From: Galbibacter sp. BG1
GTDB taxonomy: Bacteria; Bacteroidota; Bacteroidia; Flavobacteriales; Flavobacteriaceae
NCBI RefSeq assembly: GCF_013391805.1
Contig: NZ_CP058364.1
Location: 3,644,791 to 3,708,790 of the forward strand
Length of the DNA stretch: 64,000 nt
Direction: 5' to 3'
Below are positions 1 to 64,000 of the stretch, in pieces; within the stretch, counting starts at the first letter, position 1; each line of letters starts with the position of its first letter. The position numbers were made by a program, and so were the translations under genes. A model generated the notes under the pieces. The model did not search any database. It was not told the DNA's origin and was given only the letters and a program-made list of their open reading frames with translations.

Positions 1-209
1 TTTATCAAATTATCGTGATCTATGGCTGTTTGCGAAATTACCGTCAAAGAATTGTAGGCCGGCACCAACTCATATCCCTGAATATTATCCAAAATGAGTT
101 TTTTAAACTTAATAATATCATTAAGGATTTCTTCATCAACCGTGCGCGGCCATTCGATGAGCAAAGCCTTGGGACCAAATTTTTTATATTCCAGTTTAAA
201 TCTATTCAA
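1..209 (-). CDS. pxpB: 5-oxoprolinase subunit PxpB (KipI-like), 3' part outside window
   Basis: This is the N-terminal 69 codons of a gene that runs off the left edge on the minus strand. Translation from a TTG at 207-209 gives a protein with FGPKALLIEWP near its start, which matches the GDxALLIEFG-type start of the allophanate hydrolase subunit 1/KipI family. The start overlaps the end of pxpA by 8 bases, as expected for the translationally coupled pxpA-pxpB-pxpC set. PxpB and PxpC form the ATP-dependent part of 5-oxoprolinase, which opens 5-oxoproline to glutamate. No ATG lies nearby in this frame, so the TTG start is inferred. The identity rests on this short N-terminus and on the neighbouring pxpA. 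Confidence 0.75.
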   Translation of the reverse strand, partial: MNRFKLEYKKFGPKALLIEWPRTVDEEILNDIIKFKKLILDNIQGYELVPAYNSLTVISQTAIDHDNLI

Positions 210-933
210 TGTTAACGGCTTGTAAGTTGCTATATAAGAATTTTACGATATCTTCGGAGTTTTCCGTGTCCGAATGTACACAAAAAGTAGTAGCTTTTAT
301 GGGAACTCTATTGCGTTGAACACTCCATACAAATCCTTCTTCTGCAATATTGGCAACTTGGTTTAAAATTTCATTTTTATTGGTTAGAACCGAATTGGGA
401 AGCTTTCTACTCACTAAAGACCGATCGTCGTTGTAAGCCCTGTCTGCAAAAGCCTCATATAAAATTTTAAAACCTTGCTTTTTAGCCTCCTCAGCAATTA
501 TGCTTCCATAAGGAACATATAAATTCATGTTTTGCTTATACTTTTCGATAGCTTTTAAAAAGGTGTTTGTAAGTTTTTCATCTTTGGCAAGATCGTTATA
601 AAGAGCTCCATGAGGTTTAATGTGTTGCCATTCAATATTTTCCTTAAAGGCAATTTCTTCGAATACTTGTAGTTGACTTTGAATGGTTTCTATTAATTCT
701 TCTTCGGAAATATTTAAAGACAATCGCCCAAAATTTTCTGTATCTGGATAAGAAGGGTGTGCTCCTATCTTCACCTCATGTTTCTTTGCCAATTGCATAA
801 CCGATCTCATCGATACTTCGTCACCAGTATGACCACCACAAGCGATATTACACGCTTGGATGTAAGGCATAAGAGCTTCCTCATTATTTGTTCCTTCTCC
901 TAAATCGCAATTTATTATGATTTTCGACTTCAT
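202..933 (-). CDS. pxpA: 5-oxoprolinase subunit PxpA (LamB/YcsF family)
   Basis: This 243-residue cytoplasmic protein has the LamB/YcsF family signatures: INCDLGEG at the N-terminus (about residues 7-14), ACNIACGGHTGD (about 28-39) and IGAHPSYPD (about 56-64). PxpA works with PxpB and PxpC in ATP-dependent hydrolysis of 5-oxoproline (pyroglutamate), a damage product of glutamine and glutamate, to glutamate. Length is close to the family norm of about 245-250. The ATG at 931-933 directly precedes KSKIIINCDLGEG. The gene overlaps the downstream pxpB start, so it is the first gene of an operon leaving the window on the left. The family assignment is firm. Confidence 0.93.
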   Translation of the reverse strand: MKSKIIINCDLGEGTNNEEALMPYIQACNIACGGHTGDEVSMRSVMQLAKKHEVKIGAHPSYPDTENFGRLSLNISEEELIETIQSQLQVFEEIAFKENIEWQHIKPHGALYNDLAKDEKLTNTFLKAIEKYKQNMNLYVPYGSIIAEEAKKQGFKILYEAFADRAYNDDRSLVSRKLPNSVLTNKNEILNQVANIAEEGFVWSVQRNRVPIKATTFCVHSDTENSEDIVKFLYSNLQAVNIE

Positions 934-1029
934 TTTTGCTTGAACAAGTCAATTTTTAACAAAATACCATTTACTCATCAATATTACTGAAATAAAATGT
1001 GTCTTTTTACTTTTATCTTCTTCCTAAAA

Positions 1030-1051
1030 TAAAACCGTAGCTTCGGCTATG
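1030..1051 (-). terminator. weak hairpin between yifB and pxpA
   Basis: On the minus strand a short TAGC/GCTA stem around a CGAA loop is followed by a T-rich stretch, downstream of yifB and upstream of pxpA. The stem is only about 4-5 bp, so this is a weak terminator candidate. The rest of the 267-base gap (934-1200) is AT-rich and shows no open frame or clear RNA. Confidence 0.3.
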
Positions 1052-1200
1052 CTTTAATTTTCTTCCTTGTTAAAAGCAAAAATCTTCCATTTTCTTTTAC
1101 CATAATATCAATTAGCAAATAGTATAAAGATAGGATAACTTTATCGATTGTCTAAATATTAACACTTAAAAGTGTACTGAACAAACTTTTAACTTCAGAA

Positions 1201-2736
1201 TCACCCCAACCAACCATCTCTGTCTAAACTTCGGTATTGTATGGCTTCTGCGATATGGTTCCCAGATATTTTTTCTTCATGATCCAAATCGGCTATGGTT
1301 CGGGCCACTTTTAAAATCCTATCGTATGCCCTAGCGGAAAGATTTAATCGCTCCATGGCATTTCTGAGCAAATCTAAGGAAGCCGCATCCAGTTGGCAAA
1401 ATTCCCTTATTTGTTTGGTATTCATTTGCGCATTGTAATGAATCGTGGGTAAGTTTTGAAACCTTTCGGTCTGTAGTTCCCTTGCTGCAGTTACCCGTTT
1501 TCTAATCTCCACACTGCTTTCGCCTTTTCTATTATCGGAAAGCTTTTCGAAAGGAACTGGAGTAACTTCTATATGGATGTCGATTCGGTCTAAAAGCGGA
1601 CCCGAAATTTTGCTTAAATACCGCTGCATTTCCGCGGGAGAAGAGGTCACAGGAGCATCCGGATCATTAAAATATCCACCTGGACTCGGATTCATACTCG
1701 CAACCAACATAAAACTGGACGGATAAGTAACCGTAAACTTTGCTCGGGAAATGGTAACCTCCCTATCCTCCAAAGGTTGCCGCATAACTTCCAACACACT
1801 TCGTTTAAATTCTGGCAATTCGTCTAAAAACAATACTCCATTATGCGCCATCGAAATTTCCCCAGGCTGAGGATAAGCTCCACCTCCTACTAGGGCAACA
1901 TCTGAAATGGTATGATGCGGACTCCGAAAAGGTCGCTGATTCATGATACCTGTATTGATGGTTCTACCCGTGACTGAATGTATTTTGGTTGTTTCCAAGG
2001 CTTCGTTCATAGTCATTGGCGGTAAGATGGAGGGTAGCCGCTTTGCAAGCATGGTTTTTCCAGCTCCCGGCGGACCGATAAGTATGATATTATGTCCACC
2101 TGCCGCGGCGATTTCCATACTTCTTTTTATACTTTCTTGTCCTTTTACATCGGCAAAATCGAATTCAGGAAAGTCTAAAGCCTTATAAAATTCTTCTTCA
2201 ATATTCACAATGGTTTGTTGCAACGGAACATCTTTATCAAAAAAATCAATTACTTCTCTAATATCTTTTACTCCATAAACTTCAAGTCCGCTTACAATAG
2301 CAGCTTCTTTTGCATTTTCAGCGGGTAAAATAAATCCTTTAAAACCTTCTTCTTTTGCGTTGATGGCGATAGGCAATGCGCCACGAATGGGTTGCAACGT
2401 TCCATCGAGCGACAATTCCCCCAGGATTAAATAATCTTCGAGTCCGTCTGCTTTTATTTGTTCAGAAGCCGTTAAAATACCAATGGCCAAAGTGAGGTCG
2501 TAGGCAGAACCTTCTTTGCGCATATCTGCGGGTGCCATATTAATCGTTATTTTTTTTCCGGGAATCTTGAAACTGTTATGTTGCAGTGCCGCCGCAATTC
2601 TATAATTACTTTCTTTAATAGCGTTGTCTGGCAATCCCACCAGATGATAGCCAATACCTTGACCTATATTTACTTCCACAGTAATAGTGGTGGCTTCTAT
2701 TCCAAAAACAGAACTTCCAAAAACTTTTTTTAACAT
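1201..2736 (-). CDS. comM: YifB/ComM-family Mg-chelatase-like AAA+ ATPase
   Basis: This 511-residue protein has the standard YifB/ComM plan. An N-terminal ChlI-like (Lon protease S5-fold) domain covers roughly residues 1-180. The AAA+ core has Walker A GPPGAGKT near residue 220 and Walker B VLFLDELPEF, and a C-terminal Mg-chelatase helical domain contains ARAYDRILKVARTIADL. ComM is a hexameric helicase that promotes branch migration during natural transformation and recombination in other bacteria; whether it does so here is inference. Length is normal and the start directly precedes the conserved MLKKVFGSSVFGIEA. A terminator of the upstream symporter gene separates the two. Confidence 0.93.
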   Translation of the reverse strand: MLKKVFGSSVFGIEATTITVEVNIGQGIGYHLVGLPDNAIKESNYRIAAALQHNSFKIPGKKITINMAPADMRKEGSAYDLTLAIGILTASEQIKADGLEDYLILGELSLDGTLQPIRGALPIAINAKEEGFKGFILPAENAKEAAIVSGLEVYGVKDIREVIDFFDKDVPLQQTIVNIEEEFYKALDFPEFDFADVKGQESIKRSMEIAAAGGHNIILIGPPGAGKTMLAKRLPSILPPMTMNEALETTKIHSVTGRTINTGIMNQRPFRSPHHTISDVALVGGGAYPQPGEISMAHNGVLFLDELPEFKRSVLEVMRQPLEDREVTISRAKFTVTYPSSFMLVASMNPSPGGYFNDPDAPVTSSPAEMQRYLSKISGPLLDRIDIHIEVTPVPFEKLSDNRKGESSVEIRKRVTAARELQTERFQNLPTIHYNAQMNTKQIREFCQLDAASLDLLRNAMERLNLSARAYDRILKVARTIADLDHEEKISGNHIAEAIQYRSLDRDGWLG

Positions 2737-2769
2737 AGACTATTTATTGCAAACAAGTTAAATATACTA

Positions 2770-2800
2770 TAAAAAAATAAGCCCCGGTCATCCCGAGGCT
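2770..2800 (-). terminator. rho-independent terminator of the symporter gene
   Basis: Read on the minus strand, AGCCTCGG and CCGGGGCT form an 8-bp stem (one T-G pair) around a 5-base loop, followed by TTATTTTTTT. It lies between the symporter stop and the yifB start and would end the symporter transcript. Confidence 0.8.
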
Positions 2801-2828
2801 AAATAAGTTTTAGAAAGTTGTTTTATTT

Positions 2829-4481
2829 TTAGTTCCAGAAAAGACTGTAAAGTACCACTAGAACAATCATAACCGCAAAAGCACCAACATTAAAAACAGG
2901 TCCGGTTTTAAATAGCTTTTTGCTAAGCTGAATTCCATGTGGGTCTTCCGCCCCTTTATTTTGCATAAGACTTATAACTACCATAACAAGAGCTGTTAAT
3001 AGGAAGGTATACCCCATCTGGTTCATAAATGGAATGTCTATAAATATCGGACTGTCTGACCATCCCTTCGGGGCCACTTTAAAATACATTGCAATAGGAA
3101 TGGATACCAAGGCTCCAATGATGGCGGCCTTGTTGGTTGTTTTTTTCCAGAAAAGACCCAATATAAATACAGCCAAGATACCCGGACTCACAACACCGGT
3201 GTATTCTTGTATAAATTGAAAAGCTTGATCGATACCCCCTAATAATGGCGCCATTACACAAGCAATAAGAAGCGCTACCCCAGCAGATATTCTACCAACA
3301 TTTACCAAAGTGGAAGATTTGGCTGTTTTATTGATGTATTGTTTATAAATATCCATGGTAAAAATGGTAGATGTAGAATTTAACATGGAAGCCAACGAAG
3401 AAACAATAGCCGCAGCTAGGGCTGCAAAAGCCACGCCCTTAAGTCCAACAGGTAAAAATTGCAATAACCATGGGTAGGCCTTATCGGCTTGATCTAACGA
3501 AGGTAAGTTGTTATTTGCCATACTTCCCAAATTGGCCATAATTTCAGGATCGTTTATAATTACGTAAGCCGCAATACCAGGAATTACTACAATTAGTGGA
3601 ATAACCAATTTTAAACAGGCTGCCAATAAAATACCTTTTTGTGCCTCTTTTAAAGATTTAGCCGCCAACGTACGCTGGATAATATATTGATTGAAACCCC
3701 AGTAATACAAATTCGCAACCCACATTCCACCAACAAGAACGCTGATACCCGGTAGGTTTGTATATTCTGGATTCGATTTATTTAAAATCATGGCAAAACG
3801 CTCTGGAACCCTTTCGTAAACAGTTTCCAAACCAGCAATAACGCCATTCCCACCAGATACTGTGTCCAGTGCCAAATAGGTAGTTACCAATCCACCTAAA
3901 ACTAAGAATACTACTTGAATTACATCCGTCCATGCCACTGCGGAAAGTCCGCCATATAAAGAGTAGGCCGCAGCAAAAAGAGACAACCCTAAAACTCCGT
4001 AGATCATGGGGATTCCCATTATGGTTTCCAAGGCCAAGGAACCTAAATACAATACCGAAGCCAGGTTTACAAAAACATAAAGTGCTATCCAAAAAACGGC
4101 TAAAATGGTTTTAAGGTTTGTAGAATATCTTTTTTCAACAAACTCGGGAATGGTGTACAGCCCTTTTTCAATAAAAATAGGTAGAAAATACTTACCTACT
4201 ATAAGTAAGGTCAATGCTGCCATCCACTCATAAGAAGCGATGGCCAAACCAGAGGCAAAACCCGAACCAGACATCCCAATAAACTGTTCTGCAGAAATAT
4301 TTGCCGCAATTAGCGAGGCTCCAATAGCCCACCATGGGAGTGATTTACTTGCCAGAAAATAATCTTCTTCATTTCTTTCGTGTCCTTCTTTAGATCTGGA
4401 CATCCATAGCCCTACCCCTAAAATTAAAATTGCATAGCATATGAATACCGCATAATCCCAGAAACTAAAAGTTGATGTCAT
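2829..4481 (-). CDS. sodium:solute symporter (SSS family, SglT-like)
   Basis: This 550-residue inner-membrane protein has about 13-14 hydrophobic segments along its whole length. It carries SSS-family features such as NISAEQFIGMSGSGFASGLAIASYEW (about residues 60-85), the region from NLYYWGFNQYIIQRTLAAKSL, and VAFAALAAAIVSSLASMLNSTSTIFTMDIYKQY, typical of the Na+-binding TM8 area. The family imports sugars, inositol, sialic acid or similar solutes with Na+. The sequence looks closest to sodium/glucose-type members, but the substrate cannot be fixed because no catabolic genes sit beside it. It is monocistronic, with its own terminator. Confidence 0.88.
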   Translation of the reverse strand: MTSTFSFWDYAVFICYAILILGVGLWMSRSKEGHERNEEDYFLASKSLPWWAIGASLIAANISAEQFIGMSGSGFASGLAIASYEWMAALTLLIVGKYFLPIFIEKGLYTIPEFVEKRYSTNLKTILAVFWIALYVFVNLASVLYLGSLALETIMGIPMIYGVLGLSLFAAAYSLYGGLSAVAWTDVIQVVFLVLGGLVTTYLALDTVSGGNGVIAGLETVYERVPERFAMILNKSNPEYTNLPGISVLVGGMWVANLYYWGFNQYIIQRTLAAKSLKEAQKGILLAACLKLVIPLIVVIPGIAAYVIINDPEIMANLGSMANNNLPSLDQADKAYPWLLQFLPVGLKGVAFAALAAAIVSSLASMLNSTSTIFTMDIYKQYINKTAKSSTLVNVGRISAGVALLIACVMAPLLGGIDQAFQFIQEYTGVVSPGILAVFILGLFWKKTTNKAAIIGALVSIPIAMYFKVAPKGWSDSPIFIDIPFMNQMGYTFLLTALVMVVISLMQNKGAEDPHGIQLSKKLFKTGPVFNVGAFAVMIVLVVLYSLFWN

Positions 4482-4711
4482 AGGTTTTTAAGTTAAAATT
4501 TAATACTGAAATGCGAATATATAATTTTTATGCAAGAATTTTTGTGAATTAACACGATAAAAAAAGTAAATTATACTTTTAAAATCATAATTCACTGTTT
4601 TTGTTACATTTCATAGAGTGTTAATAGAACTTAAATATAATTGTAAGTTCACTGTTGAATCATTTGATATTTCAGAAAGAGTAAAGCCGCACAGATCGAA
4701 AAGCAATTTTG

Positions 4712-4719
4712 TAAATTTG
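4712..4719 (+). promoter_or_regulatory. TAnnTTTG -7 element before the cupin gene
   Basis: TAAATTTG matches the Bacteroidota -7 consensus TAnnTTTG and sits 17 bases before the cupin start codon. No convincing -33 TTG lies at the expected spacing, so only the -7 element is supported. The remaining part of the 255-base gap (4482-4736) between the divergent symporter and cupin genes shows nothing else. Confidence 0.45.
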
Positions 4720-4736
4720 TTTTATAAAAGTGTGTT

Positions 4737-5033
4737 ATGGTACTAAAAGAAATAAAAGAAAGCGTAAGTAATTCAAGTAACCCCGTAGCAAAAGTAATTC
4801 ATCAAGGGGCAAACTTTAAGGTTTTAGCAATCGGCTTCAAAAAGAGTATGCTACTAAAAGAACATACCGCAAATATTTCTTCTAAATTAACCGTTTTGGA
4901 AGGTAAGGTTCAGTATAAAGAAGGAAACAAAACGAAATTACTAAATCAATATGATGAAATTGATATTCCTATTGGAGCTCCTCATTCCGTAGAAGCTTTG
5001 GAAGATAGTCTTTGCTTGCTTACCCAAGGTTAA
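4737..5033 (+). CDS. small single-domain cupin protein
   Basis: This 98-residue protein has the small beta-barrel pattern of the RmlC-like cupins: KEHTANISSKLTVLEGKVQYKEG (first cupin motif region) and YDEIDIPIGAPHSVEALEDSLCLL (second motif, with conserved PxGxPH). The first-motif histidines are reduced to one (KEH), while His of GAPHSV is present, so metal binding is possible but not assured. Proteins like this often serve as small regulators or isomerase-like enzymes; no reaction can be named. It lies 4 bases before the AlkB-like gene and is probably co-transcribed with it. Confidence 0.75.
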   Translation: MVLKEIKESVSNSSNPVAKVIHQGANFKVLAIGFKKSMLLKEHTANISSKLTVLEGKVQYKEGNKTKLLNQYDEIDIPIGAPHSVEALEDSLCLLTQG

Positions 5034-5037
5034 TTTT

Positions 5038-5646
5038 ATGGATCTATTCAATACACTCCCACCAAATGAAATAAATATCCTTCCCAGAGATGGTGAAGTT
5101 TACTATTACGGTCATATTTTTAATTTGAAAACTACCGATGACTATTTACAAAAACTATTACAATCTATCGAATGGAAAAATGATGAAGCTATTATCTTTG
5201 GGAAACGCATTGTAACCAAACGGAAAGTAGCCTGGTATGGAGATAAACCTTTTAAATATACCTATTCCAAGACTACAAAATCTGCGCTGTTATGGACGCC
5301 AGGATTACTTCAACTAAAAAAATCGGTTGAAAAAATCACCAATGAAACCTATAATTCCTGTTTGCTTAACCTTTATCACGACGGTAGCGAAGGAATGGCC
5401 TGGCATAGCGATGCAGAAAAGGATTTAAAGCAAAATGGAGCTATTGCATCCCTGAGTTTTGGTGCTACCAGAAAATTTTCTTTTAAACATAAAAACACCA
5501 AAGAAAAGGTAAATATTATCCTTGAAAATGGAAGTCTTTTAGTAATGAAAGGGGAAACCCAAAAAAACTGGTTACACCGGTTACCGCCCACAAAAAAGGT
5601 ACTTACTCCTCGCGTAAACCTTACGTTTAGAACTATCGTAGAATGA
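5038..5646 (+). CDS. alkB: AlkB-like 2-oxoglutarate/Fe(II) dioxygenase
   Basis: This 202-residue protein has the AlkB-family double-stranded beta-helix motifs. LLNLYHDGSEGMAWHSDAEKDL contains the HxD pair (His and Asp of WHSDAE), SLSFGATRKFSFKHK is the family SLGxxRxF element, WLHRLPP provides the distal iron His, and RVNLTFR contains the Rx5R-like 2-oxoglutarate site. Such enzymes oxidatively remove alkyl groups from damaged DNA or RNA bases. It is similar in size to AlkB/ALKBH2-type proteins (about 200-215). It follows the cupin by 4 bases. The substrate (1-meA/3-meC versus other) is inferred from the family. Confidence 0.88.
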   Translation: MDLFNTLPPNEINILPRDGEVYYYGHIFNLKTTDDYLQKLLQSIEWKNDEAIIFGKRIVTKRKVAWYGDKPFKYTYSKTTKSALLWTPGLLQLKKSVEKITNETYNSCLLNLYHDGSEGMAWHSDAEKDLKQNGAIASLSFGATRKFSFKHKNTKEKVNIILENGSLLVMKGETQKNWLHRLPPTKKVLTPRVNLTFRTIVE

Positions 5647-5698
5647 TTGTTCTATTTCTTCTTGATTTCTTATCTTTATATGAAAAAGAAAAAATTGT

Positions 5699-6394
5699 AT
5701 GGAAAACTATTTAGTTATCGGAGGTTCCTCCGGAATTGGAAAAGAAATCGTAAATCTTCTATCCAGCCAAGGGCATAAGGTTTTCGCTACCTACAACGCC
5801 AATGAAATGGAGGACACAGACCATGTAACTTATAAGAAATTGGACGTTATGGCGGAAGAATTGGATTTAAGTTTTCTTCCCGACGAAGTAAATGGGATTG
5901 CCTATTGCCCAGGAAGCATTAATTTAAAACCTTTTAATAGATTTAAGGAAAAAGATTTTTTAGAAGATTACAAACTACAAGTTTTGGGTGCCACAAAAAT
6001 TATTCAAGAAATTTTACCAAAATTAAAGGCGGTAGAAAAAAGCTCCATTGTATTTTTCTCTACCGTGGCTGTGCAGCAAGGTTTTAATTTTCATTCACAA
6101 GTAGCGATGTCTAAAGGAGCTTTGGAAGGTCTTACCAAGGCATTATCTGCAGAATTCGCACCAAATATTCGGGTAAATGCCATTGCTCCCGCTCTTACAC
6201 AAACCCCTTTGGCGAGTAGGCTGTTAAATTCCGATCAAAAAATAAAAGCGAATGCCGAAATGAGTCCGCTTAAAGAACTTGGGCAACCAGAAGATATTGC
6301 CGAGGCAGCGGTGTATTTGCTTACACCAAAATCGAAATGGGTAACCGGACAAATTTTTAAGATTGATGGTGGTATGTCTACGGTAAAACTTTAA
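5699..6394 (+). CDS. short-chain dehydrogenase/reductase
   Basis: This 231-residue classical SDR has an N-terminal NAD(P)-binding VIGGSSGIGKEIV motif (about residues 6-18). The active-site region is FFSTVAVQQGFNFHSQVAMSKGALEGL, where Ser of FFST and Lys of SKGA are present; the usual catalytic Tyr of YxxxK is replaced in the stretch VAMSK, which is notable. The family motif RVNAIAPALTQTPL and the C-terminal VTGQIFKIDGGM are intact. Without the Tyr the enzyme may be an atypical SDR. The substrate is unknown. It follows the AlkB-like gene by 52 bases and has its own terminator downstream. Confidence 0.85.
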   Translation: MENYLVIGGSSGIGKEIVNLLSSQGHKVFATYNANEMEDTDHVTYKKLDVMAEELDLSFLPDEVNGIAYCPGSINLKPFNRFKEKDFLEDYKLQVLGATKIIQEILPKLKAVEKSSIVFFSTVAVQQGFNFHSQVAMSKGALEGLTKALSAEFAPNIRVNAIAPALTQTPLASRLLNSDQKIKANAEMSPLKELGQPEDIAEAAVYLLTPKSKWVTGQIFKIDGGMSTVKL

Positions 6395-6422
6395 TTATCC
6401 GTCATTAAATAAACATAGAACT

Positions 6423-6452
6423 AAGGCCCTTGATTCACTCGGGCCTTTTTCT
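6423..6452 (+). terminator. rho-independent terminator after the SDR gene
   Basis: AAGGCCC (6423-6429) pairs with GGGCCTT (6441-6447) around an 11-base loop, followed by a T run. It lies 28 bases after the SDR stop and would end the cupin-alkB-SDR transcript. Confidence 0.8.
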
Positions 6453-6527
6453 TTGATACATTCTTGGACTTAAAATAAAAGAAACATAACTTTTACATTA
6501 CTTTATTACTACTTACGCAACAAAATG

Positions 6528-6535
6528 TATATTTG
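6528..6535 (+). promoter_or_regulatory. TATATTTG -7 element before sdaA
   Basis: TATATTTG fits TAnnTTTG and ends 22 bases before the sdaA ATG, a normal distance for a Bacteroidota promoter. No clear -33 TTG is visible upstream. Confidence 0.5.
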
Positions 6536-6557
6536 CGGCCACTAGAACGTTTGAAAT

Positions 6558-7982
6558 ATGGAGTGTATTAGTGTTTTCGATATGTTAAAAATTGGTGTTG
6601 GGCCATCAAGTTCTCACACCTTAGGTCCATGGAGGGCTGCAGAAAGATGGATTTCTGAATTAAAAGAAGACGATCTTTTTGAAAAAGTTACCCAAATAAA
6701 AGTACATGTATATGGTTCCCTTTCTTTAACCGGAAAAGGACATGCAACGGATATTGCCATTGTACTCGGACTATCGGGAGCAGATCCCGAATATTTCCCT
6801 CTTGAAGAAATGGACGGTATCGTTAAAAAGATAAAGGAAGATGCTATTTTAAACTTCAATAATGAAAAACCAATTCCGTTTAATTTTAAGGAAAGTATCG
6901 TTTTTCATAGGGATTTTCTCCCTTTTCATGCTAACGGAATGACATTTGAAGCTACTTTGGCTTCCGGAGAAAAAAGAGAGGAAACCTACTATTCCATTGG
7001 TGGCGGATTTGTTGTAAAAGAAGAACTTATTCATGCCAAAGAAAATCTTAAAACTTTAAAAACCTTTCCGTTCCCTACCAGAAATGGATCGGAATTGCTT
7101 TCATACTGCGAACAAGAAAATAAGTCCATTTCTGAAATTGTGCTGGAAAATGAACGTTCGCTTCGTACAGATGAAGAAATTGATAAAGAATTACAGCGCA
7201 TATGGGAAACTATGCTGGAATGCATGTTTATTGGTTGCCATACAGAAGGGAATCTCCCTGGCGGACTCAATGTGCGGCGCCGTGCCTTCGATACGCATAA
7301 AAAATTAATTGGCGACCTACCTTACGATACTCCCCAAGAGTGGTTGGAAACCATTAGAAAAACAGAGGTTAAATTTCGACAAATATTAAAATGGGTAGGC
7401 TGTTTTGCCATTGCCGTAAACGAGGTTAATGCCTCTTTAGGCCGTGTAGTTACAGCCCCTACCAATGGAAGCGCTGGAGTAATCCCGGCGGTGCTTATGT
7501 ACTACTTGGTTATCGACAACCACCAGGCAAGTTTTAAAGAAATAAAACAATTTTTACTCGTTGCCGGGGAAATAGGAAGTATCTTTAAAAAAGGAGCTAC
7601 TATTTCTGCCGCTATGGGCGGCTGCCAAGCCGAAATTGGTGTTTCTTCTGCCATGGCGGCCGGTGCGCTAACCGAGCTTATGGGAGGAACTCCAGAACAG
7701 GTATTAATGGCGGCAGAAATTGCTATGGAACATCACCTAGGGCTCACCTGCGACCCCATCGGTGGCTTGGTACAAGTGCCTTGCATCGAGCGTAACTCCA
7801 TGGGTGCAATAAAAGCCATTAATGCTGCAGAACTCGCAATTGATTCCGACCCGAAAAATGCCAAAGTCCCCTTGGATAAAGTAGTAAACACCATGTGGGA
7901 AACCGCAAAGGACATGAATTCCAAATACAAGGAAACCTCCGAAGGCGGATTGGCCGTGGGTGTTCATTTAAGTGATTGCTAA
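6558..7982 (+). CDS. sdaA: L-serine ammonia-lyase (iron-sulfur type, single chain)
   Basis: This 474-residue cytoplasmic enzyme deaminates L-serine to pyruvate. The N-terminal beta domain starts with SVFDMLKIGVGPSSSHTLGPWRAA (about residues 5-28), which holds the family GPSSSHT motif. The C-terminal alpha domain has APTNGSAGVIPAVL, GATISAAMGGCQAEIGVSSAMAAGAL and LTCDPIGGLVQVPCIERN, which carry conserved cysteines that ligate the oxygen-sensitive [4Fe-4S] cluster. Length matches single-chain SdaA/SdaB. It is monocistronic, with a -7 element upstream and a bidirectional terminator downstream. The identification is secure. Confidence 0.95.
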   Translation: MECISVFDMLKIGVGPSSSHTLGPWRAAERWISELKEDDLFEKVTQIKVHVYGSLSLTGKGHATDIAIVLGLSGADPEYFPLEEMDGIVKKIKEDAILNFNNEKPIPFNFKESIVFHRDFLPFHANGMTFEATLASGEKREETYYSIGGGFVVKEELIHAKENLKTLKTFPFPTRNGSELLSYCEQENKSISEIVLENERSLRTDEEIDKELQRIWETMLECMFIGCHTEGNLPGGLNVRRRAFDTHKKLIGDLPYDTPQEWLETIRKTEVKFRQILKWVGCFAIAVNEVNASLGRVVTAPTNGSAGVIPAVLMYYLVIDNHQASFKEIKQFLLVAGEIGSIFKKGATISAAMGGCQAEIGVSSAMAAGALTELMGGTPEQVLMAAEIAMEHHLGLTCDPIGGLVQVPCIERNSMGAIKAINAAELAIDSDPKNAKVPLDKVVNTMWETAKDMNSKYKETSEGGLAVGVHLSDC

Positions 7983-7985
7983 AAC

Positions 7986-8022
7986 GAAAAAAGGCCATCG
8001 TTTTAATTTGATAGCCTTTTTT
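7986..8022. terminator. bidirectional terminator between sdaA and the chitinase gene
   Basis: An A-rich run leads into GGCCATC, then a loop, then GATAGCC and a T run, so the hairpin has A/T tails on both sides. It lies between two convergent genes and can serve both strands. Confidence 0.75.
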
Positions 8023-8030
8023 ACGCTGGT

Positions 8031-9863
8031 TTATTCGCAAGTACCTATTGTTTTCCACCAATGTTCACCACTACCTGGCTCTACCCATATGGGTCCGGTT
8101 TGGGCTTCATAAATAACTCCGTTGTACTCAACACGATCTCCCGTGTTGTAAACTTGTGGATAAGGTTTCCATGCAGCTAAGCCGTTACAATCCCCTCCAG
8201 GATTGCCTCCATCCCCCGTAACAAAAACGTTAACAAGGTTTGAAGTGGCCGTGTTTCCATCATTATCAGTAGCAACTGCCTTAAATTGATAGCTGTTTTC
8301 CGTACTATTTAAATAAATATATTCGTAGGGCGCAGAGGTATCTTCGCCGAGCAGGGAGTTCCCTGAATAAAATGAAACTTTGGTTACCGTGCCATCGTTA
8401 TCGCTCGCATCAGCAGTAATGGTAATGTTTTCACCTTCCGTAAAGGAATCGTTATTTCCAGGAGCGGTTATGGTTACTTGTGGGTTTTCCCCAGTTGATC
8501 CACCATTCCCGTCACAATTGGAAATTAATTCCCACGGACCTCCAGAGGACGGATTGTCCCCTTGTGTCCACCATTTTGCACGGTAAAGACTTCCTTGATA
8601 GATTACTTCTAGTCCTTGGGTGTATACATTGCCACTAGCCCATTGTGGAGCGTTGTCACAACCGCCACCTGAACCAGGGTTGCCGTCTCCCCCACCTTCG
8701 TAAGGAGATGTAGGATAGTTCTCTGCATTTTGGATGGCTGCTGCTGGCGATACGCCATTTAAAACTTGACTGGCTACATAGGTATAGCCGTAAGCAGATG
8801 AAGTTCCATTCCCTAATAGCAATTGCCAAATCATTATACCATCCAAATTGTTTTTTGCTGAAATATGAGCACTTATATCGGCCATCGTTTCGTAGGAATA
8901 GGTAAAATAAGGTCCCCATGGCTCATTGGGGTAATGAGTTCCAGCTGCAATGGCAAATCCGTATTGGTCGGCATAATAGCGATAAGAATCGTAAAGAATG
9001 GTTCTATTTCTTGCGGCACCGATGTTGTAGTTCTGTATGGCAATCAAGTCAATTTTATCACCCACTGCTTTCATTACTGGAATCATATGTCCTGTAGCCC
9101 CAAAACCGAATAGACTGATGGCTTCATTTGGGGATGTAGCATTGTAGAGGTTATCGTCTGACTCTCCAGACAAACTATTTCTATTGGCATACGCAAAAGG
9201 AGAATCGGGATCATCGTTATTTAATCCACCCAAAGCGCCAACTCCAGAAGGGGCGCATGCAATTAAATATTCGCCCTCGGGCATAATAGCTCTCGAATTA
9301 TTGAAAAAATCAATAAAATGTTGAATGTTCTCCGGATCGCCAATGGTTTGAAAACCACCATTTGGCTCGTAATCCCAATCAATCCCTTCAAATCCCATAT
9401 CGTCTACAAGATCTTTAATCTGTTGATAATCTATGTCGTAAGCAGCGCTTGTTCCCCAATAGGTTTCCCCTCCGATAGACAAAATTACCTTAATACCTTT
9501 TTCTTTTAAAATGGAAACCGTTTCTTTAAGGGTTTGTCCATCGTAAGGTGTTTGTATCCCTGTTCCTTGAAGACTGTAAGAACCCTTTTGGTACCTTAAA
9601 TTGGGTTTGGCAAAGGCCAAGAATATATGCGTAATATGTTCGGGGACGTCCCTTAATTTAGAACCTTTACCAGGAGCCGCCCAACTTTCTGACCAAGAAG
9701 GGAAATATCCTAATACAATAGGTTCTGTAATACTAGCAGTAGCATACGCTGTCTTTAAACTGGTTTCTTCAATATTCTCTTTGGAAGAAAAATCTTCTTT
9801 GGAACACGATTGAAAAAAAAGCAAACTAAACAGTATTAAACTGATGTTTTTTAAATGTTTCAT
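8031..9863 (-). CDS. GH18 chitinase lipoprotein with Ig-like and two CBM5/12-type domains
   Basis: This 610-residue protein starts with a lipoprotein signal (SLLFFQSC) followed by SKED, an acidic stretch like Bacteroidota surface-export signals. The GH18 domain covers about residues 45-375 and contains ILSIGG and the catalytic GFEGIDWDYEP, with Asp162, Asp164 and Glu166 forming the DxDxE core; the first Asp of the usual DGxDxDxE is Glu here. A Gly-rich linker leads to a CBM5/12-like domain (about 395-445), an Ig-like domain (about 455-550) and a second CBM5/12-like domain (about 555-610); both carbohydrate modules are bounded by cysteines and rich in Trp and Tyr. It would cleave chitin at the cell surface. 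No sus pair is adjacent. Confidence 0.9.
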   Translation of the reverse strand: MKHLKNISLILFSLLFFQSCSKEDFSSKENIEETSLKTAYATASITEPIVLGYFPSWSESWAAPGKGSKLRDVPEHITHIFLAFAKPNLRYQKGSYSLQGTGIQTPYDGQTLKETVSILKEKGIKVILSIGGETYWGTSAAYDIDYQQIKDLVDDMGFEGIDWDYEPNGGFQTIGDPENIQHFIDFFNNSRAIMPEGEYLIACAPSGVGALGGLNNDDPDSPFAYANRNSLSGESDDNLYNATSPNEAISLFGFGATGHMIPVMKAVGDKIDLIAIQNYNIGAARNRTILYDSYRYYADQYGFAIAAGTHYPNEPWGPYFTYSYETMADISAHISAKNNLDGIMIWQLLLGNGTSSAYGYTYVASQVLNGVSPAAAIQNAENYPTSPYEGGGDGNPGSGGGCDNAPQWASGNVYTQGLEVIYQGSLYRAKWWTQGDNPSSGGPWELISNCDGNGGSTGENPQVTITAPGNNDSFTEGENITITADASDNDGTVTKVSFYSGNSLLGEDTSAPYEYIYLNSTENSYQFKAVATDNDGNTATSNLVNVFVTGDGGNPGGDCNGLAAWKPYPQVYNTGDRVEYNGVIYEAQTGPIWVEPGSGEHWWKTIGTCE

Positions 9864-10217
9864 AAAATGTAAAATTTGGTTTATACCATCAATTTAATGA
9901 TTATCAGTATGTTAAATAAACATTTTATATATACAACAGTGTTTGACAAACCAACAACCTAAAATTACCTATAAACGGTAAAATATGTATTTCATCGATA
10001 TTTAAACAACTGAACTAATCGTTTTCGGAAGTGAAGACAGAAAAAATGTATCTCTTTTCAAAAGAGTTCCCTAAGATTTTTTTTGCTAAAAAGTTTTAAA
10101 GATTGTTTGCGTTGTCATGGGCGCTACTAACCAACAAAGCAGCTCCTGAAAATTAGATTGATCGAACTACTATCTCCCGAATCTATAACACAGTTGGATT
10201 GAAATGAAGTTTAAACT
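9864..10217. other. gene-free gap upstream of the chitinase gene
   Basis: These 354 bases separate the chitinase start from the 3' end of the helicase gene; both genes are on the minus strand. The part next to the chitinase is AT-rich and must hold its promoter, but I find no exact TAnnTTTG. No open frame, RNA gene or repeat is evident. Confidence 0.6.
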
Positions 10218-11579
10218 TTACCTCTTTTTCCTTTTATTCCTTTTATTGTAATTTTTATCACCCCGCGTTTTGGGCTTTTTATATTTTTTAGCAATTTCCC
10301 TGCGATAAGATCCTCCTTGATTTGTTTTTTTATTTTTCTCTTTCTTTTCATGAAAGCTGGGACCGGGTGCATCGGCATCAATACGCTTATGCGGATTGTC
10401 TGGCTCTAAAATGCGAGGTTGCTCTTCGGCTGTGAGTTTAGTCGCTATTTCTACAGTCTCAGGGAATTCTTGCTGAGGGATTTCCATATTCATCAATTGT
10501 TCAATAGCTTCCTTAGCTGCTGCTTCTTTTTCCGTATAGAAAAGTATGGAGCTCCCTTTTTCCTCAGCCCTTCCTGTTCTTCCTATGCGGTGCATATAGT
10601 TTTCAGGAAACGATGGTGTATCAAAATTAAACACATGGGAAATCTTTGTAAGATCCAACCCACGGGACATTACATCTGTAGTGACCAAAATACGATGAAC
10701 ACCTTCTTCAAATTGTTCAATGGAACGCAAACGGTAATTTTGGGTTTTATTGGAGTGGATTACACATACCTCATCTTCAAAATTCTCCGAAAGTTGAGAA
10801 AACAATAAATCTGCACTTTTTTTGTTGGATACAAATACCAGTACCTTTTTATAATTTTCCTTGTCTTTTAAAATATGCTCCAAAAGGTTGATTTTTGTGT
10901 AAAAGTTAGGGACTTCATAACAAACCTGCTCTATATTTTCCAGTGGAGTTCCACTTACTGCTACCGAAACCTTTTCAGTGCCCCTAAAAAAATCGAGGAT
11001 CAGCATTTCAATATCCTCGGTCATCGTTGCCGAAAACATAATATTTTGCCGGCGTTCTGGTAGAAGCTCGAAAATATTGTTCAATTGAAACCGGAAACCA
11101 AGATCGAGCATTACGTCTACCTCATCTATAACAAGCTTTTTAACAGATTTTAGGGAGACAGCCCGACTGATTACCAAATCGTAAAGCCTCCCTGGCGTGG
11201 CCACTACAATATCGGTTCCTTGCGCCAAAGCCTCTTTTTGACGATTTATATTAGTACCCCCAAAAACACCTTCTACCCTAACATTTAGGTATTTGCTGAA
11301 TTTTTGAATTTCCTCTACCACTTGCACCACCAACTCTCGTGTGGGAACCATTACCAGGACCCTTGGGTTTACCTGCTTAGAGAATTTTAATTGTTGAAGA
11401 ATAGGAAGCATATAAGCAAACGTCTTACCAGTTCCCGTTTGGGCAATCCCAATTACATCTTTACCAGACATTACTACCGGAAAAGCTTTTTCCTGGATGG
11501 GTGTTGGCTTTTCAAAGCCTAAATCTTCAATGGCGTACCCTAATTGCTTGGAAATTTTAAAATCTTCAAAAGATGACAT
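10218..11579 (-). CDS. DEAD-box RNA helicase
   Basis: This 453-residue ATP-dependent RNA helicase has all core motifs: a Q-motif with GFEKPTPIQ (about residues 23-31), motif I AQTGTGKT, Ia PTRELVVQ, Ib TPGRL, motif II as DEVD instead of DEAD, motif III SAT, and HRIGRTGR (motif VI). The tail (about 400-453) is rich in Lys and Arg with KKEKNKKTNQGGSYRR-like stretches and likely binds RNA. The plan matches the RhlE/DeaD-like helicases used in ribosome assembly and cold adaptation. The DEVD variant of motif II is uncommon but keeps the DE pair. It lies 65 bases after the giant gene on the same strand. Confidence 0.92.
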   Translation of the reverse strand: MSSFEDFKISKQLGYAIEDLGFEKPTPIQEKAFPVVMSGKDVIGIAQTGTGKTFAYMLPILQQLKFSKQVNPRVLVMVPTRELVVQVVEEIQKFSKYLNVRVEGVFGGTNINRQKEALAQGTDIVVATPGRLYDLVISRAVSLKSVKKLVIDEVDVMLDLGFRFQLNNIFELLPERRQNIMFSATMTEDIEMLILDFFRGTEKVSVAVSGTPLENIEQVCYEVPNFYTKINLLEHILKDKENYKKVLVFVSNKKSADLLFSQLSENFEDEVCVIHSNKTQNYRLRSIEQFEEGVHRILVTTDVMSRGLDLTKISHVFNFDTPSFPENYMHRIGRTGRAEEKGSSILFYTEKEAAAKEAIEQLMNMEIPQQEFPETVEIATKLTAEEQPRILEPDNPHKRIDADAPGPSFHEKKEKNKKTNQGGSYRREIAKKYKKPKTRGDKNYNKRNKRKKR

Positions 11580-11644
11580 CTGCTCTTATTTGCTTGTTTA
11601 AAAGCTACAAAGGTACATCTAAAATGATTTTAGTCTTTAAAAAA

Positions 11645-14600
11645 TCAAGTATATCTAGCAATTACGTCCGTTTCACTTATAATAAGTCTTTCGTAAGTTC
11701 CAGCTCCATCTATCAATCCCGAAAGGCCACTTATAGAATAATAACCCGCGCTACCATCTCCAATTACGCTAATATTATCTCTAATATTCTGATTTATAAT
11801 ATCCAAGGATATATTATTTAGATCTGATTCTTGAATTAATTTCCCATCGCTATCAAGGGGTCTCAATTTATAAGCCACTTTATTCGATGCATTGGTTGTA
11901 TTTCCTCCAACTAATCGAGCAAAGTTATCGCCATCTATTTCCACAATTTCAACTACAATATCTACATGGCTTGAACCACTTGAGGGTGATATTCTTCCTT
12001 GAGCATCTATTGTATAAGAGGATCCTGATCTGCCATTTACAATTAAATCACCAAGCTGTACAGCTTCGTTAGAAGGATCATGTAGAACCATTGTATTGCC
12101 AGATAATTGCATACTTTGCGAGATATATCTTATATGGTTTCCGCTAGGCTCAAATATTCCAAGGGTTTCCAAACAAGTCTTTGCACGTCTAAGAAGTATT
12201 CTCTTGTTAGTATTATTTAATGAATCGTAATTTTCAATTGAATGACCGTTATAAGAAGCGTTATCAGGAAAATGACTTACTACAGCATGCAAATATGCCC
12301 TCATGAATAAATATGATATGAAAGCTGCACTCCATGCAACCTGATCAGGAACAGTTTGTCTAGCAGTAGATTCTGCTCCAGAAACCGTTCTAAACGGCAA
12401 CCAATATTCAGTAACTTTTGCTATTCCATCGTTATTATTATCTAATAATCCACCGGTCCACCATGTATTAAATTCATCATGTGCCACCTGTGTTGCGTAA
12501 TCAACAACTGTATCAGCCGGAATATCCCAAGGAGTAGAACTAGTGTTTCCTTGCCCTTCAGATTGTTGTATCAATCGATCGCTAAAGCGTACTATTTGTA
12601 AAAACAGATTTCCGGAATTATCGGTGACCATTTGTTCAAACATTTCTATAAATGCATCGAAATATTCGAATTGCTCCTGTCCATTTTGCGGGTTCACAAA
12701 TTTAAAAGTTACGTCATTGGGATTATTTAAATCGCCTTCCATCCCAAAAAGTAACAAAGCGTGAGGGGAAAAACCGCTAGAGCTATCGGCATCTATGGTT
12801 ACCCAAAGTGGACCATAGGTACTCAACCAATCGTAATATTGTCGTAAAGTATAGCTTGCAGGCGGCATAGCTTCCAATCCTAAAGCATGTATAAATTGAT
12901 TTTTCTCAGAGGCAAACAAACCTGTTTCGTTATTAAACATATCAACATAGTAGTTCTCATTTGCTGGGTTTAAGTTATTACCAGCAATCGCCAGTATTTC
13001 TGGTATCGTATTACTGCTACGCAGTTTCCAGTTCATAAGCATGGTTGCCACAGTTGCCCAGCAGCCCATTGTAGGCTGTGTCATGCCTTCAACTTGATAA
13101 TTTACATTGATGGGCTGCGACCCCTCTGAAGGTCTTACGTTTATAGACTCATGAGTACCATCGGCATCGGTGCGCTGTGCTTGTACCGTTTGCCCACGGT
13201 TAATTGCTTCTGAAGCTGTTTGGGCTAACGATGGTCTGTTTCGTTCTCTTTCAAACTGTGCCGTTTCCCTAACACTCTCTCCCCCGTCTATTTGTTGTTG
13301 TAGGTGTTGACGTGTAAGGTTTTGGGCGTCTTCTTCAGTAATATTCCCCGCCTGTCTAGCCTGAGAAATTCCTTCGGCAATGTTTTGTGAGTTCTGCGTG
13401 TTGTGCTGTTGGGTAGCTAAACTCTTGGACATTTCGGCAAACGCTTTCGCATTTTCTTGATTGGATAAGTACGTTCTTATTGCATTATCTTGATTTTTAG
13501 CCAAACCTGTAATGTCGTTAAATGCACCTGGCTTTCCTAGCAATTCTGATAACTGAGATAGTCCAGCTCCTGGTGCTGGCGCATCGGGTGCATTTTGGAT
13601 GTTTACCATAGGACTTGCAAAATCTTTATATTCTGGCCTGTATTCTGTAATACTGGGCGTAGGCGTTACAATTGGCGCAATAGAGGTTGGCTCTTCGGTT
13701 CTAAACTTATCCCAATCTTGTGAAGAGTTTTCCTTTACCATTTCGCAAGCATCACAAGAACCTTGAATAGCTTCCATAAATACGCCTCGGGTTGGTACAC
13801 TTAATCTATATGGAGGAACTGGTGTAAGGGGTTTGTAATAATCGAATAAGCTTGTTTCTAAGAAAACATTATCTCCAATTTCTTCCAACATATTGTCCCT
13901 ACCTACCCGATAACCATCTGCTACTGGAAAAACAAGTGAATTCCCCGTAATGGTAATTAATTCGTTCTTTACCACAGAGGCCAAGCTTCGCATCACCGAT
14001 TTCTGTCCTGTCGAAGTATAGGTTTGAATATTGAAACCATCCAATAACATATAGCGTCGGTCAGCATCTAAATTTTTCCATAAAACTTTATTATAGTGCT
14101 CTAGATGGCTATTTAAATGCTCTATAAGTTCATTTACAATATATCTGTCTTCTTTTCTAGGATCCGTTTCATCCCTTGCTGTTAGCGGAATATATAGCTC
14201 TACCCCATTAGAATCCAATAAATCATCGGTGGGATTTCCTCTAAACAACCGCCCTTCAAAATGTTCCGTTGTGTAATTCAAACGAACTCTTTCTACTATA
14301 AGCAGGGTATTTCCACCATCCAATTTTTTCACAGCATTATTGTTACACTTCATTTTTATATATAACGGCAGCTGTCGTCTGGTTTTGGTGGAATGTCCAT
14401 TAACTTTAATGGTCATTCTGCGGTTTCCTCCGGTGTATCTAGTCGTACGGGTAAGATCTGCTCCCAACTCGTCGATGTATATACTGTTAACTATTTTATC
14501 GTATACTTCGGGCAAAATGTCGTTATTGAAAATGCTATCCCATTCGGCAATCAACCTTCCGGCAAAATAATAATCAAGAAAATCGTAAACACTTGTATAT

Positions 14601-17600
14601 CCCAAAATTTCCGAGTAGGCTGTCCACTGCTCTTTATCTACATGGCCGTCTTCGAAAAACTCTTCTCCATTGTAACCACCACTTACGGTAATATCAAATA
14701 TAGGAAGGCTTATGGGTCTCGGCTGGAAAGATTTTATTCGTATACATCTAGAAGGGGGTACCGTTTGATAGTTTGCATCCAATACCATAAACTGATCAAA
14801 GATGGCAGCCTTCACCAAGATTTCTTCCTCTCGTGTCTTATATTTTACATTTGTTCCTGGAACTCCAGTTGCAAGAAGAGAAAGTCCGCCAGTGACGGCT
14901 CCTAAAAACGAATCAAAGATTCCTTTTTTAGCGGTTTCAAAATAATCTACATCCTTATGTGTTATAGTTTTTGTAATTATGGGTAGCGATTTTATCCTAT
15001 CATATTTGCTTTTTGGTCTTCTTAATTCAATTCTAAGTGTAAAATCACCTTTAATATCGGTAATTCTCCCATCTGCATAAGTTGTCCCTTCTGCAGGGTA
15101 ATCTACCCTGGTATAATCTGTTTTAATCCGTTTGTTGGCATCAAAAGCTTTAAGAAGTGGATGACTTTGTCTTCTTCGTAAAAACGAAAGCCAAGACCGC
15201 CTTAAATATGTATTGGAAGGAATAGGCAATAAATTAGTTGCTAATATGTCTTTCCATTTATGAATGTTTTCCGTGGAAAAATTTGTCATCAACAAAGGTA
15301 CAAACACACATTCTTCTACGTGTGACAGCTCTTGGTAAATGGCATAATGACGCAGTACCTCAAAATACATCATGGTAAGGGAATGGCAATGGTTATGGTT
15401 GGCAATAGTTTCTGCAGTAACTCCATAATCTTGGTCCTGTGTAACAGTGGTTACTACAGAGGCGTTTAATTCGCGATAACTTTCTGCATTTTGCATTAGC
15501 GATTGGCGTAATTTCTCCCCAAAAAACTGGGTGATATTTCTCGAACTGTTTTGCGAAGCTGATGAATTGGAATTGGAGAAACCTCCTGCTACTCCCAAGG
15601 AGGCACCAAAGCCACCGTAAGAGCCACTTGCGCCTAGTCCAGCAGACATTCCAGAAGTATGCGCCTTGCTTCTACCACTCATGTTTTCATCAAGTCCGCC
15701 ACTCAACTGGTCGGTAATAAAACGGTCACTTATCAATTGAGAGGAAAGTTCCTCTCCTTGGGAGATATCTTGAGCTTCTGCCCCTGCAAAAGAATGGGAG
15801 GATTCGAAAACTACAATTTGCTTTTTCTGTCCGGGTGCTAAAGGCAGGGAGTATACCAAATCCCCGAGAGAATACCCATCTGCTTTAAAAACCGATTTGT
15901 AATGAAGAATATGACCAGTGGCAACGGTTACCGCTTGATACATCGATATGTTTTCTTTTGCGTCGGGAGCATCTTCCCAACGAATGGGATTGTTAAGGTC
16001 TACTTCCTTGCGTTGTATTTTTTTATTCCCTCCAACCAAATTATATTCAACTCTCAAACCTTTTCCATCCCTTACATTCTTCTTTTCTAGAACATAATTA
16101 GAAACATCTGGGTCTGATATTCTAACAATCGCATTGTAACGGTATTCGCGTAAGGTTCTATTGGGTGTGGATAAGTTAAGGCAAGCTCCACCTATATCCT
16201 GAGTATATTCATCAGATTCTATTAAATCTGCTTGGTCGGGAAGTCGCTTGGCTTTTGTTTTGGAGTGGCATTCACAATCATCGTGTTGGTCACCCTCTTC
16301 TGGAATGGAAACTTCTTCTTCTACTAACAGAAGGTAAATAAAATCGTCTGAAACAGTTTCGTTCTTGTCATCTGCATTAATTACGAGGTCTACCGGACTA
16401 TTCGGCATAATGGAAACCATTGCTTGGGCCTCAACATAATCGCCATATGGGTAATCCATTGAAAAATTACCAGATTTATCGGTAGTTCCCGAAGTTACAA
16501 TTCTATAAATTTCATCCCCTTCTTTTTTTGCTTGTACGATAACAGTGAGTTCGTTGAGATTATATTTTTTACCCTTTTGCAAAACTTTCCCGCGGAGTCT
16601 TTTTGTGCTCTTTGGTTTTCCGGTCTGTGGGTCTACCTCAAGACCATCGGTTGGATATTTTCGTAGACTTATGGATAGATCCTGTAAGGTTTCATCATCC
16701 CTATCATAATTTTCTTCCCATAAAACAGCTCCATCAAAACCTTTTACCCTTACGGTTACATCTCCGGAAATATTATTAACTAATATGGGTTTATTCTTGG
16801 TGAAGTCAAAATCAATTGAATTATCGGCAATGGTTTCCTCTTCTTTAGACCAATTGTATTTTAAAATTTTGGAGTCACCGTTGGATTGTTGATACTCTAC
16901 TGACAAATCGTAAGCATCCAAATCGGCTTGAGAAAGTTCGTCTTCGCTTTCAATTTCCAAATTCCCGGCAATACCTATCGCTTCAATAGGCGGGATTTCT
17001 AAGGGAAAATCAAACAGTTTATTAAAATTATCTTTTAAATAGTCAAAGAATTCTTCGTTCACGGTGTATTCCGTCCTCTTTAAAAAATCCATTAACTGTG
17101 TATAACTCACGGTAAAATCTGCAGTAGAAAGTTTTGGATGTTCACCGTTTAAATCGACTAAAATTTGAATAAAATTAAGTACTAACTCATCAGAAATACT
17201 TCTATCAGGATAAATCACATCAAATATATATTTGAAAAGCTCGTAAACTTCTTTGTTGATTAGAAATACTCTTTTATTGTATTGTTCAGCTAAATTCTTC
17301 AATCCTTTTTCGTTTAAAGGATCTTTAGCGTCTGAAAGAATGTCGCCATAAGTGCCTATAAACTTGGCATATTCTTGCTGGTAGTACTTCCTGTCATAGT
17401 CGGATGATATGGGAGATTTTAAATAATAAATCCCTTCAAACTCCTTTGTATTTATAATTTGGTTGTATTCATCTCTTGTGGTAACTGTAAACTTGAATGA
17501 ATAATCGTTTATATCTACACCTTCCCTATTCAGAATTTCTATAAAATGAAATAAAAAGAATCCATAAATATCATTTACGTCATCTCCAACAAGCGCATCC

Positions 17601-17797
17601 AAAGGTAAATTTAGTTTATAGGTATTATCATCTAAATCTTGACTGGTATTAAACTGCTCGTAACCATTGACATATCTAAAAACTTGATTTCTTTCTATTT
17701 TAAAAGAAAATTTTGGCATTTTTGCCGAAATAGACACACTATCTATTTCATGTTGACGATCGTCCCCTGCGGAAAAACTAAACTGAATGGAAGCCAT
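11645..17797 (-). CDS. giant 2050-residue protein with C-terminal AvrRpt2/C70-like and DUF2272-like protease-fold domains
   Basis: I know no named family for the whole protein. It has no signal peptide, no T9SS C-terminal domain and no clear membrane-spanning set. A carboxypeptidase-regulatory-like beta domain is at about residues 395-490, a CxC cluster (HDDCECHSK) near 505-513, a Gly/Ser-rich stretch at about 705-760, NHNHCH near 800, and a Gln/Asn-rich helical stretch at about 1410-1525. A papain-like domain of the AvrRpt2 (peptidase C70) type follows, with Cys1579 in TMGCWATVATML, His1679 in SPHALLLFG and Asn1702 in FVNPQNG. The last part (about 1770-2005) resembles DUF2272: WSAAFISYLF (Ser1823 where NlpC-type enzymes have Cys), QLGDLIV and SSHVDIVVEI (His1944), then VGGNTTNA. 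It is transcribed alone. An effector or toxin role is inference only. Confidence 0.8.
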   Translation of the reverse strand: MASIQFSFSAGDDRQHEIDSVSISAKMPKFSFKIERNQVFRYVNGYEQFNTSQDLDDNTYKLNLPLDALVGDDVNDIYGFFLFHFIEILNREGVDINDYSFKFTVTTRDEYNQIINTKEFEGIYYLKSPISSDYDRKYYQQEYAKFIGTYGDILSDAKDPLNEKGLKNLAEQYNKRVFLINKEVYELFKYIFDVIYPDRSISDELVLNFIQILVDLNGEHPKLSTADFTVSYTQLMDFLKRTEYTVNEEFFDYLKDNFNKLFDFPLEIPPIEAIGIAGNLEIESEDELSQADLDAYDLSVEYQQSNGDSKILKYNWSKEEETIADNSIDFDFTKNKPILVNNISGDVTVRVKGFDGAVLWEENYDRDDETLQDLSISLRKYPTDGLEVDPQTGKPKSTKRLRGKVLQKGKKYNLNELTVIVQAKKEGDEIYRIVTSGTTDKSGNFSMDYPYGDYVEAQAMVSIMPNSPVDLVINADDKNETVSDDFIYLLLVEEEVSIPEEGDQHDDCECHSKTKAKRLPDQADLIESDEYTQDIGGACLNLSTPNRTLREYRYNAIVRISDPDVSNYVLEKKNVRDGKGLRVEYNLVGGNKKIQRKEVDLNNPIRWEDAPDAKENISMYQAVTVATGHILHYKSVFKADGYSLGDLVYSLPLAPGQKKQIVVFESSHSFAGAEAQDISQGEELSSQLISDRFITDQLSGGLDENMSGRSKAHTSGMSAGLGASGSYGGFGASLGVAGGFSNSNSSASQNSSRNITQFFGEKLRQSLMQNAESYRELNASVVTTVTQDQDYGVTAETIANHNHCHSLTMMYFEVLRHYAIYQELSHVEECVFVPLLMTNFSTENIHKWKDILATNLLPIPSNTYLRRSWLSFLRRRQSHPLLKAFDANKRIKTDYTRVDYPAEGTTYADGRITDIKGDFTLRIELRRPKSKYDRIKSLPIITKTITHKDVDYFETAKKGIFDSFLGAVTGGLSLLATGVPGTNVKYKTREEEILVKAAIFDQFMVLDANYQTVPPSRCIRIKSFQPRPISLPIFDITVSGGYNGEEFFEDGHVDKEQWTAYSEILGYTSVYDFLDYYFAGRLIAEWDSIFNNDILPEVYDKIVNSIYIDELGADLTRTTRYTGGNRRMTIKVNGHSTKTRRQLPLYIKMKCNNNAVKKLDGGNTLLIVERVRLNYTTEHFEGRLFRGNPTDDLLDSNGVELYIPLTARDETDPRKEDRYIVNELIEHLNSHLEHYNKVLWKNLDADRRYMLLDGFNIQTYTSTGQKSVMRSLASVVKNELITITGNSLVFPVADGYRVGRDNMLEEIGDNVFLETSLFDYYKPLTPVPPYRLSVPTRGVFMEAIQGSCDACEMVKENSSQDWDKFRTEEPTSIAPIVTPTPSITEYRPEYKDFASPMVNIQNAPDAPAPGAGLSQLSELLGKPGAFNDITGLAKNQDNAIRTYLSNQENAKAFAEMSKSLATQQHNTQNSQNIAEGISQARQAGNITEEDAQNLTRQHLQQQIDGGESVRETAQFERERNRPSLAQTASEAINRGQTVQAQRTDADGTHESINVRPSEGSQPINVNYQVEGMTQPTMGCWATVATMLMNWKLRSSNTIPEILAIAGNNLNPANENYYVDMFNNETGLFASEKNQFIHALGLEAMPPASYTLRQYYDWLSTYGPLWVTIDADSSSGFSPHALLLFGMEGDLNNPNDVTFKFVNPQNGQEQFEYFDAFIEMFEQMVTDNSGNLFLQIVRFSDRLIQQSEGQGNTSSTPWDIPADTVVDYATQVAHDEFNTWWTGGLLDNNNDGIAKVTEYWLPFRTVSGAESTARQTVPDQVAWSAAFISYLFMRAYLHAVVSHFPDNASYNGHSIENYDSLNNTNKRILLRRAKTCLETLGIFEPSGNHIRYISQSMQLSGNTMVLHDPSNEAVQLGDLIVNGRSGSSYTIDAQGRISPSSGSSHVDIVVEIVEIDGDNFARLVGGNTTNASNKVAYKLRPLDSDGKLIQESDLNNISLDIINQNIRDNISVIGDGSAGYYSISGLSGLIDGAGTYERLIISETDVIARYT

Positions 17798-18018
17798 GGT
17801 TGATGTATTTAATTAAAAGCAAAACGCTTAAAAGTTAATTGTGATAAAAGTTATAAAACCTTTAACCTTACCAAATATAAATAACTGAAAAACATAATAT
17901 TAGATGGTTATACCGTATAAAAAAGCGGATTTTACCTCTAGGAAAAACACCCCTAACCAAGGGGCATTTACTTTAAGTCTACTTAATTTTTAGTAGTATA
18001 CATATCTATTTACGCCAT

Positions 18019-18585
18019 ATGCCACATCAACATTTTAAAATCTACAAGCCTTACGGAATTATAAGTCAGACACACAGTAATGACCCAAAACAGAAACGTA
18101 AAAAAAGGTTTTTGAGAGAACTATACGATTTCCCGGAGGATATTATGCCCATTGGCCGCTTGGATGAAAAATCGGAAGGTTTATTGCTCATGACTACCGA
18201 TGGCAAATTAAGCGACACCATAAACCGCAGCGGAATTGAAAAAGAATATTTTGCCCAAGTTGATGGAACTATTACAGAAGAAGCTATAGAAGATTTGCAA
18301 ACCGGACTTAATATAGGCCTCCATGGCGACACCTATAAAACACAACCTTGTATAGCAAAAAAAATAGAAACGCCAACGCTTCCTGAACGTGAAAAGAAGA
18401 TCCGTGACGCGCGCCACGGACCTACGAGTTGGATTAGTATCACCCTAACGGAAGGCAAGTTTCATCAAGTACGCAAAATGACATCTGCTGTTGGTTTTCC
18501 TACACTTCGATTGGTTCGAGTAAGAATTGGGGATATTTATCTCGGTTCCATGCTTCCCGGCGATGTATTAAAAATTTCTATTTAG
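18019..18585 (+). CDS. 23S rRNA pseudouridine synthase, RluE/RsuA-type without S4 domain
   Basis: This 188-residue enzyme converts a uridine in rRNA to pseudouridine. The catalytic motif is PIGRLDEKSEGLLLMTTDG with Asp49, and the C-terminal GKFHQVRKMTSAVGFPTLRLVRVRIG is the family's second signature. It starts directly with HFKIYKPYGIIS, so the N-terminal S4 RNA-binding domain of RsuA/RluB is absent, as in RluE. Its stop overlaps the 3' end of the convergent XRE/beta-lactamase gene by 8 bases. It has no close operon partner. The exact target uridine is inferred from RluE and not shown by the sequence. Confidence 0.88.
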   Translation: MPHQHFKIYKPYGIISQTHSNDPKQKRKKRFLRELYDFPEDIMPIGRLDEKSEGLLLMTTDGKLSDTINRSGIEKEYFAQVDGTITEEAIEDLQTGLNIGLHGDTYKTQPCIAKKIETPTLPEREKKIRDARHGPTSWISITLTEGKFHQVRKMTSAVGFPTLRLVRVRIGDIYLGSMLPGDVLKISI

Positions 18586-20341
18586 AGGGTGTTTCATTAT
18601 ATGGAACCCAAAGTTCCCAAGAGGCTGGCGTAAAGCTATCTTTTAAAGCTACATCGAGCAAGGCCTCAAATATGCTTTCGCCATTATCGGAATTTACCAT
18701 CATTAAAATTCCCTTTTTAGCGTTTGGGAAAAGAATGGAGTAATGCTGGAATCCGTTTCCATGGCCTTCTTTAAAAGCTCCCGTTCCATAAGGGGTCTGT
18801 ATCACTCCCCAACCCAAACCGTAGCTTAACTTAATAGCATCGTACCTATCTGTGGTTTTCTTGGAGAGCGGACCAAATTGTTTTAAGGATCGGATTCTAA
18901 TTTGCGGACTAAAGATTTGGTTCCAGGAAGCCTCAGATATAATTTTTTCGTTTAACGCAGCTAAAAGAAATTTACTGTAATCGTTCCCAGTAGTTTCCAA
19001 CGTGCTTCCGCCACGGGGTTCATTATCGGTGTCCTTTTTGTAAATTTCCCCTTCCGAATCATGTCCATAAGCGAAATCACGATTAAATCTAGATTGCCAT
19101 TGATAGCTGGAATTATTCATTCCCAGTGGTTTAAAAATATAGGTTTGTGCCAATTCCTCTAAGCCTTTACCAGTAATTTTTTCCAAAACCACCTGTAAGT
19201 ACACAAATCCTTCCCCAGAATAGCTATAGCGAGTTCCAGGTTCAAAATGCACCCTCAATTTATGGTCGGGTTCATTCCACCGCCAATTTGGTAGCCCGGT
19301 AGTATGCGCCAAACACATGCGGGCCGTTATTTTGGTGTACAGACTATCTTCCTCTAAAGAAGAAAAATCATCATGCCAGCGTGTTTGTGGCGTGTATTCA
19401 TAAATTTTCCTAGGTAAATAAGATTCCAATGGGGTATCTAAGTCGATTACTTCCTCTTCGACTAGTTTCATTACCAAAACACTAAATACAGCTTTGCTCA
19501 AAGAAGCTCCATAGATATTGGTATTTCCTTGTAAACGCTCATTATTTGGTTTGTTTTTAAAACCAAAAGTCTCTTTATAAGCTATTTTATCATCGTTAAA
19601 AACAGTTATTGCCATTCCATGAACCTCGGCATCGGTCATCAATTGGGTGATTTTATGGTTCAACGAGTCGTTGGTAATAATGCTTCCATCGAGTCTTTCT
19701 ATAGTCTGCGCCTGTACTGAAATACTTCCCGCCAGAAAAATTATCGACACCAGACCTTTCACCACATTACTTACACTCTTTTTTTCGCGGATAAAAGGTA
19801 TTGCGAGGGGATAAAAACATTTATGGGAGTTTACAGCACTTACAATATTTATCAAGGTGACGATAATGGCATAAGGAATCACTAAAATAAAGAAGAAGAA
19901 ACCAATGCCTTCTATGGTAACCAAGCCAATAAAGGACAGGAAAAACAAAATGGTCATGGTAATTTGAAAATTAATTACTCTCCTGCCATGAGTGTTGTAA
20001 ATGGGGTTATCTTCACGTTTGTGGATCCATAAAAACAACGGCAATAAGATATTGCACAACGGAAGTATCAACCCTAAAATTGGGGTTCCATGAATAAGCA
20101 ACAACCACTTGGTTTTAATGTTTTCTTCTTTTGGGTTCTCTATGGAAAGTAAGTCGTCTACCTCAACTTCTAGCGCAGTGGCCAATAACTTAACTGTTTT
20201 GAGATGCGGAGTAACTTCCCCTTTTTCTATCCGTTGAATGGTACGAACGGTTACGGTAGTGATTTCTGAAAGTTCTTCCTGTGAGTAGCCTTTTAATTTT
20301 CTTTGATATTTTAAATTTTCTGAAATTGATTGGTTTTCCAT
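18578..20341 (-). CDS. XRE regulator fused to a membrane segment and a beta-lactamase-like serine hydrolase
   Basis: This 587-residue protein has three parts. Residues 8-62 are an XRE helix-turn-helix (LKGYSQEELSEITTVTVRTIQRIEKGEVTP). Residues about 75-210 are hydrophobic and resemble DUF4870 (HGTPILGLILPLCNILLPLFLW, then further segments), ending in GLVSIIFLAGSISVQAQ, which looks like a signal-peptide end. Residues about 215-587 are a class C beta-lactamase/DD-peptidase-like domain with S280-L-S-K283 (SxxK), Y372-S-Y374-SGEG and EGHGNG. By inference the HTH is cytoplasmic and the hydrolase periplasmic, making a one-piece sensor or regulator. A 25-bp palindrome lies just upstream, probably its operator. 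An unspliced fusion of neighbouring genes by a lost stop is the alternative. Confidence 0.85.
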   Translation of the reverse strand: MENQSISENLKYQRKLKGYSQEELSEITTVTVRTIQRIEKGEVTPHLKTVKLLATALEVEVDDLLSIENPKEENIKTKWLLLIHGTPILGLILPLCNILLPLFLWIHKREDNPIYNTHGRRVINFQITMTILFFLSFIGLVTIEGIGFFFFILVIPYAIIVTLINIVSAVNSHKCFYPLAIPFIREKKSVSNVVKGLVSIIFLAGSISVQAQTIERLDGSIITNDSLNHKITQLMTDAEVHGMAITVFNDDKIAYKETFGFKNKPNNERLQGNTNIYGASLSKAVFSVLVMKLVEEEVIDLDTPLESYLPRKIYEYTPQTRWHDDFSSLEEDSLYTKITARMCLAHTTGLPNWRWNEPDHKLRVHFEPGTRYSYSGEGFVYLQVVLEKITGKGLEELAQTYIFKPLGMNNSSYQWQSRFNRDFAYGHDSEGEIYKKDTDNEPRGGSTLETTGNDYSKFLLAALNEKIISEASWNQIFSPQIRIRSLKQFGPLSKKTTDRYDAIKLSYGLGWGVIQTPYGTGAFKEGHGNGFQHYSILFPNAKKGILMMVNSDNGESIFEALLDVALKDSFTPASWELWVPYNETPSK

Positions 20342-20395
20342 TTTTCTATGTTTTTGTTGAAAGCAAATCTACTTTGAATAGCTCGTCTTTGTTAC

Positions 20396-20420
20396 GACAT
20401 TTAGGTGTCACCTAGCTGTC
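20396..20420. promoter_or_regulatory. 25-bp near-perfect inverted repeat, probable operator
   Basis: The core TAGGTG-T-CACCTA (20402-20414) is a perfect odd palindrome, and GACA and TGTC at the outer ends also pair. Ten of twelve base pairs match across the 25 bases. It is 55 bases upstream of the XRE/beta-lactamase start codon, a fitting place for an XRE-family autoregulatory operator. Confidence 0.6.
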
Positions 20421-20493
20421 ATATCCCATAAAATGGGAGCTTCTAGGCGTTTGTAAAGCTTTCCTTGATAAAATATATCCTTTCAACAAAATT

Positions 20494-20985
20494 TTAATCT
20501 TCTAATTTATACCAATCCTCCACTTCCAAATTTGCCCTTCTTCCTTGAGCTTTAGGGGCGTAATTGGTAGCCAAGTAGTCTAAAATATCGTTTTCTTGAT
20601 CGCCCAGATCCCAAAGGTTTTGTGTTTCCTGCATCCACCTAATGGTGGTTAACCAACCTTCCCTGCTCATCCTGTTCTGGGTTACCAGTTTTGCAGAATG
20701 GCAATTGGTGCAATTGTTTATAACGGCTTCCAGACCTTCGCCTTCCACAAAACCAGTGGCCACATGTATACCGTTTTCAATCCCCGTTACAGAGATCGTT
20801 TCTAAAGTATTTGCAGCAGAGTCTATCTCTATTTCGGTTACTTCGGGAGTGGATTTAAAAAGAGAGGAATTCGGATTTAAAATTAAAAACAACAAAAAAG
20901 ACCCGATGACAATAATTACCGTACTGAAAATAACCAGACTTTTGGTCAACTGTTTTATATGTGCTAGCAAATTATCGTTATCCAT
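20494..20985 (-). CDS. membrane-anchored monoheme cytochrome c (SorB-like)
   Basis: This 163-residue protein has an uncleaved-looking N-terminal membrane anchor (about residues 17-37) and one heme c site, C92-TN-C95-H96. Met106 in QNRMSREGW is the likely sixth ligand. The C-terminal part has WLTTIRWMQETQNLW and DYLATNYAP, typical of the small cytochromes paired with molybdenum sulfite dehydrogenases. It begins 1 base after the sorA-like stop, so the two are an operon. It likely takes electrons from the Moco subunit and passes them to the respiratory chain in the periplasm. It differs from the classic SorB by keeping a membrane anchor. Confidence 0.82.
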   Translation of the reverse strand: MDNDNLLAHIKQLTKSLVIFSTVIIVIGSFLLFLILNPNSSLFKSTPEVTEIEIDSAANTLETISVTGIENGIHVATGFVEGEGLEAVINNCTNCHSAKLVTQNRMSREGWLTTIRWMQETQNLWDLGDQENDILDYLATNYAPKAQGRRANLEVEDWYKLED

Positions 20986-20986
20986 A

Positions 20987-22207
20987 TTAACTAACTTTTA
21001 TAGCAATTCTATGGCAGGCGTTGTTAAGATATCCTTTGGGGTTCCAACCGGGTAAAACCATAGGTTGACTTTTACCATTGCTGTCAGTTGCCCGAGCCCA
21101 GACTTCGTAATAACCGGTTTCGGGAAAATTTACGGTGGCCGTAAACTGCTGCCAAGCCAATCGGTTTGCTGGAGCTTTTAATTCGCATTGATGCCAAGTA
21201 CTGCCAAAATCTATAGAATATTCCATTTTGACAACCTCCAAATCCCCCGCCCAAGCATGCCCATTAATTTTTAAAGGTTTACCAAGTTTAAGCATGGCAC
21301 CTGTTTTAGGGGAGGTTATTAAAGATTTTACTGGCATGGATTCTATAATACACATATCTTCGTCTGCCACTTCTTCCCCCGGAGCTACCGGTTTGCAAGG
21401 CACGCGGTACGAAGTGCCCGTCATTTTTGCACCATCGTGAACTTTGTTTCTTACGCTTATGGTTTGCAACCATTTTCCAGATACAGATGCCGGCCATCCT
21501 CCAGCAACCAATCTTAAGGGATAACCATGGGCAATTGGTATCTCTTCATCATTCATTTTAAAAGCTAATAGGGTTTCATCTTCCATAGCCTTATGCATGG
21601 GGCATCCCCTGGAAATTGGTTCCTTGTCTGGACTCCTACTCAAATGAATATCTGCCGCATGGTAGCCAATGTAGACAGCGTTTTTTTTTATGCCTACATC
21701 TTCCAGCACATCTTTTAAACGCACCCCTGTCCATTTAGCGCAATGCACGGCGCCTAAGCCCCATTGGTTTCCTTTAGCAGGCGGATAGAACTCTTTACGG
21801 CCATTTCCACCGCACTCCAGCGTGAGTTGATAACTGTATTGTTTAAAATTCTTTTTTAAATCAGTTAATGTATATGTTTTTGTTTTAGCCGCAGACTCCC
21901 CTTCCACCGTGAGCGTCCAAGTGGTGGCGTCTATAGATTCGGGAAGGAGCCCGTTATTCCTAATAAACATGGCACTGTTGGGCGTAATGGCATCGTTAAG
22001 CAGGTGTGCCTTCGATTCTATATTCCACGGTCGATCGTTTAAAACCTCCATTTCTTCATTTAAATTGAATAATTCAAACGGATTTGGGTCTTGTGCCAGT
22101 AACGGAACGTATCCTTTTGGCATTAAATGTCCATATACGTTGGATACTCCACTGGCCAAGGCTGCCGAAGTAAACAAACTGCTTTCTATAAACTTTCTGC
22201 GCTTCAT
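20987..22207 (-). CDS. molybdopterin-dependent sulfite oxidase-family protein (SorA-like), Tat-exported
   Basis: This 406-residue protein starts with KRRKFIESS and a hydrophobic stretch, a twin-arginine-type signal. The oxidoreductase molybdopterin domain has LTLECGGNGRKEF, in which Cys132 is the expected Mo ligand, plus GAVHCAKWTGVRLKDVL and DIHLSRSPDKEPISRGCP. The C-terminal part (about 285-400) is the Mo-co dimerisation Ig-like domain with LKINGHAWAGD and YYEVWARATDSNG. The family oxidises sulfite to sulfate in the periplasm. The adjacent cytochrome is the likely electron acceptor. A candidate promoter lies just upstream and the phased ACGT array beyond it. Other substrates are possible within this family. 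Confidence 0.87.
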   Translation of the reverse strand: MKRRKFIESSLFTSAALASGVSNVYGHLMPKGYVPLLAQDPNPFELFNLNEEMEVLNDRPWNIESKAHLLNDAITPNSAMFIRNNGLLPESIDATTWTLTVEGESAAKTKTYTLTDLKKNFKQYSYQLTLECGGNGRKEFYPPAKGNQWGLGAVHCAKWTGVRLKDVLEDVGIKKNAVYIGYHAADIHLSRSPDKEPISRGCPMHKAMEDETLLAFKMNDEEIPIAHGYPLRLVAGGWPASVSGKWLQTISVRNKVHDGAKMTGTSYRVPCKPVAPGEEVADEDMCIIESMPVKSLITSPKTGAMLKLGKPLKINGHAWAGDLEVVKMEYSIDFGSTWHQCELKAPANRLAWQQFTATVNFPETGYYEVWARATDSNGKSQPMVLPGWNPKGYLNNACHRIAIKVS

Positions 22208-22228
22208 AGTACAACTGTGTTTGAAGCA

Positions 22229-22263
22229 TAAAGATAAAATTTATGCTGAAGTTCTTTCAACAA
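22229..22263 (-). promoter_or_regulatory. candidate promoter of the sorA-like operon
   Basis: On the minus strand TTG (22258-22260) is followed after 21 bases by TATCTTTA (22229-22236), one mismatch from TAnnTTTG. It lies about 22 bases upstream of the sorA start. A second possible -33 TTG directly abuts it. Confidence 0.45.
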
Positions 22264-22308
22264 ATCTATGGAATGTATTGAATTATTCATGCCAGAAACC
22301 ATCCGTAG

Positions 22309-22578
22309 ACGTTCCATGACTATATTTATACGTTCCACCATGGTATTTTCACGTTATTTAATGGTCGCAATACGTTACCATGCCTATCCAATGGTACATT
22401 TTACTGCTTTTTATACGTAGGTAGACGTATCTCACGGGTCATTTAACGTCTCGGTACACGTTCTTAACGTATCCAGATACGTTAGTGTAGGTATAATTAT
22501 AGGTTTCTAACGTGTAGAAATACGTTGGCATACGTATCGGGAACATCATTTAACGTGTCTGGACACATATTGGGACGT
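22309..22578. repeat. array of 15 ACGT sites in helical phase
   Basis: ACGT starts at 22309, 22330, 22351, 22372, 22415, 22425, 22446, 22458, 22467, 22479, 22510, 22522, 22532, 22553 and 22575. Spacings are 21, 21, 21, 43, 10, 21, 12, 9, 12, 31, 12, 10, 21 and 22, that is, multiples of about 10.6 bases. Two segments 107 bases apart (from 22425 and 22532) are alike (ACGTATC... then CATTTAACGT), so a diverged 21-base tandem repeat underlies it. It starts roughly 45 bases upstream of the candidate sorA -33 element. Confidence 0.9.
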
Positions 22579-22634
22579 ATATTTAAGTTTTTTTTGTGAC
22601 TAATTATTTTCTAGTTTTTAAAAACCGCTACGGA

Positions 22635-22660
22635 TCTTGCCCGCGGAAGGCAGGTGCAAG
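22635..22660. repeat. short inverted repeat in the intergenic region
   Basis: CTTGCC and GGCA...GCAAG arms surround CGCGGAA. The GC-rich words contrast with the AT-rich surroundings and look like a dispersed intergenic repeat rather than a terminator, since no gene ends nearby. Confidence 0.45.
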
Positions 22661-22676
22661 AATGATTCTATTCAAA

Positions 22677-22720
22677 GTAAAAAGTACCAAGTACAGGGTA
22701 CAAAATATAAAGTACAGTGC
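22677..22720 (+). repeat. cluster of GTAC words
   Basis: AAGTACC, AAGTACA, GGGTACA and AAGTACA follow one another within about 40 bases, separated by 3-10 bases. It is a short degenerate tandem repeat of unknown role. Confidence 0.5.
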
Positions 22721-22725
22721 AAGTC

Positions 22726-22755
22726 ATTTCGATCCCGAAGTCTCGGGAGAGAAAT
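22726..22755. repeat. ATTTC...GAAAT inverted repeat
   Basis: Outer arms ATTTC and GAAAT enclose TCCCGA and TCGGGA, a stepwise foldback. From memory, similar GATTTCTC...CGAAATGA elements are common between genes in Flavobacteriaceae genomes; this could not be checked here. Confidence 0.5.
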
Positions 22756-22794
22756 CATATGAACTTACTTCTTATTATGATGGATTAAATGCGT

Positions 22795-22873
22795 ACAGTT
22801 GCCAGTAGCAGTAAGCAGTTTTTTGTTGTGAATACTGCCAATTGCGACTGCACACTGAACACTGAAAACTGCC
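22795..22873. repeat. CAGT/ACTG foldback repeat
   Basis: The left half has four CAGT words (22796-22819) and the right half has five ACTG words (22834-22872), with a T-rich centre, so the region can fold back on itself. It precedes the DUF6787-like gene by about 55 bases. Confidence 0.5.
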
Positions 22874-22902
22874 AACCATTTTCTAAGCTTGACAAAATCC
22901 CC

Positions 22903-22910
22903 TATATTTG
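22903..22910 (+). promoter_or_regulatory. TATATTTG -7 element
   Basis: TATATTTG fits TAnnTTTG and ends 16 bases before the ATG of the DUF6787-like gene. No -33 TTG lies at the standard spacing. Confidence 0.5.
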
Positions 22911-22926
22911 CAATGAAATTTTGCTC

Positions 22927-23220
22927 ATGGAAAAATTAAAACAACGCTGGGGAGTTACTTCTAACTTTCAGCTTCTTATAATTTTTATTGTATTTGCCAT
23001 TACCGGTTCTACAGCTGCTAAAATAGCAGGGCCCATAACCGAGTATATTGGCTTGCATCCAGATTCGCTGCACCCGGTTTTATATTGGGTTGTTAGAATA
23101 TTATTAATCTTCCCTATTTACCAAGTATTACTTGTTTTGTTTGGTTGGATATTTGGGCAGTTTGATTTTTTCTGGAATTTTGAAAAGAAAATGCTTAAAA
23201 GGTTTGGGATTAAAATTTAA
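22927..23220 (+). CDS. small two-TM membrane protein, DUF6787-like
   Basis: This 97-residue protein starts at ATG 22927; the frame is open further upstream but that part lies in repeat sequence. It begins MEKLKQRWGVTSNFQLLIIFIVFAITGSTAA, then a second hydrophobic segment VLYWVVRILLIFPIYQVLLVLFGWIFGQF, and ends FFWNFEKKMLKRFGIKI. This plan (KLKxRWG, two membrane helices, FFWxFEKKMLKRFG) is a small conserved Bacteroidota membrane protein of unknown function. It faces the metal-uptake-like locus and lies 46 bases before its first gene, so co-transcription is possible but not shown. Confidence 0.8.
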   Translation: MEKLKQRWGVTSNFQLLIIFIVFAITGSTAAKIAGPITEYIGLHPDSLHPVLYWVVRILLIFPIYQVLLVLFGWIFGQFDFFWNFEKKMLKRFGIKI

Positions 23221-23266
23221 GGATTTTTAACAACGAATCTTTTTTTTATTTCTAGTTTTGCATTCT

Positions 23267-23578
23267 ATGCTATTGAAAAAGAAAAAAAATATTATTGCTC
23301 ATTTTTTCTTACTCGCCTTTCTATTTATTCAGGCGTGTTCTTTGCATGGATTTACGCACGAAGATGATCATAATACCATTCAAGATTGTACTTGGTGCCA
23401 CGTATCCCTATTCAATCACCTTACCCCTACCATACAAACAGCAGATGTATATGAGATTTTATTTGTTCCCATTTTTGAGGATACAAATATTTTAAAAGAA
23501 TATCACTATACACATTCTGCCAAACCATTGGGAGCCATTATTTATAATAGGCCTCCCCCTTCTTTTTATACAGTTTAA
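23267..23578 (+). CDS. small exported protein with a DCxxCH motif at the head of the TonB receptor locus
   Basis: This 103-residue protein has a hydrophobic N-terminus (IIAHFFLLAFLFIQACS) with a lipobox-like Cys, then HGFTHEDDHNTIQDCTWCHVSLFNH, a His/Asp-rich stretch with one CxxCH. The CxxCH might bind heme c or, with the nearby His residues, a metal ion; the protein is too short for a standard cytochrome. I do not recognise a named family. It is followed after 71 bases by a TonB receptor on the same strand, and similar small His-rich exported proteins often accompany metal receptors. A start at ATG 23267 gives a normal signal sequence. Confidence 0.65.
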   Translation: MLLKKKKNIIAHFFLLAFLFIQACSLHGFTHEDDHNTIQDCTWCHVSLFNHLTPTIQTADVYEILFVPIFEDTNILKEYHYTHSAKPLGAIIYNRPPPSFYTV

Positions 23579-23649
23579 TTAAGTTCATCCAACAAAAGCC
23601 TTAACAATTTTTAATTGTGAGGTACTGTATAATTTACAAGTTATTTTTA

Positions 23650-26055
23650 ATGAAATATTTAGTGGCTTTCCTGCTATTACTGCTAGGAGTCCATTTAGCA
23701 TATTCACAAGATTGTGAGTATACTTTACATGGAAAGATTATCGACTTCCATGACGGTTCTCCCTTATTGAACGCTATCGCCAAAGTAAGCGATAGTGAAA
23801 AATTTGCTTACTCTGATATTAATGGTGAATTTACCATAGATAATCTGTGCACAGGGGTTGTAACCATAGAAATTATGCATCCCGAATGTGAGAATGCCGC
23901 CATAGATGTTACCATAAATGGAAATACGACTAAAGTTTTTAAAATGGAACATCACTTGGAACAGTTAAGCGCAGTTACGGTAACCAGTAATAAAGTACAG
24001 AACACTACTACTGGAAACGAGCAGAAATTACAAACTGAAGCCATTGAAAAATATAGTTCGTTTAGTTTAACGGATGCTTTAAAACAAGTTAGCGGTGTAT
24101 CCTCCTTAAATAGTGGAGACGCCATAGTTAAGCCGGTAATCCAAGGGTTGCATAGCAGTAGAGTACTCACCTTAAATAATGGAGTGAGAATGGAAGACCA
24201 AGAATGGGGGATAGAACATGCTCCTAATGTGGATATAAACACGGCCGGTAGTCTTTCTGTAATTAAGGGGGCGTCGGCATTGCAATACGGCGGGGATGCT
24301 ATTGGAGGTGTGGTACTGGTGAACCCGGAACCCATTTATGTCAAGGATTCTATTTTTGGCAAAAGCATTATTTCATTGTCTTCAAATGGTATGGGCTCAT
24401 CTACCAGTAGCACTTTAACACAAACTTTCAAAAATGGATTTTATTGGGGCGTTCAAGGAACCATAAAGAGATTTGGGGATTTTGAAGCTCCAGAGTATGT
24501 TTTATCCAACACAGGCTATTCTGAAAAAGATTTTTCAGTAAAATTTGGACTAAAAAAGTTTACATATGGCTTTAATGCTTTTTACAGCTACTTCAATACC
24601 AATATAGCTATATTGAGAGCATCGCATATTGGGAATGTTTCAGATCTAGTTAATGCCATAAATAGCGATGAGCCTTTGTTTATAAGGGATTTTACCTATG
24701 CGCTGGATGCTCCGGAACAAAAAGTTGAACATCATTTAGCTAAACTCGAATTCTACAAAAGATTTTCTGGCTTAGGTAAACTAACGCTTCAATATAATTA
24801 TCAAAATAACTATAGAAGGGAATTCGACATAAGGGTTGGCGACGACAAATACAAACCTGCAGTCGATTTATTGCTTACCACACAGCGGGTAAATTCTAAT
24901 TTTAAGATAGACGCCCTTGAAAATGTAGATTTAAATTTTGGTATAGAAGGTATGTATCAAGAAAACGTCGCAGACCCAAGTACCGGGGTTAGAAGACTTA
25001 TTCCAGATTATACAAAATACGGTTTTGGTGCCTTTGCCATTGCTAATTATCAATTAAGTGATAAGTTACTGGTGGAAGCAGGGTTTAGATATGATTACTC
25101 TCAAATAGATGCCCTAAAATTTTATTTAAAAAATAGATGGGAACAACAAGGTTACGACGACGATTTTTCAGACATAATTATTGAGGATTTTGGTACGCAA
25201 TACCTCACCAATCCTGTTTTCGACTACAACAATTTTTCTTATACTGCCGGCTTAAACTATAAGTTCAACAATAATTACAACGTAAAATTCAACTACGCAA
25301 AAGCGAGCAGGGCTCCAAATCCTTCCGAACTATTTTCAGATGGACTGCACCAATCTGTGGCCGCAATAGAGTTAGGGAGTTTAAGGATCGGATCGGAATA
25401 CTCCCAAAAATTTTCTTTGATTTTTGCTAAGAATAGTGGCGATTTTACTTTTAATATTGCGCCGTATTACAACCCTATTGATGATTTTATCTACATTGAG
25501 CCAACAGGTATAGAAACAACTATTAGAGGTGCATTTCCCGTGTATGAATACACCCAAGTAAACGCAAATCTATGGGGAGTAGATTTAGATGCCAGTTATA
25601 GGCTCTCCAAAAACTTTACCTATAATGGTCGATTTGCTTACGTAAGAGGTGAAGATAGGGATAGAAACGAGGCTTTAATAGATATTCCGCCTGCCAACCT
25701 TTACAATGCTATAACATTCAATAATACTACTGGAAAGGGATATTCTTTAACCCTACGGAGCGACTATGTTTTTAGGCAAAACCATTACCCCGACAACAAT
25801 TTCTTTTACCAAGTTATTCAAGATGGGCAGCTCGTGAGCACCCTTGTGGATGTAAGCACGCCACCAGACGCCTATTTTTTACTTGGAATGGACTTTAATA
25901 CTGGTTTTAATCTTTTTAGGAATACATCTATGGATGTTGGACTTTCTGTAAATAATATTTTAAATACCGCTTACCGCGACTATTTAAATCGGTTACGATA
26001 TTTCGCCGACAATTCTGGAAGAAATATCAATATTCAAATCAAATTCAATTATTAA
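23650..26055 (+). CDS. TonB-dependent outer-membrane receptor, ZnuD-like
   Basis: This 801-residue receptor starts at ATG 23650 (MKYLVAFLLLLLGVHLAYSQ signal peptide). A CarboxypepD-reg-like domain follows (about residues 25-100), then the plug domain (about 105-220, with LTDALKQVSGVSSLNSGDAIVKPVIQGLHSSRVL) and a 22-strand-type barrel ending in NIQIKFNY with a terminal aromatic residue. The plug (QGLHSSRVLTLNNGVRMEDQEWGIEHAPNVD, SVIKGASALQYGGDAIGGVV) is of the ZnuD/heavy-metal receptor type. It lies 17 bases before a lipoprotein gene and close to a second receptor, so I infer metal uptake. An additional upstream GTG in frame is not used because it would spoil the signal peptide. Confidence 0.88.
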   Translation: MKYLVAFLLLLLGVHLAYSQDCEYTLHGKIIDFHDGSPLLNAIAKVSDSEKFAYSDINGEFTIDNLCTGVVTIEIMHPECENAAIDVTINGNTTKVFKMEHHLEQLSAVTVTSNKVQNTTTGNEQKLQTEAIEKYSSFSLTDALKQVSGVSSLNSGDAIVKPVIQGLHSSRVLTLNNGVRMEDQEWGIEHAPNVDINTAGSLSVIKGASALQYGGDAIGGVVLVNPEPIYVKDSIFGKSIISLSSNGMGSSTSSTLTQTFKNGFYWGVQGTIKRFGDFEAPEYVLSNTGYSEKDFSVKFGLKKFTYGFNAFYSYFNTNIAILRASHIGNVSDLVNAINSDEPLFIRDFTYALDAPEQKVEHHLAKLEFYKRFSGLGKLTLQYNYQNNYRREFDIRVGDDKYKPAVDLLLTTQRVNSNFKIDALENVDLNFGIEGMYQENVADPSTGVRRLIPDYTKYGFGAFAIANYQLSDKLLVEAGFRYDYSQIDALKFYLKNRWEQQGYDDDFSDIIIEDFGTQYLTNPVFDYNNFSYTAGLNYKFNNNYNVKFNYAKASRAPNPSELFSDGLHQSVAAIELGSLRIGSEYSQKFSLIFAKNSGDFTFNIAPYYNPIDDFIYIEPTGIETTIRGAFPVYEYTQVNANLWGVDLDASYRLSKNFTYNGRFAYVRGEDRDRNEALIDIPPANLYNAITFNNTTGKGYSLTLRSDYVFRQNHYPDNNFFYQVIQDGQLVSTLVDVSTPPDAYFLLGMDFNTGFNLFRNTSMDVGLSVNNILNTAYRDYLNRLRYFADNSGRNINIQIKFNY

Positions 26056-26072
26056 TCTAAATTTTTATTCAA

Positions 26073-26639
26073 ATGAAAACAATTAAATTATTAACTTATT
26101 TTCTTGCTGGAAGCATTCTATTAACCTCTTGTTCCGATGACGACGATGACGGGATAGAGCCAGTAAACCCTGAAGAAGTGATAACAGACGTTACGCTAAA
26201 ATTTACTGACAGCGATGGAATGTCTAAAACTTACACGTATACAGATCCTCTTTACCGAGAAGATAGTTATGTAGACCCACAAATTATGTTGGATGCGGAC
26301 ATGAGTTACGATGTAGAAGTTAGTTTTCTTAATAATTCCAATCCAGACGATCCGGAAAATGTAACTGAAGAGGTAATTGAAGAAAAAGATGAGCATTTTG
26401 TAGAATACGCATTTGTTACTGCAAATGTTACGCTTACAAGAGCTTCAGATGACATTACAGATAGTAACGATGTTAAAATCGGTATTTTCACCGATTGGGC
26501 AAGCGGTGCGGCTTCAGAAGGAACCGTTCAAGTAACTCTTATCCATGAGCCAGAAAGTAAAGATACCAGCAATCCAAACGGAAGCCATACAGGAGGTGAA
26601 GTTGATGTTGAAGTACCTTTCGCTATTACTATTCAGTAA
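26073..26639 (+). CDS. lipoprotein with acidic N-terminus, between two metal-type TonB receptors
   Basis: This 188-residue protein has a lipoprotein signal (YFLAGSILLTSC) followed directly by SDDDDDG. Acidic residues just after the lipidated Cys favour surface display in Bacteroidota. The rest is acidic and beta-rich (DVTLKFTDSDGMSKTYTYTDP, VEYAFVTANVTLTRASDD), with no enzymatic motif. It lies 17 bases after the first receptor and has its own strong terminator. The location suggests a surface binding partner of the receptor, as SusD-like lipoproteins are for SusC, but it shares no motif with SusD. Function is inferred from position only. Confidence 0.7.
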   Translation: MKTIKLLTYFLAGSILLTSCSDDDDDGIEPVNPEEVITDVTLKFTDSDGMSKTYTYTDPLYREDSYVDPQIMLDADMSYDVEVSFLNNSNPDDPENVTEEVIEEKDEHFVEYAFVTANVTLTRASDDITDSNDVKIGIFTDWASGAASEGTVQVTLIHEPESKDTSNPNGSHTGGEVDVEVPFAITIQ

Positions 26640-26658
26640 TTAAAAACACATAATCTTT

Positions 26659-26696
26659 TAAAAGCTGGGCAGGATTCATTTCTGCTCAGCTTTTTA
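26659..26696 (+). terminator. rho-independent terminator after the lipoprotein gene
   Basis: AAAAGCTGGGCAG pairs with CTGCTCAGCTTTTT (one mismatch) around a short loop and ends in T residues. It follows the lipoprotein stop by about 20 bases and would separate it from the second receptor gene. Confidence 0.8.
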
Positions 26697-26728
26697 TCGT
26701 TTAGATAAATCATTATTAAAAAAGACCT

Positions 26729-26736
26729 TAATTTTG
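26729..26736 (+). promoter_or_regulatory. TAATTTTG -7 element before the second receptor
   Basis: TAATTTTG fits TAnnTTTG and ends 31 bases before the receptor ATG. Together with the terminator just upstream it suggests separate transcription of the second receptor. Confidence 0.45.
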
Positions 26737-26767
26737 TAAGACCATTATTTTGGTAAAACTTTTAAAA

Positions 26768-29074
26768 ATGAAAAACACAATTACCTTACTTTTTATAGTA
26801 GGATTTCTAATTCAAGGTTTAGCTCAAAACAGCATCCAAGGAACCGTAACAGATGCAGAAACAGGAGAAGGGATCCCTTTTGTTAATATAAGTTTGCCAC
26901 AACAGGAAAAAGGCACGAGTACCGACGAAAACGGAATATACCTTCTAGGGAATCTACCTAAAGGAAACTATAAAATGGTGGTCTCTGCCATTGGCTATAA
27001 AACCTATTCGCAAACTGTAAATCTAGACGGAGATACTAAGCTCGCTATTACCTTGACCCCATCGGCTATTGAAATAGAAGAGGTAATAGTTTCTACCCCT
27101 TTCCATAAACTACAGAGCGAGAATGTAATGAAAGTAGAACGGCAAAGCTTGGAAGATTTAAAAACGCAAGGCTTACCCACTTTGGCAGAAGGAATTACCA
27201 GTATTAGCGGTGTGGAAAGCGTTACTACTGGGGTGGGAATAGGGAAACCTGTTATACGTGGATTAAGTTCGAATAGGGTTTTAGTGTACACACAAGGTAT
27301 TCGATTGGAGAACCAACAATTTGGTGCAGAACATGGTTTGGGCGTTAACCAAGCGGGTATAGAAAGCGTAGAGGTTATAAAAGGCCCAGCTTCTTTGCTC
27401 TATGGATCTGATGCACTTGGTGGGGTGCTTTATTTAAACCCTGAGAAGTTTGCCTATGCCAACGAAACCCACGGCGATGTAAACGCAAATTATTTTACCA
27501 ATACCGAAGGGGTAAGCACCAATGCGGGCTTTAAAACTTCTGGAGATAAATTAAAGTTTTTAATAAGAGGTGCGTATGATTCCCATGCCGATTACGAAGC
27601 GGGCAATGGCGTTTATACTACCAATTCACGTTTTAACGAATACGATTTAAAATCGGGGTTTGGATATCAAGACACCAAGTTTAAAACAGAAATTAGATAC
27701 AATTTCAATCGTTCCAACCTCGGGATTCCAGAGGAAATTGGAGAGCAAAACAGGGATCGTGATCCACTTTTGCCTTATCAAGAAATTGATAACCATATAA
27801 TAAGTTCCAAAAACACTTTGTTTTTCGACAAAGGGAGTTTGGATGTAACCTTGGGGTATGTTGCCAATAACCGAAAAGAGTTTGAAGACGAACACCACCA
27901 TCACGAGCATGAGGAGGGCGAAGAACATGAAGAAGAAGGAGAACACCATGATGAAGAACATGAAGAGCACGAAGGGGAAGAACACTCTGGAGAGGAGCCA
28001 GCCCTTAATATGAAACTCCATACTCTTAGCTACAACATCCAATATCATCTCCCGAAGCTAGGACAATTTGAAACTATTTTTGGCGTACAGGGCATGCATC
28101 AAACCAATGAGAATTTTGGTGAGGAGATACTAATCCCAGATGCCACCACGGTAGATTTCGGAGTAATGGGAACCACGCACTACCACATGGATAACAGCGA
28201 CCTCCAGTTTGGATTACGCTACGACACCAGACGAATAGACACTAAAGAAATGGGGATGGTTAATACGGAAGTTTATTTTCCTGAGCTCGATAAAAACTAC
28301 GAAAGTTTTAATGTTTCCGCTGGTTATCGTGCCACTGTATTTAAGAACATCATCGCTAGGATAAATTTGGCCACGGGGTTTAGAGCACCGAATTTGGCCG
28401 AGCTTACTTCAGATGGCACGCATAGTGGCGCCAACCGATTTGAAATTGGAAATCCGAACTTGGATAATGAGCAGAACTTTCAAACCGATCTTTCGCTTGA
28501 ATATAAAAACAAGCATGTTGAATTCTTTGCCAACGGTTTTTATAATACCATTAACGACTATATCTATTTAGAGCCTACGGGAGCTATTGAAGATGGAGAC
28601 CCGGTATACCAATACGTGCAAGACGATAGTTTTTTGTATGGAGGTGAATTCGGTTTTCACTTGCATCCACATCCTATCGACTGGTTGCATTATGAAACAA
28701 GTTTTGAAACGGTTACCGGTAAATTGAGGGATTCGGGAGATTACCTTCCATTAATTCCTGCAAATAAACTCACCAATACCTTTCGTGTGGAATTTACAAA
28801 GGGGAATATAAGTAACAAATATGCCTTTATTACCATGACAAACGTTTTCGACCAAGACAACGTAGATAATTTCGAAACGCGAACAGGAGGCTATACGCTT
28901 TTTAACGTGGGACTTGGAGCTACTTTCACAGCTTATAATCAGCCGTTTCAATTAAGTGTTAGCGCTAACAATTTGTTCGATAAACAATACATCTCACATC
29001 TCTCTAGGTTAAAAGTAGACGGTATCTACAATATTGGTAGAAATATAAATATTGGCTTAAGCGTTCCCTTTTAA
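26768..29074 (+). CDS. TonB-dependent receptor with His/Glu-rich metal loop (ZnuD-like)
   Basis: This 768-residue receptor starts at ATG 26768 with signal MKNTITLLFIVGFLIQGLAQ. A CarboxypepD-reg-like domain (about residues 23-100) leads to a plug (LPTLAEGITSISGVESVTTGVGIGKPVIRGLSSNRVLVY) and a barrel that ends in INIGLSVPF. At about residues 375-412 an external loop is almost entirely His, Glu and Asp. Such a loop is the hallmark of ZnuD-type zinc (or cadmium/copper) receptors. It probably imports zinc across the outer membrane. It is similar in plan to the neighbouring receptor, which lacks the His-rich loop, so the two may be an old duplication with split roles. Confidence 0.9.
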   Translation: MKNTITLLFIVGFLIQGLAQNSIQGTVTDAETGEGIPFVNISLPQQEKGTSTDENGIYLLGNLPKGNYKMVVSAIGYKTYSQTVNLDGDTKLAITLTPSAIEIEEVIVSTPFHKLQSENVMKVERQSLEDLKTQGLPTLAEGITSISGVESVTTGVGIGKPVIRGLSSNRVLVYTQGIRLENQQFGAEHGLGVNQAGIESVEVIKGPASLLYGSDALGGVLYLNPEKFAYANETHGDVNANYFTNTEGVSTNAGFKTSGDKLKFLIRGAYDSHADYEAGNGVYTTNSRFNEYDLKSGFGYQDTKFKTEIRYNFNRSNLGIPEEIGEQNRDRDPLLPYQEIDNHIISSKNTLFFDKGSLDVTLGYVANNRKEFEDEHHHHEHEEGEEHEEEGEHHDEEHEEHEGEEHSGEEPALNMKLHTLSYNIQYHLPKLGQFETIFGVQGMHQTNENFGEEILIPDATTVDFGVMGTTHYHMDNSDLQFGLRYDTRRIDTKEMGMVNTEVYFPELDKNYESFNVSAGYRATVFKNIIARINLATGFRAPNLAELTSDGTHSGANRFEIGNPNLDNEQNFQTDLSLEYKNKHVEFFANGFYNTINDYIYLEPTGAIEDGDPVYQYVQDDSFLYGGEFGFHLHPHPIDWLHYETSFETVTGKLRDSGDYLPLIPANKLTNTFRVEFTKGNISNKYAFITMTNVFDQDNVDNFETRTGGYTLFNVGLGATFTAYNQPFQLSVSANNLFDKQYISHLSRLKVDGIYNIGRNINIGLSVPF

Positions 29075-29106
29075 GCTTCCATTTACTAAAATTATTTTAA
29101 AAAGAA

Positions 29107-29138
29107 AAACCCGTCAGTTTAAAAAACGTGACGGGTTT
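29107..29138. terminator. bidirectional terminator
   Basis: AAACCCGTCA (29107-29116) pairs with TGACGGGTTT (29129-29138). It lies between the second receptor and the convergent small membrane protein gene. Confidence 0.8.
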
Positions 29139-29160
29139 GCTATTTCTTAATGCTGATGGT

Positions 29161-29457
29161 TTACAGCGTTATAACCTTGGAATCCTTCTTTTTTAATACA
29201 TATGTGTAAAGCCAGGTAAGCGTAAAGGTTGGTATAATGTCTAATCCTGGAACCAATTCTTCAATAAAAGTAATTGCCCCGGCTCCTTGGCCTACCCTTC
29301 CTTTGTACATGCGGGTCATAAGCCATCCTGCCAGGGGAGCCCAGATGATATCGGAAAATTCTCCGATACCAGGAATTGCATAGGAAAACATTCCAATAGC
29401 ATCGAATAAGAGGCCTAAAAAAAGTTTTTTATACTTTCCTTTTTCTGAATCAATCAT
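29161..29457 (-). CDS. small membrane protein of unknown function
   Basis: This 98-residue protein has two to three hydrophobic segments: KLFLGLLFDAIGMFSYAIPGIGEFSDIIWAPLAGWLMTRMY and ITFIEELVPGLDIIPTFTLTWLYTYVL. The pattern of FDAxGMxSYxxPxxGExxDxxWAPxxG is a conserved-looking small Bacteroidota membrane protein, but I cannot give it a name or a role. It lies 40 bases after folE on the same strand and may be transcribed with it. Confidence 0.75.
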   Translation of the reverse strand: MIDSEKGKYKKLFLGLLFDAIGMFSYAIPGIGEFSDIIWAPLAGWLMTRMYKGRVGQGAGAITFIEELVPGLDIIPTFTLTWLYTYVLKKKDSKVITL

Positions 29458-29497
29458 TTATCGTTCTTTTAAATAGAACTATTAATTTAATAAATTA

Positions 29498-30094
29498 TTA
29501 TCCCAAATCTGAACTTATCAATTTTAAAAATTCGTTTCTCGTTTCTATTTTTTCAAATTGTCCGCGAAATCCAGATGTGGTAGTTACCGAGTTTTGTTTT
29601 TGTACACCGCGCATCATCATACACATATGGGATGCTTCAATAACCACAGCAACCCCCTGTGGTTTTAAGGTAGAATTAATACATTCTAAAATATCATGGG
29701 TAAGTCGTTCTTGAACCTGTAAACGTCTAGCAAAAACATCCACCACTCTAGGCAACTTACTTAACCCTACTATATGTCCGTTAGGAATATACGCAATGTG
29801 GGCTTTTCCGAAGAATGGTAATAGATGGTGCTCGCATAAAGAATACAACTCGATATCCTTCACAATAACCATTTCGTTATAATCTTCAGCAAACATGGCG
29901 CTTTTTAAGATTTCTGCTGCGTCTTGCCCATATCCCTGTGTAAGGAACTGCATCGCCTTGGCAGCCCTCTCTGGTGTTTTTAACAACCCTTCCCTATCGG
30001 GATTTTCACCAAGGTTTTTAATGATTTCCTGATAGCTGTTTTTAACAGAATCGGTAACTTCTATATTGTACTCCTCTAAATTGTTATAACTCAT
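29498..30094 (-). CDS. folE: GTP cyclohydrolase I
   Basis: This enzyme turns GTP into 7,8-dihydroneopterin triphosphate, the first step of folate (tetrahydrobiopterin) synthesis. It has [49 protein letters not shown] with the zinc-ligating Cys and catalytic His residues, and [19 protein letters not shown] with the second Cys. I place the start at ATG 30092-30094 ([10 protein letters not shown]), giving 198 residues, because the 28 residues further upstream are basic and not family-like. It is cytoplasmic and forms a decamer in other bacteria. It precedes the small membrane protein gene. Confidence 0.95.
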
Positions 30095-30203
30095 TTTCTT
30101 TAGCAATTTTCTTTTTAATCCAAAAATACGGTTTAAATTTTTCAAAGAATTGCCGTGTAAAAATAATTTAAAAGACAATTCTACAAATTAATCCTATTCG
30201 AGG

Positions 30204-32042
30204 TTAGTCCAATACACTAAATTCTATGGTCGAGGAATTATAAACTTTATGGGTTTGCTTTTTGAAATCCTGCTTTTTTGCTTTGAAAATATTATCTACA
30301 TATGTCTGCGGATTGATATCGATTAAAGGGAACCACGTACTTTGTATTTGCACTTGCATTATATGTCCTTTTTTAAAGGTGTGATACACATCTTGTAAGT
30401 TGATGTTTACTGAAGTTTCTTCTTCAGGAACAAATGGCTCCGGATTTTCAAAACTGTTTCTAAAACGGCCACGCATTACCTCGCTTCGCACCATCATATG
30501 GTAATTACTCATTTTAAGGTAATCCTGTGTTTCTTCAAAATCTTTGGCATCTGGTGGGTACACATCTATTATTTTAACAATCCAATCGGCTGCAGTTCCA
30601 GTGGTTGAAACCTTCAATTTAGCCAAAATATCCCCAACGACCGTCATATCTTCTTGAAGCTCTGGGGTTTCAAAAACCAAAACATCGGGTCTTCTTGCGG
30701 CAAAACGTTGGTCGTCTGTCATATATTTCCTCGGTGTAAATACCATTTTGATGTCTTCACTGTAGGGAACAGGTTTTTTGGGGTCGCTCACAAACGATTC
30801 AAAAGAATGCTGCAATGTCATTATTTCTGATAGGGACTGATCTTGCCCTAAACTATATACTTTTTTTACTGTGTTTTCTGGTGGCCATGTAGCGTAGGTG
30901 TTCCATTTATTGGCGCCCGTATCGTACATATAAGCTTCCGGTAAACCAATTTTACCTTTGCCATTGTCCTTCAGGAAATGATTGAAAAATTTAGTCTCGA
31001 TGGAATCTTGATAAAATCTTGAAATATTATCTCCAAAATAAACATTTCCAATGGCCTGTCTTTCTTTATCACGCGCCCAATCGCCGTGACTCCATGGCCC
31101 CATAACAATAGTATTGTAGTTATCGCTATTCTTTTCTATGGTTTTATAGGTATTTAAAGGGCCGTAAAGATCTTCCGCATCAAACCATCCACCCACGACC
31201 ATGGTCGCAGGTTTTATATCTTCTAAATGCTGAATAATTCCTCGCGACTGCCAAAACTCATCATAATTAGGGTGTTCTTTGAGCTGTTGCCAAAAAACAT
31301 TGTCTTTTTTATAGTACTTATCCAAATTGGAAAGTGGTCCTGCATCTAAAAAGAATTGATATTGATCCTGTGTTTCCAATTCAGGAAAAGAATACCAAGT
31401 TTCCTTGGTAGGCTTTGTTTTTTCGTACCCAAAAACAGCGGTTGCCCTCCAATAGCTTAGCAAATACGCTCCGTTGTGGTGGAAATCATCAAAAAAGAAA
31501 TCCCCTATACATGCCTGCGGGGAGACTGCTTTTAAAGCCGGATGGCCGCTTAACAAAGAATAGGTAGAATAGAATCCGGGATATGAAATTCCCCACACAC
31601 CAACATTGCCATTGTTGTTTTCTACATTTTCCACAAGCCACTCTATGGTGTCGTAAGTATCAGACGCTTCATCTACCTGCTTCCCTTCTTTATTGGGTAT
31701 AAAAGCCCTCATATTGTCGTAAACACCTTCGCTGTTCCAACGTCCACGTACATCTTGATAAACAATAATGTAACCATCTTTCATCATGGTTTCATTGGGA
31801 CCAATTTTAGAACGAAATTGATCTTCACCATAAGGCTGGCAACTGTAAGGCGTGCGTTGTATAATGATAGGATATTCCCGTGAGGTGTCTTTCGGACTGT
31901 AAATGGTGGTGTGCATTTTTATACCATCCCGCATTTCAATGGAAACTTCTTGCTTGGTATAATGGTTTTTTACATCGTATTCTTCTTGAGCGGTTAAGCA
32001 GCTGTAGGAAACAAATAGAAAGAGCAATAGTATTCTTTTCAT
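30204..32042 (-). CDS. CocE/NonD-family hydrolase (X-prolyl dipeptidyl peptidase-like), exported
   Basis: This 612-residue protein has signal peptide MKRILLLFLFVSYSCLTAQ. The alpha/beta hydrolase domain (about residues 40-330) starts RDGIKMHTTIYSPKD and contains VGVWGISYPGFYSTY with nucleophile Ser153, and the PGF(Y)ST pattern of the family. The C-terminal jelly-roll domain (about 380-600) has VVGDILAKLKVSTTGTAADWIVKIIDVYPPDA. Members are exported or periplasmic peptidases and esterases acting on proline-containing peptides or acyl esters. The Cys of YSCLTAQ is not clearly a lipobox. Exact substrate unknown. Confidence 0.9.
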   Translation of the reverse strand: MKRILLLFLFVSYSCLTAQEEYDVKNHYTKQEVSIEMRDGIKMHTTIYSPKDTSREYPIIIQRTPYSCQPYGEDQFRSKIGPNETMMKDGYIIVYQDVRGRWNSEGVYDNMRAFIPNKEGKQVDEASDTYDTIEWLVENVENNNGNVGVWGISYPGFYSTYSLLSGHPALKAVSPQACIGDFFFDDFHHNGAYLLSYWRATAVFGYEKTKPTKETWYSFPELETQDQYQFFLDAGPLSNLDKYYKKDNVFWQQLKEHPNYDEFWQSRGIIQHLEDIKPATMVVGGWFDAEDLYGPLNTYKTIEKNSDNYNTIVMGPWSHGDWARDKERQAIGNVYFGDNISRFYQDSIETKFFNHFLKDNGKGKIGLPEAYMYDTGANKWNTYATWPPENTVKKVYSLGQDQSLSEIMTLQHSFESFVSDPKKPVPYSEDIKMVFTPRKYMTDDQRFAARRPDVLVFETPELQEDMTVVGDILAKLKVSTTGTAADWIVKIIDVYPPDAKDFEETQDYLKMSNYHMMVRSEVMRGRFRNSFENPEPFVPEEETSVNINLQDVYHTFKKGHIMQVQIQSTWFPLIDINPQTYVDNIFKAKKQDFKKQTHKVYNSSTIEFSVLD

Positions 32043-32164
32043 CTGGAAATGGATTATGATTAGCTTTATGTTTGGTTCTCAAATTTATTGGTATTTATAC
32101 TGAAAAGCGAATTTATAAGCGTTAAAAAACTACAAAGTCCCTTAATAATTCGCTATTCCTCACT

Positions 32165-32172
32165 TATCTTTG
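32165..32172 (+). promoter_or_regulatory. TATCTTTG -7 element before the DCC-family gene
   Basis: TATCTTTG matches TAnnTTTG and ends 25 bases before the ATG. No clear -33 element. Confidence 0.45.
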
Positions 32173-32197
32173 TAGTGGAAGAAAACCTTTTTGTACT

Positions 32198-32629
32198 ATG
32201 GAACTGGAAGCTGGAAAAAAAATAATTTTATTTGATGGTGTTTGCAACCTTTGCAACAGCAGCGTACAGTTTGTTATAAAAAGAGACGATAAAAACACCT
32301 TTAAATTTGCTTCTTTACAGAGTGAAATTGGTAAAAAATTGTTAGCAGAAAGAGGAATTGACCCGGCTGTTACCGATTCCATTGTCCTGATCGACCCAAA
32401 TGTGGCTTATTACACAAAATCTGATGCTGCTATTGAAATTGCCAAGGAATTGGGCAATGGCTGGCAAATCTTTAGCGTTTTCGACTATATCCTCCCAAAA
32501 TCCATAAGAGATAGTATCTACAGTTTTATTGCTAAAAACCGTTACCAATGGTTTGGAAAAAAAGAGGCCTGCCCACTACCTTCACCAGAACAAAAAGCTA
32601 AGTTTTTGGATGCTTACGAAGCATCTTAA
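32198..32629 (+). CDS. DCC1-like thiol-disulfide oxidoreductase (DUF393)
   Basis: This 143-residue protein has the family signature FDGVCNLCNSSVQF with C16 and C19 (the DxxCxxC motif), then FASLQSEIGKKLL, and a C-terminal region YSFIAKNRYQWFGKKEACPLPSPEQKAKFL. The family has a thioredoxin-like fold and is thought to act in thiol-disulfide exchange; the reaction is not well fixed. Length matches other members (about 130-150). It is convergent with ackA, whose 3' end is 9 bases away. Confidence 0.9.
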   Translation: MELEAGKKIILFDGVCNLCNSSVQFVIKRDDKNTFKFASLQSEIGKKLLAERGIDPAVTDSIVLIDPNVAYYTKSDAAIEIAKELGNGWQIFSVFDYILPKSIRDSIYSFIAKNRYQWFGKKEACPLPSPEQKAKFLDAYEAS

Positions 32630-32638
32630 ATCGATATT

Positions 32639-33826
32639 TTAAACTATCAACTTATAACTTTCTTTTGCTATTTCAAGTTCCTCGTTTGTAGGAATCACCA
32701 AAACCAATACTTTAGACGATTCTTTACTGATAATTCTATTTTCTGAGGAGCGGACATTGTTCTTATAGTCCTCTAATTCTATCCCCAAATAGCTCATATC
32801 TTCGCAAACCATTCTTCTTAAAACACTACTGTTCTCACCTATTCCGGCGGTAAATACAATTACATCTACTCCATTCAATGCCGCAGCATAAGCGCCGATG
32901 TATTTTTTTATACGGTAAGCATTCATATCTAAAGCTAATTGACATTCGCGGTTGCCTTCAGCAGCTCTTTCCTCTATTTCCCTTAAATCACTATACCCAG
33001 TTAGACCAAGCATTCCACTTTTTTTATGAAGGAGTTCGCTTACTTCCTCCATGGAGTATCCCAATGTTTTTACCATGTAAAAAATAATGGATTGATCGAT
33101 ATCTCCACTGCGCGTACCCATGATAAGTCCGTTTACAGGGGCAAAACCAAGCGAATGATCTATACTTTTACCATTTTTAATAGCGGTAATACTACAACCG
33201 TTTCCTAAATGGACTGTAATTACCTTAGATTTCTTTTTGCTTATAAAGTCTTTGGCCTTTTCTGCAACGTATTTATGGCTTGTACCATGAAAACCATATA
33301 CTCGAATATTGTCTTCGTTATACAATTTATTAGGAATAGCATACCGAAATGCTTTTTCGGGCAAAGTTTGATGAAAAGCGGTGTCGAAAACCGCAATTTG
33401 TTTCGCTTCTGGAAACACATCTTCTGCCACTTGAATTCCTGTGTAATTATGGGGATTATGTAATGGAGCCAGCGGAAATAGGTCTTTTATCGCCTTTTTA
33501 ACTTCAGCGCTAATTACAACCGTATCGGCAAAATCCTTACCACCGTGTACAACCCTGTGCCCTACTGCATCGATTTCAGTTATATCGTTAATTGCTCCTT
33601 TCTCTGTATCCAATAAAAAAGATGCTACTCGTTTCAATCCTTCTTCATGATTGGCTATCTTTTCTTGTTCAGAAACATTCATCTTTTTAGATTTGTAATG
33701 TATCTTAGAATTATCGAGACCTATGCGCTCCACCAATCCGGAAGCAACTACAATTTCCCCGGGCATTTTTATCAATTGAAATTTTATAGAGGAACTTCCT
33801 GAATTTATTACTAATATTTTTTTCAT
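32639..33826 (-). CDS. ackA: acetate kinase
   Basis: This 395-residue enzyme interconverts acetyl phosphate plus ADP with acetate plus ATP. It begins MKKILVINSGSSSIKFQLI, the family's first phosphate-binding signature, and has GHRVVHGGKDF, YGFHGTSHKYVAEKA and VVFTAGIGENSS-type elements (VIVFTAGIGENSSVLRR). Length is typical. It lies 78 bases after pta on the same strand, the usual order for the acetate overflow pair. Confidence 0.96.
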   Translation of the reverse strand: MKKILVINSGSSSIKFQLIKMPGEIVVASGLVERIGLDNSKIHYKSKKMNVSEQEKIANHEEGLKRVASFLLDTEKGAINDITEIDAVGHRVVHGGKDFADTVVISAEVKKAIKDLFPLAPLHNPHNYTGIQVAEDVFPEAKQIAVFDTAFHQTLPEKAFRYAIPNKLYNEDNIRVYGFHGTSHKYVAEKAKDFISKKKSKVITVHLGNGCSITAIKNGKSIDHSLGFAPVNGLIMGTRSGDIDQSIIFYMVKTLGYSMEEVSELLHKKSGMLGLTGYSDLREIEERAAEGNRECQLALDMNAYRIKKYIGAYAAALNGVDVIVFTAGIGENSSVLRRMVCEDMSYLGIELEDYKNNVRSSENRIISKESSKVLVLVIPTNEELEIAKESYKLIV

Positions 33827-33904
33827 GTATTCAAATTTTTATCTATCAAAATAAGCAGACTAAATGACCATATTAGTCATTAATTTTCCGCTTTAAGTAT
33901 TGTT

Positions 33905-35998
33905 TTAAATTCCTTGAGCCTGAATGGCGGTTATAATTACGGTATTAAAAATATCATCTACGGTACATCCCCTACTCAAATCGTTTACAGGTTTGTTTAG
34001 GCCTTGCAACATTGGGCCAATGGCGAGCGCCCCAGTTTCCCGCTGCACTGCTTTGTAGGTATTGTTTCCTGTGTTTAAATCTGGGAATATAAGTACGCTT
34101 GCTTGACCAGCAACTTCAGAATCTGGCAATTTACTTCTCCCTACGGTAATATCTACCGCAGCATCGTATTGAATGGGCCCTTCTACTTTTAAATCTGGCC
34201 GTTGTTCTTTTACTATTTCGGTTGCCTGTCGCACACGGTCCACATCGGCTCCCTTACCAGACGTTCCAGAAGAATAAGAAAGCATTGCAATTTTTGGTTC
34301 TATACCAAAGGCTTTGCTACTATCTGCCGAGGAAATGGCGATCTCGGCCAATTCTTCGGAAGTTGGATTCGGATTAATGGCGCAATCGCCAAAAATAGAA
34401 ACCCGATCTTCTAAACACATAAAAAATATAGACGAAACTACAGAAACCCCAGGTTTGGTTTTTATAAACTGTAACGCAGGTCGAATGGTATGTTGTGTGG
34501 TGTGAACTGCTCCAGAAACCATTCCATCGGCATGCCCTTTATAAATCATCATGGTTCCAAAATAAGAAACATCGCTCATCCAATCGCGGGCGATATCCAT
34601 ATTCACATTTTTATGCTTGCGCAACTCATAAAAGGTTTCCGCATAATCTTGATAATTCTCTGAAGTAGTAGGGTTGATAATTTGAACCTTGGTCAAATCC
34701 AACTCTATTCCCAAAGTGGTTACTTTGGCTTCAATTTTTTCTCGATTCCCAAGCAAGGTAATATCTACAATATCTATCGCAATTAAACGCGCCGCTGCCT
34801 GCAAAATACGTTCATCGAGACCTTCAGGAAGCACAATTCTCTTTTTGGCCTTTCTTGCAGTGGTTATTAAACCATATTGAAACATTCTCGGGGTAATTCC
34901 TTTAGGTTTAAAGCTTATTAAACGTTCTGCTAAGCTATCGAATGATACATATTTTTCGAATGTACTAATGGACGTTTCTATCTTCGGAAGGCTATCTGCA
35001 TAAATATTAGATTTAATACTCCCCACTTGGTTGGTAACCCCAAATGTTCCTCCTTCCACAGAAACAATAGGCACTACCTGCGAGAGTCCTTCAATTAATT
35101 TTAAAATAGGATCTTCAGGAATAAGGCCACCTGTTAAAATAATTCCTGATATACGCGGATAATTACTGGATATATTTGCTTGAAGAGCCCCTAAAATAAT
35201 ATCTGCACGATCCCCTGGCGTAATCACCAAGCTATTATGTTTTAGTTTGGTAATATAATTTCGAAGTTGCATGGCGCCTACTCCGAAACTCCCAGTTTGA
35301 TTGTCTAAAAACTCTTTTCCGAAGAGAACCTTACCATCCAATTCCTCCACAATTTCCTTGATGGTTGGATTGGCCAACGATTCTACCTTCGGAATGGCAA
35401 AAACGTCGACTTCATCGGGAAGGAAATTTTTTAGCTCCGTTTTTATTAAATCTAAATTTTCTGGATCTATTTTATTGGCGATCATGGCCAAAACGTTTAC
35501 ATCTTTATGGATGAAAGAATTATACGCCAATTGAAGGCTTCCTGCAAGATCTTCTTTGGTTTTATCGCTTCCACTGGCCACCAAAATAGCCGGTACCCCT
35601 AAATTTTTGGCGATAAGTACATTTACATCGAACTCAAATACACTGCCTTCCCCTGTAAAATCGGAACCTTCAATAAGAATAAAATCGAATTGCTCTTCCA
35701 ATTTTTTGTATTTCCGGATAATGGTGTCGATGATCTCCCCAGATTTACCGGTATTCCTCTTCTGAATTACTTGGTTTCGGGTAAATGCAAAAGCTTCTTC
35801 ATAAGGTAAATCCAAATCAAAATAAGAAAGCACGGTACTTATATGATTGTCTTTTCCACCTTTTTTATCTTCATCTATAACCGGTCTAAAATATCCTACT
35901 TTTGCGGTTTTTCCCAAAAGCGTACGCATTAAACCTAATGTTATTAACGACTTTCCACTATTGGATTCCAACGTAGCAATGTAAATACCTTTATTCAT
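33905..35998 (-). CDS. pta: phosphate acetyltransferase (long form)
   Basis: This 697-residue enzyme converts acetyl-CoA and phosphate to acetyl phosphate. The N-terminal BioD-like P-loop domain has ATLESNSGKSLITLGL (about residues 8-23), a DRTGG-like domain lies in the middle (about 215-330, VITPGDRADIILGALQA), and the catalytic PTA_PTB domain fills the C-terminus (from about 365, with VLPEGLDERILQAAARL and FPDLNTGNNTYKAVQRETGALAIGPMLQGLNKPVNDLSRG). The three-domain plan matches the long Pta. It is upstream of ackA and both form an operon. Confidence 0.96.
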   Translation of the reverse strand: MNKGIYIATLESNSGKSLITLGLMRTLLGKTAKVGYFRPVIDEDKKGGKDNHISTVLSYFDLDLPYEEAFAFTRNQVIQKRNTGKSGEIIDTIIRKYKKLEEQFDFILIEGSDFTGEGSVFEFDVNVLIAKNLGVPAILVASGSDKTKEDLAGSLQLAYNSFIHKDVNVLAMIANKIDPENLDLIKTELKNFLPDEVDVFAIPKVESLANPTIKEIVEELDGKVLFGKEFLDNQTGSFGVGAMQLRNYITKLKHNSLVITPGDRADIILGALQANISSNYPRISGIILTGGLIPEDPILKLIEGLSQVVPIVSVEGGTFGVTNQVGSIKSNIYADSLPKIETSISTFEKYVSFDSLAERLISFKPKGITPRMFQYGLITTARKAKKRIVLPEGLDERILQAAARLIAIDIVDITLLGNREKIEAKVTTLGIELDLTKVQIINPTTSENYQDYAETFYELRKHKNVNMDIARDWMSDVSYFGTMMIYKGHADGMVSGAVHTTQHTIRPALQFIKTKPGVSVVSSIFFMCLEDRVSIFGDCAINPNPTSEELAEIAISSADSSKAFGIEPKIAMLSYSSGTSGKGADVDRVRQATEIVKEQRPDLKVEGPIQYDAAVDITVGRSKLPDSEVAGQASVLIFPDLNTGNNTYKAVQRETGALAIGPMLQGLNKPVNDLSRGCTVDDIFNTVIITAIQAQGI

Positions 35999-36262
35999 AC
36001 AAAAAATTATATTTTTCCAGATAGGGAGGGAAACTATCTCTGTAATACTTATAATACATCAAAAATACACCATAAAAAATAGCTTTCCTAAATGTTTTAA
36101 TACCTTTAACCCCGAAAACGGTTTTTATGAAATTTGTATCACCAAATTCAATCTCTTGCTTCCTATTAAAATGTCTAATTTTTATAGCAAATAGCAAAGC
36201 GGTCGAGGTGGGCAGGGAATTTTTGCTTATTTCACTTCATAAAATATAAAAATGTACATTAA

Positions 36263-37498
36263 ATGAAAACACTCTATATAAAGATAAAGGAATTATTGCA
36301 GGTACGGGAAAGTGGAATTTCTAAAATTAGCGGAAGTGACATGGAAACCTTGCCGACCATAAAAAATGCTTTTTTACTGATTGAAGACGACACCATTATA
36401 GACTATGGGAAAATGGAAAATGCGCCAATCGAAAAGGCTGACAAAACTTTGGATGTAGCAGGCAAGATGATATTACCGAGTTGGTGCGATAGCCATACCC
36501 ACTTGGTCTATGCTGGAAATAGGGAACAAGAGTTTGTGGATAGAATTAACGGACTCTCCTATGAAGAAATCGCCAATAAAGGAGGAGGAATATTAAATTC
36601 CGCTAAAACGTTGCAAGAAACTTCAGAAGCAGACCTATTTGAACAATCGAGCAAACGCTTGGAGCAAATAATACGTTTGGGTACGGGAGCTGTAGAAATT
36701 AAAAGCGGCTACGGACTCACCACTGAAGCAGAATTAAAAATGCTAAAAGTAATTCGCCGCTTAAAGAAAAAGTATCCCATAGCCATTAAAAGTACTTTTT
36801 TAGGGGCTCATGCCGTACCGTTGGAATTCAAAAAAAATAAGGATGAGTATATTGCAAAAATCATCAATGAAATTTTGCCTGAAGTAGCTAGATTAAACCT
36901 TGCAGATTATATAGATGTGTTTTGCGAGAAAGGATATTTTTCGGTGGGTGAAATGGAAGCCATTCTTTTTGCCTCCAAAAAATTTGGATTAATCCCAAAA
37001 GTGCATGTAAACCAATTTAACGCAATTGGTGGAATTCCTGCTGCCGTTAGACACGAAGCGTTAAGCGTTGACCATTTAGAGGTTATGGACAAGGAAGATT
37101 TTAAAAGTTTGAAGAATACAGATACCATGCCAGTGGGACTCCCATTGTGTTCGTTTTTCTTGGGCATTCCATACACGCCAGCCCGGGAGTTAATGGATAA
37201 CGGACTCCCATTTGCCCTGGCAACCGACTACAATCCTGGGTCTTCACCAAGCGGAAATATGAACTTGGTGGTGTCTACCGCTTGTATAAAAATGAAAATA
37301 ACCCCAGAAGAGGCTATTAACGCAGCCACCATAAACGGAGCCTATGCCATGGGGATTTCTCAAACCCACGGAAGTATTACCAAAGGAAAGAAGGCTAATT
37401 TTATCATCACCAAAGAAATTCCTTCGTACGGATATCTTCCCTACGATTTTGGCAATAACAATATTGAACGGGTTATTTTAAACGGAAAAGCCATTTAA
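36263..37498 (+). CDS. hutI: imidazolonepropionase
   Basis: This 411-residue amidohydrolase opens imidazolone propionate to N-formimino-glutamate in histidine breakdown. It has the metal site SHTHLVYAGNREQEFVDRINGLSYEEIANKGGGI (HxH), GTGAVEIKSGYGLTTEAELKML, TFLGAHAVPLEFK, VFCEKGYFSV, KVHVNQFNAIGG, and ALATDYNPGSSPSGNMNLVV. The other hut genes are not adjacent, which is common in this group. It is divergent from pta; the 264-base gap holds no other gene that I can support. Length is normal for HutI (about 405-415). Confidence 0.95.
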   Translation: MKTLYIKIKELLQVRESGISKISGSDMETLPTIKNAFLLIEDDTIIDYGKMENAPIEKADKTLDVAGKMILPSWCDSHTHLVYAGNREQEFVDRINGLSYEEIANKGGGILNSAKTLQETSEADLFEQSSKRLEQIIRLGTGAVEIKSGYGLTTEAELKMLKVIRRLKKKYPIAIKSTFLGAHAVPLEFKKNKDEYIAKIINEILPEVARLNLADYIDVFCEKGYFSVGEMEAILFASKKFGLIPKVHVNQFNAIGGIPAAVRHEALSVDHLEVMDKEDFKSLKNTDTMPVGLPLCSFFLGIPYTPARELMDNGLPFALATDYNPGSSPSGNMNLVVSTACIKMKITPEEAINAATINGAYAMGISQTHGSITKGKKANFIITKEIPSYGYLPYDFGNNNIERVILNGKAI

Positions 37499-37554
37499 AC
37501 TCAAGATATTTATTCTGTAGTAACCCCTCTTTTGAAAGGATTCGATATAAAAAA

Positions 37555-37581
37555 AGCTCTTTTCAAGTTTTGAAAAGAGCT
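37555..37581 (-). terminator. strong rho-independent terminator of the PorP-like gene
   Basis: AGCTCTTTTCAA pairs perfectly over 12 bases with TTGAAAAGAGCT around a 3-base loop, and the minus strand continues in a T run (37549-37554). It ends the sprB-like/PorP-like transcript. Confidence 0.85.
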
Positions 37582-37617
37582 AAGTCTAACATCGTTAATT
37601 TCTATGTTTAGAAAAAT

Positions 37618-39801
37618 TTATTTTACCCATAGTACCCATTTATCGGCAAAATAAGTGTCGTTTACATTGTTACGCTGTAGACTTTTTATGGTTAAATAGC
37701 GATCTGCCTTGTACAAATACACATAATAATAATCATTCTCAGGATTTATAAAAAACTTAGGTTCAAAACCTCGGTTTCTTAGATCGTCCACAAAATCATT
37801 AAAATAATTAGCCTGTGAGAATACATTCACTACAAGATAAAATCCTTTTTCAATTCCAGGAGCGCTGTTAATGGTTTTGTAACTGGTATCCTTCCCAAAA
37901 ATTTCAGCAGTCACCGCTGTGCTATCTATACTTTTTGAATCTAAAGTATTAGCGATGGAGTCACTGCGTTTTAAAAATTCCTGGTATTCTGCTTCGATCT
38001 GTTCTTCTTCGGTAACTGTAGCGTTTTCCTGCTTAGTTTCGGCTTCTACAGTTTTGTTGGCCGTTTTATTGAATTGTTCTTGGGCCGCTTTTGCATATTC
38101 CTCTGCATCTGCCTCGTAAACCACTGCAGCTTCACTTTTTACCGCTGTATACTCCTTAGCACTGTCTTCCCCTTTGGTAGTCACAGCCTGATTGTATTCA
38201 TCAGCATCTGCTTTTTCGGTAGCTTTAGATACACCGCTTTCAGATCCGGTTGCAGCTTCACTTACGGTACTTTTTGGAGCAGTTGTAGCATTGTTTACAA
38301 CAGGATACTCTGCAATCTCTTCTGCCGCTGAAGTCTCTTTTGATTTTTGGTTTTTAACATCGGCTGAAACATATTCTTCTACATCCGTACTTTGCTGAAT
38401 TTTATCTTCGGAAGTATTGGCAGTTTGGTACTCATCAACCGTATCTAGGTTTTTGATAGTTCCAGTATTGCCTTCTTTACCACCATCGGTTTTTCCCTTG
38501 TTTTCTTCGGAAGCCTTTTCAGTAGCGGTACCTGCATACAGAGCGTATTTATTAGTATCACTTTTTTCGCTTGCTGCTGTTTTAGTGGATTTTTCACTTT
38601 TTGATTCGGTATCTACTGCTTTTCCTGAATCTGCTACTTCATCCTGCTCCTTTTCAGAGGTAGCTTCACCACCATATAATGCATATTTAGAGGTGGTCTT
38701 TTCATCAATCTCTTTATTTGTATTTTCTGAAGCAATAGCTTCTGACGCGTTTGAACTGGAAATCCTCTCTGCATCTTCTTCCCTTTTTCTACGTAACTCT
38801 TCCGAAGAAATAAAATCCTCTTCATTAACATTTTTGGTCGTTACCGCCTTTCCACCGGTAGCCGCTTGGTTTTTACGCATCTCACGAGGCCCGAGCTCTA
38901 TGGTCGCTATCGCTTCGTAAGTTGCCCCAAAAGAGTTATTGGTATTACTCGTTCCATTTTCGTACACAATACCAACACTTATACCCTCTCCTATTTTCAC
39001 CCCTAAACCGGCCGCTATACCATAATTGGTATTATATCCCGCTTGAAACCATCCTGTGTAAGGCAAGTCTATAATAGAATTAAACCCGAACTGGAAATCT
39101 TCGTTGGGTAGAGTCTTTCCGTAGACCATGGTTCTCCAAACAGCATCTTCCATAAAACCGATCGCCCGATCGAAAGATTTACTATACGCCAATTGTCCTG
39201 AAAATATTTTATTGGAAAAGTCGGTTACCGTATTGGAGTCGTTGAAATTATAATCAAATAGGTTTTCGGCGTAAAATCCGATATCAAACTTATCTATGGA
39301 GAGGTTTATCCCCGGCATTACCAGCAACAAAAAATCATCTTGGTTTTCTAAAACTGCTGGATCTGGCTCTGTAGAGTTGATGGCATTTTTGTTTAAGCCC
39401 CTTCTAAACAGGGTGGAGTTTAAACCAACCGTTAGGGAAGTCTCATCGCTAAAAGGCACACTGTAAGCATAGTTGAGTAGCAAACCAGAATCGGTAAGTA
39501 GTCCTAAATTTTGTTGATAGAGCCCTAAACCAGCCCCCGAACGTTCACCTACTTTTCCAGAGTAGCTCAATAAATAAGTTTGTGGGGAATTATCTATCCC
39601 TGTCCACTGAATCCTGCTCCAAAAACTCACTGCTTTTGTATCGTTTCTAACAATACTAAAGGTGGGATTCACCAAAAACCGATTGTATTTGGTAAGGTTC
39701 TGTTGTCTCCAATCTACCGTCGCACTTCTGTTTTCAACCTGAGAAAATAGCACATACGACATGAGTAGCAAACCAAAGGTAAGTAGGTATTTCTTTGCCA
39801 T
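37618..39801 (-). CDS. PorP/SprF-family T9SS outer-membrane protein with long repetitive linker and SPOR-like C-terminus
   Basis: This 727-residue protein has a signal peptide (KKYLLTFGLLLMSYVLFSQ) and a PorP/SprF barrel domain at about residues 25-305 (NLTKYNRFLVNPTFSIV, GAGLGLYQQNLG, LPYTGWFQAGYNTNYGIAAGLGVKIG). A low-complexity stretch rich in Ala, Glu, Lys, Thr (about 310-640) follows and carries regularly repeated Tyr words such as KYALYGG, KYALYAG, DEYQ, EEYV, AEYP, DEYN and KEYT. The last 75 residues (KGFYLVVNVFSQANYFNDFVDDLRNRGFEPKFF) resemble a SPOR domain. SprF-type proteins help secrete their adhesin partner; the gene just upstream encodes one. The fused tail is unusual, as SprF is usually about 300-350 residues. 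Confidence 0.88.
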   Translation of the reverse strand: MAKKYLLTFGLLLMSYVLFSQVENRSATVDWRQQNLTKYNRFLVNPTFSIVRNDTKAVSFWSRIQWTGIDNSPQTYLLSYSGKVGERSGAGLGLYQQNLGLLTDSGLLLNYAYSVPFSDETSLTVGLNSTLFRRGLNKNAINSTEPDPAVLENQDDFLLLVMPGINLSIDKFDIGFYAENLFDYNFNDSNTVTDFSNKIFSGQLAYSKSFDRAIGFMEDAVWRTMVYGKTLPNEDFQFGFNSIIDLPYTGWFQAGYNTNYGIAAGLGVKIGEGISVGIVYENGTSNTNNSFGATYEAIATIELGPREMRKNQAATGGKAVTTKNVNEEDFISSEELRRKREEDAERISSSNASEAIASENTNKEIDEKTTSKYALYGGEATSEKEQDEVADSGKAVDTESKSEKSTKTAASEKSDTNKYALYAGTATEKASEENKGKTDGGKEGNTGTIKNLDTVDEYQTANTSEDKIQQSTDVEEYVSADVKNQKSKETSAAEEIAEYPVVNNATTAPKSTVSEAATGSESGVSKATEKADADEYNQAVTTKGEDSAKEYTAVKSEAAVVYEADAEEYAKAAQEQFNKTANKTVEAETKQENATVTEEEQIEAEYQEFLKRSDSIANTLDSKSIDSTAVTAEIFGKDTSYKTINSAPGIEKGFYLVVNVFSQANYFNDFVDDLRNRGFEPKFFINPENDYYYVYLYKADRYLTIKSLQRNNVNDTYFADKWVLWVK

Positions 39802-39836
39802 ATAGAACTAAACTAATTTGGGGTTAATTTTAGCTT

Positions 39837-41993
39837 TTAGTTGACTAATGTAATGGAACCTTTTTTAATATTCTTACCTTTTTTGTTAACAAAGTAGTAG
39901 AAAACTGGAGTTTCTACGGTAGTATTCATTGAAGAATTAGGCCAGTTATTTTCATACTTATTTGTTTTTAAGACAGTTGCCCCGTATGAGTCACATATAA
40001 CCACCTCTACTTCAGGGTCGTTAATAAATTTTTGTGGAAGCGTCCATTTATCGTTTACAGAGTCGTTATTTGGACTAATAACATTTGGAATTTCAACCAC
40101 ATTGTTAGAATCTACCGTTACCGTTTTTTCGATTCTGCACTCCCCTACCTGAGCTGTTAAGGTGTAAATCCCCTCTTCTTTGATACTAAAGAAAGCGGTC
40201 TTGCTTAGAATATTTCCATCAGCATCTTTCCATTCGTAGGAATCCCCTCCTGTAGCCGTAGCCTCTACTACCCGCTCTGGAGATACGGTAATTTGCTCTC
40301 CTGGATAAATTTCCACTAAATCTTCTGTATTTTGATCTAAGGTTACAGTTTTAGAAGTAATGGCACAACCACCATAACTTACTTCTACTGTATAATCGCC
40401 CAAGCTGGCAGTAGTCAACATATTGGATGTTCCTTCATTTATTAAAGTAGTTCCGTTGTACCATTTATATTCTGCTCCATCGATAGCGGTAACCGATAAA
40501 ATACCATTAAGATTTGCACAAGTAACCGGTTTTTCGATTTGTAGGTTTAAACTGGGAAGTCCCAATACCACCTGCTTTTTATCACTTACATAAGTTCTAT
40601 CCTTGTAGGTTACTTCCAATTGATAAGCTCCATTCGACTTATAATCCAGTGTTAAGGAAGTATTTGAATTTTTTAAATAATCTCCATCTTTTAACCATCT
40701 AAGTTGAAAGTTATGAAAGAAATCTTGGCCTATGGTTATTTTGTCTCCATTTTTCAACGTACCTACAATTCCAGCCACTTTAAGTTGGGTGTTGGTTGTT
40801 TTACAAGCCTCGTAAGAAGAGTCGGTAATAATATCTGCTGTAAACGATACCGGTTCGAATACCTTAAAAGTTTCAGATTTCACGTTGCCTCCACAAGAAT
40901 TGCTGGAAGTTACCTCGGCATAATATTCCCCCGGCGCATTTACCACCATATTCGATTGGTTGTAACCCTCTGTAACCAATTCGCCATTTTTAAACCAATT
41001 AATTTCATTACCCTTATCGTTCGTTTTTATGGAAAGGGTTGCTGTATTATCTCCAATAATCACAGCATTTAATGGGGAAGTTACTTCTACAATAGTTGAC
41101 TTATTTTGTAAAACACTTACCGTTTCAGAAGAAGATGTACACCCCCCTCCGTTGGTTACTTCCAAACGGTAGCTTCCCAATTGATCTCCATTGGAGTTAT
41201 CAATTTCCAGTTTTGGCTCATAAGAGGAGAGTCCGTTTATTTTTTCTTCATTTTTATACCAAGTATATATATAGTTATCATTATCGATGGATGCTTGTAA
41301 AACAATAGTAGTTTCTGTACACGCCTCAATACTTTTATTACCCAAAATGGACACATCAAAAGATTCCCCTTTATTAACAATTACTAGGTTGGAATAAATA
41401 TTTCCTGTACAGTTACCATAATAAGGTTCTGCATAATATTCACCAGGCTCAGTAACCTGCAAAGAGTTTTGCTTGCTCACCTTAAAGATAGAACCGTCTT
41501 TATACCAAACGTATTCATCGGCAACATCTTTATCCAGTGAAATGGTAGCACCTGAAGTACTGCATAGACTAACGTCTTTATAATTATTAAGCACTAGCGT
41601 TTCGTTTGGCACAAAAAAGGCATCGAAAGCAGCAGTCGAAGCTCCAATTATCTCTGGAGAGGTGCTTTTTAAGCGAATTTTATAGTTTTCCCCATTAACT
41701 TCTTGGGGTAAAGAGAAAGAGGCATCAAATTTAAATGAAAAGTTTTGGCCCTCCACTGTTTTTAAAACGGTAGGCTTAGAAAAAGAACCTTCCTTATCAG
41801 ACAATTCTATAAAAAACTTATTATCTGCCTGAAAAGGTTTTTCATCAAAAGAGAAAGTAGCATTAAAGGTATTGAAAGCACCATTTACACATGCATATTC
41901 AAAGTGAAGTTGTGGTGCATTGATTTTTTGACCATAGCTATTTGCTAGAAATAGTAAAAAAATAATTCCGAAGGTTGCTGTTGTCTTTTTCAT
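39837..41993 (-). CDS. gliding-motility-type surface protein with Ig-like repeats and C-terminal gliding domain
   Basis: I place the start at ATG 41991-41993 (MKKTTATFGIIFLLFLANSYGQ), giving 718 residues; the 22 residues upstream in frame are basic and not a signal sequence. After the signal come several PKD/Ig-like repeats, each with a conserved YxWYKDG-type element (YVWYKDGS, YTWYKNEEK, INWFKNGEL, LRWLKDGDY, YKWYNGT, YEWKDADG) and paired cysteines. The end (about 640-718) is the gliding-motility-associated C-terminal domain with EIPNVISPNNDSVNDKWTLP, which directs secretion by the type IX system. It is SprB-like but much shorter. It is 35 bases upstream of the PorP/SprF gene, matching sprB-sprF order. 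Confidence 0.9.
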   Translation of the reverse strand: MKKTTATFGIIFLLFLANSYGQKINAPQLHFEYACVNGAFNTFNATFSFDEKPFQADNKFFIELSDKEGSFSKPTVLKTVEGQNFSFKFDASFSLPQEVNGENYKIRLKSTSPEIIGASTAAFDAFFVPNETLVLNNYKDVSLCSTSGATISLDKDVADEYVWYKDGSIFKVSKQNSLQVTEPGEYYAEPYYGNCTGNIYSNLVIVNKGESFDVSILGNKSIEACTETTIVLQASIDNDNYIYTWYKNEEKINGLSSYEPKLEIDNSNGDQLGSYRLEVTNGGGCTSSSETVSVLQNKSTIVEVTSPLNAVIIGDNTATLSIKTNDKGNEINWFKNGELVTEGYNQSNMVVNAPGEYYAEVTSSNSCGGNVKSETFKVFEPVSFTADIITDSSYEACKTTNTQLKVAGIVGTLKNGDKITIGQDFFHNFQLRWLKDGDYLKNSNTSLTLDYKSNGAYQLEVTYKDRTYVSDKKQVVLGLPSLNLQIEKPVTCANLNGILSVTAIDGAEYKWYNGTTLINEGTSNMLTTASLGDYTVEVSYGGCAITSKTVTLDQNTEDLVEIYPGEQITVSPERVVEATATGGDSYEWKDADGNILSKTAFFSIKEEGIYTLTAQVGECRIEKTVTVDSNNVVEIPNVISPNNDSVNDKWTLPQKFINDPEVEVVICDSYGATVLKTNKYENNWPNSSMNTTVETPVFYYFVNKKGKNIKKGSITLVN

Positions 41994-42279
41994 AAGTAGT
42001 CGTTTTAAAAACTTGGGTACTTTTTTTAAACTCTTAATCTTATTCTCAGCAAAACTCAAACTAAAACAAACTCTTATTTTTCATTTTGCTTATACCAAAT
42101 ATATGAAACAAAAAATAATAATCGTTTAAAAACCTATATTTTCGATGAAATGCATAGTGATTTTATCGAATTTTATTATTTACGCTGTTTTTCCAATTTT
42201 TAAATTGAATACTAATCGCCCTATTTTCAACCAGATAATTGCGTTTTAACCCCTAATATTCCAATAAACCGTTTTTTTA

Positions 42280-42309
42280 TTGTTTTAAAACAGCTTTATT
42301 TTAATTTTG
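42280..42309 (+). promoter_or_regulatory. complete -33/-7 promoter before the histidine phosphatase gene
   Basis: TTG at 42280-42282 is followed after 19 bases by TAATTTTG (42302-42309), which matches the Bacteroidota consensus (TTTG, 19-21 bases, TAnnTTTG). The ATG is 32 bases downstream. The rest of the 348-base gap (41994-42341) is AT-rich and holds nothing else that I can support. Confidence 0.6.
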
Positions 42310-42341
42310 AGATTTATTAATTCAGACTATAAAATACAACC

Positions 42342-42854
42342 ATGAAAAAAATCTTCCTTTTAGTTACCTTAACGCTATTGATGATAAACTGCGACACACC
42401 AAAGCCTGAAGTAAAAAGTGAAGTAACTACACTCTATTTTATAAGGCATGCCGAAAAGAATCGTGAAAACCCGGAAGATAGAGACCCTGCATTAACAGAA
42501 AAAGGAATGATAAGAGCCAAGAAGTGGAGCGAAATATTAAAAAATGTAACCTTTGACGCTGTTTATTCTACTGCCTACACAAGAACTGTAGAAACAGCCA
42601 CTCCCACGGCCTATAAAAATAATTTAGATATCATTAAATATGAACCCGAGAATTTAAACACTCTTGAAATTTTTAAAAATGGATACGATAATGTATTGGT
42701 TGTCGGACATAGCAACACCGTACCAAAACTCGTAAATAAACTTATAGGTGAAGATCACTACGAAGACATTGAAGATACCAATAATGGCAATCTTTATATC
42801 GTAACATTAGAAAATCAAGATGTAATTTCGGTAAATCTATTAACAATCAATTAG
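42342..42854 (+). CDS. histidine phosphatase family lipoprotein (SixA-like)
   Basis: This 170-residue protein has a lipoprotein signal (LLVTLTLLMINC). The phosphatase domain has LYFIRHAEKNREN (RHxE, catalytic His), LTEKGMIRAKKWSEIL, VYSTAYTRTVETATPTA and VVGHSNTVPKL (second His). Members remove phosphate from proteins or small metabolites by a phosphohistidine step. The lipid anchor places it outside the cytoplasm. Its substrate is unknown. Its 3' end is 60 bases from the convergent DUF6503-like gene. Confidence 0.9.
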   Translation: MKKIFLLVTLTLLMINCDTPKPEVKSEVTTLYFIRHAEKNRENPEDRDPALTEKGMIRAKKWSEILKNVTFDAVYSTAYTRTVETATPTAYKNNLDIIKYEPENLNTLEIFKNGYDNVLVVGHSNTVPKLVNKLIGEDHYEDIEDTNNGNLYIVTLENQDVISVNLLTIN

Positions 42855-42914
42855 TAACTTCCTGCTTCATTTATCAATTTACTCGGAAGCTAGAACTTAA
42901 AGCACCCCTCTTTA

Positions 42915-43649
42915 TTATTGTACTTGAACATTTTCAAGATCTATTTTAGAAAGTAATTCCAACTTATCTTCATTGAACAATTTATCCAACTCTAGAAGAT
43001 CTGCGTCCTTATTGGCTGGCTTGTAGTTTTTGTAATCCACAAAATCGATCCCTTCAATAGTTCTTCTGTTATATGCTTCCCTAAATCGCATCCCGCCTTC
43101 ATTTACATGATACTCATAGGCCAAATAATCCACTTTGTACGTCTCTAAATTAATCCAGTATAAAAAAACATCTTCAAAATCCTCTCCACCACCTTCTTGG
43201 TCGAACCAAACCTTAATCTTAAAATAAGACTTACCCTTTATATCTGTTTTACCCAAAAGCTCTTTATTCACCGAAGCACCATCGAGTCCGAAAGGCAAGT
43301 ATGCGAAATAGTGCACTGAATTCACGCTGTTCTTTAGCTTATTGGAAGTAGTGTCTGCCATCTGGACCGGTTTCCCATCTACCAATCTTTTAAAACTATC
43401 GTTGTTTAAAATATCTTCAATAACTACGGAATCTTTGATTATTCTTTTAAGCTCAAACCTCCCTTGTTGCCGTGTGGATTGGTATTCCTTCCCCCTAAAA
43501 ACAAATGAAATCTCCTTTCCATCCAAGTTATTCATCCCAGAAACTTCAATAGACTTATTTATAATAGTGTTCACATCATCACCCATATTTGGTGTACAAC
43601 CGCTCAAAAAAGCTAAAATAAGTAAGGATAGGGTAAGTTTTAATTTCAT
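42915..43649 (-). CDS. lipoprotein, DUF6503-like
   Basis: I place the start at ATG 43647-43649 (MKLKLTLSLLILAFLSGC), which gives a lipoprotein signal and 244 residues; the 32 residues further upstream in frame look non-coding. The mature part has ISFVFRGKEYQSTRQQGRFELKR, KGKSYFKIKVWFDQEGGGEDFEDVFLYWINLETYKVDYLAYEY and GGMRFREAYNRRTIEGIDFVDYKNY. This pattern fits a family of Bacteroidota lipoproteins of about 230-260 residues (DUF6503, from memory) whose role is unknown; the lipocalin-like beta content suggests binding. It is divergent from smpB. Confidence 0.75.
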   Translation of the reverse strand: MKLKLTLSLLILAFLSGCTPNMGDDVNTIINKSIEVSGMNNLDGKEISFVFRGKEYQSTRQQGRFELKRIIKDSVVIEDILNNDSFKRLVDGKPVQMADTTSNKLKNSVNSVHYFAYLPFGLDGASVNKELLGKTDIKGKSYFKIKVWFDQEGGGEDFEDVFLYWINLETYKVDYLAYEYHVNEGGMRFREAYNRRTIEGIDFVDYKNYKPANKDADLLELDKLFNEDKLELLSKIDLENVQVQ

Positions 43650-43776
43650 AAAAAAGGTTTGTTTGAAAAAATAAGAAGCAAATATATTGTTTTGCGTATT
43701 TAAACCTTTTAAAATCCTCTTAAAATAGCCATAATTAAGCTTCACATTCCATAATTGTTACTATTTTTGATGCCAT

Positions 43777-44238
43777 ATGCAGAATAATGTAAATATAAAG
43801 AATAAGAAAGCTCGATTTGAGTATGAGGTTTTAGATACACTGGTAGCTGGTATTGTATTATCTGGTACAGAAATAAAATCCATACGACAAAGCAGGGCCT
43901 CTATTGCCGAAAGCTTTTGTGAATTTAATGAAGATGGCGAACTGTTTGTTATAAACATGACAGTGGAAGAATACACACACGCAACACATTTTAATCACCA
44001 ACCTAAAAGTGCCCGAAAATTACTTTTAAATAAACGGGAGCTTAAAAAATGGCATAAAGACGTAAAAGTATCCGGGAACACCATTGTTCCCCTAAAGTTA
44101 TTTGTTAACGATCGCGGACTCGCAAAGATGCAAATTGCCTTGGCAAAAGGTAAAAAGCTTTACGACAAACGTGAAACCATAAAAGATCGTGATAATAAGC
44201 GAAACCTCGACCGGGTAAAAAAAGCTTACAATAACTAG
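43777..44238 (+). CDS. smpB: SsrA-binding protein
   Basis: This 153-residue protein binds tmRNA and delivers it to stalled ribosomes. It has NKKARFEYEVLDTLVAGIVLSGTEIKSIRQSRASIAESF, MTVEEYTHATHFNHQPKSARKLLLNKRELKKW and LKLFVNDRGLAKMQIALAKGKKLYDKRETIKDRD, then a basic tail (NKRNLDRVKKAYNN). The final helix, which enters the ribosomal decoding centre, is intact. A TATTTTTG at 43762-43769, seven bases before the ATG, may be its -7 element with a short leader. No ssrA gene was seen nearby. Confidence 0.96.
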   Translation: MQNNVNIKNKKARFEYEVLDTLVAGIVLSGTEIKSIRQSRASIAESFCEFNEDGELFVINMTVEEYTHATHFNHQPKSARKLLLNKRELKKWHKDVKVSGNTIVPLKLFVNDRGLAKMQIALAKGKKLYDKRETIKDRDNKRNLDRVKKAYNN

Positions 44239-44314
44239 TTTCAACATTCGCTTTTCCACTATTTGTAGACGGGCAAAAGCCAGATATCTTTGGCCTTTAT
44301 AGGCTATAACAAAA

Positions 44315-44338
44315 AAGTCCTCTAAAAAAAGAGTACTT
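44315..44338 (-). terminator. terminator of the galK-galT operon
   Basis: On the minus strand AAGTACTCT and AGAGGACTT pair (one mismatch) around a T-rich loop, followed by TTTTTT. It lies about 20 bases after the galT stop. Confidence 0.65.
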
Positions 44339-44359
44339 AATATATATATATCTTAAAAA

Positions 44360-45400
44360 TTACCATTTAGAATAATGCTCCGTAGGCAACTTTTTTAAAT
44401 TTTCTGCCGCCGATTCTGCCGTGATATCCCTCTGCGGATTCGCAAACATTTCATACCCTACCATAAATTTCTTCACTTCAGCAGATCTTAATAAAGGTGG
44501 ATAAAAAGACATATGAAAATGCCATTCTGGGTGCTCCTCCCCATCGGTAGGACGTTGATGTATTCCGGAAGAATAAGGAAATGAGGTCTCAAAAAGATTA
44601 TCAAACATAATCGTCAATTTTTTAATGATTGATGCAAAAGCGATCTCTTCAGCCTCGTTTAACTGACCTATATCCTGAAAGTGTTTCCGTGGAATAATCA
44701 TAGCTTCGTATGGCCATACCGCCCAATAGGGCATTAACGCTACAAAATGTTCGTTAGTGACTAAAATCCTCTCATTTAGTTCTAGTTCTTGTTCTAAATA
44801 ATCTTGCAATAAACTTCTTTTTTTCTGCTCCCAGTAGTTTTTCTGCTGTTCTTGTTTCTTTAAAACTTCCTCTGGAATTGAAGACTGCGACCATATTTGT
44901 CCATGTGGATGTGGATTGCTACACCCCATAACCGCTCCCTTATTTTCAAAAATTTGAACGTGATTTATAGCTTCTTGAGCTCCTAACTCTACGTATTCTT
45001 TTTTCCACAACTTAACTACATTGGTAATGGCTTCATTTTCCATTAAAGGCAAGGTTAGTGCATGATTTGGGGAAAAACAAACCACTTTACATATCCCTGT
45101 TTCGGTTTCGGCTTTCAGCAAACCATTTTCATACTTTTCTTCTTCTATATTTGGGAGTAGCGCTGCAAAATCGTTCACAAAAGAATATGTGCCTTTATAA
45201 TCGGGATTGGTGTCGCCACTGGCTCTTTCATTCGTAGGGCATAAATAACAAGAAGGATCGTAAGTTTCTTTCTGCAATGCTGTTTTCTTGTCTTTTTTAC
45301 CCTGCCACGGTCGTTTCGTGCGATGCGGGGAAACCAACACCCACTCCCCCGTTAAAATATTATATCTCCTATGCGGTTTATTATTAATTGTGTTTGCCAT
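44360..45400 (-). CDS. galT: galactose-1-phosphate uridylyltransferase
   Basis: This 346-residue Leloir-pathway enzyme exchanges UMP between UDP-glucose and galactose 1-phosphate. It has RYNILTGEWVLVSPHRTKRPWQGK, a zinc-type DPSCYLCPTNER, the active-site CSNPHPHGQIW (HPHGQ, nucleophile His), and HWHF-like ending with EWHFHMSFYPPLLRS. Length is typical (about 345-350). Its ATG overlaps the galK stop by one base (TAATG), so the pair is translationally coupled. Confidence 0.96.
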   Translation of the reverse strand: MANTINNKPHRRYNILTGEWVLVSPHRTKRPWQGKKDKKTALQKETYDPSCYLCPTNERASGDTNPDYKGTYSFVNDFAALLPNIEEEKYENGLLKAETETGICKVVCFSPNHALTLPLMENEAITNVVKLWKKEYVELGAQEAINHVQIFENKGAVMGCSNPHPHGQIWSQSSIPEEVLKKQEQQKNYWEQKKRSLLQDYLEQELELNERILVTNEHFVALMPYWAVWPYEAMIIPRKHFQDIGQLNEAEEIAFASIIKKLTIMFDNLFETSFPYSSGIHQRPTDGEEHPEWHFHMSFYPPLLRSAEVKKFMVGYEMFANPQRDITAESAAENLKKLPTEHYSKW

Positions 45401-46569
45401 TAGTTTATTTTTGAAACCCCATTGCTAATATTCACTTCAATTGGGGTTAATTCGGTATTAAATTTTTCTTTATACGCTTTCGATATCCCTGCGATGTATT
45501 CGGCTACATGGTCTTGATCTACCAAGTTAATAGTACAACCACCAAATCCGCCTCCCATCATACGGGATCCCAAAACATAATCGTAGTTTTTAGAGTAATC
45601 TACCATAAAATCGAGTTCATTGCAACTCACTTCGTATAAAGTGGTCAGCCCCTCGTGGGATTTATATAGCAAGCTTCCAAAAAGATCGAAAAGTTCATCT
45701 TCTAAAGCGTTAGCTGCCATAAGTGTACGTTTATTCTCTTGAACCACGTATATAGCACGGTTATAGGTTTTTTCGGGAAGTTCTTCCTTAAAACCTACCA
45801 TAATATCTTCAGGAACATCTACCAAATATTCATATTGTGGATATTTTTGGTTGACTACTTTTAAAGCATCTTCGCACTCCTGCCTACGCGTGTTGTATTC
45901 GCTGCTTGCCAGATTATGGGATACATTGGAATTTAATAAAACCAATTGATATGGATCGAAATCTGATTTTACCAACTCATAATTTAAATTTTGACAGTTC
46001 AGAAGGATTAAATGGTTTTTAGCACCGCGTACCACGGCAAATTGATCCATAATCCCGCATTTGGTCCCTACGTAATTGTGTTCCGCATCCCGAGAAAGGG
46101 TAATTATTTGTTCTTTGGAAAGATTAATATCAAACAGTTCTTTAATCCCAGTGGCCATTCCACACTCCAATGCTGCCGAGGAACTCAATCCAGACCCCAT
46201 GGGCAGCATGCTTTCAATAATACATTCGAAACCTTTAACGCTATTGGGTTTCAGTTCTTCAATAAAATGGACAACCCCTAAAATATAATTCTGCCATTCC
46301 TCGTCGCTAGGCTTTACCTCATCCAGACGAAAACTAAAACTGGTATCGTAATTTTTTGAATAAATAGTACAAATGCTAGAATTATTTTTTCGGAAAGACA
46401 GTTTTATTTTCTTATCAATAGCAGCCGGTAATACATGCCCTCCATTATAATCTATATGCTCCCCTATTAAATTAATTCTTCCCGGAGCTTCAATAACCAC
46501 TTCACTTTTAAATTCTTCGGTTCCCAAAAAGTTTATTTGCCTATTATGGGATTGCGTTGTATTTTTCAA
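45400..46569 (-). CDS. galK: galactokinase
   Basis: This 389-residue GHMP kinase phosphorylates galactose at C1. It has VIEAPGRINLIGEHIDYNGGHVLPAAID (the galactokinase signature), MLPMGSGLSSSAALECGMATGIKELF (GHMP ATP site), and GSRMMGGGFGGCTINLV. It is upstream of galT in the same operon. A 25-base region with inverted AAAAGT/ACTTTT arms and a TATATTTG -7 element precede it. The divergent gene encodes a Nudix-type regulator that may control it. Confidence 0.95.
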   Translation of the reverse strand: MKNTTQSHNRQINFLGTEEFKSEVVIEAPGRINLIGEHIDYNGGHVLPAAIDKKIKLSFRKNNSSICTIYSKNYDTSFSFRLDEVKPSDEEWQNYILGVVHFIEELKPNSVKGFECIIESMLPMGSGLSSSAALECGMATGIKELFDINLSKEQIITLSRDAEHNYVGTKCGIMDQFAVVRGAKNHLILLNCQNLNYELVKSDFDPYQLVLLNSNVSHNLASSEYNTRRQECEDALKVVNQKYPQYEYLVDVPEDIMVGFKEELPEKTYNRAIYVVQENKRTLMAANALEDELFDLFGSLLYKSHEGLTTLYEVSCNELDFMVDYSKNYDYVLGSRMMGGGFGGCTINLVDQDHVAEYIAGISKAYKEKFNTELTPIEVNISNGVSKIN

Positions 46570-46590
46570 ATCTTACAGTTTTTCTAAAAA

Positions 46591-46598
46591 CAAATATA
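46591..46598 (-). promoter_or_regulatory. TATATTTG -7 element of galK-galT
   Basis: On the minus strand TATATTTG fits TAnnTTTG and ends 21 bases before the galK ATG. It abuts the inverted repeat that probably serves as operator. Confidence 0.55.
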
Positions 46599-46622
46599 AT
46601 AAAAGTGATTTGTACTTTTAAT
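46598..46622. promoter_or_regulatory. inverted repeat between galK and the Nudix-type regulator gene
   Basis: Perfect 7-base arms TAAAAGT and ACTTTTA surround GATTTGT; longer arms of 9 bases hold one mismatch. Placed in the 88-base gap between galK and the divergent regulator, it covers the space upstream of the galK -7 element and is the best operator candidate for the regulator. Confidence 0.6.
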
Positions 46623-46657
46623 GTATTTGTCAGAATTATTTTTAATATTTTTACTGA

Positions 46658-47362
46658 ATGACATCAGACACCATAAAATTTTATACCGATGAATCAAAAA
46701 TGTTCGTGGCTACAGACTGCATTGTTTTTGGTTTTGACGATGGAGAGCTTAAATTATTGATATTCAAAAGACGTGTAGCACCTAAAAAAGGCGATTGGTC
46801 GCTAATAGGTAGTTTTGTAAAAGAGGATGAAGATGTAGAGCATGCCGCTAAAAGGGTTTTAAAGGAAATAACAGGTCTCGACAATGTATTTTTCGAGCAG
46901 TCTTACACTTACGGAAAAGCGGATAGGGATGACGGAGCTCGGTGTATCTCGGTTGCTCAATTTGCGCTCATTCGAATCGATGATTACGACAGAAAACTAA
47001 CAGAGAAACATGGTGCCTATTGGTATAAGCTCGAAGATTTGCCAAGTTTGGTGTTAGACCATGACAAAATGGTGATAGATGCCTTAAATAAATTGAGACA
47101 GCGGGCCAAACATCAACCCATTGGTTTTGAATTGCTTCCTGAAAAATTCACTATCCCTCAATTGCAAAGCTTATACGAAGCTATTTTCCAAAAAAGTCTG
47201 GACCCCGGAAATTTCAGAAAAAAGGTACTTTCTTTTGAAGTTCTTGAAAAATTAAACGAAAAAGATAAAAGTTCCTCCAAGCGAGGTGCTTTTTATTACC
47301 GTTTTAATCACGACAACTATCAAAAGCTTTTGGAGTCTGGCTACAATTTTGAAATTCTTTAA
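46658..47362 (+). CDS. NrtR-family Nudix-type transcriptional regulator
   Basis: This 234-residue protein has an N-terminal Nudix fold (about residues 10-145) and a C-terminal winged helix (about 155-234) with FTIPQLQSLYEAIFQKSLDPGNFRKKVLSFEVLEKL and KRGAFYYRFNHDNYQKLLESG. The Nudix box GSFVKEDEDVEHAAKRVLKEITGL lacks the key REUxEE glutamates (it reads KRVLKE), so it most likely binds a ligand without hydrolysing it, as in NrtR/AraR-type regulators. It is divergent from galK-galT and shares their intergenic palindrome, so I infer that it senses a galactose-related (or other sugar) metabolite. Confidence 0.87.
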   Translation: MTSDTIKFYTDESKMFVATDCIVFGFDDGELKLLIFKRRVAPKKGDWSLIGSFVKEDEDVEHAAKRVLKEITGLDNVFFEQSYTYGKADRDDGARCISVAQFALIRIDDYDRKLTEKHGAYWYKLEDLPSLVLDHDKMVIDALNKLRQRAKHQPIGFELLPEKFTIPQLQSLYEAIFQKSLDPGNFRKKVLSFEVLEKLNEKDKSSSKRGAFYYRFNHDNYQKLLESGYNFEIL

Positions 47363-47423
47363 TATTGTACTCCTAAAACCCTTGAAGATTTCGTTAATTT
47401 AGCCTTCAGGGAAACTCAATGTT

Positions 47424-48068
47424 ATGAAGATGCCATTTCTTTTAATCATTTTTATTTTGGGCTTGGTCACCTCCAATGCCCAAGACATTGCCCTTTTAAA
47501 ATATGGCGGCGGTGGAGACTGGTATTCCAATCCCACGGCGCTCCCTAACCTAATAACATTTTGCAATAAGAATATCCATACTACCATTAATCAAAAACCT
47601 GTAACAGTAGAAGCTGGAAGCCTTGAAATTTTTCAATATCCCTTTTTACATATGACAGGGCATGGCAATGTATTCTTTTCTTCGGAAGAAGCCCAAAACC
47701 TAAGGAACTATTTACTATCAGGAGGTTTTCTTCATATTGATGATAATTACGGAATGGCCCCTTATTTAAAAAAAGAACTTCCTAAAATTTTTCCTGATAA
47801 AGAGCTTAAGGAAGTGCCATTAAACCATCCTGTTTTTAATGAAACTTACAAATTCCCAAAAGGCTTGCCTAAAATTCATGAACATGATGGCCAACGGCCA
47901 CAAGCTTTAGGTATTTTCCATGAAAATAAATTAGTTTTACTATTTACTCTCGAAAGCGACTTGGGTGACGGTTGGGAAGACCAAGCCGTACACAACGACC
48001 CTCCAGAAGTACGCCAAAAAGCGTTGGAAATGGGAGCCAATATTATTGAATATGCATTTAAAAATTAA
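47424..48068 (+). CDS. DUF4159 exported protein
   Basis: This 214-residue protein has signal peptide MKMPFLLIIFILGLVTSNAQ. The mature part matches DUF4159: YGGGGDWYSNPTALPNLITFCN, LHMTGHGNVFFSSEEAQNLRNYLLSGGFLHIDDNYGM and LPLNHP-like VPLNHPVFNETY, then LVLLFTLESDLGDGW. The fold is like the glutamine amidotransferase-type domains, but the reaction is unknown. It is the first gene of a run of four on the plus strand (spacing 7 to 52 bases) that continues with RNA and membrane proteins. Confidence 0.88.
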   Translation: MKMPFLLIIFILGLVTSNAQDIALLKYGGGGDWYSNPTALPNLITFCNKNIHTTINQKPVTVEAGSLEIFQYPFLHMTGHGNVFFSSEEAQNLRNYLLSGGFLHIDDNYGMAPYLKKELPKIFPDKELKEVPLNHPVFNETYKFPKGLPKIHEHDGQRPQALGIFHENKLVLLFTLESDLGDGWEDQAVHNDPPEVRQKALEMGANIIEYAFKN

Positions 48069-48075
48069 ATCCTAA

Positions 48076-48573
48076 ATGCAGCTGGATCATCATACCTCGA
48101 ATTTCAAAATCAGGAAATTTCCAATTACCTTGGTTTGCGACAACATAACAAGTGCAGCCAATATTGGTTCTATATTTCGGCTTGCCGACGCCTTTGGAGT
48201 AGAAAAGATTATTTTTAGCGGTACCGAACCTACTTTTTCCAGACGTACGGAAAAAACGGCTAGGGCTACACACAAGATTATACCCTTTGAGTTTATTGAA
48301 GATTCCATTTCCACGGTTTTGGATTTAAAGAAAAATGGACATTTAATTTTAGCACTGGAAATAACCACCAACAGTATCCCAATTCAACATTTAAAAATAA
48401 CAGGAGAACAACCAATAGTTTTAATTCTTGGCAATGAAAACTTCGGAGTATCACAAAATTTTATTGAAATCGCCGACAGCATCTGCCATATCGAAATGTT
48501 CGGAAACAACAGCAGTATGAATATAGCCCAGGCAACGGGTATTTGCCTTTACGAACTAACTAAATATTTATAA
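48076..48573 (+). CDS. TrmH-family (SpoU) RNA 2'-O-methyltransferase
   Basis: This 165-residue protein has the three SpoU motifs: FPITLVCDNITSAANIGSIFRLADAFGVEKIIF (motif 1), ILGNENFGVSQNFIEIADSICHIEM (motif 2) and NNSSMNIAQATGICLYE (motif 3). It methylates ribose 2'-OH of tRNA or rRNA using SAM. It lacks the extra N-terminal RNA-binding domain of RlmB, so it resembles short TrmL/TrmH-like members. It starts 7 bases after the DUF4159 stop. Confidence 0.92.
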   Translation: MQLDHHTSNFKIRKFPITLVCDNITSAANIGSIFRLADAFGVEKIIFSGTEPTFSRRTEKTARATHKIIPFEFIEDSISTVLDLKKNGHLILALEITTNSIPIQHLKITGEQPIVLILGNENFGVSQNFIEIADSICHIEMFGNNSSMNIAQATGICLYELTKYL

Positions 48574-48625
48574 GTGGCATGATATGCTACTTTTACTTAA
48601 ATTTACGCAAACCAACCTAATTAAA

Positions 48626-49726
48626 ATGGACGCAAAAACAATCTCCAATGGTATCTTAAGAGCCCTAGCTACAATTCTAGGGATTGCGCTTCTCCTTTAT
48701 TTTCTTTATGAAATACAAGCAATTATCGCCTACATTGTAATTGCCGTAGTGATTTCTTTGATAGGGAGGCCTATTGTGCGGTTTTTAAGAAAGAAATGTA
48801 AATTTAACGACAATCTTGCCGTTGTAACCACTATGTTGATAATGATTGTTTTTATTGTAGGGCTTTTAAGCCTCTTCATTCCTTTAATCATTGAACAAGG
48901 CAAAAACCTATCCTTACTAAACATAGATAATCTTAAAACAAGTCTACAGGATGTCTATCGGGAATTATCCGATTATTTTTCGGTAAGCCGTTATAAAGTG
49001 GAACAGTCCATTGAAGAATCCCTGGAAAAATCTGAGTTTATTTCTAATTTAGACCTATCGGCAATACCAAACATGTTTAAGTATATTGTTGGGGGAATTG
49101 GCTCCGTTAGTGTTGCGCTATTTACAATTATTTTTATCTCCTTTTTCTTCTTAAAAGATGCCCGATTATTTCAAAATGGACTACTTACTTTTGTCCCTCC
49201 GCAAAACGAACAGAGCGTAATAAATTCATTGGAGAGTATAAAAAATTTACTATCAAGATATTTTATTGGTTTGCTACTACAAATAGCCATTCTCTTTATA
49301 ATTTACACCGCAGTTTTAATCATCTTTGGGATTGACGATGCCATAGTGATTGCCTTTCTCTGTGCCCTCTTAAACCTAGTGCCATACATAGGCCCATTAA
49401 TTGGTGCAGTACTCATGGTTTCCCTAACAATGTCCAGTAATATGGGAACCGACTTCAGTACGGTAATTTTACCTAAAGCCATCTATGTTTTAATAGGATT
49501 TATTTTTGGACAATTGATAGATAACTTCTTTAGTCAACCGCTTATATTTTCCAACAGCGTAAAATCGCATCCGCTAGAAATTTTCTTGGTTATTGTTATT
49601 TCTGGAATGGTGTTTGGAGTTTTTGGAATGGTGTTGGCGGTACCCACCTATACCGCAATAAAGGTAGTTTTAAAGGAATTTTTATCAGAAAATAAGATTG
49701 TTAAAAAACTTACTAGAAACCTATAG
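48626..49726 (+). CDS. AI-2E family transporter (YdiK/PerM-like)
   Basis: This 366-residue inner-membrane protein starts at ATG 48626 (MDAKTISNGILRALATILGI). It has about 8 hydrophobic segments in the family arrangement: two pairs at the start, a long soluble stretch (about 100-160), and a last block with LNLVPYIGPLIGAVLMV, ILPKAIYVLIGFIFGQLIDNFF and VFGVFGMVLAVPTYTAIKVV. The family includes AI-2 exporters and Na+/H+ antiporters, so the substrate is open. A start 14 codons earlier is less likely. Its 3' end overlaps the open frame of the next gene. Confidence 0.88.
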   Translation: MDAKTISNGILRALATILGIALLLYFLYEIQAIIAYIVIAVVISLIGRPIVRFLRKKCKFNDNLAVVTTMLIMIVFIVGLLSLFIPLIIEQGKNLSLLNIDNLKTSLQDVYRELSDYFSVSRYKVEQSIEESLEKSEFISNLDLSAIPNMFKYIVGGIGSVSVALFTIIFISFFFLKDARLFQNGLLTFVPPQNEQSVINSLESIKNLLSRYFIGLLLQIAILFIIYTAVLIIFGIDDAIVIAFLCALLNLVPYIGPLIGAVLMVSLTMSSNMGTDFSTVILPKAIYVLIGFIFGQLIDNFFSQPLIFSNSVKSHPLEIFLVIVISGMVFGVFGMVLAVPTYTAIKVVLKEFLSENKIVKKLTRNL

Positions 49727-49733
49727 TTTTACT

Positions 49734-50915
49734 TTGAATAAAGAAATTTTAAATACTGGTATTCAATTATTTATAAATAATAATTTAAATACTGACATTT
49801 CGTCACTTTTATTAAAAGGAAGCGATTTTAAGGATGTTGGCACCAAAGAGATCGCAGAACAGATAGAAGCAAAAAAAAGAAGTGAAAAGAAACTCCCTTC
49901 TTGGTTTACCACGGAAGGTATTTACTACCCAAACAAGCTAAACATCGAACAAACTTCTTCAGAAAAAACGGCAGCCTACAAAGCAAGTCTTATTGAGGGA
50001 AAACGTATCTTGGATTTAACCGGTGGATTCGGGGTAGATAGTTTTTATTTCGCTAATAGGTTCGACGAGGTTCATCATTGTGAAATCAATAAAAACCTCT
50101 CTGAAATTGTGTCCCATAATTTCAGCGTAATGAACAAAAAAAACATCATTACTTTTGCCGAAAACGGACTTGATTATTTAAAAAAATCCAACCTACATTT
50201 CGATTGTATTTTTGTAGATCCAGCTAGAAGAGACGATCGTAAAAATAAAGTATTTTTTCTACAAGATTGCACTCCAGATATTTTGGAGATTTTACCGTTT
50301 CTTTTTTCGAAAACCAATTGCGTAATGGTAAAAACTTCCCCCCTTTTGGATATTAAAAAAGGTCTGGAAGATTTAAAAAATGTAAACGCCGTGCATGTCG
50401 TTGCTGTGAATAATGAAGTGAAGGAATTATTATGGCTTTTATACTCAGACAAGATCCACTCCCCTGCCATTCATACCATAAATATTAAAAGGGAAACCCA
50501 AGAGCTATTTAGATTCGATCTCATTGAAGAAACCACAGCTAAAAGTAATTTTAGCCTGCCTCAAAACTATTTGTATGAACCTAACTCTGCTATTTTAAAA
50601 AGTGGGGGATTTAATGTTCTTAGTGAAAAACTGAAATTAAATAAACTGCATGCACATACGCATTTATATACTAGTGCGGAAAAAATGGAGTTTCCGGGAC
50701 GTCGATTTGAAATTTTGAAAACAGTGCCCTACAACAAAAAACTGCTTAAAAAAGAATTGACCGAAGGCAAAGCAAACATAACTACCCGTAACTTTCCAGA
50801 AACCGTTAGTCAAATAAGGAAAAAAACAAAGATTAAAGAAGGGGGCAATCTATACCTTTTCTTTTGTACCGATAGTAATAATGAGAAAAAGGTGATTTTC
50901 TGTAAAAAGATTTAG
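49734..50915 (+). CDS. THUMP-like-domain class I SAM methyltransferase
   Basis: This 393-residue protein has a SAM-binding core with ILDLTGGFGVDSFYFA (motif I) and FDCIFVDPARRDDRKNKVFFLQDCTPDI (DPAR motif), preceded by an N-terminal helical part (about residues 1-80) and followed by a THUMP-like C-terminal domain (about 290-393). I choose TTG 49734 (NKEILNTGIQLF) as the start since relatives begin there; TTG 49698 would add 12 residues. The DPARR motif suggests N-methylation of an RNA or DNA base. It is the last gene of the run from DUF4159. Confidence 0.85.
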   Translation: MNKEILNTGIQLFINNNLNTDISSLLLKGSDFKDVGTKEIAEQIEAKKRSEKKLPSWFTTEGIYYPNKLNIEQTSSEKTAAYKASLIEGKRILDLTGGFGVDSFYFANRFDEVHHCEINKNLSEIVSHNFSVMNKKNIITFAENGLDYLKKSNLHFDCIFVDPARRDDRKNKVFFLQDCTPDILEILPFLFSKTNCVMVKTSPLLDIKKGLEDLKNVNAVHVVAVNNEVKELLWLLYSDKIHSPAIHTINIKRETQELFRFDLIEETTAKSNFSLPQNYLYEPNSAILKSGGFNVLSEKLKLNKLHAHTHLYTSAEKMEFPGRRFEILKTVPYNKKLLKKELTEGKANITTRNFPETVSQIRKKTKIKEGGNLYLFFCTDSNNEKKVIFCKKI

Positions 50916-51080
50916 TAAGCTACATCAGTAAAGAAATTAAGAAAGATAACGCCAGAAAAACCCTTTAAATGGATAACCAAGAGTCAATTTAACTTCTTTA
51001 AAATACAAACGACACCAAATAGTGTTAACGTACCTTATTAAAATAATTTTCATATTTTAGACTTTTAAAATTTAGATATT

Positions 51081-52151
51081 TTGACGATTAAAGAAATTGC
51101 AAAACTGGCCAATGTTTCTTTAGGAACTGTAGATCGGGTGTTGCACAAAAGGGGAAAAGTCTCAAAGGAGACGGAGGAAAAAGTGTTGGCAATAATAAAA
51201 AAAGCCAATTACAAACCAAATATCTATGCTCGAGGATTGGTGTTAAACCGTACCTACAACATTGTTGCTCTTATCCCCTCTTACGAAAGTGGCGAATATT
51301 GGGAAATGCCGGCCAATGGAATTCTAAGCGCAGAAAAAAACTTGAGTCAGTTTGGCATCGATCTTACTATTATATATTTCGATCAAAATTCGGTTTCTTC
51401 TTTTAATAAAAAAGCAGAAGAAGTCCTTCAATTAAAACCCGATGGGGTTATCCTGGCTCCTGTCATCAATTTTGAAGCAGTTAAACTTACCAAAAAACTG
51501 AACGAAGCTAGCATACCCTTCAGCCTAATCGACTCCAATTTGCCTGACAGTGGCGCCCTTAGCTTCATCGGGCAAGATGCTTTTCAAAGCGGCAAGCTGG
51601 CGGCTAAATTACTTTGTACAGAAATTCCGAAAAAAGGAACCATAGCAATCATATCTGTAAAGAGAAATGAGAATCACAATAAAACTTTACAGAGACGGAT
51701 AGAAGGCTTTAAAGATTATTTGTACAACAGTGATTTTATGAATGATATTAGCGTTGTTGAAAACAATATACAACTAAGCAATCCCGACTGGAAAGAACGG
51801 TTAATGGAAGCTTGCAACCCAAACAAAGACACTGTAGGTGTTTTTGTACCAAGTTCTTTAATACACTATGTTGCAGAGCAATTTGTTGATGAAAAGAAAA
51901 TTTTTAAAAATGTAAAGCTGGTGGGAAACGATTTAATAAGCAACAACATAAAATATTTAAAAATGGGTGTTATAAGCTATTTAATTGGACAGCGCCCTCA
52001 AACACAAGGCTATTTGGCGCTACAGGATTTTTACAATCGCTTGGTAGCAAAACAACCAATAGAAAAAGAGCGTTTTTTACCCTTGGACATCATCACTCAA
52101 GAAAACCTCATGTACTACAGCATTGATTTTAATAATATGATTAATGTTTAA
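51081..52151 (+). CDS. LacI-family transcriptional regulator
   Basis: This 356-residue regulator starts at a TTG (TIKEIAKLANVSLGTVDRVLHKRGKVSKETEEKVLAII). The LacI HTH covers about residues 1-55 and a periplasmic-binding-protein-like sensor domain (about 60-350) follows, with VALIPSYESGEYWEMPANGI, GVILAPVINF and IGQDAFQSGKLAAKLL. The sensor looks like the sugar-binding type (peripla_BP). It directly precedes the DUF1080-to-TRAP operon, and a perfect palindrome with a central CG lies between. I infer that it controls this operon. No other operators were found. Confidence 0.9.
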   Translation: MTIKEIAKLANVSLGTVDRVLHKRGKVSKETEEKVLAIIKKANYKPNIYARGLVLNRTYNIVALIPSYESGEYWEMPANGILSAEKNLSQFGIDLTIIYFDQNSVSSFNKKAEEVLQLKPDGVILAPVINFEAVKLTKKLNEASIPFSLIDSNLPDSGALSFIGQDAFQSGKLAAKLLCTEIPKKGTIAIISVKRNENHNKTLQRRIEGFKDYLYNSDFMNDISVVENNIQLSNPDWKERLMEACNPNKDTVGVFVPSSLIHYVAEQFVDEKKIFKNVKLVGNDLISNNIKYLKMGVISYLIGQRPQTQGYLALQDFYNRLVAKQPIEKERFLPLDIITQENLMYYSIDFNNMINV

Positions 52152-52367
52152 ATTTTTATGGAGCAGATTTAGCCTTAAATTGTTTTTAATCAACTGTTAC
52201 AAGGTTTAACAAACAATATTGCATTAATTTAATTGTTTTATTGTTGATAAATTAAACAGTTTTAATTTTTATTGTCTGAGTAATTATTTATAATTTAGTC
52301 GCTCTTGAAGTTTTCCAATAAGATTTTATGACATACAAAATAGAAAAATAACAAATCAATAATTAAA

Positions 52368-52385
52368 AGTGTGTACGTACACACT
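52368..52385. promoter_or_regulatory. 18-bp perfect palindrome, probable LacI operator
   Basis: AGTGTGTACGTACACACT reads the same on both strands and has the central CG step typical of LacI-family operators. It lies 45 bases upstream of the DUF1080 ATG and just after the LacI gene. I did not find a second copy elsewhere in the window. The rest of the 279-base gap (52152-52430) is AT-rich with no gene. Confidence 0.7.
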
Positions 52386-52430
52386 AAGAATAACAACAAA
52401 TATTAAAACGTCTGAATTAACTAAAACTTT

Positions 52431-53813
52431 ATGAAAGCAACCATTAAAAATCATTTCTTTTCAGCACTGGCTGTTTTATCATTCTCATTTACTACCAGTT
52501 GCCAAAACAAGGAAGCAGAGGACACCACTCCTTGGAAACCACTTTTTAACGGAGAGAACCTACAAGGGTGGACTCAAAAAGGTGGCGAAGCCAATTATCG
52601 CGTAGAAGATGGTAAAATTATCGGTTCTACCGTTGCCAACACGCCAAACTCCTTTATGACAACCGATAAGATGTATGGTGATTTTATTCTAGAACTGGAT
52701 TATAAGGTAGACCCTTCCATGAATTCTGGGATCCAAATTAGAAGCAATAGCATTCCGCAATATCGTGACGGCATTGTTCATGGATATCAAATTGAAATAG
52801 ATCCATCAGACCGCGCGTGGAGTGCCGGCATTTACGATGAAAAAAGAAGAGGATGGCTGTTCCCTTTGGAAAACAATCCCGAAGCTCAAAAAGCTTTTAA
52901 ACAAAACGATTGGAACCATTATAGAATAGAAGCTATTGGCGATACCATAAAAACATGGATCAATGGTGTGCCGGCAGCACATTTAATAGACGGAAAAACC
53001 TCCAAGGGTTTTATAGGGTTACAGGTTCATTCCATTCATAAAGATGCTAAAGAAGGTACTGAAATAATGTGGAAGAATGTTAACATCCTAACGGAAGACC
53101 TTCAGAAATATAGTAAGAAAACTCCTATAGAACCAGCAATCACCAAAAATAATCTGACCATAGATGAAAAGAAAGATGGATGGGAGCTTTTATGGAACGG
53201 TAAAGACACCGAAGGTTGGAGAGGAGCGAAACTTGAAGAATTTCCAGAAAGTGGTTGGATTATTAAAGATGGAATATTAACCGTTATGGAAAATGGTGGA
53301 AAGGAATCTGCCGCCGGTGGTGATATTGTTACAAAAAAACTATTTAAAGATTTTGAATTGAAAGTAGATTTTAAAGTAACTGAAGGTGCCAATAGTGGTA
53401 TTAAATATTATGTGGATACAGAAATTAACAAAGGTCCTGGTTCTTCAATTGGTTTGGAATATCAAATTTTAGACGATGCCAAGCACCCCGATGCCAAACT
53501 AGGTAACCATGAAGGCAGTAGAACAGTTGCTTCTTTATACGACCTTATTCAAGCCGATCCCGATAAACCTATACATCCTGTTGGGGAATGGAATACGGCG
53601 AGAATTGTTTCTAAAAACAATCACGTAGAACACTGGTTAAATGGAGTAAAAGTATTGGAGTACGAGCGTGGTAGTGATGAGTTCAAAAAACTGGTGTCTG
53701 AAAGTAAGTATGAAAAATGGCCAAATTTTGGAGAACTCAAAAAAGGGAGCATCTTACTTCAAGATCATGGAAATCGGGTTTCCTTCAAAAACATTAAAAT
53801 AAAAACCTACTAA
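52431..53813 (+). CDS. lipoprotein with two DUF1080 (3-keto-disaccharide hydrolase-type) domains
   Basis: This 460-residue protein has a lipoprotein signal (VLSFSFTTSC) followed by QNKEAED. Two LamG-like DUF1080 domains follow: about residues 30-215 (WKPLFNGENLQGWTQKGGEANYRVEDGKIIGST) and about 240-460 (WELLWNGKDTEGWRGAKLEEF, VTEGANSGIKYYVD, LLQDHGNRVSFKNIKIKTY). DUF1080 proteins hydrolyse glycosides oxidised at C3 in Bacteroidota. It is the first gene of the LacI-linked operon and lies 12 bases before the Gfo/Idh gene. Its acidic start after Cys favours surface display. Confidence 0.9.
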   Translation: MKATIKNHFFSALAVLSFSFTTSCQNKEAEDTTPWKPLFNGENLQGWTQKGGEANYRVEDGKIIGSTVANTPNSFMTTDKMYGDFILELDYKVDPSMNSGIQIRSNSIPQYRDGIVHGYQIEIDPSDRAWSAGIYDEKRRGWLFPLENNPEAQKAFKQNDWNHYRIEAIGDTIKTWINGVPAAHLIDGKTSKGFIGLQVHSIHKDAKEGTEIMWKNVNILTEDLQKYSKKTPIEPAITKNNLTIDEKKDGWELLWNGKDTEGWRGAKLEEFPESGWIIKDGILTVMENGGKESAAGGDIVTKKLFKDFELKVDFKVTEGANSGIKYYVDTEINKGPGSSIGLEYQILDDAKHPDAKLGNHEGSRTVASLYDLIQADPDKPIHPVGEWNTARIVSKNNHVEHWLNGVKVLEYERGSDEFKKLVSESKYEKWPNFGELKKGSILLQDHGNRVSFKNIKIKTY

Positions 53814-53825
53814 CCAATTGAAATT

Positions 53826-55169
53826 ATGAACACAAGAAGAAAATTTATAAAAGACACTGTTTTAACTAGTACTGCTATTGCCGTTGGAGGTTCTGTAATG
53901 GGCATGCCAGCCAGCAGTTATAGACGAATTATTGGCGCAAATGAGCGTCTCAATGTGGCCTTCGCAGGTTTGGGAAGAAGGGTTGGTGCTTATTACGAGC
54001 CGGTAGGGAGAAAAGAAAGCAATGCCAACCTTCTATATCTATGTGATGTTATGGAAAGTCAGCGTAACCGTGCCCTAAGAAATATTTCCAAGCATATAGA
54101 TTACAAGCCTAAATTGGAAAATGACATCCGTAAGGTTATAGACGATAAAAATGTAGATGTGCTTTTCAATGCCACTCCAGACCACTGGCATACCCCGGGT
54201 TCTATTATGGCCATGAAAGGTGGTAAACATGTGTACGTAGAAAAACCTAGTAGCCACAATATGAATGAAAATGAATTGTTGGTAGAGGCTTCTAAAAAAT
54301 ATGCGAAGGTAGTTCAAATGGGGAACCAACAGCGTTCGGCTCCACACACCATTAAGATCATAAACGACATTCATAATGGAATAATAGGAAAACCTTATAG
54401 AGCCGTGGCTTTTTATAGCAACAACCGAGGCGAAGTTCCGGTGCAAAAGAAAACGGCTGTACCAAAAGGACTCGATTGGGAATTATGGCAAGGTCCTGCA
54501 ATCCACCGAGAATATACCGAAGAAACTTGGGACTACAACTGGCATTGGTACGGGTGGAATTACGGTACCGCAGAAGCTGGAAATAACGGTACCCACGAAT
54601 TGGATATCGCACGTTGGGCTTTACAGGTAAACTATCCGAAACATGCCTATGTAGAGGCATACAAAAGACATTTTAAAGAAGATGGCTGGGAAATGTACGA
54701 TTCGATGGAAGCTACTTTTAAATTCAATGGAGATAAAATCATACAATGGGATGGTAAAAGTAGAAATGGCTACAACACCTATGGAGCAGGCCGCGGAACC
54801 ATCATTTATGGTACAGAAGGTTCCGTATTTGTAGATCGCGGGAAGTATATACTTATGGACCGTAATGGGAAAGTAGTCAAAGAAGTAGAAGCTGGAGGTT
54901 CCGGTGAAGCAGGTACAGCGCTTGGCGGTGGTGGCGATATCACCACGCAACACGTTATCAATTTCTTCGAAACCATTAGAGGCAAAGAAAAACTCAACGC
55001 ACCAATAGACGATGCTAATATCAGTATGGCCATGGTGCATTATGCCAACGTGGCTTATAGAATTGGTAAAGGATTTAATATCGATGAAAATAATGGTAAA
55101 ATGCTCGATGACCAAGCCATGAGGCTTTGGGGAAGGGATTATGAAAAAGGTTGGGAAGTTAAGCTATAA
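53826..55169 (+). CDS. Tat-exported Gfo/Idh/MocA oxidoreductase
   Basis: This 447-residue protein begins MNTRRKFIKDTVLTSTAIAVGGSVMG, a twin-arginine signal, as in many Bacteroidota Gfo/Idh proteins. The NAD(P)-binding Rossmann part has LNVAFAGLGRRVGAYYEPVGR and VDVLFNATPDHWHTPGSIMAMKGGKHVYVEKPSSHNMNE (EKP motif). The catalytic domain has NWHWYGWNYGTAEAGNNGTHELDIARWAL. Exported members oxidise or reduce sugars at C3 with a tightly held cofactor. With the DUF1080 protein next to it, a 3-keto-glycoside step outside the cytoplasm is likely. Length is normal. Confidence 0.9.
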   Translation: MNTRRKFIKDTVLTSTAIAVGGSVMGMPASSYRRIIGANERLNVAFAGLGRRVGAYYEPVGRKESNANLLYLCDVMESQRNRALRNISKHIDYKPKLENDIRKVIDDKNVDVLFNATPDHWHTPGSIMAMKGGKHVYVEKPSSHNMNENELLVEASKKYAKVVQMGNQQRSAPHTIKIINDIHNGIIGKPYRAVAFYSNNRGEVPVQKKTAVPKGLDWELWQGPAIHREYTEETWDYNWHWYGWNYGTAEAGNNGTHELDIARWALQVNYPKHAYVEAYKRHFKEDGWEMYDSMEATFKFNGDKIIQWDGKSRNGYNTYGAGRGTIIYGTEGSVFVDRGKYILMDRNGKVVKEVEAGGSGEAGTALGGGGDITTQHVINFFETIRGKEKLNAPIDDANISMAMVHYANVAYRIGKGFNIDENNGKMLDDQAMRLWGRDYEKGWEVKL

Positions 55170-55190
55170 CCAAAATATTGATTTTCACTC

Positions 55191-56378
55191 ATGAATTTAA
55201 AATTAGAACAAACATGGCGTTGGTACGGGCCTAAAGACCCAGTATCCTTGCCTGATATCAAACAAGCGGGTGCAACGGGAATAGTTTCCGCTTTGCACCA
55301 CATCCCAAACGGTGAAGTTTGGAGCAAAGAAGAAATCTTAAAAAGGAAAGACACTATTGAAGGTGCAGGCCTATCGTGGTCGGTTGTTGAAAGTGTTCCC
55401 ATTCACGAAGAGATAAAAACCCAAAAAGGGGATTTTAGAAAATATATAGATAATTACAAGCAAACTATCGAAAACCTCGGTGCTTGTGGTATCGATACCA
55501 TCTGCTATAACTTTATGCCGGTTCTAGATTGGACACGAACGGATCTTGATTTTGAGATGGAAGACGGATCTACAGCATTGCGATTTGATAAAATTGCCTT
55601 TGCTGCTTTTGAAATCTTTTTACTGAAAAGACCAAACGCCAAGGAAAGTTATTCTGAAGAAGAAATCGCTTCCGCAGAAAAGTATGCTAAAAACCTGTCT
55701 TCAGAAAATAAAAAGCAACTTATAAATAATATCATTGCCGGACTTCCAGGGGCTGAAGAAGGCTATTCTTTGGAAGAATTCAATGAAATTTTAGCTACCT
55801 ACAACAATATTGACGCCAAGAAGCTTAAAGAAAACTTATTTTTCTTTCTGAAGGAAATTATTCCTTCCGCAGAAAAGGCAGGTGTAAATATGTGTATTCA
55901 CCCAGACGATCCTCCCTACCCTATTTTGGGCCTACCAAGAGTAGTGAGCACCAAACAGGATATCCTGGATTTGTACAACGCCGTGGAGAGTCCAAACAAC
56001 GGCCTCACTTTCTGTACGGGTTCTTTTGGTGTTCGTGCCGGTAATGATTTGGTTGAAATGATAGAATCTTTAGGGGATCGCATTCATTTTATTCATTTAA
56101 GAAGTACGCGTAGGGATGAAAAAGGAAATTTTCATGAAGCAGACCATTTGGATGGTGATGTGGATATGTATGGAGTGATGAAGGCTTTAATAAAAGAACA
56201 ATTAAAAAGAAAAAGTAACGGCCGTAGCGATATAAGAATGCCATTTCGCCCCGATCACGGACATAAAATGTTGGATGATCTTCGGAAAAAAACAAATCCG
56301 GGTTACTCTGGGATTGGTCGCCTTCGGGGACTTGCGGAACTAAGGGGACTTGAATTGGGGATTCGAAAAAGTATTTAA
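55191..56378 (+). CDS. uxuA: D-mannonate dehydratase
   Basis: This 395-residue cytoplasmic enzyme removes water from D-mannonate to give 2-keto-3-deoxygluconate. It has [131 protein letters not shown] and [11 protein letters not shown]. All match UxuA (about 390-400 residues). It lies 21 bases after the Gfo/Idh gene and its base composition is like the flanking genome until its last part, after which GC content climbs. Confidence 0.95.
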
Positions 56379-56424
56379 ACAGCCGTTAAAAATTAAGGCG
56401 CTTTTTCCACTTGAAAACATAAGC

Positions 56425-57828
56425 ATGAGCACAAAAAAATTTATAACCGATAACTTTCTTTTAACCAACAAATACGCAGAGGAGCTCTACCACGGGTACG
56501 CCAAGGATATGCCGATCATCGATTACCATTGCCATTTGTCGCCCGGCGATATCGCAGACGATAGGGCCTTTGGCAACATCACCAAAGCGTGGCTCGATGG
56601 CGACCATTATAAATGGCGTGCCATGCGTACTTTGGGCATCGATGAAAAGTTTGTAACAGGAAGCGCGCCCGACAGGGAAAAATTCCGCCATTGGGCAAAA
56701 ACGGTGCCCTACACCCTGCGCAACCCGCTCTTCCATTGGACACAATTGGAGTTGGCCAGGTATTTTGGGGAGTTTGAACTGTTGAATGAAAACAATGCGG
56801 AACGGATCTATACGGAGACCAGCGAAAAATTGCAGTCCCCCGATTACAGCTGCAGAAACCTGCTTACCAGGATGAACGTAGAGGTAGTCTGTACCACGGA
56901 AGATCCCATCGATAGCTTGGAACACCATCAAAAAATAGCTAAAAGCGGTTTCAAGACACACATCAGCACGTCTTTTAGGCCGGATAAGGCTATTATGATA
57001 GGCAACGATGGCTTTTTGGAATATCTCGGGAAACTGGAAAAGGCAGCCGAAAGCCCCATCAATTCTTTAAAGGAACTGAAAGACGCCCTTTTAAACCGGT
57101 TACAGTATTTCCATGGGAACGGCTGTAAAGTATCCGACCACGGATTGAGCAATATCCCCTTTGCAACCTATACGGATGCCGAAGTGGATGGCATCCTAAA
57201 AAAACGGCTCAAAAAACAACAACTCACGAGCGAAGAAATCGAAAAGTTTGAAAGTGCGGTGCTGCAATTTTTGGCCAAGGAATACCATTCCATGGGCTGG
57301 GTGCAACAATTTCATTTGGGGGCCCTGCGCAACAATAATAAACGGATGCTGGCACAGCTCGGCCCCGATACGGGATGGGATTCCATAGGCGATTACCCAC
57401 AGGCGGCCACCCTTTCAAAATTTTTGAACAGCCTCGATAGCGAAGACAAACTCACCAAGACCATCATCTATAACCTGAACCCTTCGGATAACGAGGTTAT
57501 GGCGACCATGATCGGGAACTTTAACGATGGATCGGTCAAGGGGAAGGTCCAGTTTGGCTCCGGCTGGTGGTTTTTGGACCAAAAGGACGGCATGACCAAA
57601 CAGATGAACGCCCTTTCCAATATGGGACTTATAAGTTGCTTTATAGGGATGCTCACCGATTCAAGGAGTTTTCTTTCCTATCCTCGGCATGAGTATTTTA
57701 GAAGATTGGTATGCAGTATATTTGGGGAGGAGATCGAAAAGGGCGAACTCCCACAGGACATGGAATGGATCGGGAAAATCATCCAGGACATCTCCTATAA
57801 CAACGCCAAGGAATATTTCAATTTTTAA
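56425..57828 (+). CDS. uxaC: glucuronate (uronate) isomerase
   Basis: This 467-residue enzyme converts D-glucuronate to D-fructuronate (or galacturonate to tagaturonate). The start at ATG 56425 gives MSTKKFITDNFLLTNKYAEELYHGYAKDMPIIDYHCHLSPGDIADD, with the HxH metal site in the first 35 residues. Further motifs are LELARYFGEFELLN, STSFRPDKA, WVQQFHLGALRNNNKRM and DSRSFLSYPRHEYFRRLVCSIFGEEIEKGELP. An in-frame ATG 25 codons upstream overlaps uxuA and is unlikely. It marks the start of the GC-rich segment. It normally precedes a fructuronate reductase, which is absent here. Confidence 0.95.
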   Translation: MSTKKFITDNFLLTNKYAEELYHGYAKDMPIIDYHCHLSPGDIADDRAFGNITKAWLDGDHYKWRAMRTLGIDEKFVTGSAPDREKFRHWAKTVPYTLRNPLFHWTQLELARYFGEFELLNENNAERIYTETSEKLQSPDYSCRNLLTRMNVEVVCTTEDPIDSLEHHQKIAKSGFKTHISTSFRPDKAIMIGNDGFLEYLGKLEKAAESPINSLKELKDALLNRLQYFHGNGCKVSDHGLSNIPFATYTDAEVDGILKKRLKKQQLTSEEIEKFESAVLQFLAKEYHSMGWVQQFHLGALRNNNKRMLAQLGPDTGWDSIGDYPQAATLSKFLNSLDSEDKLTKTIIYNLNPSDNEVMATMIGNFNDGSVKGKVQFGSGWWFLDQKDGMTKQMNALSNMGLISCFIGMLTDSRSFLSYPRHEYFRRLVCSIFGEEIEKGELPQDMEWIGKIIQDISYNNAKEYFNF

Positions 57829-57853
57829 CATCTATCAACCAAAACTTTAACCA

Positions 57854-58864
57854 TTGAAAAAAATAGTTGCATTCGGAGAGGTATTATTAAGGTTTTCCAC
57901 ACAGGGCCACCTCAAGTTCTCACAGGCGGGGGCCTTTAACGCCGATTATGGCGGTAGCGAGCTCAATGTGCTCACCGGCCTGGCCAATTTTGGCATGCAG
58001 GCCGAAATGGTCACCCGACTACCAGATAACGATATCGCCCTTTCGGCACTCATGCAAATGCGCAAGTACAACGTGGGCACCCACCACATCGTGAAGGGGG
58101 GCGACCGCTTGGGGCTTTATTTTCTCGAAAAGGGTGCCTCGGTAAGGGGCAGCAAGATCGTTTACGACCGCGCCCATTCCGCTTTTGCACAAATAAAAAA
58201 AGGTATGGTCGACTGGAAAGAGGTCTTTAAAGATGCCTCTTGGTTCCATTGGTCGGGCATCACGCCAGGGGTGTCGCAAGGCGCCGCCGATGCTTGTATG
58301 GAGGCCATCGGGGTGGCCACGGAAATGGGGCTTACCATCTCCACCGATTTTAACTACCGCGCCAATCTCTGGAACTATGGGAAGACTCCCGGCGAGATCA
58401 TGGAAAACATGGTCGCCAAATGCCATGTCATTCTAGCCGGGGATTATGCCTCCCAGCAATATTTCAATATCGTCCCAGAGGGCGAAAATGAAAAAGCGCT
58501 TCAGGCCTCCCTTTGTAACAAATTGAAAGCACGTTTTCCCTTGGCCCAGAAAATCGTGATTACCAACAGGAAAAATATCAGTGCCATGCACAACCTATGG
58601 TCTGCCGTACTCTACGATGGGAATAAATTAATTGAATCCACATCCTATGAAATTACGGATATTGTGGACCGTATCGGGGCCGGGGACAGTTTTATGGGCG
58701 CGTTGATCTACGGGCTGAACCATTACAATGACCAAAAGGCATTGGATTTTGCCGTGGCGGCATCCTGTTTGAAACACACCATTTACGGCGATGCCAACCT
58801 GGTCTCCAAGGAAGATGTGGAAAGCTTAATGGGCGGGGATACTTCCGGAAGGGTAAAGAGATAG
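57854..58864 (+). CDS. kdgK: 2-keto-3-deoxygluconate kinase (PfkB family)
   Basis: This 336-residue sugar kinase phosphorylates 2-keto-3-deoxygluconate to KDPG. It has KKIVAFGEVLLRFSTQGH and NADYGGSELNVLTGLANFGMQAEMVTRLPDND at the start, FNYRANLWNYGKTPGEIMENMV (sugar and phosphate region) and VDRIGAGDSFMGALIYGL (GAGD motif with catalytic Asp). It starts at TTG 57854 in a short gap after uxaC, since no in-frame ATG precedes the conserved KKIVAFGE. GC content is about 50% here. It is part of the uxaC-to-dctM block. Confidence 0.93.
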   Translation: MKKIVAFGEVLLRFSTQGHLKFSQAGAFNADYGGSELNVLTGLANFGMQAEMVTRLPDNDIALSALMQMRKYNVGTHHIVKGGDRLGLYFLEKGASVRGSKIVYDRAHSAFAQIKKGMVDWKEVFKDASWFHWSGITPGVSQGAADACMEAIGVATEMGLTISTDFNYRANLWNYGKTPGEIMENMVAKCHVILAGDYASQQYFNIVPEGENEKALQASLCNKLKARFPLAQKIVITNRKNISAMHNLWSAVLYDGNKLIESTSYEITDIVDRIGAGDSFMGALIYGLNHYNDQKALDFAVAASCLKHTIYGDANLVSKEDVESLMGGDTSGRVKR

Positions 58865-58894
58865 AATAAATTTTAGCTAACAAAAAACCAAAAC

Positions 58895-59563
58895 ATGAAA
58901 ACATATTCAAGGATCGAAGTGGCAACGGTAATGAAAGAGACCGGTATGGTGCCCCTGTTCTATCATCGGGACAAAGACGTTATCTGCGAGGTCGTAAAGG
59001 CCTGCTACCAAGGGGGCGCCCGCTTGTTTGAGTTTACCGCCCGGGGTGCCTTTGCCCACGAAGTCTTTGCGGAACTAAGTAAGTTCTGTGCTGAAAAATG
59101 CCCGGATATGATCCTGGGGGTGGGTTCTGTGACCGATGCCGCGGCAGCTTCCCTATACATGCAAATGGGCGCACAGTTTATTGTGACCCCTGTTTTCCGT
59201 GAAGATATTGCCATGGCCTGCAACAGAAGAAAGGTATTGTGGTCGCCCGGATGCGGTTCCTTAACGGAAATAGCCAAGGCCGAGGAAATGGGCTGCGAAA
59301 TCGTAAAACTGTTCCCTGGTGCCATCTATGGCCCTTCATTTGTAAAGGCCATCAAAGGGCCCTGTCCGTGGACCAGTATCATGCCCACTGGTGGCGTGAG
59401 CCCCGATGAAGAAAATCTAAGCGCCTGGTTCGGCGCCGGGGTTACCTGTGTGGGCATGGGCTCGCAACTTATTTCCAAAGACATCATAGCAAATAAAGAT
59501 TACCCGCAACTGGAGGAAAAAGTGCGCAGGGCACTTTCCATCATCAAAAAAGTAAAAAAATGA
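58895..59563 (+). CDS. eda: 2-keto-3-deoxy-6-phosphogluconate aldolase
   Basis: This 222-residue class I aldolase splits KDPG into pyruvate and glyceraldehyde 3-phosphate. It has GMVPLFYHRDKDVICEVVKACYQGGARLFEFTARGAFAHEVF, GVGSVTDAAAASLYMQMGAQFIVTP, WSPGCGSLTEIAKAEEMGCEIVKLFPGAIYGPSFVKAIKGPCPW with the Schiff-base Lys of VKLFPG, and IMPTGGVSPDEENLSAWFGAGVTCVGMGSQLI. Its stop overlaps the next start (ATGA), so it is translationally coupled to the TRAP genes. Length is normal. Confidence 0.94.
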   Translation: MKTYSRIEVATVMKETGMVPLFYHRDKDVICEVVKACYQGGARLFEFTARGAFAHEVFAELSKFCAEKCPDMILGVGSVTDAAAASLYMQMGAQFIVTPVFREDIAMACNRRKVLWSPGCGSLTEIAKAEEMGCEIVKLFPGAIYGPSFVKAIKGPCPWTSIMPTGGVSPDEENLSAWFGAGVTCVGMGSQLISKDIIANKDYPQLEEKVRRALSIIKKVKK

Positions 59564-60540
59564 AAAACCGCTTTAATATTACCTTTTTCAGTTGTTTTCT
59601 CTTGCTGTTTGCCTCCTGCAATGAAATAAGTGAACACAAGACCATCAAGCTTGCCCACGGACTGGATGTCAGCCATTCGGTGCACAAGGCGATGCTGAAG
59701 ATGGGCGAAAACCTGGAGGAGATCTCCGGGGGGAAAATGAAGGTGAAAATCTACCCGAACCAACAATTGGGTTCGGAAAGGGAATGCCTGGAACTGTTGC
59801 AGGTCGGCAGTTTGGATATGACCAAGGTTTCCGTGGGCACAATGGAAAACTTTGCCCCCAGGATGAAGGTCCTTGGGCTGCCCTTCCTCTTTAGGGACAA
59901 GCAACATTCCTTTAACGTACTCGATGGCCCCATCGGCACGGAACTCTTGGACGAGGGTGAAAAATATTGGCTCAAGGGGCTCTGCTATTACGATGCAGGG
60001 AGCCGGAGCTTCTATACCCAGGAACGTCCTGTAAATACCCCCGACGACCTAAAGGGCATGAAGATAAGGGTCATGGAAAGTGCTACCGCCATGGAGATGG
60101 TGCGCGACCTGGGCGGCTCCCCCACCCCTATCTCCTGGGGGGAACTCTATACGGCATTGCAGCAGGGAGTGGTCGACGGTGCGGAGAACAATCCGCCGAG
60201 CTTTTACCTTTCAAGACATTACGAAGTCTGTAAATACTATTCCCTGGATGAGCATACCGTTCTCCCCGATGTCCTGGTGGTGGGCACCCATTTTTGGGAC
60301 AGCCTGACCGAACAGGAACAGCAATGGCTACAGGAAGCGGCCGATGCCTCTGTGCCCTATCAACGGGAACTTTGGGCGGCTTCGGAAAAAGAGGCCTTGG
60401 ATGCCGTAAAAAAAGAAGGGGTGGAAGTGATCTATCCCGAAAAAGAACCTTTTGCTGAAGAGGTACAAAGTATTTATGAAGGCTATAAGGATGATCCGGA
60501 TTTTTACAATCTCATCCAAAAAATAAGAAAAACAGAATAA
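59560..60540 (+). CDS. dctP: TRAP transporter substrate-binding protein (DctP family)
   Basis: This 326-residue binding protein has a signal with a lipobox-like LLLFASCNE, so it may be tethered rather than free in the periplasm. The DctP fold shows HGLDVSHSVHKAMLKMGENLEEISGGKMKVKIYPNQQLGSERECLELLQVGSLDMTKVSVG, LPFLFRDKQHSFNVLDG, YDAGSRSFYTQERPVNTPDDLKGMKIRVMES (with the conserved Arg that pairs with the substrate carboxylate), and GGSPTPISWGELYTALQQGVVDGAENNPPSF. With uxaC, kdgK and eda next to it, it probably binds a hexuronate. Confidence 0.93.
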   Translation: MKNRFNITFFSCFLLLFASCNEISEHKTIKLAHGLDVSHSVHKAMLKMGENLEEISGGKMKVKIYPNQQLGSERECLELLQVGSLDMTKVSVGTMENFAPRMKVLGLPFLFRDKQHSFNVLDGPIGTELLDEGEKYWLKGLCYYDAGSRSFYTQERPVNTPDDLKGMKIRVMESATAMEMVRDLGGSPTPISWGELYTALQQGVVDGAENNPPSFYLSRHYEVCKYYSLDEHTVLPDVLVVGTHFWDSLTEQEQQWLQEAADASVPYQRELWAASEKEALDAVKKEGVEVIYPEKEPFAEEVQSIYEGYKDDPDFYNLIQKIRKTE

Positions 60541-60541
60541 G

Positions 60542-61000
60542 ATGACAGTTAGGGAAAAAATAGACCGCACTTTAGGCAAGGTGCTCGTGGTTATCATGGC
60601 CGTGATGGTTGTAAATGTACTATGGCAGGTATTCACCCGCTACGTTACGGGAACCCCCAGCTCGGTCACCGATGAACTCGCACGCTACCTCATGATCTGG
60701 GTGGGCGTTCTGGGCGCTGCCTACGTCTCGGGAAGGAACATGCATGTGGCCATCGATGTACTGCCACAAAAAGCAAGCCCAAAGACCCAAAAGAGGTTAT
60801 TGATCCTCGTCAACATCCTTATCATACTGTTTGCCCTAGTGGCCTTTGTTATCGGGGGCATACGGCTGGTGTACATCAGTTATATCCTGGGGCAACACTC
60901 CCCTGCCCTGAACGTCCCATTGGCAGTGGTCTATATGGTACTGCCCATAAGCGGGCTCCTCATAATCTATTATAAAACCTCAGATATCCTAAAGAAATAA
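60542..61000 (+). CDS. dctQ: TRAP transporter small membrane subunit (DctQ family)
   Basis: This 152-residue protein has four hydrophobic segments (about residues 15-35, 50-70, 85-105, 125-145), with VLWQVFTRYVTGTPSSVTDELARYLMIWVGVLGAAYVSGRNMHVAIDVL, the DctQ signature. It forms the small subunit of the membrane part of a tripartite transporter with DctM and DctP. It starts 1 base after the dctP stop and ends 2 bases before dctM, so the three are coupled. The expected charge pattern is intact. Confidence 0.93.
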   Translation: MTVREKIDRTLGKVLVVIMAVMVVNVLWQVFTRYVTGTPSSVTDELARYLMIWVGVLGAAYVSGRNMHVAIDVLPQKASPKTQKRLLILVNILIILFALVAFVIGGIRLVYISYILGQHSPALNVPLAVVYMVLPISGLLIIYYKTSDILKK

Positions 61001-61002
61001 GT

Positions 61003-62298
61003 ATGGAATATATACCCGTAATCGTATTGGTGATCAGTTTTATAGGCCTTTTGGCCATAGGTACCCCCGTGGCCTGGAGCATTACCATTTCCTCGTTGCT
61101 CACCATGTTGGTGAGCATTCCCGCTATCCCGGCATTTACCACCGTGGCACAGCGGATGGCCACGGGGCTCGATAGTTTTGCGCTCTTGGCCATCCCGTTT
61201 TTTATCCTCTCCGGACAGCTCATGAACAAAGGGGGGATCGCCCATCGGCTCATTGCCTTTGCCAAGACCTTGGTTGGCGCGCTCCCCGGCGGACTGGCAC
61301 TTATAAATGTCATTGCCGCCATGCTCATGGGCGCCATTGCAGGTTCGGCCATGGCCTCGGCCTCGGCCATGGGAAGCATCCTTGGGCCGGAGATGGAAAA
61401 GGAGGGCTATTCCAAGGAATTTGGGGTGGCCGTGAACATCACCTCTGCCACAACTGGGCTCATTATCCCGCCGAGCAATGTGCTTATCGTATATTCCCTT
61501 GCCAGTGGTGGGGTATCCATCGCTGCACTTTTTCTTGCAGGGTACATCCCCGGTATTTTAACGGGGCTGTTCCTTATGATCGTTGCGGCCGTATGGGCCA
61601 AAAAGAAGGGCTATAAGACCGGGAAAAGGAGTTCCCTGAAAGAAGTATTTAAAACATTTGTAACCGCACTGCCAAGCCTTTTGCTGTTGGTGGTGGTGAT
61701 AGGCGGGATCGTGGTGGGTATCTTTACGGCCACGGAAGCTTCCGCCATTGCAGTGCTCTATACATTGGTGCTCGGGTTCTATTACAGGGAAATTTCCTTG
61801 AAAAACCTGCCCCAAGTGCTTTTGGACGCCTCGGCCACCACTGCGATAGTGATGTTGCTCATTGGGGCTTCCATGAGTATGTCGTGGGTAATGTCCTTCG
61901 AGAACATTCCACAGGATATCAGCAGCGCACTCTTGGGGATCAGCGATAACCCGATCGTGATTTTGTTGATCATTAATATGTTACTGCTGTTTGTGGGGAT
62001 CTTTATGGATATGACCCCTGCGGTACTTATTTTTACCCCCATATTCCTGCCCATCGTGACCAAACTGGGGATGGATCCCGTACAGTTCGGTATCATTATG
62101 GTGCTGAACCTGTGCATCGGGCTGTGCACACCACCCGTGGGCTCCGTGCTCTTTGTTGGGGTCGGGGTGGCCAAAACGAGCATCCAGAAAGTGGTGAAAC
62201 CACTCCTACCTTTGTTCCTGGCCATGATCTTCGCACTTTTCCTGGTGACCTATTTCCCGCAGTTGACGCTTTGGCTACCGAGCTTGTTTGATTTATAA
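61003..62298 (+). CDS. dctM: TRAP transporter large membrane subunit (DctM family)
   Basis: This 431-residue integral membrane protein has about 12 hydrophobic segments. Family motifs include ALLAIPFFILSGQLMNKGGIAHRLIAFAKTLVGALPGGLALINVIAAMLMGAIAGSAMASASAMGSILGPEM, VNITSATTGLIIPPSNVLIVYSLASGGVSIAALFLAGYIPGIL, and FVGIFMDMTPAVLIFTPIFLPIVTKLGMDPVQFGIIMVLNLCIGLCTPPVG. It moves the bound uronate inward with Na+. A terminator follows 25 bases later, and the GC-rich block ends here. Confidence 0.95.
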   Translation: MEYIPVIVLVISFIGLLAIGTPVAWSITISSLLTMLVSIPAIPAFTTVAQRMATGLDSFALLAIPFFILSGQLMNKGGIAHRLIAFAKTLVGALPGGLALINVIAAMLMGAIAGSAMASASAMGSILGPEMEKEGYSKEFGVAVNITSATTGLIIPPSNVLIVYSLASGGVSIAALFLAGYIPGILTGLFLMIVAAVWAKKKGYKTGKRSSLKEVFKTFVTALPSLLLLVVVIGGIVVGIFTATEASAIAVLYTLVLGFYYREISLKNLPQVLLDASATTAIVMLLIGASMSMSWVMSFENIPQDISSALLGISDNPIVILLIINMLLLFVGIFMDMTPAVLIFTPIFLPIVTKLGMDPVQFGIIMVLNLCIGLCTPPVGSVLFVGVGVAKTSIQKVVKPLLPLFLAMIFALFLVTYFPQLTLWLPSLFDL

Positions 62299-62322
62299 AA
62301 TCATCACTATAAACTAAAAACT

Positions 62323-62353
62323 ACACCTCATGATATTTTATGAGGTGTTTTTG
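62323..62353 (+). terminator. rho-independent terminator after dctM
   Basis: ACACCTCAT (62323-62331) pairs with ATGAGGTGT (62340-62348), followed by T residues. It lies 25 bases after dctM and would end the operon before the isomerase-like gene. Confidence 0.8.
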
Positions 62354-62431
62354 TTGATATACTGTAATTTTAATTTTTGAAAATTCAGTATCATTGATAA
62401 TCAACATATTAAAAACACAATTTTTATTTCA

Positions 62432-63259
62432 ATGAAAAAACTTCCGAATTTAAGTTTTATAGTAATTATCTTATTTAGCATAAGTATGTCTGCACAACAA
62501 ATTGGTCTTCAGCTCTATAGTCTTCGAAATGAGTTTAAAGAAGATGTTCCAGGAACTTTTGAAAAAATTAAAGAATGGGGCATTACCAAAGTAGAAGATG
62601 GAAATGATGGCACTCAAGGATATACCATGGACGAATATTTAGCCTTGCTAGAAAAAAATAATATTGAAATTGTAAGTGCGAGTGCTCCTTTTGAAGAATT
62701 GGAAAACTCTGTAGAAACAGTTATTGAGCGTACCAAAACCTATGGAGCAAAATACGTTGTTTGTTTTTGGATTCCTCATAAAGACACTATTTTCACCATT
62801 AAAGAAACCAAAAAAGCACTTAAGGTTTTTAATGAAGCTGGTGAAAAATTAAAAGAAGAAGGTATTACGCTTGCTTATCATCCTCACGGGTATGAATTTC
62901 GCCCGTATAACGGAGAGACACTAATGGATTATATGATTAAAAATGCAACCGATTTTGAATTTGAAATGGATGTATATTGGTTCGCCCATCCCGGTGAAGA
63001 TCCTGTAGAATGGCTAAAACGTTATCCAAACCGTTTTAAGCTTATGCATTTAAAGGATTGTGAAAAAGGTGTAGAAGGCAATCAAAACGGACAATCGGAT
63101 GTAGAAACCAATGTGGTTTTAGGAACTGGACAAATAGATATCGCTGAAATTGTTGCTGAAGCTAAAAAACTAGGATTGGAATATCTATTTATTGAAGATG
63201 AATCCTCAAAGTCTGAACAACAGATTCCTGAAAGTCTGGAATATTTAAAAAGTTTATAA
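62432..63259 (+). CDS. exported sugar phosphate isomerase/epimerase-like TIM-barrel protein
   Basis: This 275-residue protein has signal peptide MKKLPNLSFIVIILFSISMSAQ, so it acts outside the cytoplasm. The AP endonuclease 2/xylose isomerase-like barrel has IGLQLYSLRNEFKEDVPGTFEKIKEWGITKVE, ASAPFEELENS, VVCFWIPHKDTIF, LAYHPHGYEFRPYNGETLMDYMI, FEMDVYWFAHPGEDPVEWLKRYPNRFKLMHLKDCEKG and YLFIEDESSKSEQQIPESLEYLKSL. Exported members often accompany Gfo/Idh and DUF1080 genes and act on sugars oxidised at C3. Its AT-rich composition matches the DUF1080 and Gfo/Idh genes rather than the uronate block. Confidence 0.88.
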   Translation: MKKLPNLSFIVIILFSISMSAQQIGLQLYSLRNEFKEDVPGTFEKIKEWGITKVEDGNDGTQGYTMDEYLALLEKNNIEIVSASAPFEELENSVETVIERTKTYGAKYVVCFWIPHKDTIFTIKETKKALKVFNEAGEKLKEEGITLAYHPHGYEFRPYNGETLMDYMIKNATDFEFEMDVYWFAHPGEDPVEWLKRYPNRFKLMHLKDCEKGVEGNQNGQSDVETNVVLGTGQIDIAEIVAEAKKLGLEYLFIEDESSKSEQQIPESLEYLKSL

Positions 63260-63290
63260 AAAGAATACTATTTCAAATTCTTGGAAATAT

Positions 63291-63318
63291 AAAAGGCGCT
63301 GTAAAAACAGCGCCTTTT
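63291..63318. terminator. bidirectional terminator
   Basis: AAAAGGCGCTG (63291-63301) pairs perfectly over 11 bases with CAGCGCCTTTT (63308-63318) around TAAAAA. It lies between the convergent isomerase and TPR protein genes. Confidence 0.88.
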
Positions 63319-63338
63319 AAATATCTATTAGTGGAATT

Positions 63339-64000
63339 CTATTGTTCCAATTCTGCTAATTTTTCTTTCATTGCTTTGTACTTATCTTGCTCTCCAGTAG
63401 TACCATAGATATTCATTAAAGTTCTAACAGCATCTATGTTTTTAGGATTAATGGTTAAAAGCTTTTCTAAGTAAGGAGCGGCAGACGAATATAATGCTTC
63501 ACGTTCTGCTTTCAACTCGTCGTAACGCTTGTTATCTGCAGAAGTATTTCCTAAACCGTTCATTTCTTCAACCATTTCCCTTTCATCAGAAAGAATTAAA
63601 GAAGCCATATTTAGGTAAACATTTTCGTTTTCAGGATCAAGCTCCAAAGATTTTTCATAGTACTCTTGAGCTTTTTCCTTATTTCCTTGTTCAGCAAGAA
63701 TTACACCCAAGTTGTAGTACAATGTTGCATTGTTCGGGTCTTTCTGAATAGCTTCTTCCATTAATGATTGGAATTTAGCTTTATCACCCATTTTGATGTA
63801 CATGTTAGCTTCTGTAAGTAATAAGTTTACATCATCTGGATTAGCAGCTCTTGCTTCTTTAATAGCTTCAGCAGCTTTTTCAGTTTCACCCTTTTCATTG
63901 TAAATAAGTGCGATATTCTTTACAATTTCTGGCATTCTCGACTCCGTTTTTTCTTCCGTAGGATCTGAATACTGTCCACTTTTAACCATAAGATCACGGT
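63339..64000 (-). CDS. TPR-repeat protein, 5' part outside window
   Basis: The visible C-terminal 219 codons stay open to the right edge (RDLMVKSGQYSDPTEE upstream), so the Met near 63989 is probably internal and the gene is truncated. At least four tetratricopeptide repeats are visible: IALIYNEKGETEKAAEAIKEARAANPDD, LLTEANMYIKMGDKAKFQSLMEEAIQKDPNN, YYNLGVILAEQGNKEKAQEYYEKSLELDPEN, and a looser last one near LMNIYGTTGEQDKYKAMKEKLAEL. TPR proteins scaffold protein-protein contacts. Whether it has a signal peptide or lipobox lies outside the window. Confidence 0.88.
   Translation of the reverse strand, partial: RDLMVKSGQYSDPTEEKTESRMPEIVKNIALIYNEKGETEKAAEAIKEARAANPDDVNLLLTEANMYIKMGDKAKFQSLMEEAIQKDPNNATLYYNLGVILAEQGNKEKAQEYYEKSLELDPENENVYLNMASLILSDEREMVEEMNGLGNTSADNKRYDELKAEREALYSSAAPYLEKLLTINPKNIDAVRTLMNIYGTTGEQDKYKAMKEKLAELEQ

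What the first reader, a model, noticed from the sequence alone, without database searches (positions are those of the whole stretch)
22309..22578. Fifteen ACGT sites phased to the DNA helix upstream of a sulfite dehydrogenase operon
The tetranucleotide ACGT occurs 15 times in 270 bases of AT-rich intergenic DNA where about one would be expected. Offsets from the first site (0, 21, 42, 63, 106, 116, 137, 149, 158, 170, 201, 213, 223, 244, 266) all fall within about 0.16 turn of whole multiples of 10.64 bases. All sites therefore lie on the same face of the helix. A diverged 21-base tandem repeat (see 22425 and 22532, 107 bases apart) may be the origin, but the ACGT core and phase have been kept while the rest drifted. 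That is what selection for cooperative protein binding, DNA bending or a nucleoid/anchor platform would leave. It begins some 45 bases upstream of the candidate sorA promoter. I know of no described element like this.
Basis: partly seen in the sequence, partly recalled or inferred. Interest (0 to 1): 0.8.

Follow-up and report, generated by a model that had tools for sequence, protein, structure and literature searches.

The report
Helix-phased palindrome arrays with partner gene
The fifteen evenly phased ACGT sites are one copy of a scattered family of DNA arrays, one of which in related bacteria sits beside the gene of an uncharacterised protein that likely binds them in a row on one face of the DNA; the neighbouring sulfite gene does without the array in related species.

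Summary
In detail: 15 ACGT lie in 22309-22578 (about 1 expected), with phase coherence 0.95 near 10.64 bp. It is not a sorA element: six of six other Galbibacter keep sorA without it.

It is one of five such arrays found in this genome. The site is a 16-bp palindrome, ACGT-N8-ACGT, repeated every 21-22 bp (43 bp for two). Bases beside ACGT differ among 24 genomes yet stay dyad-symmetric, without compensation inside genomes; that favours a dimeric protein over hairpins. In the window array ACGT is kept beyond neutral decay of a 43-bp repeat (15 against 5.3).

In relatives one array lies directly 3' of a gene for a ~155-aa protein family, predicted all-helical, with no credible Pfam, NCBIfam, PHROG, PADLOC or PDB relative. 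Of 42 gene copies, 30 have a 21/43-bp phased array downstream and 4 others upstream. Other paralogues carry other palindromes (such as ACCTAAA-NN-TTTAGGT) on a similar ~21-bp repeat; motif class is clustered on the protein tree. The window's genome has arrays but no detected gene.

Binding, cooperativity and function are inferred. Closest designs are F-plasmid sopC and REP/RAYT; the protein fails tested features of both.

The parts
22309..22578 (.). The helix-phased array: 15 ACGT on a lattice of about 10.64 bp, about six diverged 43-bp units
22309..22375 (.). Left part of the array: four ACGT at 21-bp steps (only every second slot is ACGT)
22446..22461 (.). 16-bp site ACGT-N8-ACGT
   Evidence: 12-bp ACGT spacing
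22467..22482 (.). 16-bp site ACGT-N8-ACGT, a near-perfect palindrome ACGTATC-CA-GATACGT
22510..22525 (.). 16-bp site ACGT-N8-ACGT
22415..22428 (.). ACGT pair across a 6-bp spacer (10-bp spacing)
22522..22535 (.). ACGT pair across a 6-bp spacer (10-bp spacing)
22579..22880 (.). Further extra DNA between array and DUF6787 gene, with other repeat-like stretches; context, not part of the array
   Evidence: The sorA-DUF6787 interval is about 720 bp here and about 120-310 bp in six other Galbibacter
20987..22207 (-). sorA-like molybdopterin oxidoreductase gene; neighbour only, start codon about 100 bp from the array
   Evidence: PF00174 E 3e-50, PF03404 E 2.7e-19; present without array in six other Galbibacter
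22927..23220 (+). DUF6787 gene on the other side; neighbour only
   Evidence: PF20584 E 2.3e-32

Best explanation
The array is a row of 16-bp near-palindromic sites repeated about every two helical turns, and it likely serves as a multi-site platform on which dimers of one sequence-specific protein would line up along a single face of the DNA. Shown: the geometry, several intergenic arrays per genome, retention of ACGT beyond neutral decay in the most diverged arrays (the window's among them), and dyad-symmetric change of the half-site between genomes. Shown in relatives: one array lies directly beside a gene of an uncharacterised protein family of about 155 aa, and paralogues of that gene have their own arrays with other half-sites on a similar ~21-bp repeat. 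Inferred: that this protein, or a factor recruited by it, is the binder; that binding is cooperative, in the manner of SopB on the 43-bp repeats of sopC; that the scattered arrays work as chromosomal anchor or bridging sites; and that the window's genome has lost the gene, so that its array is an orphan.
For: Phase and count. Other arrays in the genome at 387, 1110, 2402 and 3290 kb. Half-site dyad change between 24 genomes: pairs 2-7 0.65 against 0.34, pairs 3-6 0.70 against 0.36, 0 of 500 shuffles each; none within genomes, 0.58 against 0.61 and 0.68 against 0.64, 142 distinct N8. ACGT retention: window 0 of 3,000, G005_L182 0 of 3,000, 2402 kb 2 and 7 of 3,000, 3290 kb 6 and 22 of 3,000. 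Partner gene beside an array in four Galbibacter, three Flavobacterium, a Bacteroidetes MAG and Phocaeicola abscessus. Phased array (z>=4) downstream of 30 of 42 gene copies, upstream of 4 of 42, downstream stronger in 35 of 42, p 1.5e-5; background 4 of 113 segments. Other paralogues, other palindromes, similar repeat length. Motif class (ACGT or other) clustered on the protein tree: 7 changes against about 11.8 in shuffles, 0 to 1 of 500 as low. Family in 15 of 25 array-bearing named genomes against 0 of 30 array-less relatives (p 2.7e-7). Arrays of the two Galbibacter genomes without the gene are less complete: slot occupancy 0.51 against 0.65, p 0.010; unit identity 0.51 against 0.64, p 0.016.
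Against: No binding data. The protein is mostly acidic (median pI 5.7, net charge -3) and matches no known DNA-binding fold. Arrays occur without a detected gene: the window's genome and, weakly, G004, and 10 of 25 array-bearing genomes. 8 of 42 gene copies have no adjacent array at z>=4. The less diverged arrays do not clearly exceed neutral decay: 387 kb and 1110 kb 130-219 of 3,000, and five of six arrays of relatives 140-2,498 of 3,000. Arrays fold better as RNA than shuffles, z -3.3 and -3.9. Off-register pair 1-7 also differs from its null, 0.39 against 0.20. Backward (TGCA) control patterns were more frequent than the ACGT pattern in the own genome (67 against 39 per strand) and in the phylum sample, so the evidence lies in clustering and phase, not in pattern counts.
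Confidence: 0.55

Rival explanations
1. Mobile repeat element: gene plus array is a RAYT/REP-like unit in which the protein spreads or maintains its cognate repeats, and the arrays have no host function; phasing reflects how the protein recognises the repeat.
For: Gene copies lie among mostly unrelated neighbours; arrays are dispersed and differ in place between species; patchy distribution that includes one Acidobacteriota MAG; a paralogue-specific motif as in REP/RAYT (PMC2817692, passages).
Against: No catalytic HUH motif (0 of 115 rows), no transposase match, no target duplication or mobile boundary found, and one array is shared at the same place by two species (L180 and L183).
Confidence: 0.2
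2. A different host DNA-binding protein reads the arrays; the linked gene is a passenger or acts indirectly.
For: Arrays persist, with ACGT kept, in the window's genome, where the family was not detected; the protein is acidic with no known DNA-binding fold.
Against: Paralogue-by-paralogue change of motif beside the gene and clustering of motif class on the protein tree are hard to explain without the protein.
Confidence: 0.12
3. RNA or DNA hairpin array: the palindromes act as folded single strands, for example as transcript ends or structured RNA.
For: Palindromes; folding better than shuffles, z -3.3 (0 of 200) and -3.9 (0 of 100).
Against: No compensatory change within genomes, no Rfam match at E<=1 in 22000-23000, and palindromic DNA folds well by construction; strict helical phase is not needed for hairpins.
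Confidence: 0.07
4. Neutral tandem repeat: slippage made 21/43-bp repeats that decay at random.
For: Units are tandem; the less diverged arrays are compatible with neutral decay.
Against: Window array 15 ACGT against 5.3 expected, 0 of 3,000; the same spacing in unrelated genera and beside one gene family.
Confidence: 0.05
5. Regulatory operator of sorA.
For: It begins about 100 bp before the sorA start codon.
Against: Absent there in six of six other Galbibacter; the genome's other arrays lie by unrelated genes.
Confidence: 0.01

Closest known systems
F-plasmid centromere sopC (parS_F) with SopB/ParB_F
   Same: 43-bp tandem repeats with 16-bp inverted repeats; in sopC twelve repeats, each bound by a ParB_F dimer (PMC9178275, passages).
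   Different: Here two palindromes per 43 bp, several arrays per chromosome, half-sites that differ between genomes and paralogues, no ParA/ParB gene beside them among the families seen, and a protein without ParB similarity.
REP/BIME repeats with RAYT proteins
   Same: Extragenic palindromes, dispersed, some beside the gene of a small protein; paralogue-specific repeats that coevolve with the protein (PMC2817692, passages).
   Different: [quoted passage not shown] here no HUH motif, long helix-phased arrays, usually on the 3' side only.
BldC direct-repeat operators
   Same: A small protein that binds repeated DNA sites as cooperative multimers (PMC5859096; title and start of abstract seen).
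   Different: BldC is MerR-related and binds direct repeats; here the sites are palindromic, dispersed, and the protein is of unknown fold.

Membership tests
sopC/ParABS partition site | 43-bp tandem repeats carrying a 16-bp inverted repeat | tested here: met
   two palindromes per 43 bp instead of one
sopC/ParABS partition site | Site-binding protein is ParB-like | tested here: not met
   Five distinct partner proteins match no ParB family in Pfam at E<=1; the chromosomal ParB is in 7 of 7 Galbibacter, with or without arrays
sopC/ParABS partition site | Promotes DNA segregation | not testable with these tools
   Needs an experiment
REP/RAYT | Protein is a tyrosine transposase with histidine-hydrophobic-histidine motif | tested here: not met
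   0 of 115 family rows, some duplicates; no transposase match
REP/RAYT | Gene flanked on both sides by inverted repeats of the family | tested here: not met
   Array downstream in 30, upstream in 4, on both sides in 0 of 42 copies at z>=4
REP/RAYT | Repeats are extragenic and dispersed in the genome | tested here: met
   62 of 63 phased arrays outside ORFs of 90 aa or more
Structured RNA | Rfam match at E<=1 | tested here: not met
   0 matches in 22000-23000
Structured RNA | Compensatory base pairing among sites of one genome | tested here: not met
   Pairs 2-7 0.58 against 0.61, pairs 3-6 0.68 against 0.64 expected, 142 distinct N8
Known DNA-binding fold | Match of the predicted model to a solved DNA-binding protein | tested here: inconclusive
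   [not shown]

The most novel reading that the evidence does not exclude
A previously undescribed two-part system: a small all-helical protein family without known relatives, each paralogue reading its own palindromic half-site, and long arrays locked to one helix face and scattered through the chromosome as centromere-like or anchoring fibres, with a specificity that shifts fast between paralogues and species and has crossed between phyla.
Probability: 0.5. Interest if true: 0.9.

Novelty: categorically new. Interest (0 to 1): 0.8.

Why it matters
It turns an isolated sequence curiosity into a testable system. A protein family with 2,064 database matches, of which the named ones among the 120 listed are called hypothetical or uncharacterised apart from one, gains a likely DNA partner, and helix-phased repeats gain a likely reader. 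If binding is confirmed, it would be a naturally diversified set of protein-DNA specificities with one spacing rule, and a new way for bacteria to build repeated nucleoprotein structures at many chromosomal places.

Tried and rejected
sorA operator: rejected, array absent before sorA in six of six other Galbibacter. Phage or plasmid element: the array DNA has no match in phages or plasmids and its pattern none in viral contigs; one family protein has no match in plasmids or phages and the alignment none in viral contigs. Bacteroidetes LexA boxes: the passages I saw give CTAA-N5-TTAG and GGA-N5-TCC, and ACGT does not occur in the main text (PMC8565304). Host ParB as binder: present with and without arrays. 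Common neighbour of arrays: 108 nearest proteins (of 115 listed), no Pfam family in more than 3; this scan could not see the partner, which matches no Pfam model, and blastp among flanking ORFs then showed it. Solved folds: no convincing match, inconclusive.

Limits and slips. Pattern counts alone prove little: backward TGCA controls were more frequent in the own genome (67 against 39 per strand) and hit more genomes than the 4 of 395 with the ACGT pattern (I read two of those four, G204 and G251, as chance). With the looser pattern G004 has 2 hits against controls of 5 and 8, so its arrays are weak evidence, and the occupancy comparison rests mainly on the window's genome; arrays of one genome are not independent. 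One search's list was cut, so some arrays of G000 and G002 are not listed there. In one search the 'G000like' ancestor was 44 nt by mistake and those rows are void; one search repeats the test with 43 nt. One search used 16 of 25 by miscount; the right figure is 15 of 25, two of the 15 being weak matches (G528, G529). Against 2 of 10 g51 genomes without the strict pattern the same comparison gives p 0.06. Of the 32 genomes behind, 25 were given; left out were four Galbibacter/Joostella already searched and three others. Of 37 matches, 30 came with DNA. L221 and L247 were dropped as truncated. L078, L097, L107, L143, L144 and L146 were dropped from the neighbour and grammar sets as other repeat types; one search used a hand-made list of 24 genomes. 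One search counted L211 as non-ACGT because its array is irregular. One search took an overlapping ORF on the other strand for the L231 gene. Most genomes were chosen for their ACGT arrays, so linkage of ACGT arrays to the gene is enriched by choice; the non-ACGT arrays were not chosen so. A relaxed search for remnants of the gene near the own arrays gave nothing convincing (best E 0.003, inside another gene). Boundaries of the inserted stretch and target duplications could not be seen by eye.

Full report
Observation. The 15 ACGT sites and their offsets are exactly as reported. About one is expected, phase coherence is 0.953 near 10.64 bp, and 0 of 20,000 random placements match it. Over the whole window ACGT is under-represented (108 against 137.8). 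The region is a diverged tandem repeat with a 43-bp unit and the only one of 63 one-kb segments of the window with such periodicity.

Not unique, not a sor element. The own genome (one contig of 3,708,790 bp) holds similar arrays near 387, 1110, 2402 and 3290 kb and a three-site stub near 3198 kb. The genus is Galbibacter: fetched DNA of four sister genomes is identical to named records of Galbibacter sp. EGI 63066, Joostella atrarenae, G. orientalis and G. mesophilus. sorA is in 7 of 7 genomes of the genus; only the window's genome has the array there, and in the other six the interval to the DUF6787 gene is about 120-310 bp instead of 720 and has no ACGT cluster. The 1110-kb spot has no cluster of four or more ACGT in the six others; at the rimO spot (387 kb) only G004 shows a six-ACGT cluster. 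Against pure turnover, one array is shared at the same place by G. mesophilus and G. orientalis (L180 and L183).

Anatomy. Across arrays the site is ACGT-N8-ACGT, 16 bp, followed by 5-6 bp, so ACGT alternates in 12 and 9-10 bp steps and two units make 43 bp. The first base of N8 is a purine in 85% and the last a pyrimidine in 91% of 134 distinct N8; the N6 spacers show the reverse rule, 84% each in 155 distinct. Between genomes the bases beside ACGT change (ATC in Galbibacter, GGT in many Flavobacterium, AAA in a Chitinophagales MAG) and do so on both sides together: pairs 2-7 0.65 against 0.34 and pairs 3-6 0.70 against 0.36 over 24 genomes, 0 of 500 shuffles each; pair 1-8 is weaker (0.55 against 0.38), and of six off-register pairs only 1-7 stands out (0.39 against 0.20). 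Within genomes there is no compensation. Hairpins would need it site by site; a dimeric protein with a genome-specific half-site would not. Arrays do fold better as RNA than shuffles (z -3.3 and -3.9), as palindromic DNA must. Neutral decay of a 43-bp repeat with ACGT in every slot leaves 5.3 ACGT in the window array where 15 are seen (0 of 3,000). The 2402-kb, 3290-kb and G005_L182 arrays agree; the 387-kb and 1110-kb arrays and five of six arrays of relatives exceed neutral decay weakly or not at all.

Distribution. A five-ACGT pattern over the genome collection gave 73 stretches, by my count from 32 genomes. Of 71 clusters of six or more ACGT in them, 63 are phased with R>=0.8, median period 10.74, and 1 of these 63 lies within an ORF of 90 aa or more. 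Where both flanks were readable, flanking genes were convergent in 15, tandem in 31 and divergent in 6 of 52 (15 against 6, p 0.08). Some hits outside Bacteroidota (Chloroflexota, Anaerolineae) are near-perfect simple repeats and may be unrelated. In 60 relatives a strict four-ACGT pattern occurs in 5, all of this genus.

Partner gene. Comparing ORFs around Galbibacter arrays revealed one recurrent neighbour of 154-160 aa in four of six array-bearing genomes examined, also beside arrays in Flavobacterium aquatile, F. noncentrifugens, Flavobacterium GT3R68, a Bacteroidetes MAG and Phocaeicola abscessus. It has no credible match in Pfam, NCBIfam, PHROGs, PADLOC or PDB sequences; 2,064 database proteins match it. 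In Galbibacter it is in G002, G003, G005 and G006 and not detected in G000, G001 or G004. It is in 15 of 25 array-bearing named genomes, two of them by weak matches, including an Acidobacteriota MAG (misbinning not excluded), and in 2 of 10 further genomes of genus g51 (probably Flavobacterium, my inference) without the strict ACGT pattern. In Flavobacteriaceae sampled one per genus it is in 1 of 100, a contaminated assembly.

Gene plus array as a module. Among 42 intact copies a 21/22/42/43-bp phased array (z>=4) lies downstream in 30 and upstream in 4 others; downstream exceeds upstream in 35 of 42. Background segments reach that score in 4 of 113, one being the window array itself. Not all these arrays are ACGT: paralogues carry ACCTAAA-NN-TTTAGGT, ACCTAAT, ACCCCGT, AATACAA, AAAATTT and others on a similar repeat length. 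Inverted 7-mers at close spacing reach 0.014-0.021 of positions in ACGT arrays and up to 0.012 in the others, against 0.003-0.004 in control flanks. Motif class, ACGT or other, is clustered on the protein tree (7 changes against about 11.8 shuffled), with near-copies and long branches as caveats. Genes beside the 42 copies are unrelated apart from two groups of relatives. The predicted structure is confident (pLDDT 90.9, pTM 0.74): all helices, one of 55 residues, with no convincing match in the PDB. The family is mostly acidic, which does not favour DNA binding but does not exclude it.

Reading. Gene and array look like reader and binding platform. Shown are geometry, linkage, paralogue-specific motif, and selection on ACGT in the most diverged arrays. 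Inferred are binding, cooperativity and role. The geometry is that of sopC, twelve 43-bp repeats each with a 16-bp inverted repeat bound by a ParB_F dimer (PMC9178275, passages), so a centromere-like or anchoring fibre is my best guess; the genomic habit resembles REP/RAYT (PMC2817692, passages). The protein belongs to neither by the features tested. The window's genome seems to have lost the gene: its arrays, with two weak ones of G004, are less complete than those of gene-bearing sisters (7 against 18 arrays, p 0.010). I found no description in print, which cover open-licence papers only.

Noticed in passing
window 22579-22880: Besides the array, the extra DNA before the DUF6787 gene holds other repeat-like stretches: a 14-bp degenerate repeat (22673-22716), a palindromic stretch around CCCGAAGTCTCGGG (about 22727-22757) and a 7-bp ACTGAAC repeat (22847-22871).
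   Followed up: no
L180 (3872-4270) and L183 (4014-4163): Arrays of G. mesophilus and G. orientalis sit between the same two genes (one of the DinB family), so at least one array is older than the split of these species.
   Followed up: partly
L097 6955-7119 and L107 2971-3103: Chloroflexota and Anaerolineae MAGs carry near-perfect 22-bp repeats with ACGT at 10/12 bp; the partner family was not found in these genomes. Possibly convergent.
   Followed up: partly
L240, L249, L250: Three diverged gene copies from two genomes share a neighbouring protein of about 115 aa (35-41% identity).
   Followed up: no
L237, L238, L245, L246, L252: One clade of copies shares neighbouring genes and lacks a downstream array at z>=4; one of the five (L238) has an AAAATTT array upstream.
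   Followed up: no
L209 (downstream of the gene): The array beside this G. mesophilus copy mixes ACCTAAA-type and ACGT-type sites, as if a motif were being replaced.
   Followed up: no
control pattern: The backward control (TGCA in the same spacing) hits many genomes of one family (f32), mostly once each; cause unknown.
   Followed up: no
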